DNA of 56,429 nucleotides from Bacteroidota bacterium (GTDB taxonomy: Bacteria; Bacteroidota; Rhodothermia; JANXDC01): the NCBI GenBank assembly GCA_025059945.1, contig JANXDC010000006.1:1-56429 (forward strand). Reading direction: 5' to 3'. This document shows, piece by piece, positions 1 through 56,429 of this stretch; the stretch's first letter is position 1, and every line of letters starts with the position of its first letter. The position numbers and the translations under genes are program-made. The notes under the pieces are model-generated. The model did not search any database and had not been told where the DNA came from. It was given only the letters and a program-made list of their open reading frames with translations.

Positions 1-1
1 G

Positions 2-937
2 ACGAATCGGGATCTGGCGGCTTTGTGTTATGCGTTTTTGGCCCGTTATGAGGCCGCGGTGGCGCGTTCGCCGCAGGAGCGGGCGCAAGTCAACTGGAAC
101 CAGATCCTGCAGTGGATCTCCCGAGCCGTGACGCGGGACTACTTTGCCCAGGGCGACGGCAACCTGTGGTGGGCTGGGTACATATACCTAGGTCAGGACC
201 CCACGTGGACGCGGGCCGATTATAAGACGATCGGGCTGGCGGATCGCTCCAATCGGTACATCGACTGGCTCAACACGCCGCTGCTGAACCGGACGGAATT
301 CGTCATGGACCCGGATGACCGTCGCATAGGCACGGTGCTCAACGCCACGGGGGGGGCCATTTACTTCACTCTGGCGGGCTCCTCGTCGTTTCGAGCTGAA
401 CGGGGCACTTATCACTTCTCCCGTTACTTCCACAGCCGCTACCGCTACTTCCGGACGGGCGGCGCAACGGGGCCCATGCCTTTCGTGACCGTGCGCGAGA
501 TGCGGCTGCTGCGGGCTGAGGCTTTGCTCCGCACCGGTGGGGATCTTAACGAAGTGGCCGCGATCATCAACGAAACACGTGTGGCCAACGGCGGCCTGCC
601 TCCCGCCTCCGCGGCCGATGGGCGGGGCTCGCCCTCAGACGGAAACGCGCAGAACCCAGCTCGGGTGCGGGATCAGACCCTGTGGGCCAAGCTCAAGCGG
701 GAGTGGCTCTTTGAGAACTTCAACGTAACCTCCGGGCTGGCCTACTTTACGCGGCGCGGCTGGGGTGAGCTTGTATCCGGTACACCCCTGCATCTGCCCG
801 TTCCCGCTAACGAGCTGGAGACGCTCAGGCTCGAGGTCTACACGCACGGGGGCAATATCGGCGATGTGGCCCCGCGTGTGCAGGCCAACGTGCCCTTCAC
901 GCCCAAGCCCCTTACAGGACAGGTGGCTTTCGAGTAA
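2..937 (+). CDS. RagB/SusD family outer-membrane nutrient-binding lipoprotein, 5' truncated by the window edge
   Basis: SusD proteins sit on the outer face of the outer membrane and hand glycans or peptides to a partner SusC TonB-dependent channel. The reading frame is already open at base 2, so the signal peptide, lipobox and first TPR helices lie outside the window. What remains is the C-terminal part of the family: a helix of the form MRLLRAEALLRTG followed by an INETR turn, then a REWLFE helix and a closing ELETL segment before the last residues, as in the SusD/RagB C-terminal domain. A SusC receptor gene is expected just to the left but cannot be seen. A 9-bp hairpin follows the stop codon. 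Substrate cannot be judged. Confidence 0.8.
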   Translation, partial: TNRDLAALCYAFLARYEAAVARSPQERAQVNWNQILQWISRAVTRDYFAQGDGNLWWAGYIYLGQDPTWTRADYKTIGLADRSNRYIDWLNTPLLNRTEFVMDPDDRRIGTVLNATGGAIYFTLAGSSSFRAERGTYHFSRYFHSRYRYFRTGGATGPMPFVTVREMRLLRAEALLRTGGDLNEVAAIINETRVANGGLPPASAADGRGSPSDGNAQNPARVRDQTLWAKLKREWLFENFNVTSGLAYFTRRGWGELVSGTPLHLPVPANELETLRLEVYTHGGNIGDVAPRVQANVPFTPKPLTGQVAFE

Positions 938-967
938 CCGTCCCGGCATCACTGTGAGACCGCATAG

Positions 968-997
968 AGGGGCGGATTCCCCCCGGAGTCCGCCCCT
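968..997 (+). terminator. Hairpin after the SusD gene
   Basis: A perfect 9-bp inverted repeat (AGGGGCGGA / TCCGCCCCT) with a 12-base loop lies 30 bases after the SusD stop. It is followed only by ATTGCG, so it lacks a good T-run. It is a possible weak terminator or mRNA-stabilising hairpin. Confidence 0.5.
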
Positions 998-1064
998 ATT
1001 GCGTTTCGGAGCCGCAACCCTTTATTTCGCCTTCGGAGACGCTCATCCGTTCGGAGGAAAGGGT

Positions 1065-1553
1065 ATGCGCCGAGCACAGAGCTGGCTCTTGGGTATAGGC
1101 CTTTTTGTCGTGGGCTGCGCAGCCAGCGGGGGTCTTGCCGATGAGCCCGGCACATTGCGCTACGACTTGGGAGTGGCCGATAAGTTGCTTGTGCAGAACG
1201 ATCTTGTGCGATGGATTACGGAGCGTTTTCAGTACCAGATTTACCGCTTTGACCAGTCCATGGACGATCTCTACCTGGAGACGCTCTGGAAGAGCCGGCT
1301 TCCGGTGGCTGATGAGCCGGAAGCCGATGAGGTGCGTACTCGCCTTATCGTGCGCGGCCGCCCGCGGGGCAAGGGCTCTACGGCCGCCGAGCTGCAGGTG
1401 CTCACCCTTGAGGTCCAATATCAGGTCCGTCGCGGCCCGCAGTGGGTCTCTGCCGTCCCCTCCCCGCAGGCCCTGTCGCAGATTCGGGCGATGGCCAACG
1501 ACCTTAAGGACCGCATCGCAACGGCTCTGCGCAGTCCCTCGGGGCCCTGGTGA
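1065..1553 (+). CDS. Small lipoprotein of unknown function
   Basis: A 162-residue protein with an N-terminal basic-hydrophobic stretch ending in a lipobox-like FVVGC at about residues 14-18, so probably a lipid-anchored periplasmic or outer-membrane protein. The ATG at 1065 is chosen because GGAGGA lies 6 bases upstream; the longer open frame to the left overlaps the SusD gene and has no such site. The body is soluble, mixed alpha/beta, ending in a helical segment rich in Ala/Arg. I do not recognise a family. It follows the SusD gene in the same direction, with a hairpin between them. Confidence 0.6.
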   Translation: MRRAQSWLLGIGLFVVGCAASGGLADEPGTLRYDLGVADKLLVQNDLVRWITERFQYQIYRFDQSMDDLYLETLWKSRLPVADEPEADEVRTRLIVRGRPRGKGSTAAELQVLTLEVQYQVRRGPQWVSAVPSPQALSQIRAMANDLKDRIATALRSPSGPW

Positions 1554-1555
1554 GA

Positions 1556-2362
1556 TCAAGGCAGAAGGCGTAGTCGCCGGATTTGCCCCGCTTCGTTGCT
1601 GAGCACAAGCACCGAGCCATCAAAACAGATAGCTTCGGCCTGGCCAAAAGCGATCGGAACTCGCCGTGCGGGGCGCCGCAGAAATGGTACGTCAGGATCC
1701 CGGGACTCAAACAACCATATCGCCGTATACGTGAGCACGGCAAGACGACGTCCGTCTGGGGAAACGTCCGCGGCCGTCACCAGGCCCTGTATGTCCAGCG
1801 AGTCAAGCCGCTCCCAGGCTACGGGATCTTGTCGCAGCGAGGTGCTCCGGTACAAAACGGTCCGCCCATCCCCCCAACGTTTGGTGAGCACGTAGGCCTG
1901 GTCGCGCCAAATCCAGAGCGCTTCGGCGTCGAAATTGGAGGGAACGGCCGGAAACGTCTGCTGATCCGGGTATCGCAGGGGGATAAAGCGCACAGCCGTG
2001 GCTACGCTGTCCTCCCACGGATCGGGCTCGGGCACCACGTAAAGGCCCAGATCACGTCGTCTGCTTCCGTTGTTGCCGATATCGGCGATATAGAGCAGCC
2101 CGGACTCATCTACGGCGATGTCCTCCCAGTCTACATGCTGGGCCTCCGTTACGCGCACGGTGCGGATAAGACGGCCTGTGGAATCCACAGCGAACAAACG
2201 GGGGCTATCGCCGGAATCGTTATGCGTCCAGTAGACGTTTGCATAACGACGGCTGCGTACTATACCGGAGCTCTCTTGGATCTCCGGGCTCAAGAAACGG
2301 TACGCTGTCCAGGAGATCGAATCCGCCGTTAGCGCAAGCAGAAGAGCTAGCCCAGCTCCCAT
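1556..2362 (-). CDS. Secreted beta-propeller-like protein (SdiA-regulated/esterase-like type)
   Basis: A 268-residue protein. ATG at 2362 is preferred (GGGAG a few bases upstream); it begins with a short signal-peptide-like segment MGAGLALLLALTADS. The longer open frame further upstream runs through the citrate synthase terminator and is unlikely to be translated. The body has repeated propeller-type strands: SSGIV, YWTHNDSGDSPRLFAVD, DWEDIAVDESGLLYIADIGNN, AADVSPDGRRLAVLTY and LSNEAGQIRRL. This matches secreted propeller proteins often annotated as SdiA-regulated or phytase/esterase-like. No catalytic site could be assigned. It lies just downstream of gltA on the same strand, but a strong terminator separates them. 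Confidence 0.55.
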   Translation of the reverse strand: MGAGLALLLALTADSISWTAYRFLSPEIQESSGIVRSRRYANVYWTHNDSGDSPRLFAVDSTGRLIRTVRVTEAQHVDWEDIAVDESGLLYIADIGNNGSRRRDLGLYVVPEPDPWEDSVATAVRFIPLRYPDQQTFPAVPSNFDAEALWIWRDQAYVLTKRWGDGRTVLYRSTSLRQDPVAWERLDSLDIQGLVTAADVSPDGRRLAVLTYTAIWLFESRDPDVPFLRRPARRVPIAFGQAEAICFDGSVLVLSNEAGQIRRLRLLP

Positions 2363-2408
2363 ACGATGCTCCCGGAGAAGGGTCGCTTTCTTTCCACGCC
2401 GGAAAAGC

Positions 2409-2447
2409 GCAGAGGCCCTATTCTTGCCCAAAGAACAGGGCCTCTGC
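2409..2447 (-). terminator. Rho-independent terminator of citrate synthase
   Basis: An 11-bp perfect stem (GCAGAGGCCCT / AGGGCCTCTGC) extended inward by five more pairs after one mismatch, with a 5-base loop. On the minus strand it is followed by GCTTTTCC. It sits 19 bases after the gltA stop. Confidence 0.8.
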
Positions 2448-2465
2448 GGGGGAGAGCTCCCGCCC

Positions 2466-3620
2466 CTAGCGCTCAGCAATCGGCACGTATTCCAGGTTCA
2501 TGGGGCCCACGTAGGCCGCCCGAGGCCGAATGAGCCGGTTGTTGGCGTACTGCTCCATGAGGTGGGCGGTCCAGCCTACCATCCGAGCCATGGCGAAGAT
2601 GGTCGTAAACAGATCCAAGGGAATGCCCAGCGTGTAGTACACGGGGGCAGAGTAGAAGTCGACATTCGGGTCCAGACCTTTCTCTCGCTTCATAACCTCT
2701 TGGATGCGCTGGGCCATTTGCAGCCATTTCCCCGCTTCGGGGTTGGTCTCGGCGAGATGAGCTACGAGCGCTCGCAGTTCGATGGCCCGCGGATCGACGG
2801 TCTTATAAACCCGATGCCCAAAGCCCATGATGCGTTCTTTGCGTGCAAGCTTATCCTTGATCCAGGTTTCGATGTCAGCGCCGCTTTGGTTCAACTCCAG
2901 AAGCATCTCCATGACCCCGGTATTGGCCCCGCCGTGTAAGGGACCCTTTAAGGCGCCTATGGCTCCCGTGACGGCGGCGTGCATATCGGCCTGCGTGGAG
3001 GCGATCACGCGTGCCGTAAAGGTAGAGGCGTTAAGGCCGTGTTCAGCATGTAGGATGAGACAGACGTCGAAAATATGCTCCCGGTCGGGATCGGGTGCGG
3101 CGCCATTGAGCATATAGAGGAAATTGTGCGCCGTGCTGCCTTTAGGAAGTGGAGGGATGATCTCCAGGCCTTGACGGGACCGGTGGAAGGCGGCGATGAT
3201 GGTAGGGGTCTGAGCCGTGAGCCGGATCGCCTTGCGCAAACTCGCTTCGGGGGAGAAGTCCTCCACATCGGGGTCATATAAGGCTAGCAGGGAGATGGCC
3301 GTGCGCAGCACGTCCATGGGTTCGGCTTTCGGAGGAGCTTGGCGGATGAAGTCCAACACCGCTTCGGGGAGCTGTCGGTTGGCTTGCAGTTGGCGCGTAA
3401 GCTCCTCCAGCTCCTCTGTCTTGGGCAGGCGACCGTACCAAAGAAGATAAGCCGTCTCCTCGAACGTAGAGCGTTTGGCTAGTGTGTCGATGTCATAGCC
3501 CCGGTAGAGCAGAATCCCCTGCTGCCCGTCGATCATACACAGATGGCTTTCCAGGGCGATCACGCCCTCCAGGCCGAATTTGAGTTCCGGTTTGGCCTGG
3601 ACGTTGGGTTCTGTGCTCAT
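2466..3620 (-). CDS. gltA: Citrate synthase
   Basis: Condenses acetyl-CoA with oxaloacetate to citrate as the entry step of the TCA cycle in the cytoplasm. The 384-residue length and sequence fit the short prokaryotic citrate synthase type found in archaea, Gram-positives and Bacteroidota. The catalytic triad is visible: His229 in LHGGAN, His269 in GFGHRVY and Asp321 in NVDFYSAP; His194 in HAEHGLNAS is the further conserved histidine. The ATG at 3620 is chosen over the TTG two codons upstream because GGAGG ends 6 bases before it. It has its own promoter at 3696-3724, a palindrome near the predicted transcription start, and its own terminator, so it is a single-gene unit. Confidence 0.96.
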   Translation of the reverse strand: MSTEPNVQAKPELKFGLEGVIALESHLCMIDGQQGILLYRGYDIDTLAKRSTFEETAYLLWYGRLPKTEELEELTRQLQANRQLPEAVLDFIRQAPPKAEPMDVLRTAISLLALYDPDVEDFSPEASLRKAIRLTAQTPTIIAAFHRSRQGLEIIPPLPKGSTAHNFLYMLNGAAPDPDREHIFDVCLILHAEHGLNASTFTARVIASTQADMHAAVTGAIGALKGPLHGGANTGVMEMLLELNQSGADIETWIKDKLARKERIMGFGHRVYKTVDPRAIELRALVAHLAETNPEAGKWLQMAQRIQEVMKREKGLDPNVDFYSAPVYYTLGIPLDLFTTIFAMARMVGWTAHLMEQYANNRLIRPRAAYVGPMNLEYVPIAER

Positions 3621-3674
3621 AATCAACCTCCGTGCGCTGGCTATCTATGTAGTGGGTTATGGGGAAAACGCGGT

Positions 3675-3689
3675 GGACAGGGGCTGTCC
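3675..3689 (-). promoter_or_regulatory. Palindrome at the gltA transcription start region
   Basis: A perfect 6-bp inverted repeat GGACAG-GGG-CTGTCC lies 7 bases downstream of the minus-strand TATATT box and 55 bases before the gltA ATG. It could be an operator or a small hairpin at the 5' end of the mRNA. The regulator is unknown. Confidence 0.4.
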
Positions 3690-3695
3690 CAGTTG

Positions 3696-3724
3696 AATAT
3701 ACCGCGCTAGCCCCGAGCAGTCAA
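3696..3724 (-). promoter_or_regulatory. Promoter of gltA
   Basis: On the minus strand TTGACT, 17 bases, TATATT. It satisfies the sigma-70 form and also the Bacteroidota spacing (TTG, 20 bases, TATATTCA). It lies about 75 bases before the gltA start. Confidence 0.65.
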
Positions 3725-3858
3725 CGAGGATCCCTGGTGGGTAGTTTTTACCCCCATCCGGGTTCGTTTCTTCCGATTGCGATTCGGATTTTGGCTCGTT
3801 TGCCAAGGGGAGGAAGGTGGTACGGTTTTCTCTAGTACCTGCTGCTGGAGGCGAGAAG

Positions 3859-3951
3859 ATGAGCGCGCTGTTAGTGGTAAGCATTACGATCGCAAGTCTG
3901 TGGTTATTGTTCCGGGTTGACCGGGCTTATAGCCCGGACGTCGAATTGTAG
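3859..3951 (+). CDS. Small single-pass membrane peptide (30 residues)
   Basis: ATG at 3859 follows GGAGGCGAGAAG, with GGAGG about 8 bases upstream, and opens a 30-codon frame ending in TAG. The peptide has about 18 mostly hydrophobic residues ([18 protein letters not shown]) and then a charged tail [12 protein letters not shown], the form of a small bitopic membrane protein. A near-ideal rho-independent terminator follows at 3998-4030, making a compact unit in the gap between gltA and rnhA. No homologue is known to me. TTTG-N18-TACGGTTT at 3799-3828 might be a promoter, but its spacing differs from the others in the window. Confidence 0.45.
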
Positions 3952-3997
3952 CGAAACCCTTCTCCTCCTCCATACACCCCGAAGCCCCTTGGTCCCG

Positions 3998-4030
3998 ACG
4001 GCGCCGTGGAGAGCGGCGCCGTGCTTTTTT
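3998..4030 (+). terminator. Rho-independent terminator after the small peptide ORF
   Basis: A perfect 9-bp stem (ACGGCGCCG / CGGCGCCGT) with a 7-base loop is followed by GC and six T residues. It terminates transcription arriving from the left, where the only candidate unit is the 30-residue ORF. Confidence 0.85.
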
Positions 4031-4059
4031 GAACCGAGCCCTCAGGGGCTGTATTTTGA
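4029..4059 (+). promoter_or_regulatory. Possible promoter of rnhA-tsaE-pseudokinase
   Basis: TTG at 4029-4031, 20 bases, TATTTTGA at 4052-4059. The spacing matches the other promoter-like sites here, but the box is imperfect and the TTG overlaps the terminator T-run. If real, transcription would start almost at the rnhA GTG codon. Confidence 0.3.
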
Positions 4060-4064
4060 TAATC

Positions 4065-4532
4065 GTGGGAACGCCTCGTAAAACCGTAGACGTGTACACC
4101 GACGGGGCCTGCCTGGGCAATCCAGGACCCGGCGGATGGGCGGCCCTGCTGCGTTACGGGGAGCACGAGCGCGAACTAGTCGGGGCCGAAGCCGAGACCA
4201 CCAATAACCGCATGGAGCTGCGGGCCGCCGTTGAGGCGCTGCGCGCCCTTAAGGAACCCTGTCGGGTTCGGCTGCACACGGATAGCGCTTATCTACACCA
4301 GGCTTTTTCCGCCGGCTGGCTCGATCGATGGCGTGCGCGGAACTGGCGCACCCAAGACGGCAAACCCGTCAAAAACCAGGATCTGTGGCAGGCGCTTCTG
4401 GAGGCCATGCGGTCGCATGAGGTCGTCTGGATCAAAGTGCCCGGGCACGCCGGGGACCCCATGAACGAGCGCGTCGACCGACTGGCTCGTCAAGCGGCCA
4501 TGAGCTTAATGACCTCGCTGGAGGAGCGGTAA
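4065..4532 (+). CDS. rnhA: Ribonuclease HI
   Basis: Cleaves the RNA strand of RNA-DNA hybrids, removing primers and R-loops. With the GTG start at 4065 the protein is 155 residues, the usual length of the family. All four metal-binding acids are visible: Asp13 (VYTDGA), Glu51 (NNRMELRA), Asp73 (LHTDSAY) and Asp138 (NERVDRLA), with His128 in the flexible loop VPGHAGD. An in-frame TTG at 4029 lies in the terminator and is not a credible start. No ribosome site precedes the GTG, so the leader may be very short. tsaE follows directly after the stop codon. Confidence 0.93.
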
Positions 4533-4973
4533 GTGCTCATCCTGCACACATACAGCCCAGAGGAGAGCCGCCGTCTAGGCCGGGAGCTGGCTCTGCGGTT
4601 GCGTCCCGGTGACGTTGTGGCCCTGTACGGCGAGCTGGGTGCGGGCAAGACGTGCTTCGTCCAAGGGGTGTGCGCGCAACTGGGGGTACGGGAGCCCGTC
4701 ACGAGCCCCACGTTCACCTTGGTGCACGCTTACCAGGGAGAGAGCCTTCCGGTGTATCATCTGGACCTGTATCGGCTCGCAAGTCTAGAGGAGCTCTACG
4801 AGCTGGGCTATGAGGACTACCTGTATGGGGAGGGGGTCTGTCTGATTGAATGGGCCGATCGGATGGAGCCGCTCCTGCCAGAGGCCGCTTGGCGTGTGCG
4901 CCTGCGCTATGGTGAAGATCCCCAAGAGCGCATCGTAGAGCTTACGCCGCCGCCTGAGCGGGGTTGGGGATGA
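4533..4973 (+). CDS. tsaE: tRNA threonylcarbamoyladenosine biosynthesis ATPase TsaE
   Basis: TsaE is the P-loop ATPase that helps the TsaB-TsaD complex make the t6A modification of ANN-decoding tRNAs. The 146-residue length is normal. The Walker A motif GELGAGKT is at residues 33-40, followed by the family motifs VTSPTFTLVH and HLDLYRL. A GTG start at 4533 abuts the rnhA stop, with GAGGAG about 8 bases upstream inside rnhA. Its TGA overlaps the ATG of the next gene, so the three genes look like one transcript. TsaB and TsaD are not in the window. Confidence 0.93.
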   Translation: MLILHTYSPEESRRLGRELALRLRPGDVVALYGELGAGKTCFVQGVCAQLGVREPVTSPTFTLVHAYQGESLPVYHLDLYRLASLEELYELGYEDYLYGEGVCLIEWADRMEPLLPEAAWRVRLRYGEDPQERIVELTPPPERGWG

Positions 4974-7750
4974 GGTGTTGGCGTTGCCAGGCTATCCTGG
5001 AGGGTAACGCGCCCCTTAGCTGTCCCTATTGTGGGGCGAGGTGTTCTGCGCCTGAGGCCTTGCCGGCCGGCGCGCAGCTCAAAGGGGGTGTCTACCGGAT
5101 AGAGGCCGCCAAAGGCGGGGATGCGGTAAACCTGTGCTACGAGGCCGAGCACCTGCCCAGCGGCCGTCGCGTGTGGATACGGGAGCTCTTGCTGTCCGCT
5201 TGTGTGCTCGGTCGGGGTCCCGGTGCGGAAGTCCAGGTGCGCCCAGAGCGCGAAGAGCTGTGGTTTAAGGCATACGATCGATTTCGCCGGGAAGCGGAGC
5301 TCTTGCTGCAAGCGCGTCACCCGAGCTTGCAGCTGCTTATCGATTGGTTTGAAGAACGGGGCACCGTCTATCAGGTCCTCGAGCCTCCCCCAGAGGGGGC
5401 AAGCCTATGGACCTTGTTGCGTGAGCATCCCCTAGGAGGCGGACTAGAGGAGGCGCTCGTAGTCTCCTGGTTGTTGCAAATAGCCGAGGGACTGGAGAGC
5501 CTGCATGAGCTCGGTTGGTTGCATCTGGATCTGCGGCCAGAACAAGTGCACATTGGACCGGATCGGCGCGCCGTGCTTCTGGGATATGCCGGAGCACGCC
5601 GGATGATCGAGCTCTACCTAAATGCACTCTCCGCCGATTTCTTTACCCCGCCTGAGCTGCTTACGGGTCGTGAGCTGAGCCCCGCAGCCGACGTCTACGG
5701 ACTGGCCCTTGTGGGCGCAGTGGCCCTGCTGGGCTTTCGCTGGCTAAAGAAGCGGGCGCGTCCGGAGATCGCCGAGCTGGAGGAGGCCTTCTCCGATTCC
5801 CCCTGGCGTTCTGTTTTACGCGCCGGCCTAGAGCCGAACCCCAGGGCGCGTCCCCCCCGGGTCTCCCTCTGGGTCCGAAACGTCCCCCTAAGGGCTATGT
5901 TGTGGGGAACTTCCCCCGCCGCTGGGTCGGATGGACCCGCGAAGCTGGGTACGAGGAGCATCTGGGGGCAACATGTAGCCGCCATAGAGGCGCTGGCCTG
6001 GCATCCCCGGGGCGGACGTTGGGCCACAGCCGGTGCCGATGGCACAGTGCGGCTCTGGGATCTGGATCCGCTTGGCTGTCGAGCCGTTTTACGCAACCCA
6101 TCTGGACCCGTTCTCAGCCTAACCTGGGAGCCCGATGGAGAACACCTGCTCACCGGGGGTCTTCATCAGAGCGCAGAATCCGAAAGCGAGTTTTGCGGGG
6201 AGCTGCGCCGCTGGCGTCTTGCTGACGGGACGTGTGTCGAGGTGGTACTCGCTCATCGGTACTCGATAACGGCCCTAGACTGCTCCCCCGATGGGCGTTG
6301 GCTCGCTACGGGAGGAGGAGATGGACGGGTCGGTATATGGAATCGGGAGCATCTGGAGCCGCTTCGCCTGCTTGCGGGACACGGGCACGTGGTCGGAGTT
6401 GTGCGCTTCTCCCCGGATGGTCGATATCTGGCCTCGAGCTCTTGGCACGCCGATCTGGCGCGCCAGTGGGTGCGCGGGGAGGTGCGGATCTGGGAGGTTT
6501 CCTCTGGCCGCTGTGTGCGTATTATTCGTGCTCACGACCGAAACATCTTGGATATGGCCTGGCTCGATGGGGGAGCCTGCATCGCCTCAGCCGGCTTAGA
6601 CGGTCGGGTGCTCATCTGGGACTGGCTCCACGGCGTGCAGAAGCAGAGCCTCACCGTCCATCGAAATGGCCTTGTCAGTTTAGATCTCTCTCCCGACGGC
6701 CAGCTGCTTGCGGCCGCAGGCGAGGATGGGCGATTATACCTTTGGAACGTTCCGCAGGGGCGGCTGCTGCGGCAGTTATCCGGTCATACGGCTACCCCCT
6801 GCCGGGTGCGATGGTCGCCTAAGCCGCAAGAAGGGCTGCTATCGAGCGATGAACGGGGGGACCTGCTTTACTGGGATCATTTCCGTCAAACTGCTCAGCT
6901 TCTAGGAGGGGGTCTACCTAGTGTGCGCGGCCTTGCCTGGGAGCCCGGAGCAAGGCGCATCTGGATTGCCGGGCCCTATGGGATCGAGCGATGGCGCTAC
7001 CCCGAAGGACTCTGGGAGAGGAGCCTTTGGCATAGCGAGCGCCCCATCTTGCGGCTTGTGCCCCATCAGGGGGGTACGCTCCTGGCCATCGTGCTTGAGC
7101 AGGAAGTGCAGATTTGGGATAGCCGAGAGCATCGCCGAGTGGGTGTTTTCTCCCTGGAGGCAGATCCTTCGTGTCTAGTCTGGTCCCCGGAAGGCCGATA
7201 TCTGGCTGTAGGCAGGCGTGAGGGGGGTCTGGTTGTGCTCAATCCCCTTACGGGTCGTCCGCTGTTGGAGGCGTTTAGGGGCGAACCGGTATACGCGTTG
7301 GCCTGGCATCCGGAGGCTGCGCTGCTGTACGTAGCTTTTGGCAATGGATCCCTGTGGCAGCTTGCGCTCGATTCGTCATCCCCGCATCCGATAGGGGCCC
7401 AGGAGCATCCGATTCGGTTTCTCGTTCCCCTCTCTAGACCCGACCATCTCCTGACAGCTGACCAACGAGGAGCTTGGCGAGTGTGGAATATAGCCTCCCG
7501 CCGGGTCAGTGCCCCCGTTGTGGCGCATCCCGAGGGGGCGATCACGGCCCTCTGTGTCTGGGGGCGGACCCTCTATACGGGCAGCGAAAAAGGCCAGATC
7601 CGCGTTTGGAACTGGGGGGATAGGCAGCTATACACGGAGCTTAAGGGTCATAACGGCGCCATTACCGTGCTCATGCCCGATCCAGAGGGGGGAGGGCTCT
7701 TCTCCGGGGCCGAGGACGGTGATGTGCGGTACTGGGTTCCTCTGCCATAG
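4970..7750 (+). CDS. Zinc-ribbon, serine/threonine pseudokinase and 14-blade WD40 protein
   Basis: A 926-residue fusion starting at ATG 4970, which overlaps the tsaE stop (ATGA). Residues 3-25 carry four cysteines in two CxxC pairs (CWRC, CPYC), a zinc ribbon. Residues 40-310 have the layout of bacterial Ser/Thr kinases, but the VAIK lysine is Arg71, the catalytic loop reads HLDLRPEQ (Asp187 kept, Lys to Arg189, Asn to Gln192) and the DFG motif is Gly205-Tyr-Ala. It is therefore probably a pseudokinase. From about residue 330 I count 14 WD-type blades ending in forms such as VRLWDL, VGIWNR, VRIWEV, VLIWDW, LYLWNV and IRVWNW, enough for two seven-blade propellers. No transmembrane segment is evident. 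The likely role is a cytoplasmic scaffold; partners are unknown. Confidence 0.85.
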   Translation: MRCWRCQAILEGNAPLSCPYCGARCSAPEALPAGAQLKGGVYRIEAAKGGDAVNLCYEAEHLPSGRRVWIRELLLSACVLGRGPGAEVQVRPEREELWFKAYDRFRREAELLLQARHPSLQLLIDWFEERGTVYQVLEPPPEGASLWTLLREHPLGGGLEEALVVSWLLQIAEGLESLHELGWLHLDLRPEQVHIGPDRRAVLLGYAGARRMIELYLNALSADFFTPPELLTGRELSPAADVYGLALVGAVALLGFRWLKKRARPEIAELEEAFSDSPWRSVLRAGLEPNPRARPPRVSLWVRNVPLRAMLWGTSPAAGSDGPAKLGTRSIWGQHVAAIEALAWHPRGGRWATAGADGTVRLWDLDPLGCRAVLRNPSGPVLSLTWEPDGEHLLTGGLHQSAESESEFCGELRRWRLADGTCVEVVLAHRYSITALDCSPDGRWLATGGGDGRVGIWNREHLEPLRLLAGHGHVVGVVRFSPDGRYLASSSWHADLARQWVRGEVRIWEVSSGRCVRIIRAHDRNILDMAWLDGGACIASAGLDGRVLIWDWLHGVQKQSLTVHRNGLVSLDLSPDGQLLAAAGEDGRLYLWNVPQGRLLRQLSGHTATPCRVRWSPKPQEGLLSSDERGDLLYWDHFRQTAQLLGGGLPSVRGLAWEPGARRIWIAGPYGIERWRYPEGLWERSLWHSERPILRLVPHQGGTLLAIVLEQEVQIWDSREHRRVGVFSLEADPSCLVWSPEGRYLAVGRREGGLVVLNPLTGRPLLEAFRGEPVYALAWHPEAALLYVAFGNGSLWQLALDSSSPHPIGAQEHPIRFLVPLSRPDHLLTADQRGAWRVWNIASRRVSAPVVAHPEGAITALCVWGRTLYTGSEKGQIRVWNWGDRQLYTELKGHNGAITVLMPDPEGGGLFSGAEDGDVRYWVPLP

Positions 7751-9352
7751 CCCTAAATATCCGCGAGGCCCCTCCAGAGGCGACGGTTCCGGGATGCGAT
7801 ATACCACCCATGCGCTATTCGCATACGCTATAGGCAGCTCAAGCGGGCGCCCTTCTTGAGCGCGCTGGCGCACGACGTATCGGACCCCATAACGGTCGGA
7901 AAGCTTGCGCCAGTCCGTCTCGTTGAGCTCATGATAGCCGCGGTTCATAAGGGGCTCTAACGCATATCCTCCGCGTCGGGGCCGGCCAATGCGTGTAAGG
8001 GCCTGTAGACGCGCATACCACTCCAGCATAGCGCGATCCAGGTACGGGAAAGCGGGGAAGTTCACCACCGTAGCCCGTTGCGCCATCGTGCGCCACCGGC
8101 TCTCAAAAGGCGGCACGGCGAAGATCGCCTCTCTTTCCGTCTGCGTTCGCGCCCAGGCGCACAGGGCCTCGAAGGCCGCATCCGGCGGTCCGGCAATGGC
8201 CAGGCGGGCCCGCCAGAAGGGGCTATTCTGGTTTGCGAGCGTCCACGTCCATGCGGTCAGTCCGGCTGCGAAGGTCGCGATCGCCCATCCTGGCCAAGCC
8301 CGTAGACGGTAAAACGGCCCGGGAAGCGCGCGCCAGAGCCCGTGCGCCGCGTAGGCCACGAGCAATGGGGGGACGAAAAGCGAGAGCTTAAACCACTGCA
8401 TGCGGGCCATGGGCAGCCATTTTAGCCCGTCGACCGCGATCCAGGATGCGATCCAGAGGCATCCGGACCAGCCCAGAAAGCGTCCGATTATGTGCTCTCG
8501 AGCCGGCCGCGCTCCAAAGGCGCGCGCCAGGGCGGCCCCCAAAAGCAGCAGGCCGAACTTAGCCCATTGCGCGGGGGGAAAAGCCGAGGCCAAGTAGTGG
8601 TGGGGGTTGCGAAAGACCGCGAGGATGTAGAACAGGTCCGCCTCAAGCCCCGGCGCGCGCCAAGCCTGCTGGGTGCGCCAAAGAGGCCACAGGACCGGCG
8701 CGGCGGCGGCGAGCACGCATAGACCGAAGATGAGCCCCTGAAGCAGCCGTCGTGCGCGATCTAGCGGGCCACCCGTAAGCAAGCTCAAGGTGAGCACCGC
8801 CCCCACCTGCAGCCCCACGAGGGGTTGCCACCAGCTGGCTAGTCCGATCAGAGGGGCGGCCCAAGGCCAACGGCCTTGCGTAAAGAGCGCCAGCCCTGTG
8901 AGGGCCAGCGCCACGGCTGGCATCTCGGGCACGAGCATCGAATAGGCGAGCCGGTTGCCCCCCAGCGTGAAGGTGAGCGCACCCCAGAAGGTGAGCGCCG
9001 TCCCGATATAAGCCACGGCAGCGGAGCCCCAGAGCGCGCGCAGCCACCGCCACAGCGCATCGGCAAGCCACAGGAAAACGAGCCCATACAGCAGGGCCAC
9101 CGCTATGGGAAGCGGCATCCAGCGGCCCAGAGAGGCGAAAAGCCGAATGATGAGCTCCCGAACCCCGCAAGCCTCCGCGTATAGCCCGACGAACCAATCG
9201 CTCTTAAGCAGAGCCGGATCCAGGCGATGCAGCACAACGGGCAGCCATTCGTCCTGGTCCGCCCAGCCGTAGGTGTAGCCGAATCGGGCCACGAAGCCCC
9301 ATAGCAGCAGCGCAAGAAAGCCCAGGTGTCCGAGCCGGCGAACCCAGATCAT
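7628..9352 (-). CDS. Multi-pass inner-membrane protein, possibly GT-C-like
   Basis: A 574-residue protein with about ten hydrophobic segments in the first 410 residues and a soluble C-terminal domain. It starts at ATG 9352 (MIWVRR), with GAGGGG upstream, 8 bases from the amidase stop; the longer frame upstream lies inside the amidase gene. The acidic motif QDEW in the first external loop and the polytopic plan recall GT-C glycosyltransferases and DUF6798-type proteins, but I cannot assign a substrate. The last 41 codons lie antisense to the final WD40 blade of the converging gene. It is probably cotranscribed with the amidase gene. Confidence 0.65.
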   Translation of the reverse strand: MIWVRRLGHLGFLALLLWGFVARFGYTYGWADQDEWLPVVLHRLDPALLKSDWFVGLYAEACGVRELIIRLFASLGRWMPLPIAVALLYGLVFLWLADALWRWLRALWGSAAVAYIGTALTFWGALTFTLGGNRLAYSMLVPEMPAVALALTGLALFTQGRWPWAAPLIGLASWWQPLVGLQVGAVLTLSLLTGGPLDRARRLLQGLIFGLCVLAAAAPVLWPLWRTQQAWRAPGLEADLFYILAVFRNPHHYLASAFPPAQWAKFGLLLLGAALARAFGARPAREHIIGRFLGWSGCLWIASWIAVDGLKWLPMARMQWFKLSLFVPPLLVAYAAHGLWRALPGPFYRLRAWPGWAIATFAAGLTAWTWTLANQNSPFWRARLAIAGPPDAAFEALCAWARTQTEREAIFAVPPFESRWRTMAQRATVVNFPAFPYLDRAMLEWYARLQALTRIGRPRRGGYALEPLMNRGYHELNETDWRKLSDRYGVRYVVRQRAQEGRPLELPIAYANSAWVVYRIPEPSPLEGPRGYLGLWQRNPVPHITVLGPGEEPSPLWIGHEHGNGAVMTLKLRV

Positions 9353-9359
9353 GCGCCCC

Positions 9360-11087
9360 TCACCGGGCCTGGGCCATAAAGCGCGGCGGGTGCCGCCGAT
9401 GGAAGTCCGTGGCGTCCTGGTAGGCCATGGCCAAGCTGAGGAGCTCGACTTCACCGAAGAGCTTCCCGATAAACGTGATCGAGGTGGGGGTGCCGTCTTC
9501 GCGGAACCCGTTGGGCAACACCACGCAGGGGTGGCCCGTAAGGTTGGTGAGCAGCAGCGTGCCGCCCCCGAAGCTGGGCGAGACCACCACGTCCAGCTCC
9601 TCGAAGACTCGGGCGGTCTCTTCGATTAAGCGCGTACGCAGCCGATTGGCCTGCACGTATTCCACGGCCGGGATCAGGCGGGCATACCGGAACGTGTTGG
9701 GCCAGGTGTTTCGGCCCTGACGCCTCATCTGCCGGATGCGCCCGTCTCGGGTGATCTCGTCAAAGGCCGCGGCCGCCTCCACGTCCAGGATAAACCGGAG
9801 GGCCTGCACCGGCAGATCGGGCCAGGAAACCGGAACGAGCTCTAAGCCCAAGTCCTGGCGTAACACGCGCAGCGTCTCCTCGTCGAAGCGTTTGTTCGGA
9901 TAGTCCGCCTCGAAGGCTTGGGCCAGGTATCCTACGCGAAGCCTGCGGTAATCAGGCCGCCGGTCCCAATCGAAGGCCGCCTCCACAACCGAAGGGTCTC
10001 GACCGTCCGGGCCTTGAATAGCCGCCAGCACGAGGGCGCAATCTTCGACCGAGCGGCAGATGGGGCCGAGTTTGTCCATGGACCAGGACAGGGCCATGGC
10101 CCCATAGCGGCTAACGCGCCCGAAAGTGGGGCGCAGGCCCGTGGCGCCGCAGCGGCTAGAGGGGGACACGATCGAGCCCAGCGTTTCGCTGCCTACGGAG
10201 AAAACCAAAAGCCCTGCTGCTACGGCCGCGGCCGAGCCGGCGGAGGAGCCGCTAGAGCCCTGCTCGGGGTTCCAGGGGTTGCGCGTCGTGCCTCCGAACC
10301 AGACGTCACCCCAGGCTAGCTCCCCAAGCGTAAGCTTGGCCACGAGAACGGCCCCGGCTTGGTGCAGCCGCTCGACTACCGTGGCGTCGTAATCGAGGAT
10401 CTGATCTCGATAAAGGCCTGTGCCCCAAGTGGTGGGGATGCCTTTTGTGGCCAGCAGATCCTTGGCGCCCCAGGGGATCCCGTGCAGGGGGCCTCGATAT
10501 TGGCCGGAGCGGATTTCCCGGTCGGCCTGTCGGGCCTGCTCTAGGGCCAGCTCCTCGGTCAGTGTAACCACGCATTGCAACACGGGGTCATAACGTTTGA
10601 GCCGCTCCAGATACATGCGCGTGAGGGCCTCGCTGCTTACGCGTTGGCTCCGCAGCAGGGAGGCCCATTGGGCGATCGTCAGAAAGGCCAGGTTTTCCAA
10701 GTCCGAGGGCACCTCCACCGGCGCCACGGGGCGGGGCCGGGGACGACGGTTAGGCGGACCCGTTGGACGGGGCACCCGAAAGCCGCGGGGCAGGGGGTTG
10801 AAGACCAGCGCAGGGGGCGTGGCGTTTTCGAGCCGTACTTGCCGCAGGCGCTCATAGGCTTGCTGCAGGTTCTGCAGGTCTTCGAGCATGAGCGCGCGCT
10901 CTTCCTCGGTAAAGGAAAGCCCGGCCAGTTCGGCAGCGGCCTCAAGGTGAAGCTTGGTTATGGGGCCACGCCCTTGGGTTTGCGCCCACAACAGGCCGGG
11001 AAAAAGCGTGCCCGAAAGCCCCAAGAGGCTGAAATAGCCCATAAATTGGCGACGATCAAGCGGAAAGCTTTTCATAGCAGGTTTCAT
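9360..11087 (-). CDS. Exported amidase-signature family hydrolase
   Basis: Amidase-signature enzymes hydrolyse amide bonds with a Ser-cisSer-Lys triad. The triad is visible: Lys in HGIPWGAKDL, the cis-Ser region in GSSGSSAGSAAAVAA, and the nucleophile Ser in GSETLGS. The N-terminus has a twin-arginine-like signal (LDRRQFMGYFSLLGLSG), so it is probably exported folded. A Pro/Arg-rich linker at about residues 100-128 separates an N-terminal helical part from the amidase core. Length is about 575 residues. The start is uncertain: ATG at 11087 or 11075 (a TTG at 11093 is also open), none with a strong ribosome site. The substrate is unknown. The membrane protein gene follows 7 bases downstream. 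Confidence 0.85.
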   Translation of the reverse strand: MKPAMKSFPLDRRQFMGYFSLLGLSGTLFPGLLWAQTQGRGPITKLHLEAAAELAGLSFTEEERALMLEDLQNLQQAYERLRQVRLENATPPALVFNPLPRGFRVPRPTGPPNRRPRPRPVAPVEVPSDLENLAFLTIAQWASLLRSQRVSSEALTRMYLERLKRYDPVLQCVVTLTEELALEQARQADREIRSGQYRGPLHGIPWGAKDLLATKGIPTTWGTGLYRDQILDYDATVVERLHQAGAVLVAKLTLGELAWGDVWFGGTTRNPWNPEQGSSGSSAGSAAAVAAGLLVFSVGSETLGSIVSPSSRCGATGLRPTFGRVSRYGAMALSWSMDKLGPICRSVEDCALVLAAIQGPDGRDPSVVEAAFDWDRRPDYRRLRVGYLAQAFEADYPNKRFDEETLRVLRQDLGLELVPVSWPDLPVQALRFILDVEAAAAFDEITRDGRIRQMRRQGRNTWPNTFRYARLIPAVEYVQANRLRTRLIEETARVFEELDVVVSPSFGGGTLLLTNLTGHPCVVLPNGFREDGTPTSITFIGKLFGEVELLSLAMAYQDATDFHRRHPPRFMAQAR

Positions 11088-11150
11088 CCCCAAAAGGACG
11101 AGCGATATTTACGAAACCCGAACGCTGAAGGCAATCTCAAGGTTTGCGGC

Positions 11151-11181
11151 TTGTCCAACGGGGCGACGGGACGTACCTTTA
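11151..11181 (+). promoter_or_regulatory. Promoter of the DUF3524 glycosyltransferase gene
   Basis: TTG at 11151, 20 bases, TACCTTTA at 11174-11181, about 27 bases before the ATG. It matches the Bacteroidota -33/-7 form TTG...TAnnTTTG in 5 of 6 box positions. Confidence 0.55.
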
Positions 11182-11207
11182 TGAACCTGGTTTCGCAGTA
11201 GCAGCCT

Positions 11208-12362
11208 ATGCGTGTGTTGGCGCTTGATCCGTATCACGGGGGCTCGTATCGGGCTTTCCTGGAAGGCCTTATAGCCCATAGCCGACATGAGTGGGCCGTG
11301 CTGAGCTTATCGGATCGTTTTCCGGAATGGCGCCTACAGGGAGGGGCGGTGACCCTGGCGCGAAAAGCGCAAGGGCTAGAGGGGCCCTTTGATGTGGTGT
11401 TTGCTACGGATATGCTCAACTTGCCCCTCTGGCTAGCCCTAATCCGGGATCGCTGGGGCTCGCTGCCGGTTGCGCTGTACATGCGCAAAAACCCCCTCAC
11501 CGTTCCTTTGGAGCCGGGCCAGGAGCGCAAGCTGGAGTTGGCCTACATCGTTTATAGCAGTGTGCTCGTGGCCGATGCGGTTTGGTTCAACAGCCAATAT
11601 CATCTGCGCGAATTCATAGCCGCCCTGCCGGAACTCCTGGGCCGGTTTCCGGATTCCAATCACCTGGGAGAGCTGCCCGAGATCGCTCGTAAAAGCCGCG
11701 TGGTCTACCCGGGGATGGTCCTGCGCCGACATGACGCTTTTCCAGACCTTCGGCATCGCAACGATGCCCCGGTGATCCTATGGAACCAACGCTGGGGATA
11801 CGACAAAAACCCGGAGGCTTTCTGGCGGATTATCAATCGACTCTTTGAGGCAGGGCTCAAATTCCGGCTTATTCTGTCCGGACAACACTTTGAGCACCGA
11901 CCTGAGGGCTTTGAGATCGTCTGGCGCCGCTACGGGGATCGCATCCTGCACTACGGCTATGTGGAGGATTTCGCCGAGTATTCGCGTCTGTTGCACCGAG
12001 CCGATGTGGTGCTCTCCACAGCTCGACACGAGTTTTTCGGCACGGCTATCTGGGAGGCCGTCTATTGCGGTGCCCATCCCGTCTTACCCAATCGGCTAAC
12101 GTATCCGGAGATCTTGCCAGAGCGGCTGCATCGACCTCTGCTGCACGCCCCAGCGCTTTATGAAAGCGAGGAAGAAGCCTTTGAAATCCTGCGTGCGCTC
12201 CTGCGGGGCGAAGAGCGCCCGCTGCCGAAGGCCACCCTGCAGGAGGCGCTTGGGGGTTTCGATTGGTCTGAACGGGCGCAAGAATTCGACCGTTTGCTGG
12301 AATCTTTAGCCACGCAACGGGTTATAGTGTCCTATGGGTTCGGAGACGTGGAGAGTCTTTGA
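11208..12362 (+). CDS. DUF3524 glycosyltransferase, tRNA-queuosine alpha-mannosyltransferase family
   Basis: A 384-residue protein. The N-terminus MRVLALDPYHGGSYRAFLEG and the SRHEW motif are characteristic of the DUF3524 domain; the C-terminal half has a GT4-like Rossmann part with SGQHFEHRPEGF and an EFFGTAIWEAVYCGAHPVLPN acidic loop split around the donor site. The animal member GTDC1/QTMAN mannosylates queuosine in tRNA-Asp; bacterial members share the fold and are annotated after it. Whether this one acts on tRNA is inference. No queuosine synthesis gene is in the window. It has a promoter-like site 27 bases upstream and overlaps the next gene by 29 bases. Confidence 0.8.
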   Translation: MRVLALDPYHGGSYRAFLEGLIAHSRHEWAVLSLSDRFPEWRLQGGAVTLARKAQGLEGPFDVVFATDMLNLPLWLALIRDRWGSLPVALYMRKNPLTVPLEPGQERKLELAYIVYSSVLVADAVWFNSQYHLREFIAALPELLGRFPDSNHLGELPEIARKSRVVYPGMVLRRHDAFPDLRHRNDAPVILWNQRWGYDKNPEAFWRIINRLFEAGLKFRLILSGQHFEHRPEGFEIVWRRYGDRILHYGYVEDFAEYSRLLHRADVVLSTARHEFFGTAIWEAVYCGAHPVLPNRLTYPEILPERLHRPLLHAPALYESEEEAFEILRALLRGEERPLPKATLQEALGGFDWSERAQEFDRLLESLATQRVIVSYGFGDVESL

Positions 12363-12867
12363 AAACGAGCGCGTGCAGTACCGAATCCGTCAGCGGGTGC
12401 ACTTGCTGCTGTGGGGGTTGTCTGCGGCCACGGGGATGGCGATCGTGTTGGGGCTGGGCAGTTGGCTGGTCATAGATGGCCTGCTTGTGCTCGTGCTGCT
12501 TTTCGGCGGAAGCTGGCTCGCTGTGCTCGCGCTCGTAAGCGCCCTGCTGGTGCGCATGCAGCGTGTGGTCTGGTGTGTGCAGATCTCCCCGGAGGCCGTG
12601 GTCGGCTATGACTATGCCCGTCGCAAAACCCGCATCGAATGGTTGTACGCCGAACGGGTGGATTTCGACCGGGGAGGTATTCGGATCCGCAACAGTCGGG
12701 GGCGGGATATTGAGATTCCGGCCGACTTCGACCGGTTTCCCGAGATCGGGGAGCTCGTCTTCCAGTATGCCGAGGCTTATGAGGTACCCCTTTACATTGA
12801 GGGGCGCTCCTGGCGCGATCTCGATATCGCGGAGATCTACGACTACGAGGGTTTCTCGGAGCGCTAA
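12334..12867 (+). CDS. Membrane protein of unknown function with two transmembrane segments
   Basis: A 177-residue protein. Residues 23-75 hold a hydrophobic hairpin of two transmembrane segments; residues 80-177 are soluble, acidic and beta-rich ([47 protein letters not shown]), like a PH-like membrane-associated domain. The ATG at 12334 overlaps the previous gene by 29 bases; an in-frame GTG at 12373 is an alternative start. It lies 50 bases before recA in the same direction. I do not recognise the family. Confidence 0.6.
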
Positions 12868-12917
12868 ATGCGCCCCGAAGGTCGGCGCCGTTAACGCAAC
12901 AGGGGAGTATGGATCAC

Positions 12918-13978
<1,061 letters not shown>

Positions 13979-13979
<1 letters not shown>

Positions 13980-14611
13980 TGGAGCCGATTTTGGGATGCA
14001 TCACCGGCGTGCAACCCCATAGCAGGCCGGGCCGGGTGCGGATATACGTAGACGGGCGTCTTGTTGGGGTCTTTGAGGAGGCCATATGGGCTGCCTCGGC
14101 CCTCAAGGTGGGCGACCGCGTGTCCGCAGCCCAGTGGGAGCGGCTGCAGCAAGCGGAAGCCGAACATCAAGCCCTGCAGCGGGCCCTGCGGCTTCTTGGC
14201 TTTCGCGCTCGGAGTGAAGCCGAGCTGCGGCGCTGGCTTCTGCGGCGCAGTTTTTCGGAGAGCGTCGTAGAGCGCGTCATAGAGCGTCTGCGGGCGTGGG
14301 GGTACGTGGATGATTTGGCTTTCGCACGACAATGGGTGAGCCAACGCGCCACCCGAAGGGGCCCAAAGGCGCTGGCCTATGAGCTCCGTCGAAAAGGGGT
14401 GAACCCTGAGCTGGTGCGCGCCGTGGTGTGCGAAGCCTCGGATCCGGTCCAGACCCTGGAGGCGGCCCTCGCGCTGGCCCGCAAACGCTGGGACGCACGG
14501 TTGGAGCCCCGTGTGCGCCGCAGGCGTATAGCTCAGCTTCTGGCTCGTCGCGGGTTTCCCGGGGAGATCATTGAAGCCGTGCTGCGCAAGCTCGAAGCCC
14601 ACCGGGAGTGA
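13979..14611 (+). CDS. recX: Regulatory protein RecX
   Basis: RecX binds and limits RecA filaments. The open frame reaches back into recA, but homology begins at GCITGVQPHSRPGRVRIYVDG; a GTG at 13979 shares its first base with the recA stop and has GGTGGAG 11 bases upstream. This gives 210 residues. The helical repeats ALRLLGFRARSEAELRRWL and VERVIERLRAWGYVDDLAFARQWV are typical of RecX. Translational coupling to recA is common in this gene pair. Confidence 0.9.
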
Positions 14612-14613
14612 GC

Positions 14614-15708
14614 ATGGCTGCGCTCACAGGAAGCGGCCCAGATCGATGGGGGGGTGTGCTTAAAGGGGCTGCTCTGCTCGGCATCGGCCTAGGGCTCGCC
14701 TACCTCTACTGGACCCTGCTGCTATACACCGCGGTCTCGGCCCTTATCGCTTATCTACTGCACCCTCTGGTAAGCCGGATACAGGCCTCGGGGATGCGCC
14801 GCGGTCTCGCAGCGGGGCTGGTTTTCGCGGGGTTACTGGGGGCCTTTGCGCTGCTGATGATTACTATCGTGCCGCCTGTGGTGGTGCAGTTCGTGGATCT
14901 GCTCAACCTCCTGTCCTTGGATACCATTCGGCGCACGATGCAGACCGTTGAAGAGTACATCCGCGCTCGTCTACCCTTAGAGCCCGGTTTTTTGAGCGAA
15001 CCCGTCGTGGAGGCGTTTCGGACGCTTTTTAACCGTCAGACGGTGGCACAGGCCATCAGCAGCGCAATCGGGGTCGTCTCCAACATCGTCACCGGCCTGC
15101 TTGTGGTACCGTTTTTGGTCTTCTTCTTTCTTAAGGATGGGCCCTACTTGTACCGGCAACTGTTGCGCCTGGTGCCAAATGCATATTTCGAGATGACCGT
15201 CGCTACGCTATATAAAATCCGCCAGCAGATGGGTCGTTACCTGCGAGGGGTGCTGCTGGAGTCGCTTATCGTGGCAACGCTCGCCGCTATACTCCTTTCC
15301 CTCATCGGTCTAGAGTACGCCTTGGCCGTCGGCATCTTAGCCGGTGCCTCCAATACGATCCCCTACCTAGGCCCGCTTATTGGATATCTTGTGGGGGTGG
15401 CTGTGGGGGTGGCCCAAACCGGCGACCTAGCGCTCACCCTGCCCGTGCTGGGCTCGCTGGTATCCGTGCAGCTTTTTGACAACACCGTGCTGCAGCCGTG
15501 GATCTACTCGCGTACGGCCAATCTGCACCCGGTCGTCGTCCTGCTTGCGATCTTCGCTGCAGCTCAGGTGGCGGGGATCATCGGGATGCTCCTGGCCGTG
15601 CCTACGGTTACGATCGCCCGCATCCTATGGGGGGAGATCCGGACTAATAGGCCCCAATACGGGGTTTTCCAGCGGCGGATGCTCCAGCGCGTGGCCCATG
15701 AGCTTTAG
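14614..15708 (+). CDS. AI-2E family transporter (PerM-like)
   Basis: A 364-residue polytopic inner-membrane protein. The ATG at 14614 has GGGAG 5 bases upstream. There are hydrophobic segments at about residues 15-60, 70-95, 150-180 and 210-330, with the family features PFLVFFFLKDGPYLYR in the middle and SNTIPYLGPLIGYLVGV followed by FDNTVLQPWIYS near the end. Proteins of this family export diverse small molecules or ions; the substrate here cannot be told. It follows recX directly and may share its transcript. Confidence 0.88.
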   Translation: MAALTGSGPDRWGGVLKGAALLGIGLGLAYLYWTLLLYTAVSALIAYLLHPLVSRIQASGMRRGLAAGLVFAGLLGAFALLMITIVPPVVVQFVDLLNLLSLDTIRRTMQTVEEYIRARLPLEPGFLSEPVVEAFRTLFNRQTVAQAISSAIGVVSNIVTGLLVVPFLVFFFLKDGPYLYRQLLRLVPNAYFEMTVATLYKIRQQMGRYLRGVLLESLIVATLAAILLSLIGLEYALAVGILAGASNTIPYLGPLIGYLVGVAVGVAQTGDLALTLPVLGSLVSVQLFDNTVLQPWIYSRTANLHPVVVLLAIFAAAQVAGIIGMLLAVPTVTIARILWGEIRTNRPQYGVFQRRMLQRVAHEL

Positions 15709-16017
15709 GCCAATATACCTTCACCGGGCCCTCTGGATTCGCTGCTGGAGTAGGAAAAGTTCTTCGTGTCAAAGACCCAAGCCATCCCCCGGCTCGGATG
15801 CTGCCACAAGGACGTAGCGGCAAACCCAAAGGCCGAGGAATAAACAAGATCTCCTTCCCGTGCGCTTCTGCGCTGGAGCGCTTCGTGCAGGGAGGCGACG
15901 AAGAGGCTTTTACCTAAGCACAGCCTGTGCGCGCAACGTGGCCGGTGCGCAGATAACAGGACTTCTGGGCGAGCGGCGCTTCCACGAGCAGGCGCACCTT
16001 TTTGCTCGCCCTCCGGC
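15709..16017. other. 309-base gap without a clear gene
   Basis: Between the transporter and cspA. A minus-strand frame is open throughout but overlaps cspA in another frame and has no credible start with a ribosome site. I looked for RNase P RNA, tmRNA, SRP RNA and tRNA signatures by eye and saw none. It holds an inverted repeat next to the cspA stop (15967-16011). Confidence 0.5.
15967..16011 (-). terminator. Inverted repeat downstream of cspA
   Basis: An 8-bp stem (GGGCGAGC / GCTCGCCC) enclosing 29 bases lies 7 bases after the cspA stop. It lacks a T-run after it on the minus strand, so termination is only a possibility; it may protect the mRNA 3' end. Confidence 0.35.
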
Positions 16018-16230
16018 TTAGGAGGAGAGCCGTGCGACGTTGGTCGCCTGCAAGCCTTTGGGGCCCTTGGTGATCTCGAAACTAACGCGTTCCCCCTCTT
16101 TGAGGCCCTCGCCAAAACGCAGGCCCTGCACCTGGGTCCGGTGCACGAACACGTCCTGAGAGTGGTCGTCGGGCTTGATAAAGCCGTAGCCCTTTTCCCG
16201 GTTGAACCACTTGACCGTTCCGGTCGCCAT
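16018..16230 (-). CDS. cspA: Cold-shock protein
   Basis: A 70-residue single cold-shock domain that binds single-stranded RNA and DNA and melts mRNA structure. RNP1 KGYGFI (residues 13-18) and RNP2 DVFVH (residues 27-31) are intact, and the protein begins MATGTVKWFN as usual. AAGGAG precedes the ATG by 8 bases. A promoter-like site at 16360-16390 predicts an untranslated leader of about 120 bases, the feature that gives many csp mRNAs temperature control. Confidence 0.95.
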   Translation of the reverse strand: MATGTVKWFNREKGYGFIKPDDHSQDVFVHRTQVQGLRFGEGLKEGERVSFEITKGPKGLQATNVARLSS

Positions 16231-16359
16231 GATGAAAACTCCTTGAACCTGCTTACCGGCTCCAGGTCCGTTCCAGCCGGGTCCGCCTGGGGCGACCGCG
16301 GGTCAAGCAAGCCGGGTATTCCCCTGCGTTGCTAACGCGGAAGGGGCCTAGAGCACTGG

Positions 16360-16390
16360 AAAAAGTACGGGATAGAAGGCGCAAGCGCAA
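16360..16390 (-). promoter_or_regulatory. Promoter of cspA
   Basis: On the minus strand TTG, 20 bases, TACTTTTT. It matches the -33/-7 form used elsewhere in the window and would give a leader of about 120 bases. Confidence 0.5.
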
Positions 16391-16471
16391 GCGCAGCATT
16401 TGCAAAACGCACCCCTCCATGCGCAAGTTCACGGAAGCGAATCGTTCTATGACAGCAGGAGGGCATCGTTT

Positions 16472-17824
16472 ATGGGGACGAAAGCCAAATTCTGGATGGG
16501 GATGCTGGGGCTGTCCTTTTTGTTTACCACCCCCGTGCAGGGGCAGGAGCTTAGCCTGCCCTCGCTACGCGTACAGCACGAAATTCGGATGCAGTGGCTT
16601 AAGGCGCGCTTGGAGCAGGTGCTGCCTCGGCTCATGCGAGAGCGCAACGTGGACATGTGGCTGGTTATATGTCGAGAGTACAACGAGGACCCGGTTTTCT
16701 TCTCCCTGGTGGCCCCGACGACCTTCGCTGCCCGAAGACGCACGATCTACGTTTTCTACGACCGGGGTCCGGAGAAGGGCCTAGAGCGCCTGGCTTTGGG
16801 GGGAGGAGATCAGGGAGGGTTATATCAAGTCTATCGGGATCCCGAGGTCGAAAACCGGGAGCTATGGGGTCAGAGCCAGTGGGCGTTATTGCGCAAGCTG
16901 ATCGAGGAACGCCAGCCGCGCCGCATCGCGGTGAATATCTCGCAGACGCACGCCTTTTCCGACGGGCTGAGTGTGGGCGAGTATGAACAGCTCGTGCAGG
17001 CTCTGGGCCCTAAGTGGACGGCGCGTCTGGTGCGGGAGGAGCGCTTGGCGCTGGACTACCTTGCCGAACGCGTGCCTGGGATGCTAGACTGGTATCGGCG
17101 GCTTATGCAGATCGCGCATGCGCTCATCAGCCGGGCTTTCTCCCGGGAGGTCATCACACCGGGCCTGACGACCACGGAAGACGTAATCTGGTGGTTGCGT
17201 CAGCAGCTGGCAGACCGGGGCTTGGATACGTGGTTTCAACCCTCGGTGCGGGTGCAACGTATGGGCGGAGACGATCCTCGGATGCTGACGCCTCAGGGGC
17301 CGGTCACGATTCAACGGGGAGACGTGCTGCACGTGGACTTCGGCATCCGCGCCATGGGACTGGCCACGGACACGCAGCATATGGGCTACGTCCTGCGCGA
17401 AGGCGAGCAGGAACCTCCCCCGGGCATTCAGCGGGCGTTGGCGATCGCCAACCGGCTTCAAGACATCGTTATGGAAAACCTGAAAGTTGGCCTAACCGGT
17501 AACCAAGTGCTTTTGAATGCCCTGCGGCAGATGCGCGCTGAGGGCATCAATGGGTCCGTCTATTCTCATCCGGTCGGGGACCATGGACACGGGGCCGGAC
17601 CCTTGATCGGGCTCTGGGACCGGCAAGAGCCCATTCCGGGTCGGGGCGATGTGGAGGTGCGTCCCAACACCTGGTTTTCGATCGAGCTTTCGGTGCGCGT
17701 CCCCATACCCGAGTGGGGCAATCAGGAGCTGTGGGTGGGGCTTGAGGAGGACGCCGCCATTGGCCCCGATGGACGAGTTTCGTGGGTGCTCACGCGGCAG
17801 ACTCGCTATCACCTGGTGCGTTAG
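16472..17824 (+). CDS. Exported M24 family metallopeptidase (Xaa-Pro aminopeptidase type)
   Basis: A 450-residue protein with a signal peptide at residues 1-24 (cleavage near VQGQE). The ATG at 16472 is chosen because AGGAGG lies 9 bases upstream. The C-terminal half is a pita-bread fold: the metal ligands are visible as Asp in LHVDFG, Asp 11 residues later in ATDTQHM, His in SHPVGDHGHG, Glu in FSIELSV and Glu in LEEDAAI. It is thus likely an active aminopeptidase in the periplasm cleaving N-terminal residues before proline or similar. The recombinase-like gene begins 6 bases after its stop. Confidence 0.88.
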   Translation: MGTKAKFWMGMLGLSFLFTTPVQGQELSLPSLRVQHEIRMQWLKARLEQVLPRLMRERNVDMWLVICREYNEDPVFFSLVAPTTFAARRRTIYVFYDRGPEKGLERLALGGGDQGGLYQVYRDPEVENRELWGQSQWALLRKLIEERQPRRIAVNISQTHAFSDGLSVGEYEQLVQALGPKWTARLVREERLALDYLAERVPGMLDWYRRLMQIAHALISRAFSREVITPGLTTTEDVIWWLRQQLADRGLDTWFQPSVRVQRMGGDDPRMLTPQGPVTIQRGDVLHVDFGIRAMGLATDTQHMGYVLREGEQEPPPGIQRALAIANRLQDIVMENLKVGLTGNQVLLNALRQMRAEGINGSVYSHPVGDHGHGAGPLIGLWDRQEPIPGRGDVEVRPNTWFSIELSVRVPIPEWGNQELWVGLEEDAAIGPDGRVSWVLTRQTRYHLVR

Positions 17825-17830
17825 GCGCGT

Positions 17831-18772
17831 ATGCTGGACTTCACCAACCGCGAACTGGACTTGTACCTGGAGCGCTTTGAGTCCGAGTACCTGGCCGAAG
17901 CCAGCCCCGAGACGCGGGGTACCTATCGGCGCGCGCTCAACACGTTCCGGCAATGGTTTGCCCGACAAAAGGGGGCTTTCCGGTTTCGCGAAACGGACGT
18001 GGAGCGCTACCGGCTCTATCTGGTCCAGACCAAAAACCTGGCCGATGTGTCCGTCTCCACGTACCTGACGGCCCTAAGGCGGTTTTGTCAATATCTGGTT
18101 CAGGTGGGCCTGCTGGCGGAAAACCCCGCCCGGCGAATCCGCGGCAACCGCCGTCCCGGTGAGCATCGGCGTCGGTATCTGGAGCTGACAGAGCTGGAGG
18201 CGCTCCTGGAGGCCATCCCCAAGACGGACCTCATGGGTCTGCGGGACCGCGCGCTAGTCGGTCTTATGGCCTACTCGGGCGTAACGGAGATCGAGATCTC
18301 GCGGGCGCGGATTCTGGACCTGGAGCGTCATGCGGACCTGTGGTGGCTACGGGTGCAGCCCAAGGGGTATCAAGAGAAAACGGCCGTGGCCGAACTGCAC
18401 CCACAAAGCATACGCCTGCTAGAGGAATTCCTGCAGGCCTGGTCGGCGCGCCAGCCCCTAGAGCCCGGCTGGGGGTTGATACCCGGTCTGGGACCCCGCA
18501 ACCGCTTCGGCCCTATTCACACAAGAGCCCTGCGCAAACGCGTAGAGGATCATCTCAAACGCGCCGGATTGGCCGGTCCGGGCCGCTCGCCCCATAGCCT
18601 GGTCTACACGGCGGTGCGCGTGTGGCTAGAGGACCTGCTGCGCGAGCGGGGTAAGACGATGCCGGATGCCGAGATCATCGAATCCTTAAAAGAGCTCGTC
18701 TATCGCCGCATGCACCACCAAACGCTGGAAACCACGCTCGTATACCTGCGTCAGATCGGCATCGGGGTTTAG
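17831..18772 (+). CDS. Tyrosine recombinase homologue lacking both catalytic arginines
   Basis: A 313-residue protein with the XerC/D plan: SAM-like core-binding domain at residues 5-105 and a catalytic-domain fold at 115-310. The nucleophile Tyr305 and His296 (MHHQTLETTLVY) are kept with normal 9-residue spacing, and His255 is kept in PHSLVYT. Arg I, expected in the xxGLRxSE motif, is Thr152 (YSGVTEIEIS), and Arg II of HxxR is Val258. Both arginines stabilise the scissile phosphate, so the protein is probably inactive as a recombinase and may only bind DNA. ATG at 17831 lies 6 bases after the M24 peptidase stop. No att-site repeats or phage genes are nearby. Confidence 0.8.
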   Translation: MLDFTNRELDLYLERFESEYLAEASPETRGTYRRALNTFRQWFARQKGAFRFRETDVERYRLYLVQTKNLADVSVSTYLTALRRFCQYLVQVGLLAENPARRIRGNRRPGEHRRRYLELTELEALLEAIPKTDLMGLRDRALVGLMAYSGVTEIEISRARILDLERHADLWWLRVQPKGYQEKTAVAELHPQSIRLLEEFLQAWSARQPLEPGWGLIPGLGPRNRFGPIHTRALRKRVEDHLKRAGLAGPGRSPHSLVYTAVRVWLEDLLRERGKTMPDAEIIESLKELVYRRMHHQTLETTLVYLRQIGIGV

Positions 18773-18845
18773 GGCCGTTTATGCGGCACCGGTCGGCCCC
18801 GAGCCTCGGATCCCGGCCAGCTTGCCTCGGGGGCCTTCGGGAGGT

Positions 18846-19709
18846 ATGTCGCCACGTGGCCAAATAGAAGAAAGCGCCCCGGCTAAGATCAACCTGGGCC
18901 TACATGTGCTCGCCCGCAGACCCGACGGGTATCACGAGATCGACACGGTGCTGTTACCCGTAGCTTGGGAGGACCGCTTGCTGCTGCAAGCGCCAGCAGC
19001 AGATTTCGCCTTCACGTGCACGGACCCCGATTTGCCCCTGGGGGAGGAGAACCTCTGCGTGCGCGCGCTGCGACTGGTGCAGCGCGCGGGCCGGTGGCAG
19101 ACCCCCGTGCGCATCCACCTGGACAAACGCATACCCTACGGGGCCGGGCTGGGGGGCGGCTCTAGCGACGCGGCGGCCGTGCTGCGCGGCCTCAACAAAC
19201 TGGGGCTTAAGGCCTCCCCATCGGAGCTTGAGACCTGGGCCGCACAGCTGGGCTCCGATGTGCCGTTTTTCCTTCAGGCCATCCCCGCCCGGGCGCGGGG
19301 TCGGGGGGAGCTTCTGGAGCCCTGGCCGGGCTTCCACTGGCCGTTCTGGACCGTGCTCGTCTTTCCGGGGATTCGCATCTCCACGGCCGAGGCGTACCGA
19401 TGGGTCAGGCCCCGCTCTGAAGGGCGCCCTGATCTGGAGCGGCTGCTTCGGGATCTGGATCCGGTTCGTTGGCGGCGAGAGCTGGTCAACGACTTTGAGG
19501 CGCCGGTCCTGGATCGCCATCCGATGTTGCGCGCGCTTCGGGATCGCCTCTATGCCCTGGGCGCCCTTTATGCAGCCCTCTCCGGCAGTGGATCGGCCTT
19601 TTGGGCCATCTTCGAAACCGAACCCTCTGCGCGCGCCGCTCTGGAGGCCCTATCTCCCCTGGAGGCCAAGCTGAGCCCGCCACGTCCGTTTTTTCCTTGC
19701 CTTGGCTAA
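18846..19709 (+). CDS. ispE: 4-diphosphocytidyl-2-C-methyl-D-erythritol kinase
   Basis: Phosphorylates CDP-methylerythritol in the non-mevalonate isoprenoid pathway. GHMP kinase motifs are present: APAKINLGLHV at the N-terminus, the ATP loop PYGAGLGGGSSDAA in the middle and LSGSGSAFWAIF near the C-terminus. The ATG at 18846 gives 287 residues; GGGAGG lies only 1-2 bases upstream, which is close, and a TTG at 18822 is the alternative. No other isoprenoid gene is in the window. Confidence 0.93.
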   Translation: MSPRGQIEESAPAKINLGLHVLARRPDGYHEIDTVLLPVAWEDRLLLQAPAADFAFTCTDPDLPLGEENLCVRALRLVQRAGRWQTPVRIHLDKRIPYGAGLGGGSSDAAAVLRGLNKLGLKASPSELETWAAQLGSDVPFFLQAIPARARGRGELLEPWPGFHWPFWTVLVFPGIRISTAEAYRWVRPRSEGRPDLERLLRDLDPVRWRRELVNDFEAPVLDRHPMLRALRDRLYALGALYAALSGSGSAFWAIFETEPSARAALEALSPLEAKLSPPRPFFPCLG

Positions 19710-19728
19710 AGGGGTCGTGTTAGCTTAT
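19697..19728 (+). promoter_or_regulatory. Promoter of the TPR-barrel-TonB operon
   Basis: TTG at 19697-19699, 21 bases, TAGCTTAT at 19721-19728, inside and just after the end of ispE and 25 bases before the next ATG. The spacing equals that of the other promoter-like sites. Confidence 0.45.
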
Positions 19729-19753
19729 CGCCGGTTTACGTCGTCCGGTTCCG

Positions 19754-22700
19754 ATGCGCGCCTTATTTTCAATCGGCCTGTTGGGGCTGCTGGGTGTGTC
19801 CACTGCGTCCGGGGCGCAGGCGGACCCCGAGGCGCTTTTTCGTCAAGCCTATGAGCGACTCGTAGAGCGTCAATATCGGGACGCTTGGCGTCAGTTTGAT
19901 CGCTTCATCGCCCTCTATCCCGATCATGTGCTGCTGCCGGAGGCCTACTATTATCAAGCCGAGGCCGCTCTGGGTATGGGCTATCAAGAGCGGGCCCTAC
20001 AGTTGTACGAGAGCTTCGTACAGCGCTTTCCTTATCACCCCTTTGCCCTTGAGGCGTTGCTCTTTCTAGGTCAATCCGCCTTGAAGGCGGATAACTACGC
20101 GCTCGCCCTCCTTTACTGGCAGCAGGTGCGCGCTCGCGCCGGGGAAGCCGGTCTGCGCGCGCAGGCCGAATTCTGGATCGCCGAAGCGTACAGGCGCCTG
20201 GGCCGGTTGCAGGAGGCGGAGGCCGCCTACCAGGAGGTTTACCGGCGCCATCCCCGCTCCGAGGTCGCCTTGATCGCCCTGTATACGCTAGCGCAGCTCT
20301 ATCTGGAGCAGGGACGCCTGGAGGAGGCCCAGCAGGTGCTGGAACGGATTCAGCGGGCCTATCCGGAGCAGGCGACGCGGCCGGATTTTGTGCTCTGGCT
20401 GGCCGAGCTTCGGGCCCGCACCGGAAGGCTAGAGGAGCTCGTAGCGGATCTGGTTCCGCGACTAGATCGCCTGCCTTTTGATCTACAGGCGCGGGCCCTG
20501 TTTTGGATCGGGACGGCTTACGCGAAGATGCGCGACCCGGCTCGGGCGCTGGTGTATTTTGAACGCTTGCGTCGAGAACACCCCAGAAGCCCCCAGGCGC
20601 GCCGGGCGCAATACGAAATGGCCTGGGCCTACGCCGAACAGGGGGCCTACGCGCAGGCGGCCGCCGCTTTTGCCGAACTAGCTGCCTCGGGATTGGATTC
20701 TCTATCTGAGGCCGCCGCCTACTATGCGGCGGCCTTCTGGGAGAGGGCCGGCCGCATAGAGGAGGCGCGCCGGGCCTATGGGAGCCTGCTTGAGCGCTTT
20801 TCAGGCGGTTCTTGGCAGGATAGGGCTCTTCTGGAATGGGGTCGCCTCGAGCTGCGCCAGAACCGACCCGCGGAGGCCATTCCGATCCTCCGTCGCCTCT
20901 TGGAACGTCATCCCAACTCCCCCCTGCTCTCGGAGGGCCTGGAGTGGCTAGGTCAGGCGCATCTGTTGTTGGGCGAGTACACGCGCGCAGCCGAGGTGCT
21001 CGAGGTGGCCGCATCCCTAGGGGGTGTTCCCCTCGAAATGCGGCACCGGGCCCGGTTCCTAAAAGCCTGGACGCTGCTGCGCGGAGGCTTCTATAGGCAG
21101 GCCCTGCAAGAGTGCGAGCGCATTTATCAAGAGGCGCCCTCCGGCCCCTGGGCCCCAGAGGCCCTGTTTTGGGCGGCCGAGGCCCAGTTCCAGTTGGGCC
21201 AAGCCGAACGCGCCGCGGAGCTTTGGGGGCGCTTTCTGAGCGCGTTTCGGGATCACCCCTACAGCACGGCCGCTCGATACGGCCGAGCTTGGGCTCTGTT
21301 TCGAGCCGGCCGTTACGTTGAGGCCATCCCGGAATTTCGGGCTTTTCTAGGGGCGTACAGGCCTCCTGTAGGTGCGCTTATCCGCTATGACGACGACGCC
21401 CGGCTTCGGCTAGCGGATGCGCATTTCGCCCTCAAGCAATACGCAGAGGCCATCGCGGCCTATCAAGCCGTCATCGACCGCGGGGGGGCTGGGGCCGACT
21501 ACGCGCTTTTTCAGCAAGCTATGGCCCGCTACTATGGCAACAGCCCCCAGGAGGCGATCCGGCTGCTGCGCTTGCTGCGAGAGCGATACCGGTCCTCGGC
21601 CTACGCCGATGAGGCGCACTATCAGATCGGCTGGATCTATTTTCGGCTAGGCCGCTACCCGGAGGCCATCGCGGAGTTCGAGCGGCTGCGTTCGCAAAAC
21701 CCCGCAAGCCCGTTCGCCCCACAGGCGCTCTACAATATCGGAGACGCCTACTATAACGCGGGCCGGCTGGAGGAGGCGGTCCGCGCATATGAGGATTTTG
21801 TGCGCCAATACCCCCAACATCCGCTTGTGGTGGAAGCGATCTCAAGCGCGCAGTACGCTTATGAGGCCTTGGGGCGTTCCGAGCAAGGCGAGGCGCTCCT
21901 GGAGCGTTTTGCCGCCCAAAACCCGGATAACCCGCTAGTGGAGGAGCTCAGGTATCGGATCGGGGAGCTTCGCCTGCAGGCGGGCCGCTACGAAGAGGCC
22001 ATCCGGGCCTTAAGGCGTTTTATCGAAACGGCACGCGGCACAAGACGGCTTCCGGAGGCCTACTACAACCTGGGCTTCGCCTATCGGCAGCTGGGTCGAT
22101 TGGAGGAGGCCATCGCCACCTGGCAGCGCCTGGTAAGCGATTTCCCTGGCGCCGATCAGCGCCGCGACGCCTTGCGCCAACTCGGGGAGCTATACCTGGA
22201 GCAGGGCCGCTACCGGCAGGCGATCGGGGTCTACCAGCTTTGGGAGCAAGCTGCACGCACGGCCGAGGAGCGGCTTTCGGCCCTCGTAGGACAGGCGCAG
22301 GCCCATCTGGAGCTAGGCAATGCGGCGCAGGCCGAGCAGCTCCTACGCCGCGCCCTGGGCCGCGACGGGGGCGATTCTCTCACGGTTCTGCGGGCCGAGC
22401 TCGTTATGGCCCGGGCTCTTGAAGCCCAAGGCCGTCTGGAGGAGGCCGAGCGGCTATACCAAAAAGTGGCCAACGCGGGTCAGGCCGATCCGGGCGCGGA
22501 GGCGCAGTTCCGGCTGGGGATCCTATATCGGCGTCGAGGGCTTCTGGCGCAGGCCGTGGATGCCTTCAATCGGGTGGGGATCGTCTTCGGTGGGGAGCTC
22601 GAATGGGTCGTCCGAGCCCGCTTGGAGCAGGCCCACACGCTGCGCGATATGGGCAACCGAGCCCAGGCGATCCGGCTCTATGAGTCCATCCTGCAAGATT

Positions 22701-22774
22701 ATCCCGGCACGCAGGCCGCCCTGGAGGCCGCGCGCGAACTAGCGGCCCTGCAAAGGGCAAATCCGCGGAGATGA
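19754..22774 (+). CDS. Large periplasmic TPR protein
   Basis: A 1006-residue protein with a signal peptide (MRALFSIGLLGLLGVSTASGAQA) followed almost entirely by TPR-like helical repeats, roughly two dozen units of the BamD/YbgF type (GRYxEAIxxFxRLxxxxPxSxxAxxAxYxxG). The C-terminal part keeps regular 34-residue spacing. Such proteins are protein-protein scaffolds; large periplasmic TPR proteins beside TonB genes are known in Bacteroidota. Its TGA overlaps the ATG of the barrel gene (ATGA), so the two are translationally coupled. It has its own promoter-like site. The exact partner is not shown by the sequence. Confidence 0.85.
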   Translation: MRALFSIGLLGLLGVSTASGAQADPEALFRQAYERLVERQYRDAWRQFDRFIALYPDHVLLPEAYYYQAEAALGMGYQERALQLYESFVQRFPYHPFALEALLFLGQSALKADNYALALLYWQQVRARAGEAGLRAQAEFWIAEAYRRLGRLQEAEAAYQEVYRRHPRSEVALIALYTLAQLYLEQGRLEEAQQVLERIQRAYPEQATRPDFVLWLAELRARTGRLEELVADLVPRLDRLPFDLQARALFWIGTAYAKMRDPARALVYFERLRREHPRSPQARRAQYEMAWAYAEQGAYAQAAAAFAELAASGLDSLSEAAAYYAAAFWERAGRIEEARRAYGSLLERFSGGSWQDRALLEWGRLELRQNRPAEAIPILRRLLERHPNSPLLSEGLEWLGQAHLLLGEYTRAAEVLEVAASLGGVPLEMRHRARFLKAWTLLRGGFYRQALQECERIYQEAPSGPWAPEALFWAAEAQFQLGQAERAAELWGRFLSAFRDHPYSTAARYGRAWALFRAGRYVEAIPEFRAFLGAYRPPVGALIRYDDDARLRLADAHFALKQYAEAIAAYQAVIDRGGAGADYALFQQAMARYYGNSPQEAIRLLRLLRERYRSSAYADEAHYQIGWIYFRLGRYPEAIAEFERLRSQNPASPFAPQALYNIGDAYYNAGRLEEAVRAYEDFVRQYPQHPLVVEAISSAQYAYEALGRSEQGEALLERFAAQNPDNPLVEELRYRIGELRLQAGRYEEAIRALRRFIETARGTRRLPEAYYNLGFAYRQLGRLEEAIATWQRLVSDFPGADQRRDALRQLGELYLEQGRYRQAIGVYQLWEQAARTAEERLSALVGQAQAHLELGNAAQAEQLLRRALGRDGGDSLTVLRAELVMARALEAQGRLEEAERLYQKVANAGQADPGAEAQFRLGILYRRRGLLAQAVDAFNRVGIVFGGELEWVVRARLEQAHTLRDMGNRAQAIRLYESILQDYPGTQAALEAARELAALQRANPRR

Positions 22775-24534
22775 GCATGCGCTCGTTGTTGCTGCTCGTG
22801 AGCGCTTCTCTAGCTCCGATCGCGCTTCAAGCCCAGGGGATGCGTCCCGACACGACCCGGCTGCCGGAGCTCACCCCGAGGGCCGTGGAGGTACGGGGGG
22901 AGCTGCGGATCGAGCTGCCCTCCTTAGAGCGGCAACCGCTTACGGGCTTTGAGCTCACCCCTCGTCGCCTGCAGCTCGATACCCTGCGGGGGCCGTACGT
23001 GTTGCGCCGGGACTCCGCCGTGCAGCTTGCTCTGGGGTCTACGGCAGACCGCCCGCAGCCGCGCCCCCCACGGGTGCGCATCCCGGAACCGCCTTCGCGC
23101 GTAAGCCTGCGGGGTGGCTATGGACGCTTCGTATCCCCTGAGCTGGACCTGGAGTTTGCTCCGCGGCCCCTTTCCCATGTCTTCGGTATGCTTCGGTATA
23201 CGCATCGTTCCTCCCAAGGCCATCAGCCGAACGCGGCTTTCCGTCGTGATGAGCTGGAGCTCGCCTTCCTGGGGCTGCCCCGCATCCCTCTGAGCAGGGC
23301 TCCGTGGACGATGGAGCTAGCGCTCACGGGTCGGGATCACGGCTATCGCCTCTACGGGGTGCCCAAGCTCGAGCTCCCTCGCCGGCTTTCAAGCGTTATA
23401 GGGCAGGCTCGTCTGCGCTCTCAGGCGGCCTATGGATGGCTAGTCGACCTACAAGCTGCGCTGCGCGCGGACCGGGCGCTGCTGGATACTCTGCTGGACC
23501 GTCCGGACTGGGTGGCGGACTCCAGCCTGCGCATCCCGGCTAAAGTGCGGCTATCCGGCCGCCATGGCCGCGTTTACGCGCTTTTGGGCTATCGGGGCAC
23601 CGGCTCTGGGCTGCGCCTGGAGCTCACCTATGAACACGTCCAGGCCCCTCAGGAGCGCATGCAAACGGCCTCTGGGTGGCGCATGAGCCCTCGGTTGGTG
23701 GGCTCCTTTGAGCCCTCTTCCGGCTGGGCCGTCGATGCGGGGCTGCAGTGGGATCTGTTTCGCGGTCTAGCCGACTCGCTACCGGGGGAACAGCTTAGCC
23801 CCTACGCGCGGATTGCCTACCGCCTGAGCCCTCAAGTGGCCTTGTGGGCTCGCCTGCAGGGGGAGCTTAAGCTGGAGGCCGGTTTGGGTCCGCTCTTGGA
23901 GGAGATGCCTCATGTAGACCCCCGCAGCGGGCAGACAACGCCGCGCGCCCCGTATCGGGTCGATCTCGGCATAGACGCCTATTTGTTTGGCCCTTTTCGC
24001 GTTCACGGGCGCGCGGGATGGGCATGGTGGCGCAACTGGGCCTATCCAGAGGCCATAGCGCCGGGCCGCTTCGCAGTGGGGCGCGCACCCGAGGTGGCCC
24101 AGCTATACGGCGAGGTCACGCTCGCCCTGCGCCCCCCGAGCGGGCTTTGGGCGCAGGCTCTGGGGCGCTATGAGCGGATCCGGCAGGCCGGCTCCCGTCC
24201 GGTTTTCTACGCGCCGGATTGGCGTGCGCAGGTTGAGCTTGGGTACGCCTTTCCCACCGGTGTTGTGTTATCGGCCGAGGCGCGTTACGTGGGCCTTCGG
24301 ACGGTCGGCCAGGACCGGACGGCCTCCCCCGTTGGCCCCGCGCTCCCTGTGGCTTTGGCTTACCGCTCTTTACCGGCCTACCTATGGGTGAGCGCCGAGC
24401 TGTCGGCTCGCCTGAGCCGCTTCGCCGGGCTTTACGTGCGGCTTGAGAATCTGCTCAACCAAACGTACTATAGATGGGAATACTACCCAGAGCGACCCAT
24501 AGACAGCCGCATGGGACTATGGGTGCGTTGGTAG
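22771..24534 (+). CDS. Outer-membrane beta-barrel resembling a plugless TonB-dependent receptor
   Basis: A 587-residue protein with a signal peptide (MSMRSLLLLVSASLAPIALQAQ). After a Pro-rich periplasmic stretch up to about residue 105 it is a series of amphipathic strands with alternating aromatic and polar residues. The C-terminal part resembles TonB-receptor barrels (RLSRFAGLYVRLENLLNQTYY, YYPERPIDSRMGLWVRW), ending in an aromatic residue (Trp). No plug domain or TonB box is recognisable, so it is not a standard receptor. Another ATG at 22777 is possible. Being coupled to the TPR gene and upstream of exbB-exbD-tonB, it may be an energised or structural pore. Confidence 0.75.
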   Translation: MSMRSLLLLVSASLAPIALQAQGMRPDTTRLPELTPRAVEVRGELRIELPSLERQPLTGFELTPRRLQLDTLRGPYVLRRDSAVQLALGSTADRPQPRPPRVRIPEPPSRVSLRGGYGRFVSPELDLEFAPRPLSHVFGMLRYTHRSSQGHQPNAAFRRDELELAFLGLPRIPLSRAPWTMELALTGRDHGYRLYGVPKLELPRRLSSVIGQARLRSQAAYGWLVDLQAALRADRALLDTLLDRPDWVADSSLRIPAKVRLSGRHGRVYALLGYRGTGSGLRLELTYEHVQAPQERMQTASGWRMSPRLVGSFEPSSGWAVDAGLQWDLFRGLADSLPGEQLSPYARIAYRLSPQVALWARLQGELKLEAGLGPLLEEMPHVDPRSGQTTPRAPYRVDLGIDAYLFGPFRVHGRAGWAWWRNWAYPEAIAPGRFAVGRAPEVAQLYGEVTLALRPPSGLWAQALGRYERIRQAGSRPVFYAPDWRAQVELGYAFPTGVVLSAEARYVGLRTVGQDRTASPVGPALPVALAYRSLPAYLWVSAELSARLSRFAGLYVRLENLLNQTYYRWEYYPERPIDSRMGLWVRW

Positions 24535-24548
24535 GAGAGTCGCAACCC

Positions 24549-24749
24549 ATGGAGCCGTTGCCCGAACACTTCGATACTGTCGCCGCCACGGTCATCCGAC
24601 AGGCTCTGCTGGAGCGCAAAGTTGTGCGCCTGCCGGGCTTAGGGAAACTCAAAGTCGTGCACCACAAAAGCCGGCGCGAGCCCGGCCCGGACGGCAAGAT
24701 CTACCTCTTGCCGCCTGCGGATCGGGTGATCTTCGAATCTGAAAGCTAG
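24549..24749 (+). CDS. HU-like small protein
   Basis: A 66-residue protein. Its pattern of a helical start (HFDTVAATVIRQALLERK), a VRLPGLGKLKVV strand-turn, a basic arm (HHKSRREPGPDG) and a closing strand resembles half of an HU/HU-CCDC81 fold. The ATG at 24549 has GGAG 11 bases upstream, overlapping the barrel stop. Its stop codon TAG is in the same frame as the next gene, with only three codons between the stop and the next GTG. It may be one of the two HU-like modules that in other Bacteroidota precede a SPOR domain in one chain. Function unknown. Confidence 0.65.
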   Translation: MEPLPEHFDTVAATVIRQALLERKVVRLPGLGKLKVVHHKSRREPGPDGKIYLLPPADRVIFESES

Positions 24750-24758
24750 AGGGATAAG

Positions 24759-25829
24759 GTGCGCGCAGAGGCTTGGATACATCGCTTGGCCGACTTGTTA
24801 GGGGCATCGCCCGAAGAAGCGCGCGCTTGGCTGCAGGCCCGCATAGAGGGGCTCCAGGCCGAGCTGCGAAGAACCGGCCAGGCCCACTGGCCCGGCCTGG
24901 GTTGGTTTCGGAGGACTTCAGAGGGGGCCTTGCTTTTCGAGCCCGATCCCGATCTGGCGCAGGCCGTAAACGATAAATATGCGGGTCTTGAACCCCTGCT
25001 CGTCTCTGAATCCTGGGAGCTGCCGGACACAATCGGCGAAGCGGATTCCGGCGAGGCGGATTCGGAGGAGGGAAGTCCCACCTCGCCAGAATGGAAGCAA
25101 GCGCAGATCTATTCAGAGGGCTTGCAACAGCAGGGGGAAGTGGACTTCCCCAGGGAGGAAGCAGAAGAGACCTACACCCCCATCGCGTGGGGCGGTCTCT
25201 CCGTCGAGGGGCCCGACCGGCAAGGCAGCGCATGGTCCGAGCGGCCCCGGTATGAGCCCCCCCCGGCGCGCCTTCGCATGCGCAATCCAGCTCAAATTTC
25301 GCCTCGCTCTCCAAAGGGAATCCCCGTCTGGTGGCTGTTGGGTCTTGGGCTCCTCCTGGCCGCCGTAGGAACGTGGTGGTACTTCCGGGGGCAGCACCCC
25401 GGAGCCCCGCAAGCGGGTCCTAACGTGCCGCCTTCGGTCGCCGAGGCCCCGCGCGCCTTGGACCTATTTTCCGCGGATACGGTTAGGACCGATACGCTGG
25501 CAAGCGTTATGGCCCCGTCCTCAGCGGAGCCCTTCAGGTCCGAGCGTGCCGTCCCGGACTGGCTGCGCAGGCCTGTTCAGGCAGGGGCCGGCGGTTTTAC
25601 GATCGTGCTCGCCTCCTGGCCAACGGAACAGGAGGCCCAAGCCGACCGGGAACGGTTGTTGCGCTCTGGGGTAGAAGCTACCATCCTACCTGCACAGACG
25701 CCCATAGGCCGCCGCTTTCGACTCGTAATCGGCCAATTTCCAACGCGTCGAGAGGCTGAAACACGCCGGCGTGAGCTGATCGACCGGCTCGGCCGCTCCG
25801 ATGCCTGGATCTGGCGTCTTGTCCGGTAG
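24759..25829 (+). CDS. HU-like/SPOR domain membrane protein
   Basis: A 356-residue protein with three parts. Residues 1-80 resemble the HU-like module seen before SPOR domains in Bacteroidota (GLGWFRRTSEGALLFEPD, AVNDKYAGLEPLL). Residues 85-180 are acidic and low in order; a transmembrane segment follows at about 190-207 (WWLLGLGLLLAAVGTWWYF). Residues 275-356 are a SPOR domain (GFTIVLASWPTEQEAQADRERL, RLVIGQFPTRREAETRRREL), which binds denuded septal peptidoglycan. The N-terminus is thus cytoplasmic and the SPOR end periplasmic. The GTG start at 24759 has GAGGG 5 bases upstream. It lies in the frame of the preceding HU-like gene. Confidence 0.8.
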   Translation: MRAEAWIHRLADLLGASPEEARAWLQARIEGLQAELRRTGQAHWPGLGWFRRTSEGALLFEPDPDLAQAVNDKYAGLEPLLVSESWELPDTIGEADSGEADSEEGSPTSPEWKQAQIYSEGLQQQGEVDFPREEAEETYTPIAWGGLSVEGPDRQGSAWSERPRYEPPPARLRMRNPAQISPRSPKGIPVWWLLGLGLLLAAVGTWWYFRGQHPGAPQAGPNVPPSVAEAPRALDLFSADTVRTDTLASVMAPSSAEPFRSERAVPDWLRRPVQAGAGGFTIVLASWPTEQEAQADRERLLRSGVEATILPAQTPIGRRFRLVIGQFPTRREAETRRRELIDRLGRSDAWIWRLVR

Positions 25830-25854
25830 CGCAGCAAGAAAGGAGCTACACGCC

Positions 25855-26568
25855 GTGTGGATGCCCTGGCAAGCCCCCTTGCTTAACCCTGCCGATACGC
25901 TAGTGCAGCTGCCTGTAGCCCCGGAGCAGGCCATGAGCCTGTGGGATATGCTGCTTAAGGGCGGCTGGCTCATGATCCCCATCGCCCTCTGTTCGGTTCT
26001 GGCCGTCTTTGTGATTTTGGAGCGATGGCTGGTTTTGCGGCGAGCCCGCATGGAGATCCCGCCCTTCCTGCGCCAGATCCACGCCCTGCTGCAGGCCGGT
26101 GACGTGGCACAGGCCATCGCCGTTTGCGAAGAGGTCGATCGCCCGATCGCGCGCGTGCTTAAGCGGGGGCTTGAGCGGCTCGGGCGTCCGATCGAAGACA
26201 TCAAGGAGGCCGTCGAGCAGGCCGGACGGCAAGAGGCTTTTGCGCTGGAACGTCGCCTGGATTTGCTGGCCTCGATTTCGGGTATCGCCCCGCTGCTGGG
26301 TTTCCTAGGTACAGTTACGGGCATGATTCAGGCCTTTCAGCAGATCCAAGCCCTACAAGGCAACGTGAACCCGAGCGTGCTGGCGGGCGGGATCTGGGAG
26401 GCGCTTATCACCACGGCCGCCGGGCTGGCCGTAGGCATTCCGGCCTATGCGTTCTACAACTACCTCAACAGCCGGGTCAACCGAATGGTCTTCGAGCTAG
26501 AAGAGGCGGCCACGCGCTTCTTGGATCTGCTCGAGGAGCCTGTTCGGCCGGGAGCGCGCGGCCTATAG
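25855..26568 (+). CDS. exbB: MotA/TolQ/ExbB proton channel family protein
   Basis: A 237-residue inner-membrane proton-channel subunit that with ExbD energises TonB. Three transmembrane segments are seen: near residues 30-50 (LLKGGWLMIPIALCSVLAVFVIL) and two in the second half (ISGIAPLLGFLGTVTGMIQAF and LITTAAGLAVGIPAYAFYNYL). The latter two carry the conserved family motifs. A GTG at 25855 is preferred because AGGAG lies 9-10 bases upstream; the ATG at 25861 would be 15 bases away. The open frame to the left overlaps the SPOR gene. exbD follows after 12 bases. Confidence 0.9.
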   Translation: MWMPWQAPLLNPADTLVQLPVAPEQAMSLWDMLLKGGWLMIPIALCSVLAVFVILERWLVLRRARMEIPPFLRQIHALLQAGDVAQAIAVCEEVDRPIARVLKRGLERLGRPIEDIKEAVEQAGRQEAFALERRLDLLASISGIAPLLGFLGTVTGMIQAFQQIQALQGNVNPSVLAGGIWEALITTAAGLAVGIPAYAFYNYLNSRVNRMVFELEEAATRFLDLLEEPVRPGARGL

Positions 26569-26580
26569 GAGCCGAAACTT

Positions 26581-26991
26581 ATGGCTAGGGTTGTGATCGC
26601 GCGTCGTCGCCCGCCGCTGGCCACGTTCACCTTGGCCTCGATGACCGACATCGTGCTGCTGTTGCTGATCTTTTTCCTGCTTACCTCCTCTTTCGTAACC
26701 CAGTTTGGGATCCGGGTCAACGTGCCCCAAGCCCAAACCGGTCCCATCGAGGAGGGGCAGTACGTAACGGTTGCGGTCACACGAGACGGGCGCTTTTTCG
26801 TGGATGGAGAGCCGGTCTTCCGTGACGCTTTGGGGGCTCGGCTGGCCGCCAAGCGCGAGCACCTCTCTCGTCCTGTCGTGGTTTTGCAAGCCGATCGGGC
26901 CGCCACGGTCGAGGACGCCGTCTGGGTCATGAACGTAGCCCGGGCTCTCGGGATGGGCATTTGGATCGCTACAGAACCGGAAAGACCCTGA
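26581..26991 (+). CDS. exbD: ExbD/TolR family protein
   Basis: A 136-residue partner of ExbB. One transmembrane segment near the N-terminus carries the proton-binding Asp23 in SMTDIVLLLLIFFLL; the periplasmic domain has VTVAVTRDGRFFVDGEPV and a C-terminal helix. The ATG at 26581 follows GGAG with a gap of 8 bases. Its TGA overlaps the tonB ATG (TGATG shared base), so translation is coupled. Confidence 0.92.
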   Translation: MARVVIARRRPPLATFTLASMTDIVLLLLIFFLLTSSFVTQFGIRVNVPQAQTGPIEEGQYVTVAVTRDGRFFVDGEPVFRDALGARLAAKREHLSRPVVVLQADRAATVEDAVWVMNVARALGMGIWIATEPERP

Positions 26992-27806
26992 TGCGCACCC
27001 CAGAGGAGCGGATCGCCTGGGCGGGCAGCGTGGCTTTGCACGCGGCGCTGGCCCTTGCCTTTTGGCTCATCGTAGTGCGCTCAGAAGTAGGCCCGATAGG
27101 GCTTATCGAGGTCCAGTTCGGGCCGTTCCGAGAGGGCAGGCCCGTGCGTGCGGTCCCGCAGGCAACGGCCGCTTTCGAAGCCGCCGCCGAGGCGACAGCT
27201 GGCGCCACCCAGGAGGCCGCAGCCCAGCCCGCTGAGCCGCCGCGCATTCCGGAACCTCCGGCCCGGCCCGTGGAGGCCCCCCGACAGCCGCCCCTGCAAA
27301 GCCCGGAGCGGATCCAGGTGCCCACCGCCCCTGAGGTGCGCCCGGAGCGCTCCAGCCCAGAGCCAAGCCGCTCTCAGCCGGCCCCGGAGCGTTCCGGTCA
27401 GGGAAGCGAAGTGGGTATGGGCCGCGTTCCGGAGCGCGCCGAAGGTGCACCCGCAAGCGGCGGGCCGGAAGGCTCCGGCAAGATGGCCGAGGGCAGCCCC
27501 GGAGCCGGTCTGGATCCGGACCGCGCCGCGCCCTTTCTGCTCGTCTGGGACGGCAACATCGCGCGCAGCATCCTCCGACAGCGGTTGCCGGAGTATCCGG
27601 TCAAAGTCGAAGCGGAGATCCGCATCCGCTTTACCGTGGATCCACAGGGGCGAGTCATCAGCATGATCCCCCTGCAGAAGGGGCCGCCGGAGCTGGAGCG
27701 GGCCGCCATGCAAGCGCTTCGAGAGTGGCGCTTCAACCCCTTGCCCGCTTATATGCCTCAGCTGCCCCAAAGCGGCGTCATCACGTTTCGGTTTCGTCTG
27801 GAGTGA
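26991..27806 (+). CDS. tonB: Energy transducer TonB
   Basis: A 271-residue protein that carries energy from ExbB-ExbD across the periplasm. It has one N-terminal transmembrane segment (SVALHAALALAFWLIVV, with the conserved Ser/His face), a long Pro/Ala/Glu-rich spacer from about 55 to 175, and a C-terminal TonB domain (VEAEIRIRFTVDPQGRVIS, ERAAMQALREWRFNPLP). The ATG at 26991 shares a base with the exbD stop. In this operon the barrel at 22771 and the TPR protein at 19754 are the obvious partners, besides the two receptors farther right. Confidence 0.9.
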   Translation: MRTPEERIAWAGSVALHAALALAFWLIVVRSEVGPIGLIEVQFGPFREGRPVRAVPQATAAFEAAAEATAGATQEAAAQPAEPPRIPEPPARPVEAPRQPPLQSPERIQVPTAPEVRPERSSPEPSRSQPAPERSGQGSEVGMGRVPERAEGAPASGGPEGSGKMAEGSPGAGLDPDRAAPFLLVWDGNIARSILRQRLPEYPVKVEAEIRIRFTVDPQGRVISMIPLQKGPPELERAAMQALREWRFNPLPAYMPQLPQSGVITFRFRLE

Positions 27807-27813
27807 GTGCGCC

Positions 27814-28158
27814 ATGGCCGAGACGATTTTCGCCAAGATCGTGCGCAAGGAGGTCCCCGCTCAGATCGTCTACGAGGACGAGCGCGTGGTGGCCTTTCGG
27901 GACATCCACCCGCAAGCGCCTACGCACATCTTGATCGTGCCCCGGGAGCCCATTGCGACGCTGAACGACCTAAAGCCAGATCAGGCCGAACTCGTCGGCC
28001 ACATGGTGCTGGTCGCCCAACGCCTGGCCCGTCAAGAGGGGATAGCGGAGCGGGGATATCGGCTCGTCTTCAATTGCAATCCGGAAGGGGGCCAATCGGT
28101 CTATCACCTGCACTTGCACCTGCTCGGAGGCCGCCAGATGGGCTGGCCGCCGGGTTAG
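27814..28158 (+). CDS. HIT family nucleotide hydrolase (HINT type)
   Basis: A 114-residue protein with the histidine triad HLHLHLLGG near the C-terminus and the HINT N-terminal pattern FAKIVRKEVPAQIVYEDERVVAFRDI. HINT proteins hydrolyse nucleoside phosphoramidates such as AMP-lysine. The ATG at 27814 lies 7 bases after tonB, so it is probably read through from the envelope operon. Its stop overlaps that of the converging DgcN gene. Confidence 0.92.
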   Translation: MAETIFAKIVRKEVPAQIVYEDERVVAFRDIHPQAPTHILIVPREPIATLNDLKPDQAELVGHMVLVAQRLARQEGIAERGYRLVFNCNPEGGQSVYHLHLHLLGGRQMGWPPG

Positions 28159-29228
28159 CAGACCCCCACCGGCTGGGGGCGGGACACGGGGGTCCGCAAA
28201 ATGGCCTCTAAGAGCTTAGCCGCCCCGTAACGCACAGCGTCTGTGGTCGGTAGCCCGGTTTGGCGTTCCACCTCCTCGATTGCGTGCCGGGCCTCCTCTT
28301 CGCCCATCCCCCATGTGTTGAGTCCGATGCCCACGACCTTGGCGGGCCGGAAGGGGGCTATAAGCGCCTCATAGAGATGGATGTACGTGGAGAGCGGCTG
28401 TATGGGCCAGTCCGTGTACTTATGGCAACGGCGTCCGGGCTGATGACAAAGGATCATGTGCGAGGGCATGCTTCCGTGCAAAAGCCCAAGCGTCACGCCC
28501 GAGTAGCCGGCATGCAGGATGCCGCCCTGGCCCTCGACGAAGATGATATCCTTACCAGGCGCTTGCTCCAGAATAAGCTCTTCGACGGCTCCGGCCATAA
28601 AGTCGCTCACCACGGCGTCGACAGCCACCCCAAAACCGGCGATCATGATACCCGTCTGGCCTGTGGCGATGAAGGCCGAGCGCAGCCCCCGAGCCTCGGC
28701 TTCGCGGTGCAGCTCCAGCGTCACGGTCATCTTGCCCAGGGAGCAGTCGCTGCCCACCGTAAGCACAACGGGCACGCTCAGTTCGCGCGCCACGCGCCCG
28801 GATCCCACCGGCAGCCGAGCCGGAGGTTTGCGCGTATCCCAGATCCGCACCCCATGCCGGGCCGCAAGCTCGCGAAATTCGGGAAGCTCGCCGATGTGCA
28901 CATGCAGCCCATGTATGATGTGCAGCCCGGCCTGAATGGCTTCGCGTATCGTTTCCAACATCTCCGGGGTCGGTTCCCCGCCTTTGCCGGCTGTGCCGAT
29001 AAGGAGGCTATCGGGCCCGTAAGCCAGGGCCTGTTGCAACGTGCGCACCACCGGGATCTCGTATCCCGATCCCAACACCTCGGAGGCCTGCCGACAACGG
29101 GAGGTGCTATCCAGGATCGCCACCACGCGTTTGTTGCCGTAGCGCAGAATCCCGTTTCCCGTTTTGCAGCCGTATGAGTCGAAGTGCCCCTCGCAGTAGA
29201 TGATGGGGCGTTCAAACGGGACGGCCAT
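28155..29228 (-). CDS. DUF1611 family protein, D-glutamate N-acetyltransferase DgcN-like
   Basis: A 357-residue protein. The N-terminal Rossmann-like part is followed by a P-loop-like motif GSDCSLGKMTVTLEL at about residues 167-181 and a FVEGQGGILHAGYS block typical of DUF1611. The studied member DgcN acetylates D-glutamate and usually pairs with an epimerase/dehydrogenase DgcA, which is absent here. GGAGG lies 6 bases before the ATG at 29228. The upstream LmbE-like gene ends 3 bases before this start, so they form an operon. Substrate is inferred from the family only. Confidence 0.75.
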   Translation of the reverse strand: MAVPFERPIIYCEGHFDSYGCKTGNGILRYGNKRVVAILDSTSRCRQASEVLGSGYEIPVVRTLQQALAYGPDSLLIGTAGKGGEPTPEMLETIREAIQAGLHIIHGLHVHIGELPEFRELAARHGVRIWDTRKPPARLPVGSGRVARELSVPVVLTVGSDCSLGKMTVTLELHREAEARGLRSAFIATGQTGIMIAGFGVAVDAVVSDFMAGAVEELILEQAPGKDIIFVEGQGGILHAGYSGVTLGLLHGSMPSHMILCHQPGRRCHKYTDWPIQPLSTYIHLYEALIAPFRPAKVVGIGLNTWGMGEEEARHAIEEVERQTGLPTTDAVRYGAAKLLEAILRTPVSRPQPVGVC

Positions 29229-29231
29229 GGG

Positions 29232-31427
29232 CTACCTCCCTTCGGCTTGGGCCTGGCGATACAAAGGATAGGCGAGCATGTTAGCTAAAGCGCGCAAGGC
29301 GCCGGGATGGTATAGCTCCCATTGCCTATACCAGGCTAGGGACGTGTAAAGATAGCTGCCGCGTCCGTAGGCAGCAACTAAGAGCCCGCCGCGCAGGGGG
29401 GCTTCATCCGGATCAGCCATCTCCAGAAGCTCTTCGTAGGCCGCCGCGTAGGTGTCCGGAAAATACAGGCCGCGCTCTTGCACCCAGCCCCGCCAGATGC
29501 TCGCATCTAGCCTGTAGGGATGGCGCAACAGAGGGTGATCGGAGCGCAACAGGCGCACAGGCGCGTCCTCCCGGCTTACGCGGCGCGTTGAAATCCGGAT
29601 CGGATACGGGGGCCAGGAGAGCCCGTTCCACTCCGGAGGCCGCTGATAGAGCACCACCACGTGGCCCCCTTGGCGGATGTACTCCAGAAGGCGGCCGTTA
29701 TACCGCCCTAGGTCGGCTCGATGATAGTAGGCGCGCACCCCGATGAGGATGGCGGTATACCGTCTCAAATCCCCCCGGGCCAGTGTGGCCGAGTCCAGCA
29801 CCTCATAGCGCGCTCCGAGGGCTCTGAGCCCCCCTTCGGTGCCCGGCTCCAGGCCCGGGATCCATCCTACGCGCACCTGCGCGGGCAGGCTCAGCCGATA
29901 ATAGCGCCCGGTAACCGAAAGCGTCTCCGGGCTTCCGGAGGCCCAGATGCGAAACCGGTGCTCTCCCTCCAAGGGGCGCCAGCGCCGCAGCCCGATGCGC
30001 ACCTCCCGACGCCTGCCCGGGCCCAGGGGATCGCGGATCCATACACCGAGCGTATCGCCCTCGGGTATGCGCTGGATCGTAAGCCGAGGGGCCTGGCCGC
30101 GCCAATGGGCGACCTCTAGCATAAGGCGCAGTTGGGGGTTGGGTTCGGCAAGCCATTGCCAGGCCTCGGCCCGCAACACCACGGGAGCCGCGATCAAAAC
30201 CGGGATCGGCCCACTGATCTCCTCGGGAAGAGCTTCTGTAGGCACAGCTGGTCTGATGACATAGCGCAGAGGGTAATAGACGGGATCCGGCCAACCGTAC
30301 TGATAGCGCTCAAGCGGATAAGTCAGGGGGGCATCGGCCGGCACGCGAAGCGTTACTTCCAGGCGGCCGCTTGCCGGAACGGGCCAGCGGCCCAGCTCGC
30401 GCCCTTCGCAGTAGAGCCGTAGCACGGGATTGGGGATGGTAAGGCGTTGAGCAAAAAACCGCAGGCGCGTCGTCTGACCGGGAGAGACGATCGAGTCCTC
30501 CGGCTGCACCCAAAGGCGCGTGCCCAGGCGCGCCAGGATGCGCTTGTTTTCAAGCTCTCGACGCTCCGCCGGGCTCAGATCGCGCCTGATTCCCCAGAAA
30601 AGGTCGTCGTTGTTCGGCCGCGACCCGTCGGCCGACCACAGAAGCCGGTAATACGTATAGCGGATTCGAAGCGTATCCGCCACGCGGACCATGTCCTGGC
30701 TGGCGTGCTGGCGCAGGGCCTGACGAGCCCCCTCCGCAAAGGTGCGGCCCGTAACGGGGTCGCGTTCAAAAACGGGTAGAGCCACGTCGAAGCCCTGACG
30801 GGGATCCCAGAGGCGCACAAACAGCCGTCGAACGCGCCATGGAGGGCCAAGCTCCGGCGCATAGCCGGCGTCCGCGGCCCGGCCGAGGGCCTCCCACAGG
30901 GCCAGCGCCGCGGCCTGGTGGTGTCCGTGCTGTCGGCTAGGACCTGTGGTGACGGTGTCGTGGTTCGTGATGATCACATCGGGCCGAAAGCGCCGGATCG
31001 CCGCCACAAGCCGGTTTACGACGGCCTGTCGCCCTCCCCAGAGCGCGAAGGTCTCTTGGGCCGTCTTGGAGTAACCGAAGTCGCGAAAGTTCAGAAAATA
31101 CGGCACCGTGCCCAAGATCGCGGCCGCGCGCGCGGTTTCCTGCGCGCGCAAAGCGCCCAGGGCCTCATAAAGCTGAGGCCCGATTGCGTTCTGCCCACCC
31201 TCCCCGCGCGTCAGATATACCGTGTACGTGCGCATCCCGTAGCGGTGGCGGTAGTAGAGCAGCGTAAAGCCGTCCTCGTCGTCCGGATGCGCGGCCACGG
31301 CCATGAGCACCCGAGCTTCTCGGGCGGCGCGCTCGGCCAGGCGCCGCTCGGGGCTATCCCCGGGGTCGGTACAAGCTCCCAGAAATGACGCAAAAAGTGG
31401 CCAAAGACGCCATAGATGCTGTACCAT
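29232..31427 (-). CDS. PIG-L/LmbE family deacetylase lipoprotein
   Basis: A 731-residue protein with a lipobox FLGAC at residues 15-19. Residues about 38-260 form the PIG-L deacetylase domain: zinc site AHPDDED, then TNHDT and HGHHQAA, the third ligand region. The rest is beta-rich, with a final domain like a glutamine-amidotransferase-type sandwich (YTAILIGVRAYY, GGHVVVLYQ). These enzymes remove acetyl groups from N-acetylglucosamine conjugates; the long C-terminal extension occurs in Bacteroidota lipoproteins. ATG at 31427 has no strong ribosome site. It is divergent from the M42 gene. Confidence 0.82.
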   Translation of the reverse strand: MVQHLWRLWPLFASFLGACTDPGDSPERRLAERAAREARVLMAVAAHPDDEDGFTLLYYRHRYGMRTYTVYLTRGEGGQNAIGPQLYEALGALRAQETARAAAILGTVPYFLNFRDFGYSKTAQETFALWGGRQAVVNRLVAAIRRFRPDVIITNHDTVTTGPSRQHGHHQAAALALWEALGRAADAGYAPELGPPWRVRRLFVRLWDPRQGFDVALPVFERDPVTGRTFAEGARQALRQHASQDMVRVADTLRIRYTYYRLLWSADGSRPNNDDLFWGIRRDLSPAERRELENKRILARLGTRLWVQPEDSIVSPGQTTRLRFFAQRLTIPNPVLRLYCEGRELGRWPVPASGRLEVTLRVPADAPLTYPLERYQYGWPDPVYYPLRYVIRPAVPTEALPEEISGPIPVLIAAPVVLRAEAWQWLAEPNPQLRLMLEVAHWRGQAPRLTIQRIPEGDTLGVWIRDPLGPGRRREVRIGLRRWRPLEGEHRFRIWASGSPETLSVTGRYYRLSLPAQVRVGWIPGLEPGTEGGLRALGARYEVLDSATLARGDLRRYTAILIGVRAYYHRADLGRYNGRLLEYIRQGGHVVVLYQRPPEWNGLSWPPYPIRISTRRVSREDAPVRLLRSDHPLLRHPYRLDASIWRGWVQERGLYFPDTYAAAYEELLEMADPDEAPLRGGLLVAAYGRGSYLYTSLAWYRQWELYHPGALRALANMLAYPLYRQAQAEGR

Positions 31428-31428
31428 G

Positions 31429-31460
31429 TTGCGGCCTCTGAGAGCGGTCGGCTAACTTTG
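31429..31460 (+). promoter_or_regulatory. Promoter of the M42 peptidase gene
   Basis: TTG at 31429, 21 bases, TAACTTTG at 31453-31460, a full match to TAnnTTTG, 28 bases before the ATG. Confidence 0.7.
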
Positions 31461-31488
31461 CTGCTATCGAAAGCGGGAGAAAGCGCGA

Positions 31489-32565
31489 ATGCTGCATGAG
31501 CGCACGCGGCAATATCTAGAGGCCATCCTCAGGACCGCAACCCCATCTGGCTTCGAGTGGGAGGGGCAGCGTCGCTGGATCGCCTTCGTAAGCCCTTGGG
31601 CCGATGAGGTGCAGAGCGATGCGTATGGCAACGCCTGGGCTATTCGACAGGGGGCAAGCCCTGAGGGTCCGCGGATCCTGCTCGAGGCCCACATAGACGA
31701 AATCGGGCTTATGGTGCGCTATATCGACGAGCAGGGCTTCCTCTGGGTCGGTCGCATCGGGGGCGCGGATCGGGCCCTGGCGCGTTCGCGGCGCGTATAC
31801 GTGCTCACCGAACAGGGGCCCGTGCCCGGGGTAGTGGGGCATACGGCCATCCATCTGCGCGAGAACAAAGACGAAACCGTCCCCAAATGGCATGAGCTTT
31901 ACGTTGACGTTGGGGCGCAGAGCCGGGAGGAGGTCGAACAGAAAGGGATTCGGGTCGGACATCCAATCGTATATGCCGATGAGCCCTGGTTTTGGGATGA
32001 AAAGCTCGTGGTGGGTCGGGCGCTAGACAACCGCATCGGCGGAGCCGTGCTGGGAGAGGTGCTGCGCCTGCTGGCCGAGGCCTCCGAGCGGCCCGCGGCC
32101 ACCGTGATCGCGGCCAGCACCGTGCAAGAGGAGGTAGGCGGCAGCGGAGCGCGCATGATCGGTTACCGGCTTCGGCCCGATGCGGCGGTGGTGATCGACG
32201 TCACGCATGCGACCGACACCCCCGGCATAGAGCGCAGGCAGCACGGGGATGTGCGCCTGGGCAAAGGCCCCACCCTCACACACGGACCCGTCAACCATCC
32301 CACGCTGGTGCGTCGGCTTCTGGAGGCCGCCCAACGCGCTCAAGTTCCCGTGCAGCATGAGGCCTCAAGCCTGACCACGGGCACGGACACAGATGACATC
32401 TTCGATCAGCGGGGGGGCATTCCGAGCGCGCTTCTGTCCATTCCCATGCGCTACATGCACTCCACTGTGGAGACCGTACATTTGGCCGATGTGGCCGGAG
32501 CCGTTCGGCTTCTGGAGGCTTTCATCGGGGCCCTTAAGCCTGGAGAGCGTTTCGTGCTCTCGTAG
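31489..32565 (+). CDS. M42 family metallopeptidase (glutamyl aminopeptidase/endoglucanase type)
   Basis: A 358-residue cytoplasmic dinuclear-metal aminopeptidase. Metal ligands and active-site motifs in order: EAHIDEIG, GRALDNRIGG, VQEEVGGSG and VIDVTHATDTPG, then SIPMRYMHSTVET. The arrangement matches the TET-type aminopeptidase family, which trims peptides after the proteasome or proteases. GGGAG lies about 10 bases before the ATG at 31489. It is monocistronic or continues weakly into atpD, which has its own promoter. Confidence 0.92.
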   Translation: MLHERTRQYLEAILRTATPSGFEWEGQRRWIAFVSPWADEVQSDAYGNAWAIRQGASPEGPRILLEAHIDEIGLMVRYIDEQGFLWVGRIGGADRALARSRRVYVLTEQGPVPGVVGHTAIHLRENKDETVPKWHELYVDVGAQSREEVEQKGIRVGHPIVYADEPWFWDEKLVVGRALDNRIGGAVLGEVLRLLAEASERPAATVIAASTVQEEVGGSGARMIGYRLRPDAAVVIDVTHATDTPGIERRQHGDVRLGKGPTLTHGPVNHPTLVRRLLEAAQRAQVPVQHEASSLTTGTDTDDIFDQRGGIPSALLSIPMRYMHSTVETVHLADVAGAVRLLEAFIGALKPGERFVLS

Positions 32566-34158
<1,593 letters not shown>

Positions 34159-34169
34159 CGGTGCACGCC

Positions 34170-34595
34170 ATGGCCAAGAGCTTTCATCTGGAAATCGTCA
34201 CCCCGGAGCGCGTGGTCTATAGCGGGGAGGTGGTCTCGCTTTCCGCCCCGGGGGTGCTTGGGGGATTTCAGGTACTGGCCGGGCACGCCCCTATGCTGGC
34301 CCAGATCGGCGTGGGGGTCCTAAAAGTGGTCTTTCCGAATGGAGTGCAGCGCTACTTTGCCACAAGCGGTGGTTTTGTAGAGGTAAAGGGCCCGCGCGTA
34401 GTGGTGCTGGCCGAAACGGCGGAAGCGGCCGAGGAGATCGACGTGCGGCGCGCCCAGGCCGCCTTTGATCGCGCCCAGAGGCGGCTCAAAGAGGACGGTC
34501 CCGACGTCGATCGCGTCCGCGCTCAGGCGGCGCTTGCGCGTGCCCAAAACCGCCTCCGTGTGGCCCATCTGGAGGGCCAGCAAAACCAAACGTAA
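34170..34595 (+). CDS. atpC: F-type ATP synthase subunit epsilon
   Basis: The 141-residue epsilon subunit sits on the rotor stalk and limits ATP hydrolysis. The N-terminal beta-sandwich (FHLEIVTPERVVYSGEVVSL, GGFQVLAGHAPMLA) and the C-terminal helical hairpin (AAFDRAQRRLKED, AALARAQNRLRVA) are both present. ATG 34170 is preferred over the GTG at 34161, 2 bases after the atpD stop; neither has a strong ribosome site. Confidence 0.95.
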   Translation: MAKSFHLEIVTPERVVYSGEVVSLSAPGVLGGFQVLAGHAPMLAQIGVGVLKVVFPNGVQRYFATSGGFVEVKGPRVVVLAETAEAAEEIDVRRAQAAFDRAQRRLKEDGPDVDRVRAQAALARAQNRLRVAHLEGQQNQT

Positions 34596-34624
34596 GATGG
34601 CATGATATCTGAGAGGGTGGCCCC

Positions 34625-35017
34625 ATGGGCGTCTTGCAACCAGGCGCCATATCAACGCAAAGGGGGGCCATGGTCGATCCGCCCACCAGAGGCTTATTGG
34701 ATGCTTATCTTGCTCAATTGGCACAGGAGCATGGCTGGCTCTGGTGTGCTCTTTACGCGTTCGACGGTGGCTTGCTCGGTCAATACACAGTCCTCGAGGG
34801 CTCCCGGGAGATCGCTAATCCGCTCCAGAACGTCCTCAAGCATCCCTCTTGGGGCGTACCCCTGGAGATCACGCTGCGCGCGCGTCTTTTCGCCATCACA
34901 CCGCAGATCGCGCTCTTGTACGTGCTGCCGGTCGATGTGCCCGACACCGCCGATCGGCATCAAATCAGCCGAGATGTTTGTCTGATGCTGTCGCTACGCG
35001 CCCTGGAATGGGACTGA
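34625..35017 (+). CDS. Small protein of unknown function
   Basis: A 130-residue protein if started at ATG 34625, or 115 residues from ATG 34670, which has AAGGGGGG just upstream and may be the true start. A helix at the N-terminus (LLDAYLAQLAQEHG) is followed by beta segments (WCALYAFDGGLLGQYTVL, ALLYVLPVDVPD) and a last helix, recalling small roadblock/profilin-like alpha-beta folds; this is only an impression. It follows atpC by about 30 bases and probably shares its transcript. Confidence 0.5.
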   Translation: MGVLQPGAISTQRGAMVDPPTRGLLDAYLAQLAQEHGWLWCALYAFDGGLLGQYTVLEGSREIANPLQNVLKHPSWGVPLEITLRARLFAITPQIALLYVLPVDVPDTADRHQISRDVCLMLSLRALEWD

Positions 35018-35030
35018 GCGCGCCCTCCGG

Positions 35031-35062
35031 TTGGCAAATGGGCGCCGAGATGCGTATCTTTA
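35031..35062 (+). promoter_or_regulatory. Promoter of the glycogen synthase-like gene
   Basis: TTG at 35031, 21 bases, TATCTTTA at 35055-35062, 43 bases before the ATG. Confidence 0.55.
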
Positions 35063-35105
35063 CGCTGAATAAGGCATCGGTGGAGCGTTCTCCCTAAGAA
35101 GACCT

Positions 35106-35906
35106 ATGCGTAAGTCCCTGCGCGTGCTGTTCGCGGCCGGCGAGATGACCCCGTTTGCCAAGCTCACTGACGCGGCCGATCTCATCCGTTCCCTGCCCGA
35201 GGCGCTGCAACTACAAGGTCACGAGATCCGGATCATGCTGCCCAAGTATGGCTTCATCAGCGATCGACGCAACCGCCTGCATGAGGTGATCCGGCTCTCC
35301 AGTATTGAGGTGCCTGTGGGCGACCGAACGGAGATGCTCAAAGTTAAAGTGGCCTCCATCCCCAGCGCCCGATTGCAGGTGTACTTTCTGGATAACGAAC
35401 GCTATTTCAAGCGCCGCGGCATCCTGGCCGACGAACAGACCGGGGAACCTTTCCCGGACAACGATGAGCGGGCGATCTTCTTCTCCCGAGGGGTGCTAGA
35501 GACGATTCGTCGGCTGGGTTGGTGTCCGGACATCATCCACTGCCATGACTGGATGGCCAGCCTCATTCCGGTCTATCTGAAGACCCTCTACCGGCATGAT
35601 CCCCTCTTCGCCCATACCAAGACGATCTACACTGTTCACAACTGGGACCTGCCTACGCAGTTTCCCAAGCAGATGCTGCTGTCCAAAATCGGGTTGCCGG
35701 AGGAGGAATTAGAACGCGCGCCGTTGGCCCAAAATGGGCACGTAGACCTGTTGCACGGCGGTCTGTTGTACGCCGATGCGGTCTCGACCACAGCTCCCCA
35801 TTTAGATCCGGCGACGCTGCCGCTAAGTCGAGCCATCGCGGTCGAGGGGCCGATCGAGCACATGGTGGACGTGTACGCCGAGCTCTATCGCAAGCTAGCT
35901 TCGTAA
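35106..35906 (+). CDS. Half-length GT5 glycogen/starch synthase-like protein
   Basis: A 266-residue protein corresponding to the N-terminal (acceptor-side) Rossmann domain of glycogen synthase: RVLFAAGEMTPFAKLTDAADLIRSLPEAL, then DIIHCHDWMASLIPVYLK and TKTIYTVHNW. The usual KxGGL sugar-nucleotide loop is degenerate (AKLTDAA), and the C-terminal domain that binds ADP-glucose is absent. Such half-length proteins are common in Bacteroidota, often beside DUF4270 and pantothenate genes, and their activity is uncertain. The next gene is the DUF4270-like lipoprotein, which fits this arrangement. Confidence 0.82.
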   Translation: MRKSLRVLFAAGEMTPFAKLTDAADLIRSLPEALQLQGHEIRIMLPKYGFISDRRNRLHEVIRLSSIEVPVGDRTEMLKVKVASIPSARLQVYFLDNERYFKRRGILADEQTGEPFPDNDERAIFFSRGVLETIRRLGWCPDIIHCHDWMASLIPVYLKTLYRHDPLFAHTKTIYTVHNWDLPTQFPKQMLLSKIGLPEEELERAPLAQNGHVDLLHGGLLYADAVSTTAPHLDPATLPLSRAIAVEGPIEHMVDVYAELYRKLAS

Positions 35907-36001
35907 TCATGTCGTAGTGGTTGCGCGTAAGCGGGGCGGGGGATGGCCTTTGTGAAGCTCACATGTCTTGATCGGCAAGAGTAGCTAGAGAGGGCTGGCC
36001 G

Positions 36002-37162
36002 TTGCGTTACCTGCACCTGCTGATTCCAAGCCTCGCTCTGGTGGCCCTCCTGGGCTGCGATGTGGTCAACGAGACCGGAACCGAAGTGCAGCCCGCCTCC
36101 GATCGGGTACAGCCGCAAGCGCAGGCTGTTGAGGCGAGCGCGCTACGCCCCGTATCGGCCCGTCCCCTTACAGGCCAGGCGAGCGTGCTGCTTGTGGGTC
36201 GTCTCGAGCATCCGCTTACGGGCGCCTTAGAAGCCCAGGCCTACCTGAGCTTAGAATACCCCACCGTGGTGTTGCCCAACTTGGCCGACTACCAGCTGCG
36301 AGCCGAACTGCGTCTGGTGCGCCAAGCAACATACGGGGATACCACAGGCACACTGCGGCTGCGATTGCGGCTCCTTACCCAGCCCTGGAGCGATGCGCGC
36401 TTTCGCGCCGATACCACGCTGCCTGCGGGGGAGGTAGTGGGCCTCTCGGCGCCCTTTTCGTCACGGGATAGCCTGGTGCGGATACCGCTTTCGGCTTCTT
36501 GGACAGCCCTGTTTCAGGCTGCCGCCTCAAGTGAGGCGGAGTTCACCAGCCGCATACACGGCTTTGCCCTGGAACTGCTAGAAGGGCAAGCCGCTGTGGG
36601 CTTCAATGCGGCGCGTTCGTTTGTGCGTATCTGGTACAGCCGAGAGGGGGTGCGGGATTCTCTTTCGCTCCTCATAAAGGGTCGCGCAAACGCCGTGCGG
36701 CGTCTGAGCCCTGCCCCCCCGAGCGCGCTCATACAGGGGGGGGTGGGCAGTCGGGTTTTGGCCTCTTTTTCCCCCTCGCTTCCACCCAAGGCCGCCGTGC
36801 ATCGCGCCGTGGTGTGGCTGTATGCGCGGCCCATTGAGCCGCAGCCCGGCCGTTTTTGGGAGCCTTTGCGGAGTCTAGAGCTGTACACGAGCACGGAATC
36901 CGGGGAGCCGGACCGTTTGCTGGCCATCGGTAACTATCGGGAGCGGGAGGGGGGGTTCGCCTTTTCCAGCTCCGCTTTGTCCGCCCACATCCAAGAGTTG
37001 GTTCTGGGCCGCGTTCCTGCGCGTCCGTTGCTGGTAATGGCGGCTTCTGAGAAAGCTACCTTGGGGTGGGTTGTCTTGATTGGACCAGAGGGGGAGGTCG
37101 GGCGCAGACCCCGCCTGGAGCTGTTTTGGTCCTCTGCCCCGGCTGCGATGACGGAGCGATAA
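36002..37162 (+). CDS. DUF4270-like lipoprotein
   Basis: A 386-residue protein with a lipobox LVALLGC at residues 14-20, thus lipid-anchored. The body is beta-rich with a strand pattern like DUF4270 (LRAELRLVRQATYGDTTGTLRLRLRLLTQPW). The TTG start at 36002 has GAGAGGG 8 bases upstream. It lies right after the half-length glycogen synthase gene, the same order as in other Bacteroidota. Function unknown. Confidence 0.65.
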   Translation: MRYLHLLIPSLALVALLGCDVVNETGTEVQPASDRVQPQAQAVEASALRPVSARPLTGQASVLLVGRLEHPLTGALEAQAYLSLEYPTVVLPNLADYQLRAELRLVRQATYGDTTGTLRLRLRLLTQPWSDARFRADTTLPAGEVVGLSAPFSSRDSLVRIPLSASWTALFQAAASSEAEFTSRIHGFALELLEGQAAVGFNAARSFVRIWYSREGVRDSLSLLIKGRANAVRRLSPAPPSALIQGGVGSRVLASFSPSLPPKAAVHRAVVWLYARPIEPQPGRFWEPLRSLELYTSTESGEPDRLLAIGNYREREGGFAFSSSALSAHIQELVLGRVPARPLLVMAASEKATLGWVVLIGPEGEVGRRPRLELFWSSAPAAMTER

Positions 37163-37163
37163 C

Positions 37164-38432
37164 ATGCGGTGGGCGTGCGTTGCGGGCGCAATATGGGCGA
37201 GCGCGACGATCGCGTGGGCGCAAGCAGGCTGGACCGGCTCCGTGTACTCCCGTTTCGGCATAGGGGACTTGTGGGTGCCGGCTTCGGGGGCCTCAGCCGC
37301 CATGGGCCATAGCGGACTGGCCAGCGTCTCGGAGCGGGATTGGAATCTCGGACTTCCGGCCGCATGGGCAGCGCTATCGTTTACCCGAGCCAGCGCTCGG
37401 CTGTACGTGCAGGGCTGGGAGTATCGTTCCGCTCAGAACCGGGCCCGCCTATTCTCCGGCAACCTGGCCGAAGTGGCCTTGGGTTTTCCGATAGGAGATC
37501 GCATCGGATTGGGTCTGGGGTTCTGGCCATACAGCCAGGTGGGTTATCGCATCCGCCAGAGCGGTCAGGTCGAGGCGCAAGCCTATACGGTGAGCGCTGA
37601 GGGCGATGGCGGCTTGCACCAGCTCGCCCTGGGCATGGGCGCCGGGCTGTTGCCGGGTTGGAGTTTGGGCCTGGGTCTATACCGCTGGATGGGCGCCATC
37701 AGCCACCAATGGAACGTGCAATTTAGTCAGGACAGCGCCGCCGCTTTTTTGGACAGCCGCTACCAACGTTATACCCGTTACACGGGCTGGAGTGGCTCCC
37801 TATCGATGCTCTACGTGCGCCGGGAGCGCGATCGGGGCGGACCGGTCTGGAGCCTGGCCGCCGAGTGGGCCCCCCCAGCCCGTCTGCAAGCCCGGCGCAC
37901 CTGGACGCTGCAGTACGGGCAGATCGCTACCAACGCGCTTCAAACCGATACTTTAAGCCTGCAAGGGGCGGAGCGGGTCACGATTCCGGCCCGCTGGTCC
38001 CTGGGAGCTGCGGTGCACGTGGCGGAACGGTGGGGCTTGCAGACGGCCTTCGCCTACCAACCCTGGAGCCGTCTGGAGCACACCCTGTCCGCAGAGTGGG
38101 ACAGAGCGCAGGACCTGTGGCGCGTAGGCGTGGGGGGGTTTTGGGTTCCGGATCCAGAGAATCTTAGCACCTACCTAAAGCGTATCATTTATCGCGTTGG
38201 CTTTTTCTACGAGCAAACCCCTCTGGTGGTGCACGACCGGCCCATCAGCCGATGGGGGGTGAGTTTTGGCCTGGGCCTGCCGACACGGGATCCACGGACC
38301 ACGGTTGATCTGAACGTAGAACTCAGCCGTCGTGGCGCCCTGGCGGCCGGTTTGGTACAAGAATGGCAATACCGATTTAGCCTCGTGTTCAACTACGCCG
38401 AACGATGGTTCATACGCCGCCGCATAGAGTAG
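37164..38432 (+). CDS. Outer-membrane beta-barrel protein
   Basis: A 422-residue protein with a signal peptide ending near AWAQA and a series of amphipathic strands with aromatic girdle residues (FGIGDLWVP, LGLGFWPYSQVGYRI, GVSFGLGLPTRDPRTTVDLNVELSRRG). The layout fits FadL/PorV-like 14-strand barrels rather than TonB receptors. The ATG at 37164 lies 1 base after the DUF4270 stop, so the two lie in an operon. Cargo unknown. Confidence 0.7.
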   Translation: MRWACVAGAIWASATIAWAQAGWTGSVYSRFGIGDLWVPASGASAAMGHSGLASVSERDWNLGLPAAWAALSFTRASARLYVQGWEYRSAQNRARLFSGNLAEVALGFPIGDRIGLGLGFWPYSQVGYRIRQSGQVEAQAYTVSAEGDGGLHQLALGMGAGLLPGWSLGLGLYRWMGAISHQWNVQFSQDSAAAFLDSRYQRYTRYTGWSGSLSMLYVRRERDRGGPVWSLAAEWAPPARLQARRTWTLQYGQIATNALQTDTLSLQGAERVTIPARWSLGAAVHVAERWGLQTAFAYQPWSRLEHTLSAEWDRAQDLWRVGVGGFWVPDPENLSTYLKRIIYRVGFFYEQTPLVVHDRPISRWGVSFGLGLPTRDPRTTVDLNVELSRRGALAAGLVQEWQYRFSLVFNYAERWFIRRRIE

Positions 38433-38454
38433 CAGCAAAAGGAGTCATCCGCCC

Positions 38455-39750
38455 ATGAGAAGCGCCTTCATCGGACTGCTCCTGTCCGGGTATCTGGTTC
38501 TCTCGGCCTTCGCCCAGGCGCAGGTGCCCAACGACCCCGAGGCCTTGACGCAATACAGTTTGTACTACGAGTACTACAAAAACAAGGACTACGAAAGCGC
38601 GCTTCCCTACATCCGCTGGATGCTCCGCAACCGTCCCCTCTTTCGGGTAGCGGCCTCCGTACCGATTGATCGCAACTGGGAGCGAGCCGTGGAGATCTAC
38701 GAGGGGGTGGCGATGCTGCAGAAGGACGGAACCCGAAAAAAGGCCTACCTGGACTCCGCCCTGGCCCTGCATGATCAGGTCATCGCGGTGATGAAGCAAC
38801 ACCAGGTCTCCGATTTCGATGAGGCCCGTTGGTACTTAATGCGGGGTAGCTTCTTGCAGCGCCATGCGGCCGAATATCCAGACAGCCAGGGGGCCATCGT
38901 GGAATGGTACCTGAAAGCTTTCCGTATGGCTCCGGATCGTACCCCTGCTTATTACGCCTCTTATGTGGCTGCCGAGCTGGTGCGGCAGGGCCGTCAAGAA
39001 GAGGCGCTGGCTTTTATGGACGAGGCGGAACCGCACTACAAGGACAACGCAGAGGTAAAGGACTACTTCGATCAGCTCCGCAATCAGCTCCTGCGGCGGC
39101 CTGAAGATCGGGTGGCGTTCGTGGAGCGCAAGTTCAGCGAAAACCCAACCAACGTGGACCTGGCGCGCGAGCTTCTGGAGCTGTATCGGCAGCTGGGTAT
39201 GCGCGACAGAATGCGGGAGCTCGGCAGAAAGCTCCTCACCCTGGAGCCCTCGGCCAGGCTCTATGTGATGCTAGGCCAGTTGGACCTGGAGGACGGCCAG
39301 TACGCTCAGGCCCTGCAAGCTTACGAAAAAGCCCTTGCGCTCAACCCCGATGCGGAGACGCGAAAGATCGTCTACTACAACATGGCCCTGGCTAATCAGA
39401 GCATGGGGCGCCTGTCCGTGGCTCGCACATATGCGCGCCGGGCTCTGGAGATCGACCCCAACTGGGGCGAACCGTATCTGCTGATCGCCACTTTATACGC
39501 CACAGCCGTGCAGAATTGCGGCAAATTTGAGCGTGAAGACCGGGCCGTCTATTGGCTTGTGGACGACTACCTAGAGCGGGCCAAGCGTGATCCCGGCACG
39601 GCCGCGCGCGCCAGCCAACTGCAGGCGCAGTACCGGCGTTACTTCCCAACAGCCGAGGACAAATTCTTCAAAGGCTGGAAGGAAGGGGAGCGCTACCTCA
39701 TTAACTACGGCTGCTACGAGTGGATTAGCGAGGCCACGACAATCCGCTAA
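38455..39750 (+). CDS. Secreted TPR protein
   Basis: A 431-residue protein with a signal peptide (MRSAFIGLLLSGYLVLSAFAQA) and TPR helices, clearest at about 270-340 (YVMLGQLDLEDGQYAQALQAYEKALALNPD). The C-terminus contains a CGKFEREDRAVYWLVDDYLERAK block and a second Cys in NYGCYEW, a pattern seen in uncharacterised Bacteroidota TPR proteins. AAGGAG lies about 10 bases before the ATG. A hairpin follows the stop. Confidence 0.75.
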   Translation: MRSAFIGLLLSGYLVLSAFAQAQVPNDPEALTQYSLYYEYYKNKDYESALPYIRWMLRNRPLFRVAASVPIDRNWERAVEIYEGVAMLQKDGTRKKAYLDSALALHDQVIAVMKQHQVSDFDEARWYLMRGSFLQRHAAEYPDSQGAIVEWYLKAFRMAPDRTPAYYASYVAAELVRQGRQEEALAFMDEAEPHYKDNAEVKDYFDQLRNQLLRRPEDRVAFVERKFSENPTNVDLARELLELYRQLGMRDRMRELGRKLLTLEPSARLYVMLGQLDLEDGQYAQALQAYEKALALNPDAETRKIVYYNMALANQSMGRLSVARTYARRALEIDPNWGEPYLLIATLYATAVQNCGKFEREDRAVYWLVDDYLERAKRDPGTAARASQLQAQYRRYFPTAEDKFFKGWKEGERYLINYGCYEWISEATTIR

Positions 39751-39775
39751 GAAATGCGAAGCAGAGTCAGACCAT

Positions 39776-39806
39776 GGGGCCGCACGCGGGCTTGCGCGTC
39801 GGCCCC
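39776..39806 (+). terminator. Terminator-like hairpin after the TPR gene
   Basis: A stem of 7 + 5 base pairs with one bulged C (GGGGCCG-ACGCG / CGCGT-CGGCCCC) and a 6-base loop, followed by GCTTTCGTT. It lies 25 bases after the TPR stop. Confidence 0.55.
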
Positions 39807-39822
39807 GCTTTCGTTATGTTGC
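39792..39822 (+). promoter_or_regulatory. Possible promoter of the DUF4175 gene
   Basis: TTG at 39792, 20 bases, TATGTTGC at 39815-39822, 25 bases before the ATG. Its TTG lies inside the terminator hairpin, which weakens the call. Confidence 0.3.
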
Positions 39823-39847
39823 CTCTGCGAGCACTCCAGATGATAGT

Positions 39848-42800
39848 ATGCGCTCCGGTGTTCCCTTTTTCGGGCCCGCTCAGAGCTGGGCAAGACGGCT
39901 GGATCGAATCCGCGCCCGCCATTACGCCCGACAGGCCTTGCAAGGGGGGCTCAAGGTCTTAGGCGGAGCCGGGGCCTTGCTTTGGCTTGGCACCTTGGGC
40001 GAGGCCCTGCTGTGGACCCCGCCCCTTTTGCGGCAGCTTTTCTGGACGTTGAGCGCGGCCGCGGTGGCCGGATGGCTTTCCTATGGGGTTCTTGTTCCCC
40101 TGCTGAGGCGTGCGGGTTGGCTTTCGGCCGTTTCGCTGGAGGAGCTCGCCCGCTGGGTGGGCCGGGTGCAATCCGAGGTGGGGGACCGGCTGGTGAACCT
40201 CCTGCAACTAGGCCGCGGAGTGCCCGAAGAGGCCTCAAGAGCGCTTTGGGAGCGGGCCCTGGAGCAGTTGGACGCTCGCTTGCGCGGCGTCCCGATCGAG
40301 GCGGCCTTGGATCAGCCGATTTCGGCCCGCAGCTGGGCCGCGGCGCTCATGCCCTGGGCGCTCTATGGGCTCGCCTTAGCCGGGGGACCGGAGCCGTTTT
40401 CCCAGGCCGCCTTTAGACTACTGCATCCGTTTGCGGTCTTTGAACGCCCCCAGCCTTTCCGGTGGGTCGTGCAGCCGGCGGATGCCGAGCTGGTGCGCGG
40501 ATCGCCATTGGCGATCGTGGCCCGGACCGAGGGGGCCATCGCCCCTCGGCGGGCCCTTCTGGAGCTGCGCCCTCTAGGCGTCGTGCGCTCGGACACCGTC
40601 TGGCTCAGCGCCGACTCCCTGGGCCGCTTTCGCTACACCGTGCCGGATGTGCGCGCCCCTTTAGCCTATAGGCTCGCCGCCGAGGGAGTGCGCAGCCGCT
40701 GGTTTACGGCCGCTGTCGTAGATCGCCCTGTTGTGCGGCAGCTCTCCTTGCGTTTGATCTTCCCCGCCTACATGGCTCTGCCTCCTCAGACGCTAGAGCC
40801 CAATGCGGGCGAAATCGTAGCCCCCGTGGGCACACAGGTCCTGTTGGAAGCCCTTACCAACAAGGCCGTTGTGCGGGCTGAAGTGCGCTTCGCCTCAAGC
40901 CGCAGCCTGCCGCTGCAAGCGCAGGGCAGCCGGCTTCGGGGCCGCTTCATCGTGCAGCAGGCCGACACGTATTGGATCTGGGCCCAGGATGAACGAGGGC
41001 TTTCCACGGTGGACCCGATTCCATATCGGATCCTGCCCGTTCCGGATGAGCCGCCCCAGATCACCGTGCTGAGCCCGGAGGCCGATTTCCGGCTCACCGA
41101 AGCCCAACGGGTGCCCCTGCGCGTGCGCATCGCCGATGATCTGGGCTTCCTGGACCTCAGGCTCTACTATAGGCGCAGCGCCTCCTCCTACGGGGAGGCG
41201 GATTCGGCCTGGAGGGCACAGGAGCTGCCCATCGAGCGGCCCAAGCCGACGATACAGGAGCTGAGCTGGGACTGGGACCTCAGGCCCCTGGACCTTGTGC
41301 CGGGAGACGTGCTGGAGTACTACCTGGAGGTGCGGGACAACGACAGGGTATCCGGCCCCAAGGCGGCCCGGACGGGCTTGCTTACGGTCCGTTTTCCGAC
41401 GCTAGCGGAACGCTATGCGGCTGCAGATGCGGCGCAACAGGGTTTGGAACAGGCGCTAGAAGCGCTTTTCTCCCGCGCCCAGCGCTTCCAGCAGGCCTAC
41501 GAGTCTTTTCAGCGGGAGCTTCGGCGCAAAGGAGAACCGAGCTGGGAAGACGAGCGCCGCCTGGAGCAGCTGCGCCAAGAGCAGGAGGCGCTGCAGGAGC
41601 AGGCCCTGGAGCTGGCCCAGCAGGCAGCTGCGCTGAGCCAGCATCTGCAGGAGAACCGGCTTGTTTCGCCGGAGACGCTGGCGCGTTTGGAGCAGCTGCG
41701 GCAGGTTCTCGAAGAGATCCAGGATCCGGAGTTTCAAGAGGCCCTAAGACGGCTCCAGGAGGCCATGGAGCGCCTGTCTCTGCCCCAGATTCAGCAGCTT
41801 CTGGAGCGCGTGCAAATCAACGAGGCTGAGCTTCGGAGGCGGCTGGAGCGCACGTTGGAACTGCTGCGACAGGCTCAGACTTTGCAGCAGCTAGACGAAA
41901 TCCAACGCCGGGCTGAAGAGCTGGCCCGCACCGAAGAGGCGCTGCGCCGGCAGACGGCCGAAATCGACCCTCGCGACGAAGCCCCACGCCAGCGGTTGGG
42001 CCAGGAGCAGGAGCGCGCCGCGGACCGGGCCGAAGCGCTCCGACAGGAGATGAGCCGACTCGAAGAGCGCCTGCGCCAACTGCGCCGCGAACGGGCCGCC
42101 GATGAGGTCCAACGCCAGCAGCGCGGCCTGGAATCCGCTCCCGACGAGATGCGCCAAAACGCCGAGGAGCTTCGTCGGGGGAACCTAGACCGGGCGGCTT
42201 CGGAGCTGGAACGACTAGAGGAGCGCTTTCGGCAGCTGGCCGAACAGATGGCCCAGCTGAGTCAGCAGCTTCAGGCGCAGCAGCAACAGCTCAACGCGGC
42301 GGCCCTGCGGCGGGTTCTGGATGAGGTGCTGGCCCTGTCGCAACGGCAGGAGGCCCTGCGGCGGCAGCTGAATCCGGAGGCGCAATCGGCCTCTCTGCTG
42401 CGGGCCCAGGCCCGGGAGCAAGAGCAAATCCGACGCCACTTCTCCCGCGTTGCGGACAGCTTATCGGCCCTGTCGCGCCGCGTGCCGGAGATGAACGAAA
42501 CCGTGCTAAGGCGTTCCCGAGAGGCCCAGGCCGAGATGGCCCGGGCCATCGAGGCGCTCTCCGAGCTCCGGGCCGCTGAGGCCATCGGCTACCAACGGGG
42601 GGCCATGAAGGGGCTCAACGATCTGGCCCTTATGTTGGCCGACGTGCTCGGCCAAGTGCAGGCCGGGCAAGCCGCCGGCATGCTTTCCATGCCCCAGCTG
42701 ATTGAGCAACTACAACAGATGGCCGAGCAACAGGCCCGACTCAACCAGCAGATCCAAGAGCTGCTCAACCAGTTGCAGCAGGGACGGCTTCCCGTGGACT

Positions 42801-43243
42801 TACAGCAGCGGCTTGAGCAGATGGCCCTCCAACAAGAGATGATCCGCCGCCAGATCGAACAAATGGCCCGCCAAGAAAGGCGCTCCGGGGCCCGTGAGCT
42901 TCTGGGGAACCTGGATCAAATCGCTCGTCAGATGCAGGAGACGATCCGAGAGCTTCTGGAAAACCAGCTGGATCGCCAAACCGTCCGACGCCAGCAGCAG
43001 ATCCTGCAGCGGCTCTTGGACGCGCAGCGCTCTATTCGGGAGCGCGACGAAGAGCCCCGCCGGCAGGGCCGCACGGCCCAAACGCCTCCGGATCGCGAAA
43101 CCCCACCTCCGCTTCGGCTGCCGGAGCTGCAAGACCGGCTGCAGCGAGATCTGCTACGGGCCCTTGAAGCGGGATACGCGCCAGATTACGAGGCGCTTAT
43201 CCGCCGCTACTTTGAACAGCTGCAAAAGCGACCTCCGCGTTAA
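39848..43243 (+). CDS. DUF4175 family membrane protein with long coiled coil
   Basis: A 1131-residue protein. Two hydrophobic segments near residues 35-85 are followed by an amphipathic segment near 165-180, an extracytoplasmic beta-rich part up to about 520, and then a very long Glu/Gln/Arg-rich coiled coil (about 530-1060) before the C-terminus. The order matches DUF4175 proteins of Bacteroidota. The ATG at 39848 has no clear ribosome site; the frame further left overlaps the TPR gene and is ignored. MoxR/DUF58 genes that often accompany the family are absent. Role unknown, likely envelope-related. Confidence 0.8.
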
Positions 43244-43650
43244 AGCGCCTCCAGCACCCGCTCCAGACGCGCGCGCACCTCTTGGGCCACTTCGGCCACG
43301 GCGGGGTTCTGCACCACCTCCATCATGGCCTCGGGTTCTACGGCGGCCACCGTGACGCGGCCGTCGCGCTCGTATACGACCACGTTACAAGGCAAAAGCA
43401 AGCCCAGGTCAAACTCCGCCTGCAGGGCCCGGTAGGCTAGGGGGGGATTGCAGGCGCCCAGGATCAGATAAGGGGGAAAATCTTCCACGCCCAGCTTTTT
43501 GCGAAGTGTCGCGGGCACATCGATCTCCGTCAGCACCCCGAAGCCCTCTTGGGCCAGGGCGGCCCGAACCCGCTCTACGGCCTGCTGAAAATCATACGGT
43601 ACGGTGCGCTTAAGCCCGTAGCGCGTCGACGTATCCAGTAGCGCGTTCAT
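43240..43650 (-). CDS. DUF302 domain protein
   Basis: A 136-residue protein with the DUF302 plan: [33 protein letters not shown], then [17 protein letters not shown] and [12 protein letters not shown]. The two Cys in GACNPP and LPCNV are conserved in the family. The ATG at 43650 overlaps the preceding stop (ATGA), making it the last gene of the sigma factor operon. Its stop overlaps that of the converging DUF4175 gene. Function unknown; links to metal or redox stress are inference. Confidence 0.85.
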
Positions 43651-43868
43651 CGTGAGGCCTCCTCAGTTGGGGGTTCTCGCAGGTGTTCGCGCAGCGCGCG
43701 CAAGATCGGCTCCAGATCCCGAATGCCCTTGGAAGCGGCTACCTCCTCCAGCGTGCCCCATACGGGCTCTCCGCAGACCACGCAGACGATGCCATGATCC
43801 ATGAGTACCGGCACAAGCTCCGGATGGTCTCGGACGATGTGCTCTATTGTCGTCTCCGGCCCGATCAC
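43647..43868 (-). CDS. DUF1858 domain protein
   Basis: A 73-residue protein starting at a GTG (43868) with AGGAGG upstream; the GTG overlaps the anti-sigma stop (GTGA). It has the DUF1858 pattern [21 protein letters not shown] followed by [18 protein letters not shown] with a CxxC pair. DUF1858 proteins are predicted small cysteine-containing disulfide or metal-binding proteins, often beside DUF302 or hybrid-cluster genes. A longer open frame upstream overlaps the anti-sigma gene. Confidence 0.82.
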
Positions 43869-44095
43869 GACTGGTCCTCCTCTAATGCGAGCATTTGCAG
43901 GAGACGTCGGCACAAATCCTCGGGGGCCTGGTGTCGCAGTTGACGATAGAGCCGGATGGTCTGCCGCAGCGAATCCAAGTAGGCCCGGCATTCCGGGCAG
44001 GCCTCCAGGTGTTCACGCAGCCGAGCGCACTCCGGTCGGTCGAGGGCCTCCTCGAAGTGCTCGCAGAGCTGTTCTATGTACTGCCGGCAGCTCAT
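43865..44095 (-). CDS. Zinc-finger anti-sigma factor
   Basis: A 76-residue protein starting at ATG 44095, which overlaps the sigma factor stop. It has the zinc anti-sigma signature HxxxCxxC (HLEACPECRAYLDSL), plus earlier Cys residues (CRQYIEQLC, PEC). It has no transmembrane segment, so it is a soluble ZAS-type inhibitor that may release the sigma factor on oxidation or metal stress; this is inferred from the family. Start choice: the longer frame upstream lies within the sigma gene. Confidence 0.88.
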   Translation of the reverse strand: MSCRQYIEQLCEHFEEALDRPECARLREHLEACPECRAYLDSLRQTIRLYRQLRHQAPEDLCRRLLQMLALEEDQS

Positions 44096-44682
44096 CGACC
44101 CTGCTCCCGCATATACGCCACAAGCCGGTTTCGCACATGAGCCCGGGCCCGCTTGAGCCGGCCCTTGGCCGCCCACTCGGTCTGTCCTGTTAAAGCGGCC
44201 ACCTCCCCAATGGGGAGATCTTCGACGTCCCGCAACAGGAACACAAGCCGGGTCAAGGGCGGAAGCTCCTCCAGCCAGCGGTCCAGCTGCTCCCGAAGCT
44301 CATCGGCGAGCACCTGCGCCAGGGGGTTGGTGGCGTTGGTCTGCAGGCTGGCCTGAATCTCCTGAGCGGCCGCCTCGGGGGGGTCTTCTAGCGAAATCAA
44401 GCTCGGCCGAAAGCGCCTGAGCCGCATCAGCGCGACGTTGGTCGCGATCCGATACAGCCACGTGTACAGGCTGGAGCGCCCATCGAAGCGGGGTAGCCCC
44501 CGATAGGCCTGCAAGAACACCTCCTGTAGCGCATCCTCGGCTTCGGCGCGATTGCGCAGCATCCGGTAAAGCAGATCGTAGAGCCTGTCCTGGTAGGCCT
44601 CGACCAGCTCCCGGAACGCCCGACAGTCCCCGGCCCGAAGCCGTTCTAGGAGTTTGGCCTCGTGTTCCGGCCTGCGTTCCAT
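44092..44682 (-). CDS. ECF RNA polymerase sigma factor (RpoE-like)
   Basis: A 196-residue sigma factor with region 2 (AFRELVEAYQDRLYDLLYRM, AEDALQEVFLQAY, TWLYRIATNVAL) and region 4 (LPPLTRLVFLLRDVEDLPIGEVAALTGQTEWAAKGRLKRAR). It likely directs transcription of an extracytoplasmic or redox stress regulon, held by the next gene. I could not find a promoter of the window's common type before it; ECF operons are often self-activated. Confidence 0.93.
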   Translation of the reverse strand: MERRPEHEAKLLERLRAGDCRAFRELVEAYQDRLYDLLYRMLRNRAEAEDALQEVFLQAYRGLPRFDGRSSLYTWLYRIATNVALMRLRRFRPSLISLEDPPEAAAQEIQASLQTNATNPLAQVLADELREQLDRWLEELPPLTRLVFLLRDVEDLPIGEVAALTGQTEWAAKGRLKRARAHVRNRLVAYMREQGR

Positions 44683-44751
44683 CGGATGCAGGGGCTCACA
44701 AAAAGTGTCACCCGGTCAAGATACGCGCCCTCCGTCGCATCCGGCTAGCCG

Positions 44752-45081
44752 TTAGAAGCGCACAGCCCTGCGCAGCCGCACGGTCCGCGCCTCGGGAAGC
44801 TCTACGTAACGGCTACAGGTAACCGTCTGGCCCGGCTCAAGCCTCGGCACGGAAAGCACAAGCTGTCCCACCCGGCGGTTTTGGGCGTCGAAAAGCGAAA
44901 AGACGAGCTGAGCATTCGCAATGGGATGCGGGTTGGGGTTTTTGATCCGGCACTCCACGTACCGATCCCCGGCTCGGGTCTGCACCAAGCGCAGCCCTTG
45001 CACCTCTAGGCTAGATTCCGCACCGGAGATGCATCCTCCAAGAAGCCCCAGAACCATGAGAAGGGCTATGCAGCGACCCAT
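44752..45081 (-). CDS. Small FxLYD-like lipoprotein
   Basis: A 109-residue protein with lipobox GLLGGC at residues 12-17. The mature part is a single beta-sandwich like FxLYD/LEA-type domains (YVECRIKNPNPHPIANAQLVF, SLFDAQNRRVGQLVLSVPRLEPGQTVT). ATG 45081 is chosen over the TTG one codon upstream; GGGAG is about 10 bases away. Transcribed away from the dehydrogenase gene. Function unknown. Confidence 0.7.
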   Translation of the reverse strand: MGRCIALLMVLGLLGGCISGAESSLEVQGLRLVQTRAGDRYVECRIKNPNPHPIANAQLVFSLFDAQNRRVGQLVLSVPRLEPGQTVTCSRYVELPEARTVRLRRAVRF

Positions 45082-45206
45082 CAACGCTCTACTCCCAGGA
45101 AAACAAAACGTGCTTTCAAACGAATGAAGATCCGATCGGTTCCGTTGCGCCGCATATTTTAAAGCGCAAAAGCGCCCAGAGGAGCCCTTTATTCGGCCTT
45201 TCTGGA

Positions 45207-45238
45207 TTGCAACTGAAGCTTTATTGGGTTTAGCTTTT
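45207..45238 (+). promoter_or_regulatory. Promoter of the glutaryl-CoA dehydrogenase-like gene
   Basis: TTG at 45207, 21 bases, TAGCTTTT at 45231-45238, 24 bases before the ATG. Confidence 0.55.
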
Positions 45239-45262
45239 CCGTCAAACCCAGAAAGGTGAGCT

Positions 45263-46456
45263 ATGCCGCAGCACCTCGTAGCTACGCGCCCCTTTACGGG
45301 GCTGGATTACTATCAACTGGATGCCCTGCTCTCGGAAGAGGAGCGCATGATCCGAGACACGGTTCGCGAGTGGGTCTCGGAGCGCGTGGTGCCGATTATC
45401 GATCAGTGCGCGCAACAGGAGCGCTTTCCGATAGAGCTTGTGCCGGAAATGGCCGAGCTGGGCATTCTGGGGGCCAACTTGCCCGAAGAGTACGGCTGCG
45501 CCGGGCTCAACAGCGTCGCCTATGGGCTGATCATGCAGGAGCTTGAGCGGGGCGATTCGGCCATCCGCAGCTTCGCCTCCGTGCAGGGGGCCCTGGTCAT
45601 GTACCCGATCTACCGATACGGCTCCGAAGAGCAGAAGCGCTACTGGCTTCCCAAGTTGGCCCGTGCCGAGGTGATCGGCTGTTTTGGCCTCACCGAGCCC
45701 GATTATGGTTCCAATCCCGGAGGCATGATCACGCGCGCGCGGCGGGATGGCCACCACTGGATCCTCAACGGGGCCAAGATGTGGATCACTAATGGCTCCA
45801 TCGCCGACCTGGCCGTGGTATGGGCTAGGGACGACGAAGGGGAGATCCGGGGGTTTTTGGTCGAGAAGGGCACCCCGGGTTTCTCCGCGCACACCATGAA
45901 GGGCAAATGGTCTCTGCGCGCCTCCGTAACGAGCGAGCTCCTTTTTGAGGACTGCCGGATCCCGCTTAAGAACCAGCTGCCGTACGCGCAGGGGCTAAAG
46001 GCTCCGCTTTCCTGCCTGACGCAGGCCCGCTACGGCATCGCCTGGGGGGCGATCGGGGCGGCGATGGACTGCTACGACATAGCGCTCCGGTACGCGCAAG
46101 AGCGGACGCAGTTTGACCGCCCGATCGCGAGCTTCCAGCTGATCCAGGAAAAGCTCGTCTTTATGCTTACGGAGATCACCAAGGCCCAGCTGCTGGCCTG
46201 GCGACTGGGGCGCATGAAGGACGAGGGCACGATGTCGTATACGCACGTCTCCCTGGCCAAGCGCAACAACGTGGCGATGGCCCTCGAAGTGGCCCGAACG
46301 GCCCGGCAGATCCTGGGCGCTAACGGCATCATGGGCGAATACCCCATCATGCGCCATATGATGAATCTTGAGTCCGTGATCACCTACGAGGGCACGCACG
46401 AGATCCACACGCTCATTTTGGGCGCCGATATCACGGGCTTTCCTGCCTTTAAATAA
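45263..46456 (+). CDS. gcdH: Acyl-CoA dehydrogenase, glutaryl-CoA dehydrogenase type
   Basis: A 397-residue FAD enzyme. Features that favour glutaryl-CoA dehydrogenase over other acyl-CoA dehydrogenases: the substrate arginine in RSFASVQGALVMYPI, the LTEPDYGSNPGGM block, and the catalytic Glu in YEGTHEIHTLILG. It would oxidise and decarboxylate glutaryl-CoA to crotonyl-CoA in lysine or tryptophan breakdown. AAAGGTGAG lies just before the ATG. It is a single gene with promoter and terminator. Confidence 0.9.
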   Translation: MPQHLVATRPFTGLDYYQLDALLSEEERMIRDTVREWVSERVVPIIDQCAQQERFPIELVPEMAELGILGANLPEEYGCAGLNSVAYGLIMQELERGDSAIRSFASVQGALVMYPIYRYGSEEQKRYWLPKLARAEVIGCFGLTEPDYGSNPGGMITRARRDGHHWILNGAKMWITNGSIADLAVVWARDDEGEIRGFLVEKGTPGFSAHTMKGKWSLRASVTSELLFEDCRIPLKNQLPYAQGLKAPLSCLTQARYGIAWGAIGAAMDCYDIALRYAQERTQFDRPIASFQLIQEKLVFMLTEITKAQLLAWRLGRMKDEGTMSYTHVSLAKRNNVAMALEVARTARQILGANGIMGEYPIMRHMMNLESVITYEGTHEIHTLILGADITGFPAFK

Positions 46457-46460
46457 AAAC

Positions 46461-46491
46461 CCGGGGTCGGGAGTCCGGCTCCCGACCCCGG
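46461..46491 (-). terminator. Terminator between gcdH and the FecA-like gene
   Basis: A perfect 12-bp stem (CCGGGGTCGGGA / TCCCGACCCCGG) with a 7-base loop. On the minus strand it is followed by GTTTTTATTT, a strong terminator for the FecA-like gene; on the plus strand no T-run follows, though the hairpin could still end gcdH. Confidence 0.85.
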
Positions 46492-46513
46492 CCGAAAGAA
46501 GTCCGCTTCGGCT

Positions 46514-48658
46514 CTAAAACGCCCATCGAATCCCCAACTGCGCCGTCCGAGGGGTGCCCACCAAAATACCCCGGCTGCGGTCGACGATGTAAAGCGCATC
46601 CGTTAGGTTTTTGACCGCACCGCTTAAGCTCAGCCCCCGAATCGGCGTGCGGTACTCAAGCGCGAGGTTCCAAAGCCAATAGGCCGGAATCAGGCCCTGC
46701 CGGCCGTTGGGGGTGGGCTCGAGTGTGTTGAGATCATCGGAGAACTGGGCGCTTACGTGCGAAAACTCAAGCCCCAGCTGCAAGGCGCTTCGGAGCGCAA
46801 CCCACAGGCCGGCCTCCAGAAGGTGTTCAGGCGCATACGGCAGCCGGTTGCCCGTGATGCGCACGCGCGGGTTCAAGATGCTATAGCGCTCGCCTACGTA
46901 CTGGGCCACCGGTAGGTACGTATAGGCCAGATGAGCCGAGACGGGGGCCAGGGCCGCGCCCAAGAGCGCGCCCGAAAGCCGTGCTGAAAGCTCTAGACCG
47001 GCATGCCGGGTGCGCCCGGCGTTCGTGAGCACACTCGTTATCCCTCCGGCCAGGGAGGCGGGGATGATCTGGTTTTCGAAGTCCAACCTGAAGGCCGTAA
47101 GCTCAAATCGCAACCTTTCGGTCCGCTGGTAGCGCAATCCGAGCTCTGCGTTCCAGCTTAGCTCCGGATCCAGCTCCACGCTTAGCCCTTCATTGGTGAT
47201 CGCGTCCTCGACCCGGGGCGGGGCAAAGCCCCGATGCAGGCCGACAAAGATCGTCCAGCCCGAGGCCGGCGCATACGTCAGGCCCATTCCGGGCACAAAG
47301 GCCCACAGGCGCGCGCGGCCGCTTGATCCCAAACCCCGGTTGCCGAGCTGGTTGACGCGGCGATACCGGACGGCCTCCAGGCGCGCCCCCAACGTCAGGA
47401 CCCAGTCGCTCCACAGGATGCGATCCTGCAGGAATCCGGAATAAGCCCACGCGTAGCGGTCGTTGTCCTCCACGATCGTTCCCGTGCGCGCCCCTGGAGC
47501 GTCGCCCCGGATCTGATAGCGGTGCTGAAATTCCTGATGATACCGCAGGCCCAGATCCAGTTCGTGCCGTAAGGCCATCGTGCGTCCGCTGTGATGCAAG
47601 CGCAGCTCCTGGCCCAAGACCTCATAGTGCCGCAGCCGGCCGTCGTTGCGGTTCGGGCTCGGTATAACCCGCACGCCCGGATAGTTACCCGGATCGGCGG
47701 AGTTATCCTCCGTCACCCACTGGCCGTTTCGCCACACGAGCGTGCCCTGGCGCCACCAGTGCCGATCGATCACGTACCCGTAGCTGTTGCTGAGCACCAT
47801 CCAGCGGCCCCCCAGGGGTTGCTGATAAGCCAGGTGCGCGCCCAAACGCTTGACCCGGAAGTTATCGTCTCGAAAGGGGTTCTGATATGGGTTCTCCTCA
47901 AATTGAGCCTGCGTTAGGCCCGGATAGGTCACCTGCGAGTTCTCCCAATAGGCGTTGAGCTTGAGCACGACACGCCCGAGCCCGTCGGTGCGCTGCACAG
48001 CTTTGACCGTAAGATCGGTTATCCGGCTAAAGGTGTGCTCGCGGTTGAGCCGCCCGCGCCTGTGCAGCACGTCGAGCAGAAACCCGCTAGCCCCCCCGGC
48101 CCAGGTGCCGCCATACGTAAAGTGGGCGTTCGCGTAGGCGCGCGTGCCACCCGAAAGACGCAGCTGCCCGCCCAAAGGGCCCTCGGGCAGGCGCGTAAGA
48201 TAATTGATCACGCCGCCGATCGTCTGCGGTCCATACAGGATCTGAGCAGCCCCTTTGAGCACTTCAATCGAGGCAAACCGATCTAGAGGGGGATGATAGT
48301 ACGTGGCCGGATCCCCGTAAGGGGCCAGCGTAAAGGGGACCCCGTCCTCCAGGAGCAAGACTTTGGTGCTGCGCGTAGGCGGGAGGCCCCGAACCCCGAT
48401 GTTCGGACGCAACCCGAAGCCCTCCTCCGGCCGCACATACAGACCGGGCACGGTGCGCAGCACCTCCTCCAGACTTATCGGCTGCAGCGCCGCTATCCAC
48501 CGGGCCGAAACCAGGGTGCCGGAGCCCGCAACGGCCCGAAGGGCCGACTCCGCATCTCCGATGATCGTAACAACCGGCAGGGCTTGACCCTGCAAAACGG
48601 GCTTGGGTAGGCTGTCGGAGACGACGAGCAGACCTAACAAGAATCCCAGCGCCGCCAT
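46514..48658 (-). CDS. TonB-dependent receptor, FecA-like
   Basis: A 714-residue outer-membrane receptor with a signal peptide and a plug domain at about 50-165 (EVLRTVPGLYVR, GVRGLPPTRSTKVLLLEDGVPFTLAPYGD, IEVLKGAAQILYGPQTIGGVINYLT), as in the ferric-dicitrate/FecA subgroup. The 22-strand barrel ends in a terminal aromatic residue. It would import ferric siderophore-type ligands using TonB energy. It has its own promoter and terminator, and I saw no clear Fur box. Confidence 0.9.
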   Translation of the reverse strand: MAALGFLLGLLVVSDSLPKPVLQGQALPVVTIIGDAESALRAVAGSGTLVSARWIAALQPISLEEVLRTVPGLYVRPEEGFGLRPNIGVRGLPPTRSTKVLLLEDGVPFTLAPYGDPATYYHPPLDRFASIEVLKGAAQILYGPQTIGGVINYLTRLPEGPLGGQLRLSGGTRAYANAHFTYGGTWAGGASGFLLDVLHRRGRLNREHTFSRITDLTVKAVQRTDGLGRVVLKLNAYWENSQVTYPGLTQAQFEENPYQNPFRDDNFRVKRLGAHLAYQQPLGGRWMVLSNSYGYVIDRHWWRQGTLVWRNGQWVTEDNSADPGNYPGVRVIPSPNRNDGRLRHYEVLGQELRLHHSGRTMALRHELDLGLRYHQEFQHRYQIRGDAPGARTGTIVEDNDRYAWAYSGFLQDRILWSDWVLTLGARLEAVRYRRVNQLGNRGLGSSGRARLWAFVPGMGLTYAPASGWTIFVGLHRGFAPPRVEDAITNEGLSVELDPELSWNAELGLRYQRTERLRFELTAFRLDFENQIIPASLAGGITSVLTNAGRTRHAGLELSARLSGALLGAALAPVSAHLAYTYLPVAQYVGERYSILNPRVRITGNRLPYAPEHLLEAGLWVALRSALQLGLEFSHVSAQFSDDLNTLEPTPNGRQGLIPAYWLWNLALEYRTPIRGLSLSGAVKNLTDALYIVDRSRGILVGTPRTAQLGIRWAF

Positions 48659-48708
48659 GTGGGTGTGCTCCTTGTTTCTTATTTAGACTCAATCCAAATT
48701 AGTAAACG

Positions 48709-48739
48709 CAAAGGTAACCTTTCTGGCCGTGCGGCGCAA
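48709..48739 (-). promoter_or_regulatory. Promoter of the FecA-like gene
   Basis: On the minus strand TTG, 20 bases, TACCTTTG, a full match to TAnnTTTG, 50 bases before the ATG. Confidence 0.65.
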
Positions 48740-48786
48740 CCGGTGCGGGCTGGCTCGTTTGCGGATGCGTCGGGTGTGGTCTTCGC

Positions 48787-48818
48787 TTGATCGAGTAGCG
48801 CTCGTTCTGCTAGCTTGT
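48787..48818 (+). promoter_or_regulatory. Promoter of the carboxypeptidase-domain TonB receptor gene
   Basis: TTG at 48787, 21 bases, TAGCTTGT at 48811-48818, 26 bases before the ATG. Confidence 0.45.
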
Positions 48819-48844
48819 GCCGGCTTCAGGGAAGGAGGGCGGTC

Positions 48845-51646
48845 ATGGTCGCTTTGCTGTTTTGGTTTCTGGTGCCCGTCTGGGCGTGGGCGCAGACGAC
48901 CACGGTCGTTTTGGAGGGTCGGGTCTACGGCGCCGAGGGCCGGCCCTTGCCGAATGCCGAAGTCCTGGTTGTGCACAAGGAGACGGGCCAGCAGCGGGGG
49001 GCGGTGACGGATTCCGAGGGCCGTTATCGGATCCTGGGGCTCGCCCCGGGGCTATACGACGTCATGGCCCGGCATTTGGGGTACCGGACCGAAACGCGTC
49101 TGGATGTGCAGCTCGTCCTGGGCCAGCGCGCCGTATTGGACTTCAGCCTTCGGCCCGAGGCCGTGCAGGTCGGCCAAGTTGAGGTCGTGGGCCAGCGCGT
49201 GGGCTCCTTTGAGGTGCGGCGCGTGGACGTCTCGATACCCGTGTTGCGCCAGGAGATCCTCAACTTGCCCCTGGATACGCGCAACACGATGAACCTGGCC
49301 GCGATCGCCCCGGGGATCCGCACCTACGCCACGATCGGCGGTCGGTCTCTGCCCTCGGCCGGGGCTGTACCGGATCTGCGCTTCATCAACTTGTACGTCG
49401 ACGGATCGGAGTGGAAGAGCCTTTTTAATGGCAACATCGTGGGCATCCCCCAGACGGGCTCTCCGTTGCCCCCAGAGGCGCTGCAGGAGTTTCGCGTGTA
49501 CCTGAACTCCTATGACGCGGAATACGCGCGCGGGGGCGCCTATATCATCAGCGCCATTACGCAGCGCGGCACAAATGCGCTCGAAGGTTCGGCCTTCCTC
49601 TACTACCAAAACAAAGCCTTGCAGGACATCAACGACTACCAGCGCCAACTGCGCGCCCAGGGCACCTTCAAGCGGCCGGATTTTTACAACCGGCAGCAGG
49701 TGGGCCTGAACCTGCGGGGTCCGATAGTGCGGGATCGGCTCTTCTTCGCCCTAAACTACGAGCTGGGCCGCACGATCAACGCCGTCGAGGTCAGCCCGGG
49801 AAGGCCGGCTTACAACCCCGATCTGTGGAGGGCGTATGCCGGCTGGTTCCCCTCGCCCTTTTACAATCACACGGGCGTGCTGCGCCTTACGTATCTGCTC
49901 AACGGCCGGCACACGCTGGACGCCACTTGGGCGAGCCGGTATCACGAAAACGAATCCTTTTTCGGCGGCACCGTGGCCCGCGATGCGGGCTTGCGGGCCC
50001 GGTATTTCATCAACTCCGTGCAGCTGCGCAACACCTGGATCCCGCGAGCGGATTTCATGAACGAGCTCACGTTGCATTTCCTGTCCTGGTATCACAACGA
50101 ATCCCCTCTGGTGCCGGGCCCTACGCTACAGTATCCGAGCCTGCTCGTACGGGGCCGCAACAACCTGTTCCCGCTTGTGATTTTGGAGCAGTACTTTCGA
50201 CTCACCAACAAGGCCACGTACGTGGCCCAACACAGCAGCGGTCAGCACACGCTCAAGGCCGGTCTGGAGCTGACGCGCGTCGTATCCGAGCCGTACCGAA
50301 CGGCCTTTCGCGACGGATTTTTCGTCTTCGCCACGGACACAAGCCGCCTGCCCCGGCAGGCCACGATCGCCGTGGGCTACACGGACCCCAACTCGGACGT
50401 CGACGCCCGGGTGCGCCAGAGCGGGTGGGTGGTGGGCGCTTACCTGAACGACCAGTGGCAGCCCACGCCGCGTCTAATCCTGAACGTCGGCCTGCGCTAT
50501 GATGCGGACATCCACACGCTCAATCAGCGCTTCCGGGCCCCGTGGGCGCAAGATCCCGAGCTTTTGAGCAAGATCCCGGAGTACCTCAATACGGGAGACC
50601 GCAAAAACGACCTCGACAACTTCTCCCCCCGGCTTTCCCTCTCTTGGGACGCCCTGGGAACGGGCCGGACGTTTTTGCGCGGGGGCTTCGGGGTCATGTA
50701 CGATCGGGTGCCCAACTTCATGGCCTTCAACGAAAAACAGGCCGCCACCTGGCGCACGTACACGTTCCTCAATCCGGGCACCCTGGACGTGGCCGTCCTG
50801 CGCCAGCGCGTGCTTCAGGGGCAAGCGCCGGCGGGCACGCTGTCGATTACGGTCATCAAAGACCGCATGCGCACCCCGGAGATCTGGCAGTACTCGATCG
50901 GACTGGGCCATCAGCTGAGCCCCGAGCTGGCCCTGAACGTCGATTACACCGACCAGCGGGCCCGCAATCTGTATGTGCAGCTTAACCTCAACCCCTTGAA
51001 GCCCAGCACGCGCACTCGACGCCTGACAAGCCGCTACGGCGACATCCTGGCTTGGGACGATTTCGGCCGGGCCCGCTATCGGGCCTTCATCGCTAGCCTT
51101 ACCTACCAGAGCCGACCTGTGCGGTTGAACCTCGCCTATACGCTGGGTTGGGCTCAGGCGGATTTCGACGGGGTCACGCCCCCGGCCTATCCGGAGCGCA
51201 GCTCGTATCGGCTGCAGCGCCTGGCCGGCGAGGAGCGCCACCGGCTTGTGCTTTCCGGCATCGGCCGACTGCCCTATGGCTTTCAGCTCTCTGGCATCGT
51301 GATCCTGGCCAGCCCGCGGCCCTTTGGCGTGATCGACGGTCGGGATCTAAACGACAACAACACTACCGTCGACGACTGGCCCGACGGGGTGCGCACCATG
51401 ATGCCGCCGGCGGAGTGGGCCTACTGGTATCGGACCGTGGACCTGCGCCTGTCTTGGTCCCGTCCGTACCGGGGAGCCCGCCTTACGCTGAGCGCCGAGG
51501 TCTTTAACCTCTTCAACTGGACCAACTACTCGGGCTTTTTCGGCACCCGCTACGATCAGCGCGGAAACCCGCTGGCCAACTTCGGCCAGCCCAACGGCAC
51601 CTTCGCCCCCCGGCAAGGGCAACTCGGGCTGCGCGTAGAGTTTTAA
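48845..51646 (+). CDS. TonB-dependent receptor with N-terminal carboxypeptidase-like domain
   Basis: A 933-residue receptor starting at ATG 48845 with GGAGG upstream; the signal peptide is MVALLFWFLVPVWAWAQ. Residues about 20-100 form a carboxypeptidase-regulatory-like beta-sandwich (VVLEGRVYGAEGRPLPNAEVLV, RYRILGLAPGLYDVMARHLGY). The plug follows (NTMNLAAIAPGIR, GGAYIISAITQRGTN) and then a large barrel. It resembles OmpA/Oar-like receptors of Bacteroidota, involved in nutrient uptake or protein export. No SusD partner follows it. Confidence 0.88.
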   Translation: MVALLFWFLVPVWAWAQTTTVVLEGRVYGAEGRPLPNAEVLVVHKETGQQRGAVTDSEGRYRILGLAPGLYDVMARHLGYRTETRLDVQLVLGQRAVLDFSLRPEAVQVGQVEVVGQRVGSFEVRRVDVSIPVLRQEILNLPLDTRNTMNLAAIAPGIRTYATIGGRSLPSAGAVPDLRFINLYVDGSEWKSLFNGNIVGIPQTGSPLPPEALQEFRVYLNSYDAEYARGGAYIISAITQRGTNALEGSAFLYYQNKALQDINDYQRQLRAQGTFKRPDFYNRQQVGLNLRGPIVRDRLFFALNYELGRTINAVEVSPGRPAYNPDLWRAYAGWFPSPFYNHTGVLRLTYLLNGRHTLDATWASRYHENESFFGGTVARDAGLRARYFINSVQLRNTWIPRADFMNELTLHFLSWYHNESPLVPGPTLQYPSLLVRGRNNLFPLVILEQYFRLTNKATYVAQHSSGQHTLKAGLELTRVVSEPYRTAFRDGFFVFATDTSRLPRQATIAVGYTDPNSDVDARVRQSGWVVGAYLNDQWQPTPRLILNVGLRYDADIHTLNQRFRAPWAQDPELLSKIPEYLNTGDRKNDLDNFSPRLSLSWDALGTGRTFLRGGFGVMYDRVPNFMAFNEKQAATWRTYTFLNPGTLDVAVLRQRVLQGQAPAGTLSITVIKDRMRTPEIWQYSIGLGHQLSPELALNVDYTDQRARNLYVQLNLNPLKPSTRTRRLTSRYGDILAWDDFGRARYRAFIASLTYQSRPVRLNLAYTLGWAQADFDGVTPPAYPERSSYRLQRLAGEERHRLVLSGIGRLPYGFQLSGIVILASPRPFGVIDGRDLNDNNTTVDDWPDGVRTMMPPAEWAYWYRTVDLRLSWSRPYRGARLTLSAEVFNLFNWTNYSGFFGTRYDQRGNPLANFGQPNGTFAPRQGQLGLRVEF

Positions 51647-51669
51647 GAGACGATTTTGGGGAAAAGGGA

Positions 51670-51693
51670 AGGGCCGCCTCATGTGGCGGCCCT
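51670..51693 (+). terminator. Bidirectional hairpin between the receptor and tRNA-Leu
   Basis: A 9-bp stem (AGGGCCGCC / GGCGGCCCT) with a 6-base loop, 23 bases after the receptor stop; the plus strand continues CCTTATT. On the minus strand it is followed by TCCCTTTTCC and can also end the tRNA transcript. Confidence 0.7.
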
Positions 51694-51701
51694 CCTTATT
51701 G

Positions 51702-51785
51702 TGCCCAGGAGAGGACTCGAACCTCCACGGGCTTACGCCCACTACACCCTGAATGTAGCGCGTCTACCAATTCCGCCACCTGGGC
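51702..51785 (-). tRNA. tRNA-Leu (anticodon CAG)
   Basis: An 84-base class II tRNA. The acceptor stem GCCCAGG pairs with CCTGGGC; the D-arm is GGCGGAATTGGTAGACGC; the anticodon stem CTACA/TGTAG encloses TTCAGGG, giving anticodon CAG; a long variable arm (TGGGCGTAAGCCCG region) and the T-arm GAGGTTCGAGTCCTC follow. CCA is not encoded after the discriminator A. It reads CUG codons. Confidence 0.96.
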
Positions 51786-51794
51786 ACGACGCGG

Positions 51795-51826
51795 TAAACT
51801 TACAAAGCCCAGGGGAGGGCTGTCAA
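51795..51826 (-). promoter_or_regulatory. Promoter of tRNA-Leu
   Basis: On the minus strand TTGACA, with 21 bases between its TTG and TAAGTTTA, 9 bases before the tRNA 5' end. Confidence 0.55.
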
Positions 51827-51838
51827 GAACGAATGCGT

Positions 51839-51870
51839 TTGCGCTCGGCTCAGGCTCGGTCGTATACTGC
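51839..51870 (+). promoter_or_regulatory. Possible promoter of the orphan HTH gene
   Basis: TTG at 51839, 21 bases, TATACTGC at 51863-51870, 46 bases before the ATG. The spacing is good but the box is imperfect. Confidence 0.35.
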
Positions 51871-51916
51871 AGCGCTTTTTCCGGTCTCATCGCTTTTGCG
51901 CGTAGGGAGCTCACGG

Positions 51917-52357
51917 ATGGGGCGCGGACGCCCACTGGTGATCCCGTGGCAGGATGATCTACAGACCTTTGTGGTTCTGTTTCGCCATGAGCGCGATCCG
52001 GACATGCGGGCCCGACTGCAGGCCCTTATGCTGTTGCGTCAGGGGCGCACGCTCGCCGAGGTAAGCTTAGTGGTTGGGGTCCACTACCGAACGCTGCAGC
52101 GGTGGGTGAGCTGGTACCGAGATGGGGGCTTACAGGAGCTACGGCTGCACAAGCAGGGGGGAGGAAAGGGCCGGCCGCCGCGCCTAAACGCGGAGCAGCT
52201 TGCGGAGCTCATCCAGCACGCCCGCCGCCAGGGTTTCAGCTCCTGGAAGGAGGCCGCCCTCTGGGTAGAGCATCGCTTTGGGGTGTGTTATACGTACTGG
52301 GGCATGCGCTCGCTATTTCGGCGCCACCGGTTGCGCCTGCGCCGCGGCCCTTCCTAA
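51917..52357 (+). CDS. Orphan IS630-type helix-turn-helix protein
   Basis: A 146-residue protein equal to the N-terminal DNA-binding part of IS630/Tc1-mariner transposases: a first HTH (LQALMLLRQGRTLAEVSLVVGVHYRTLQRWVSWYRDGG) and a winged-helix linker region (RLNAEQLAELIQHAR, VCYTYWGMRSLFRRHRLRLRR). The DDE catalytic domain, which should begin here, is missing: the stop is followed directly by the converging rpe gene. The ATG at 51917 has AGGGAG 7 bases upstream. It may be a domesticated DNA-binding protein or a transposase remnant. No terminal repeats were seen. Confidence 0.75.
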   Translation: MGRGRPLVIPWQDDLQTFVVLFRHERDPDMRARLQALMLLRQGRTLAEVSLVVGVHYRTLQRWVSWYRDGGLQELRLHKQGGGKGRPPRLNAEQLAELIQHARRQGFSSWKEAALWVEHRFGVCYTYWGMRSLFRRHRLRLRRGPS

Positions 52358-53037
52358 GCCCATCGAGCGAAGGCCTGTTGGGCCGCCTCCCGCAGGGCCC
52401 GTACGGCCTGCTCCGGATCGGCCTGCGCGAAGACGCTGTGGCCGGCCACGAGCACATCGGCCCCCGCCTCCACCAGGTGCGGGGCGTTCCGCGGGTCCAC
52501 GCCCCCGTCTACGAGCACCAATGGGGCCACGCCCAGGGCGCGGCAGAGCTCGCGCAGCCGGCGCAGCCGCTCGTAGGTGCGGGGTAGCAGGCTCTGACCC
52601 CCAAAGCCCGGATCGACGGACATGAGCAGCACCGCGTCCACCTCGGGCAGGATCTCCTCGAGCGCCCCCAGCGGCGTGGCCGGATTGATCGCCACCCCCG
52701 CGCGCAAGCCCAGCTCGCGGATGCGCGTTACGGTCCGGTGTAGGTGCACGCAGGCCTCCACGTGCACGTGTATCTGAAAGGCCCCGGCCCGGGCGAAGAC
52801 CTCCAGGTACCGGTCCGGATCCGCGATCATGAGGTGCACATCGAGCGGGAGCGCCGAGATGCGCCGCAGGGCCTCCAACAGCATAGGGCCGAAGCTGATG
52901 TTTGGCACGAAGTGCCCGTCCATGACGTCGCAGTGCAGCCAGTCGGCCCCTCCGGCCTCGACGGCGCGCACGACCTCAGCCAGCCGCGCAAGATCGGCGC
53001 TCAGCACAGAGGGGGCTATGCGGACTTTAGCGGCCAT
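52354..53037 (-). CDS. rpe: Ribulose-phosphate 3-epimerase
   Basis: Interconverts ribulose-5-phosphate and xylulose-5-phosphate in the pentose phosphate pathway. The 227-residue TIM barrel shows IAPSVLSADLARL, LHCDVMDGHFVPNISFG (metal ligands), PLDVHLMIADPDRY and the LVDGGVDPRNAPHL loop. The ATG at 53037 overlaps the upstream PASTA gene by 11 bases. It is the last gene of the glycosyltransferase-PASTA-rpe unit. Confidence 0.96.
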   Translation of the reverse strand: MAAKVRIAPSVLSADLARLAEVVRAVEAGGADWLHCDVMDGHFVPNISFGPMLLEALRRISALPLDVHLMIADPDRYLEVFARAGAFQIHVHVEACVHLHRTVTRIRELGLRAGVAINPATPLGALEEILPEVDAVLLMSVDPGFGGQSLLPRTYERLRRLRELCRALGVAPLVLVDGGVDPRNAPHLVEAGADVLVAGHSVFAQADPEQAVRALREAAQQAFARWA

Positions 53038-53785
53038 CGCGCTCTGCTCCGGCGCGGGGTCGGGAGACGATCAAGTTCACCTCGGCGCCCTCTAGCAGGG
53101 ACTCCCCCGCGGGAGGAAGCTGGCGGATCACCCTGTTGGCAGGGGCATCGGGCTGCTCTTCGAAGCTGATGAGCCCCACCCGAAGCCCAGCCCCCTGTAG
53201 CACCTGCGTGGCCTCCGTCAGCTCCAGCCCCACCACGTTGGGCACGACCACGGTGCTATCGCCTAGACCGCTGCTGACGACCAGGTTCACCGGCGAGCCG
53301 CGGGGAACGCGGCTCAGAGGCGGCGGCGACTGATCGATGACCGTGTTCCGAAAAGGCGAGTTGACGTAGGTGATCTCCCCCACGCTCAGGCCGTAGTTTT
53401 CGATCTGCAGCCGGGCGTTGCGCAGCGACACCCCCTTGAGGTTGGGCACCGTGGCCATGGGCACTTCGCCGCTGTTGACCGTAAGGTAGATGCGCCTGCC
53501 CGGTTTGACCTCGGACCCGGGTGCGGGGGCCTGGTTGAGCACGTGATCGCGCGGGAAGTCCGGATCGTAGCGCACTTCGATAAGCTCGGCCCGCAGCCCG
53601 TAGGCCTTAAGCTTCTGCAGCGCGTCTTGAACGGCTAAGCCCACGACCGCAGGCACGCGCACCGATACGCGCTGCCGCGTATACCAGGGCATAAGCACGG
53701 TGTCCAGCAGCAGCACGAAAAGCAGAAGCCCGGCCCCGACGCCCAGGGCTCGCTTCCAGGGCAGTTTGTGAGCGCCTTTTTTCAT
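53027..53785 (-). CDS. Single-pass membrane protein with three PASTA domains
   Basis: A 252-residue protein: a short basic cytoplasmic start, one transmembrane segment at about 13-32 (ALGVGAGLLLFVLLLDTVLM), then three PASTA repeats (about 42-108, 110-176, 178-246), each with VPxVVGLxxxxAxxxLxxxGL and a closing hairpin. PASTA domains bind uncrosslinked peptidoglycan. In many bacteria they form the outer part of a Ser/Thr kinase or a PBP, but neither partner is fused here. The ATG at 53785 overlaps the glycosyltransferase stop. Confidence 0.88.
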   Translation of the reverse strand: MKKGAHKLPWKRALGVGAGLLLFVLLLDTVLMPWYTRQRVSVRVPAVVGLAVQDALQKLKAYGLRAELIEVRYDPDFPRDHVLNQAPAPGSEVKPGRRIYLTVNSGEVPMATVPNLKGVSLRNARLQIENYGLSVGEITYVNSPFRNTVIDQSPPPLSRVPRGSPVNLVVSSGLGDSTVVVPNVVGLELTEATQVLQGAGLRVGLISFEEQPDAPANRVIRQLPPAGESLLEGAEVNLIVSRPRAGAERDGR

Positions 53786-55092
53786 GGTGCGTCCACCGGC
53801 AGGCCCACGGTTGAACGATGCGGCTCCGGTTCAGTTTCCCGGGCTAGCCTCCCAAAGAGCGCCGCGTAGGCCGAGGCGGCCTGCTCCAGCGTGTAGCGTG
53901 CCTCAAAAAGGGCCCGGGCCCGGGCGCCCAGCTCGGCTCGCCAGCTTGGTTGGGCCCGCAGCTGGCGCACGGCCTCAGCTAAGGCCGCGCTTGCGCCGTA
54001 GTCGAAGGCCAGCCCGCAGCCGGCCTCTTCGACGATGCGCCGCAGTTCAGATCCCCGCTCGGCCACTACGAGCACCGGCGAGCCCACAGCCAGGGCCGAG
54101 TAGAGCTTCGAGGGAAACGAAAGCCCCTCAACGCCCGGCGCGATCGTAACGCAGGAGACGTCTCCGGCCCCGAGCGAATACGGCAGCACGCTTCGGGGCT
54201 GATACGGAAGAAAGCGCACGTTTTCCAGGCCGCGCCGCCGCACCTCGGCCTCCAGGGCCGGCCGCTTGCCGCCCTCCCCGATAAAGAGCAATAGATACGC
54301 CGGATCCTCCCGCAGCAGGGCCATCGCCTCCAGGAGCGTTTCGTATTCGTAGCCCAGGCCCAGGTTGCCCGAATACAGGAGCACGAAGTGCCGCTCCAGG
54401 CCGTGCTCGCGCACGAACGGGTTGGCCTCCTTCGGGATGGGGCGCAAAAAGGCACCGTCGGCCCAGTTGGGGATTACGCTCGTGCGGCCGCGCACCTCCG
54501 GGTAGCGCTCCTCTAGAAAGCGCTCGGCCGCCTGGCAGAGCACCACCGTATGCCGGCAGCCGCGGTACAGGGAGCGGTTTACGGCCTCCCAGATCCGATA
54601 CAGGGCCGAGCCCCGCGGCAGGGCCCCAAAGCGCACGGCCAGTTCCGGATAGGCGTCGTGCAGTTGGACCACGTAGCGATGCGGCTTAAGCCCTTGGCAG
54701 AGCCTCCCGGCCCACGCCAAAAACGGGGGGTTGGTGCCGTACAGGAAGAGCGTCCGGCGGTGCTCGGCCCTCCGTAGACGCAGCAGCCGCGCCAGAACGG
54801 CTAAAAAGAAGGTTACGTCGTTGAGCACGCGGCCGCCCAAGCGGTCCTTCGATAGGCGTGTGGCACGGATCCGCTCGATGCGCACGCCCTCGATCGTCTC
54901 TCGGGCCGGAACCGAGAGCGCGCGCCCGCGGGCGCTATAGGCCGGATAGCCGCACCAGACCGTAACGGAAAAACCGCGCCGGGCAAGCGCCGCGGCCAGC
55001 TCAAAGAGCAGCTGGCCTGTGGAGGAGTCATCCGGATAGAAGTACCGGTTGACGAAGCACAAGTGAACCGATGTCGAGCTCTCCGCGGACAC
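53782..55092 (-). CDS. Glycosyltransferase family 4 protein
   Basis: About 436 residues from GTG 55092. The N-terminal GT-B domain opens with VHLCFVNRYFYPDDSSTGQLLFELA and the donor domain has RHFVLLYSGNLGLGYEYETLLEA, LLLFIGEGGKRPALE and a FPSKLYSALAVGSPVLVV acidic-loop region. It is a WbuB/GumH-like sugar transferase, probably for surface polysaccharide. The start is uncertain: a TTG at 55062 or the open frame further upstream, which overlaps the rplU promoter, are alternatives. A promoter-like box ends 4 bases before the GTG, which would leave almost no leader. First gene of the operon with PASTA and rpe. Confidence 0.8.
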   Translation of the reverse strand: MSAESSTSVHLCFVNRYFYPDDSSTGQLLFELAAALARRGFSVTVWCGYPAYSARGRALSVPARETIEGVRIERIRATRLSKDRLGGRVLNDVTFFLAVLARLLRLRRAEHRRTLFLYGTNPPFLAWAGRLCQGLKPHRYVVQLHDAYPELAVRFGALPRGSALYRIWEAVNRSLYRGCRHTVVLCQAAERFLEERYPEVRGRTSVIPNWADGAFLRPIPKEANPFVREHGLERHFVLLYSGNLGLGYEYETLLEAMALLREDPAYLLLFIGEGGKRPALEAEVRRRGLENVRFLPYQPRSVLPYSLGAGDVSCVTIAPGVEGLSFPSKLYSALAVGSPVLVVAERGSELRRIVEEAGCGLAFDYGASAALAEAVRQLRAQPSWRAELGARARALFEARYTLEQAASAYAALFGRLARETEPEPHRSTVGLPVDAP

Positions 55093-55096
55093 AAAG

Positions 55097-55128
55097 CGAA
55101 GATACGCCGGTCCAGCGCAAGCCGCCAA
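55097..55128 (-). promoter_or_regulatory. Promoter of the glycosyltransferase-PASTA-rpe operon
   Basis: On the minus strand TTG, 21 bases, TATCTTCG, lying back to back with the rplU promoter. Confidence 0.45.
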
Positions 55129-55138
55129 GCCGGCTGGT

Positions 55139-55170
55139 TTGACAAACCCCCCTGCTTGGGTGTACCTTTG
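55139..55170 (+). promoter_or_regulatory. Promoter of rplU-rpmA
   Basis: TTG at 55139, 21 bases, TACCTTTG at 55163-55170, a full match to TAnnTTTG, 31 bases before the rplU start. Confidence 0.7.
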
Positions 55171-55201
55171 CGGACGTTCTAGGTATGCGGAAGCGGTAAA
55201 C

Positions 55202-55516
55202 ATGTACGCGCTAGTAGACATTCAGGGTCATCAGGTCCGCGTAGAGCCCAAGGCCCGTTTGCTTGTGCCCCGGCTCAAGCTGGAGCCAGGCGCCGAGGTG
55301 AGCTTTGATCGCGTGCTTTTGATCGCCGACGACTCCGGGCAGGTCCGGGTGGGAACGCCCCATGTAGAGGGCGCCTCCGTTCGGGCCCGTGTGCTGGGCG
55401 AGGTCCGGGATCGCAAGGTGATCGTCTTCAAGAAGCGGCGCCGCGAAGGCTACCGCGTAAAGCGGGGGCATCGGCAGCGTTATACCGAGATCGAGATCAC
55501 GAGCCTAGAGGCGTAG
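55202..55516 (+). CDS. rplU: 50S ribosomal protein L21
   Basis: A 104-residue ribosomal protein that binds 23S rRNA. It begins [16 protein letters not shown] and ends with the characteristic basic [24 protein letters not shown]. The ATG at 55202 has GGAAG 8 bases upstream; longer frames are not needed. rpmA follows after 9 bases, the usual pair. Confidence 0.97.
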
Positions 55517-55525
55517 GAGGCGGCC

Positions 55526-55780
55526 ATGGCGCATAAAAAGGGCATGGGCAGCACCCGAAACGGCCGCGATAGCATCAGCAAGCGGCTGGGGGTGAAGGCT
55601 TTTGGCGGGCAGTTTGTGACGGCCGGCAGCATACTGGTTCGCCAGCGGGGCACGAAGTTTCATCCTGGCCGCAACGTGGGCCGCGGCGGCGACGATACGC
55701 TCTTCGCCCTCATCGACGGTCAGGTGCGTTTTAGCCGCGGCGCCAAAGATCGGACCTTTGTGCACGTAGATCCGCTCTGA
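55526..55780 (+). CDS. rpmA: 50S ribosomal protein L27
   Basis: An 84-residue protein near the peptidyl-transferase centre. It has the conserved [22 protein letters not shown] start, with no cleavable N-terminal extension of the Firmicutes type, and the [18 protein letters not shown] block. GGAGG lies 6 bases before the ATG. A strong terminator follows at 55808-55836. Confidence 0.97.
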
Positions 55781-55807
55781 CGAAAGCCTTTCTCGTATGC
55801 AAGCAAG

Positions 55808-55836
55808 GCCGGCCTCCCTTGGAGGCCGGCTTTTTT
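55808..55836 (+). terminator. Rho-independent terminator of rplU-rpmA
   Basis: A 10-bp perfect stem (GCCGGCCTCC / GGAGGCCGGC), 3-base loop, then six T residues, 27 bases after the rpmA stop. Confidence 0.92.
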
Positions 55837-55865
55837 GCCTCGAGTTCGCTGTAAAGCTAAATTAC
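55835..55865 (+). promoter_or_regulatory. Possible promoter of hsdM
   Basis: TTG at 55835, 20 bases, TAAATTAC at 55858-55865. The box is a partial match and overlaps a palindrome. Confidence 0.35.
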
Positions 55866-55867
55866 AG
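55849..55867. promoter_or_regulatory. Palindrome before hsdM, possible operator
   Basis: A perfect 6-bp inverted repeat CTGTAA-N7-TTACAG lies 35 bases before the proposed hsdM start and covers the possible -7 box. Confidence 0.4.
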
Positions 55868-55902
55868 CCGAGACATCTCCGGCTTGTAAAGAGGGGGGCT
55901 CT

Positions 55903-56429
55903 TTGAGCAAGCCTGTTTCTGTGCAAGCCAAGGCTTTAAAGCAACTTAGCTTTTGGGAGGAGCAACAGCCTAGGATGCGGCTCTCGGATTTAGAAAATTG
56001 GCTCTGGGACGCTGCCTGCGCAATCCGGGGGCCAGTGGATGCGCCAAAGTTTAAAGACTACATCCTGCCGCTGGTCTTCCTCAAGCGCCTCTCGGACGTC
56101 TTCGAGGACGAGCTTCATCGCCTCTCCGAGGAGTTCGGCAGTACGGAAGTGGCGCAGCGTCTCGTGGAAGAGGAGCGCGCGCACGGGAAGATCACCTTAG
56201 TGCGCTTCTACATCCCCGAAAATGCCCGCTGGGAGGCGATCCGCCGCCGCGCGACCAGTGGGCTGGGGCAATACCTCACCGATGCTGTCCGCGCGGTGGC
56301 ACGGGAAAACCCGATGCTCTCCGGCGTGATCGACATGGTGGACTTCAACGCCACTGCTGCCGGGCAGCGCATCGTGCCCGACGAATACTTGGCTCGGCTC
56401 ATTGATGTGCTCTCGCGCCACCGCTTGGG
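55903..56429 (+). CDS. hsdM: Type I restriction-modification methyltransferase subunit HsdM, 3' truncated by the window edge
   Basis: The frame runs off the right edge with about 175 codons seen. The sequence RLSDLENWLWDAACAIRG, DAPKFKDYILPLVFLKRLSDVFEDE is the N-terminal helical domain of HsdM (N6-adenine methyltransferase subunit of type I systems). The catalytic domain (FxGxG and NPPF/Y motifs) lies beyond the window. The TTG at 55903 has GAGGGGGG 4-5 bases upstream and adds a KPVSVQAKALKQLSFWEEQ leader like that of other HsdM proteins; the ATG at 55975 is the alternative. hsdS and hsdR are expected to the right. Confidence 0.88.
   Translation, partial: MSKPVSVQAKALKQLSFWEEQQPRMRLSDLENWLWDAACAIRGPVDAPKFKDYILPLVFLKRLSDVFEDELHRLSEEFGSTEVAQRLVEEERAHGKITLVRFYIPENARWEAIRRRATSGLGQYLTDAVRAVARENPMLSGVIDMVDFNATAAGQRIVPDEYLARLIDVLSRHRL

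Follow-up and report, generated by a model that had tools for sequence, protein, structure and literature searches.

In bacteria, WD40 proteins with kinase domains are said to occur frequently among Cyanobacteria and Planctomycetes (PMC5587647, accessible text), and the WD40 domain of one kinase fusion, PkwA, is described as a single seven-bladed propeller (PMC6113231, accessible text). Among longer WD40 proteins, Npun_R6612 of Nostoc (PDB 2ymu) carries 14 repeats arranged as two WD40 domains (PMC5587647), and its repeats are nearly identical to one another (PMC6113231). Bacterial pseudokinases are numerous, and most are without known function. In the accessible text of a 2025 review (PMC12599244), the DYD pseudokinases have an Arg at the beta3 Lys and lack the alphaC Glu, the DLHK pseudokinases keep the HRD Asp and have lost the VAIK and DFG motifs, both families keep the catalytic-loop Asn, and EssB/YukC is presented as a bacterial pseudokinase whose role is scaffolding rather than catalysis. 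Neither "WD40" nor "propeller" occurs in the text of this review.

We analyzed a window of 56,429 nucleotides, the whole stretch of DNA of which positions 4,533 to 7,750 are shown above, from the genome called here G000. G001 was the sole other member of its genus among the genomes searched. The genes considered are the following.

4533 to 4973, forward strand: tsaE, upstream neighbour of the pseudokinase gene (PF02367, E 9.9e-42)
4970 to 7750, forward strand: gene for a predicted pseudokinase with a putative double WD40 propeller, 926 aa (from ORF, translation and Pfam)
7628 to 9454, reverse strand: convergent gene encoding a membrane protein, its 3' end lying antisense within the pseudokinase gene over about 40 codons

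The pseudokinase gene begins with an ATG at 4970 and ends with a stop at 7748-7750, without internal stop or frameshift. Its kinase part contains the following features.

5081 to 5914, forward strand: kinase-fold domain, residues ~38-315 (PF00069, AlphaFold2 pTM 0.79, Foldseek against the PDB)
5171 to 5188, forward strand: VWIREL at the VAIK position, with Lys replaced by Arg71 and Ala by Trp69
5522 to 5545, forward strand: catalytic loop HLDLRPEQ, residues 185-192, with Asp187 kept, Lys replaced by Arg189 and Asn by Gln192
5576 to 5596, forward strand: LLGYAGA at the DFG position, residues 203-209, with Asp replaced by Gly205, Phe by Tyr206 and Gly by Ala207

PF00069 matched residues 100-263 with an E value of 5e-15 and 56 bits, compared to a curated cut-off of 31.7. 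The AlphaFold2 model of the kinase part, obtained with a 55-row alignment, reached a pLDDT of 77.7 and a pTM of 0.79, and was poor at the N-terminal Cys stretch and at residues ~265-289. Using Foldseek against the PDB, this model matched PknA/PknB, Aurora and PpkA with a target TM of up to 0.80, and PpkA (5hnv) was also the best PDB match by sequence (E 5e-11, residues 30-249). With a PF00069 score above the cut-off and a predicted fold of this kind, membership of the Hanks-type kinase superfamily appears firm.

To describe the catalytic columns, the protein was aligned to 54 intact kinases from other bacteria. The Arg71 column is K and the Trp69 column A in 53 of these 54 kinases, whereas N fills the Gln192 column in all of them; in the columns where our protein reads GYA (205-207), D and G are found in 54/54 and F in 53/54. 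The HRD Arg is likewise replaced, by Leu186. Six positions of ATP binding or phosphotransfer (W69, R71, L186, R189, Q192 and G205) are consequently unlike the residue of 53 or all 54 kinases, and with Gln192 and Gly205 both metal ligands are gone. From general kinase knowledge, and not from model coordinates, Trp69 should crowd the adenine pocket. Changes are also seen in the glycine loop, at the conserved columns 51, 53 and 56. The residues kept include the alphaC Glu108, His185 and Asp187 of the HRD motif, and the Pro and Glu of the APE region. Overall, the protein keeps 25 and loses 23 of the 48 columns with at least 90% conservation; the losses affect 9 of 13 catalytic and 14 of 35 other conserved columns, a lean to the active site that is not significant (Fisher p 0.11), and columns 42, 49 and 104-109 are biased toward being kept because the search patterns required them. 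In PpkA (5hnv), a Lys and an Asp are aligned with the replaced positions. An alignment artefact was considered as the source of the active-site losses and rejected: two alignments place the same residues, as do the PpkA alignment and the 54-row alignment.

Among the residues expected of an active kinase, the beta3 Lys, the catalytic-loop Asn and the DFG Asp are absent and the HRD Asp is present (Asp187). By its loss of the VAIK Lys and the DFG Asp within a kinase fold, the protein is classed from its sequence as a pseudokinase. The replacements show, at the residue level, a kinase part without the canonical ATP and metal chemistry, and catalysis is probably absent. Taken together, these results bear out much of the initial annotation, which had read here a full-length frame (4970-7750) encoding a pseudokinase with the VAIK Lys changed to Arg, an HLDLRPEQ loop and no DFG Asp. 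The kinase fold, for which it had proposed structure prediction as a check and a domain search without such a fold as a refutation, was recovered by both approaches.

On either side of the kinase fold, we distinguished three further elements.

4976 to 5035, forward strand: four-Cys motif CWRC...CPYCG, a probable zinc ribbon (sequence, sub-threshold Pfam matches, low model confidence)
5966 to 6880, forward strand, approximate: WD40 repeats 1-7, first propeller (PF00400 stretches, repeat model, model strands)
6881 to 7747, forward strand, approximate: degenerate WD40-like repeats 8-14, presumed second propeller (repeat model mostly near shuffle level, moderate structure model, best PDB match 2ymu)

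Cysteines 3, 6, 18 and 21 form a CxxC-x11-CxxC motif, for which metal binding is plausible. Zinc-ribbon Pfam models remained below the cut-off (RUBY_RBDX, E 0.11; Zn_ribbon_3, E 5.3), and this stretch was modelled poorly by AlphaFold2 (pLDDT 47-50). Residues ~333-926 were matched by PF00400 and many WD40 propeller models, and contain 14 WD40-like repeats; nine PF00400 stretches passed in this C-terminal part, and four of six places were above the curated cut-off when taken singly. A WD40 repeat model built from relatives matched 14 successive repeat positions, and was compared to 100 shuffled copies, the best of which scored 3.0 bits. Repeats 1-6 scored from 10.8 to 32.6 bits, and repeats 7-14 from -3.9 to 5.6 bits, only two of the latter (5.6 and 3.1) exceeding the shuffles. 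The model of the C-terminal part, based on a four-row alignment, was moderate (pLDDT 69, pTM 0.54), and its best fold match in the PDB was 2ymu (607 alignment columns, 20% identity). The count of 14 rests on the spacing (~42 aa), reading by eye, the model strands and this 14-repeat PDB match. The first propeller is clear; two rings of seven are the best reading of the whole, the second ring probably being degenerate. The 14 repeats of the initial annotation stand, as does the first of its two seven-blade propellers, the second remaining an interpretation of repeats that mostly score at shuffle level. As for its zinc ribbon, two CxxC pairs account for the four Cys, and no zinc-ribbon model exceeded its cut-off.

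The source genome has a single PF00069 match, the pseudokinase gene, and all six PF00400 matches lie inside the same gene, which is the sole locus of either family. FHA and PP2C_2 were not detected by Pfam search in G000 or G001, and neither PF00069 nor PF00400 was matched in G001. Since no other Hanks-type kinase was detected in the genome by Pfam search, the protein does not appear to steer an active one in its own cell. A PF00069 match at E ≤1e-3 occurs in 210 of the 244 genomes of the class, 188 of them exceeding the cut-off; genomes without any kinase match are thus in the minority, though not rare. In the motif table of 34 class relatives, the VAIK Lys is replaced by Arg in 7, the HRD Asp is missing from 10 and the DFG Asp from 9, so that pseudokinases are not unusual in the class either. 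PADLOC, a set of anti-phage defence models, gave matches that fall on generic portions of the gene, the kinase and the repeats.

The whole protein is present in one copy in its own genome and, compared to 60 relatives, matched separate WD40 or kinase pieces, with 24-43% identity among the matches listed. Exact peptide patterns of the protein were found in none of 84,980 species genomes, and 280 of 72,556 plasmid records matched, none with a single place covering at least 80% of the query. The kinase part found 37 matches besides its own in 244 class genomes at E ≤1e-10 (best-scoring, 32%) and 7 besides its own in 394 phylum genomes at 1e-16 (30-33%). No orthologue of the pseudokinase-WD40 gene was found in the genome and plasmid searches, nor among the matches listed in a profile scan of genome contigs, in which distant fusions may be missed. 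The initial annotation had suggested searching for orthologues with the same residue losses next to tsaE, and had regarded orthologues with intact active sites as a sign of one degenerate allele; these searches returned neither. In the kinase tree, our protein falls on the IKEY side (support 100/95). Its end branch measures 4.06 changes per site compared to a median of 0.44, and finer placement is therefore not trustworthy. It lies outside the class pseudokinase clade (L016, L038, L045-L049, L052, L054 and L056) in the best tree, a place inside it being neither rejected nor shown (AU p 0.244). Sisterhood with L041, which has the HLD and the DFG Asp to Gly change in common with it (AU p 0.343), and sisterhood with the four-Cys kinases (AU p 0.145) are neither rejected nor shown.

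The history of the locus could be followed in the congener, since positions 1-55773 of the window are collinear with one G001 stretch at 70-82% identity. From 4934 to 7768, G001 has 110 bases against 2,833 in the window, so that exactly the pseudokinase gene is missing from G001; it is the sole gene-sized piece of the window to be so. In 9 of 10 outgroups, homologues of the convergent membrane protein align as far as query residue 532-541 and have tails of 0-12 aa, and the tenth (G023) aligned only to residue 513, with a tail of 43 aa. The protein ends at ~554 in G001 and at 586 in G000. This run-on into the pseudokinase gene fits an insertion in the G000 lineage. With its direction drawn from one congener and the neighbour's run-on, insertion in G000 rather than loss in G001 is supported, not proven. 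Compared to 32 neighbouring frames, whose GC3 spans 0.66-0.83, the gene has a value at the bottom of this span (0.66), and its codon use is near the local norm; a gain, if there was one, is therefore not fresh. A second length difference was observed near 48.6-48.9 kb, where G001 is longer by 579 bases.

We consider, with slightly better than even confidence, that the gene encodes a cytoplasmic non-phosphorylating binding scaffold, inserted as one gene behind tsaE. The gene would have reached or formed in the G000 lineage after the split from the congener. The kinase fold, having lost its canonical ATP and metal chemistry, would act as a rigid binding module, and partners would bind to the two WD40 propellers and to the probable zinc ribbon, by analogy with the roles of these folds elsewhere. 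Glu108 and Asp187 count against a pure scaffold, which would not need them, and so does the finding that the losses are not significantly concentrated at the catalytic columns. Three rival explanations were weighed: decay ranks first, followed by another chemistry based on Asp187 and, last, a link to TsaE.

The first rival is decay: a kinase-WD40 gene would have been acquired, would have lost its kinase function and would now be disappearing, its frame still open by chance or by virtue of the first propeller alone. We regard this as unlikely, though it is the strongest of the three. It would explain why the gene occurs in one of the two genus species compared, the very long end branch, the degeneration of the second propeller and of many non-catalytic conserved positions, and the lack of partner enzymes in the PF00069, FHA and PP2C_2 searches. 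However, 926 codons are open without a frameshift, codon use is close to that of the neighbouring frames, the first propeller is crisp and the kinase fold is still modelled well.

A less probable alternative, to which we give little credence, is that Asp187, Glu108 and the additional arginines 71 and 189 serve another chemistry on the kinase fold, be it ATP binding without metal or the transfer of AMP or glutamate. The conservation of Asp187 and Glu108 is in its favour, but it has to accommodate Trp69 in the adenine pocket, the changed glycine loop and the loss of both metal ligands. In the accessible text of PMC12599244, ATP binding is proposed for the DYD family, with its Arg at the beta3 Lys, and for the DLHK family via arginines, and SelO and SidJ are cited as folds with new chemistry.

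The gene was also said in the initial annotation to be translationally coupled to a t6A gene. The TGA of tsaE and the ATG of the pseudokinase gene overlap by four bases (ATGA), rnhA lies directly ahead of tsaE, and the three genes run in the same direction; by eye, no Shine-Dalgarno-like sequence stands out upstream of the pseudokinase gene. Translational coupling to tsaE may occur, as read from the ATGA overlap alone, which does not imply a shared task. The start-stop overlap is thus real, but a meaning in it is not supported. Because tsaE lacks such a neighbour both in the congener, where no pseudokinase-WD40 gene lies beside it and this gene is a single-gene difference, and in 7 other class genomes, where no relative of the gene was found within 1.5 kb on each side, a functional link to t6A synthesis is unsupported. 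A partner or regulator of TsaE, despite the overlap and the common direction, is highly improbable given a gene absent from a congener whose tsaE is 71% identical. On the scaffold reading, expression with rnhA and tsaE would follow from position and not from function.

If the gene is only decaying, it is ordinary. As a lone pseudokinase, with no active Hanks-type kinase detected beside it in the genome, it is removed from the usual reading of pseudokinases as allosteric partners of an active kinase, and the question of scaffold versus new chemistry becomes cleaner to address in a single protein. We put forward, as a rather doubtful proposal, that the whole Hanks-type kinome of G000 is one pseudokinase: a lineage without another detectable Hanks-type kinase, FHA or PP2C_2 would have gained a kinase-fold protein and would retain it only for scaffolding by its double propeller, or for another chemistry carried out by Asp187.

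Kinase-WD40 fusions, scaffold-type bacterial pseudokinases and 14-repeat propellers are already in print (PMC5587647, PMC6113231 and PMC12599244, accessible text); their combination was not met in our literature search. By titles and abstract openings, no bacterial pseudokinase-WD40 fusion was encountered, which is not proof of its absence from print. As the initial annotation had noted, active bacterial kinase-WD40 fusions are known, and two fusions of the class (L007 and L009) have intact VAIK, HRD and DFG motifs and ends other than those of our protein. PkwA of Thermomonospora curvata has, like our protein, the kinase domain first and WD40 at the C-terminus; in contrast to its single propeller (PMC6113231, accessible text), we observed 14 repeat positions and a kinase with catalytic residues missing. 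Compared to Npun_R6612 (2ymu), whose solved chain of 577 residues has the size of the propellers alone, the repeats of our protein differ among themselves, and those of the second set are degenerate. The closest proteins by sequence are the IKEY-type kinases of the class that carry a four-Cys motif at the N-terminus (L031, L034, L036 and L037; 30-33% over the kinase), and in two of them (L031 and L034) the kinase is preceded by two CxxC pairs, as in our protein; however, the active sites of all four are intact, and the C-terminal parts of L031 and L034 are not WD40. EssB/YukC differs in being a membrane protein of a secretion system, for which the accessible text of PMC12599244 mentions no WD40. 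With the DYD family our protein shares the Arg at the beta3 Lys, but it keeps Glu108 and has Gln192 in place of the Asn; with the DLHK family it shares a kept HRD Asp and lost VAIK and DFG motifs, and again differs by Gln192.

Around the pseudokinase gene itself, we observed a change in the adjacent convergent gene:

window 7628-9454, minus strand, membrane-protein gene convergent to the pseudokinase gene

The ancestral stop of this gene has been lost, and its reading frame now continues for about 40 codons on the strand opposite the pseudokinase gene, overlapping it. Elsewhere, a second length difference was observed between the window (48581-48936) and G001 (48552-49486, joined stretch), the only congener among the genomes searched, G001 being longer by 579 bases.

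Among the kinase-like relatives from genomes of the same class, one kinase has two active-site changes in common with the window's protein, HRD Arg to Leu and DFG Asp to Gly:

G163:C3:2096675-2100370, kinase L041

The VAIK motif and the Gly loop are intact in L041, with HLD in place of HRD and GFG in place of DFG. A common origin of the two proteins was neither demonstrated nor rejected (AU p 0.343).

Ten kinase-like proteins, one each from ten class genomes, formed a single clade in the tree (100/100):

L016, L038, L045, L046, L047, L048, L049, L052, L054 and L056

The HRD Asp is missing in this clade and a VIREY-like sequence replaces VAIKEY in most of its members, which look like a conserved pseudokinase family. 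By eye, several of them appear to have TPR-like repeats at the C-terminus.

Two kinase-propeller fusions, L007 and L009, were observed in two class genomes; in them an intact kinase is followed by a single propeller, a membrane segment (by eye) and a C-terminal domain of SPOR-like appearance, also by eye.
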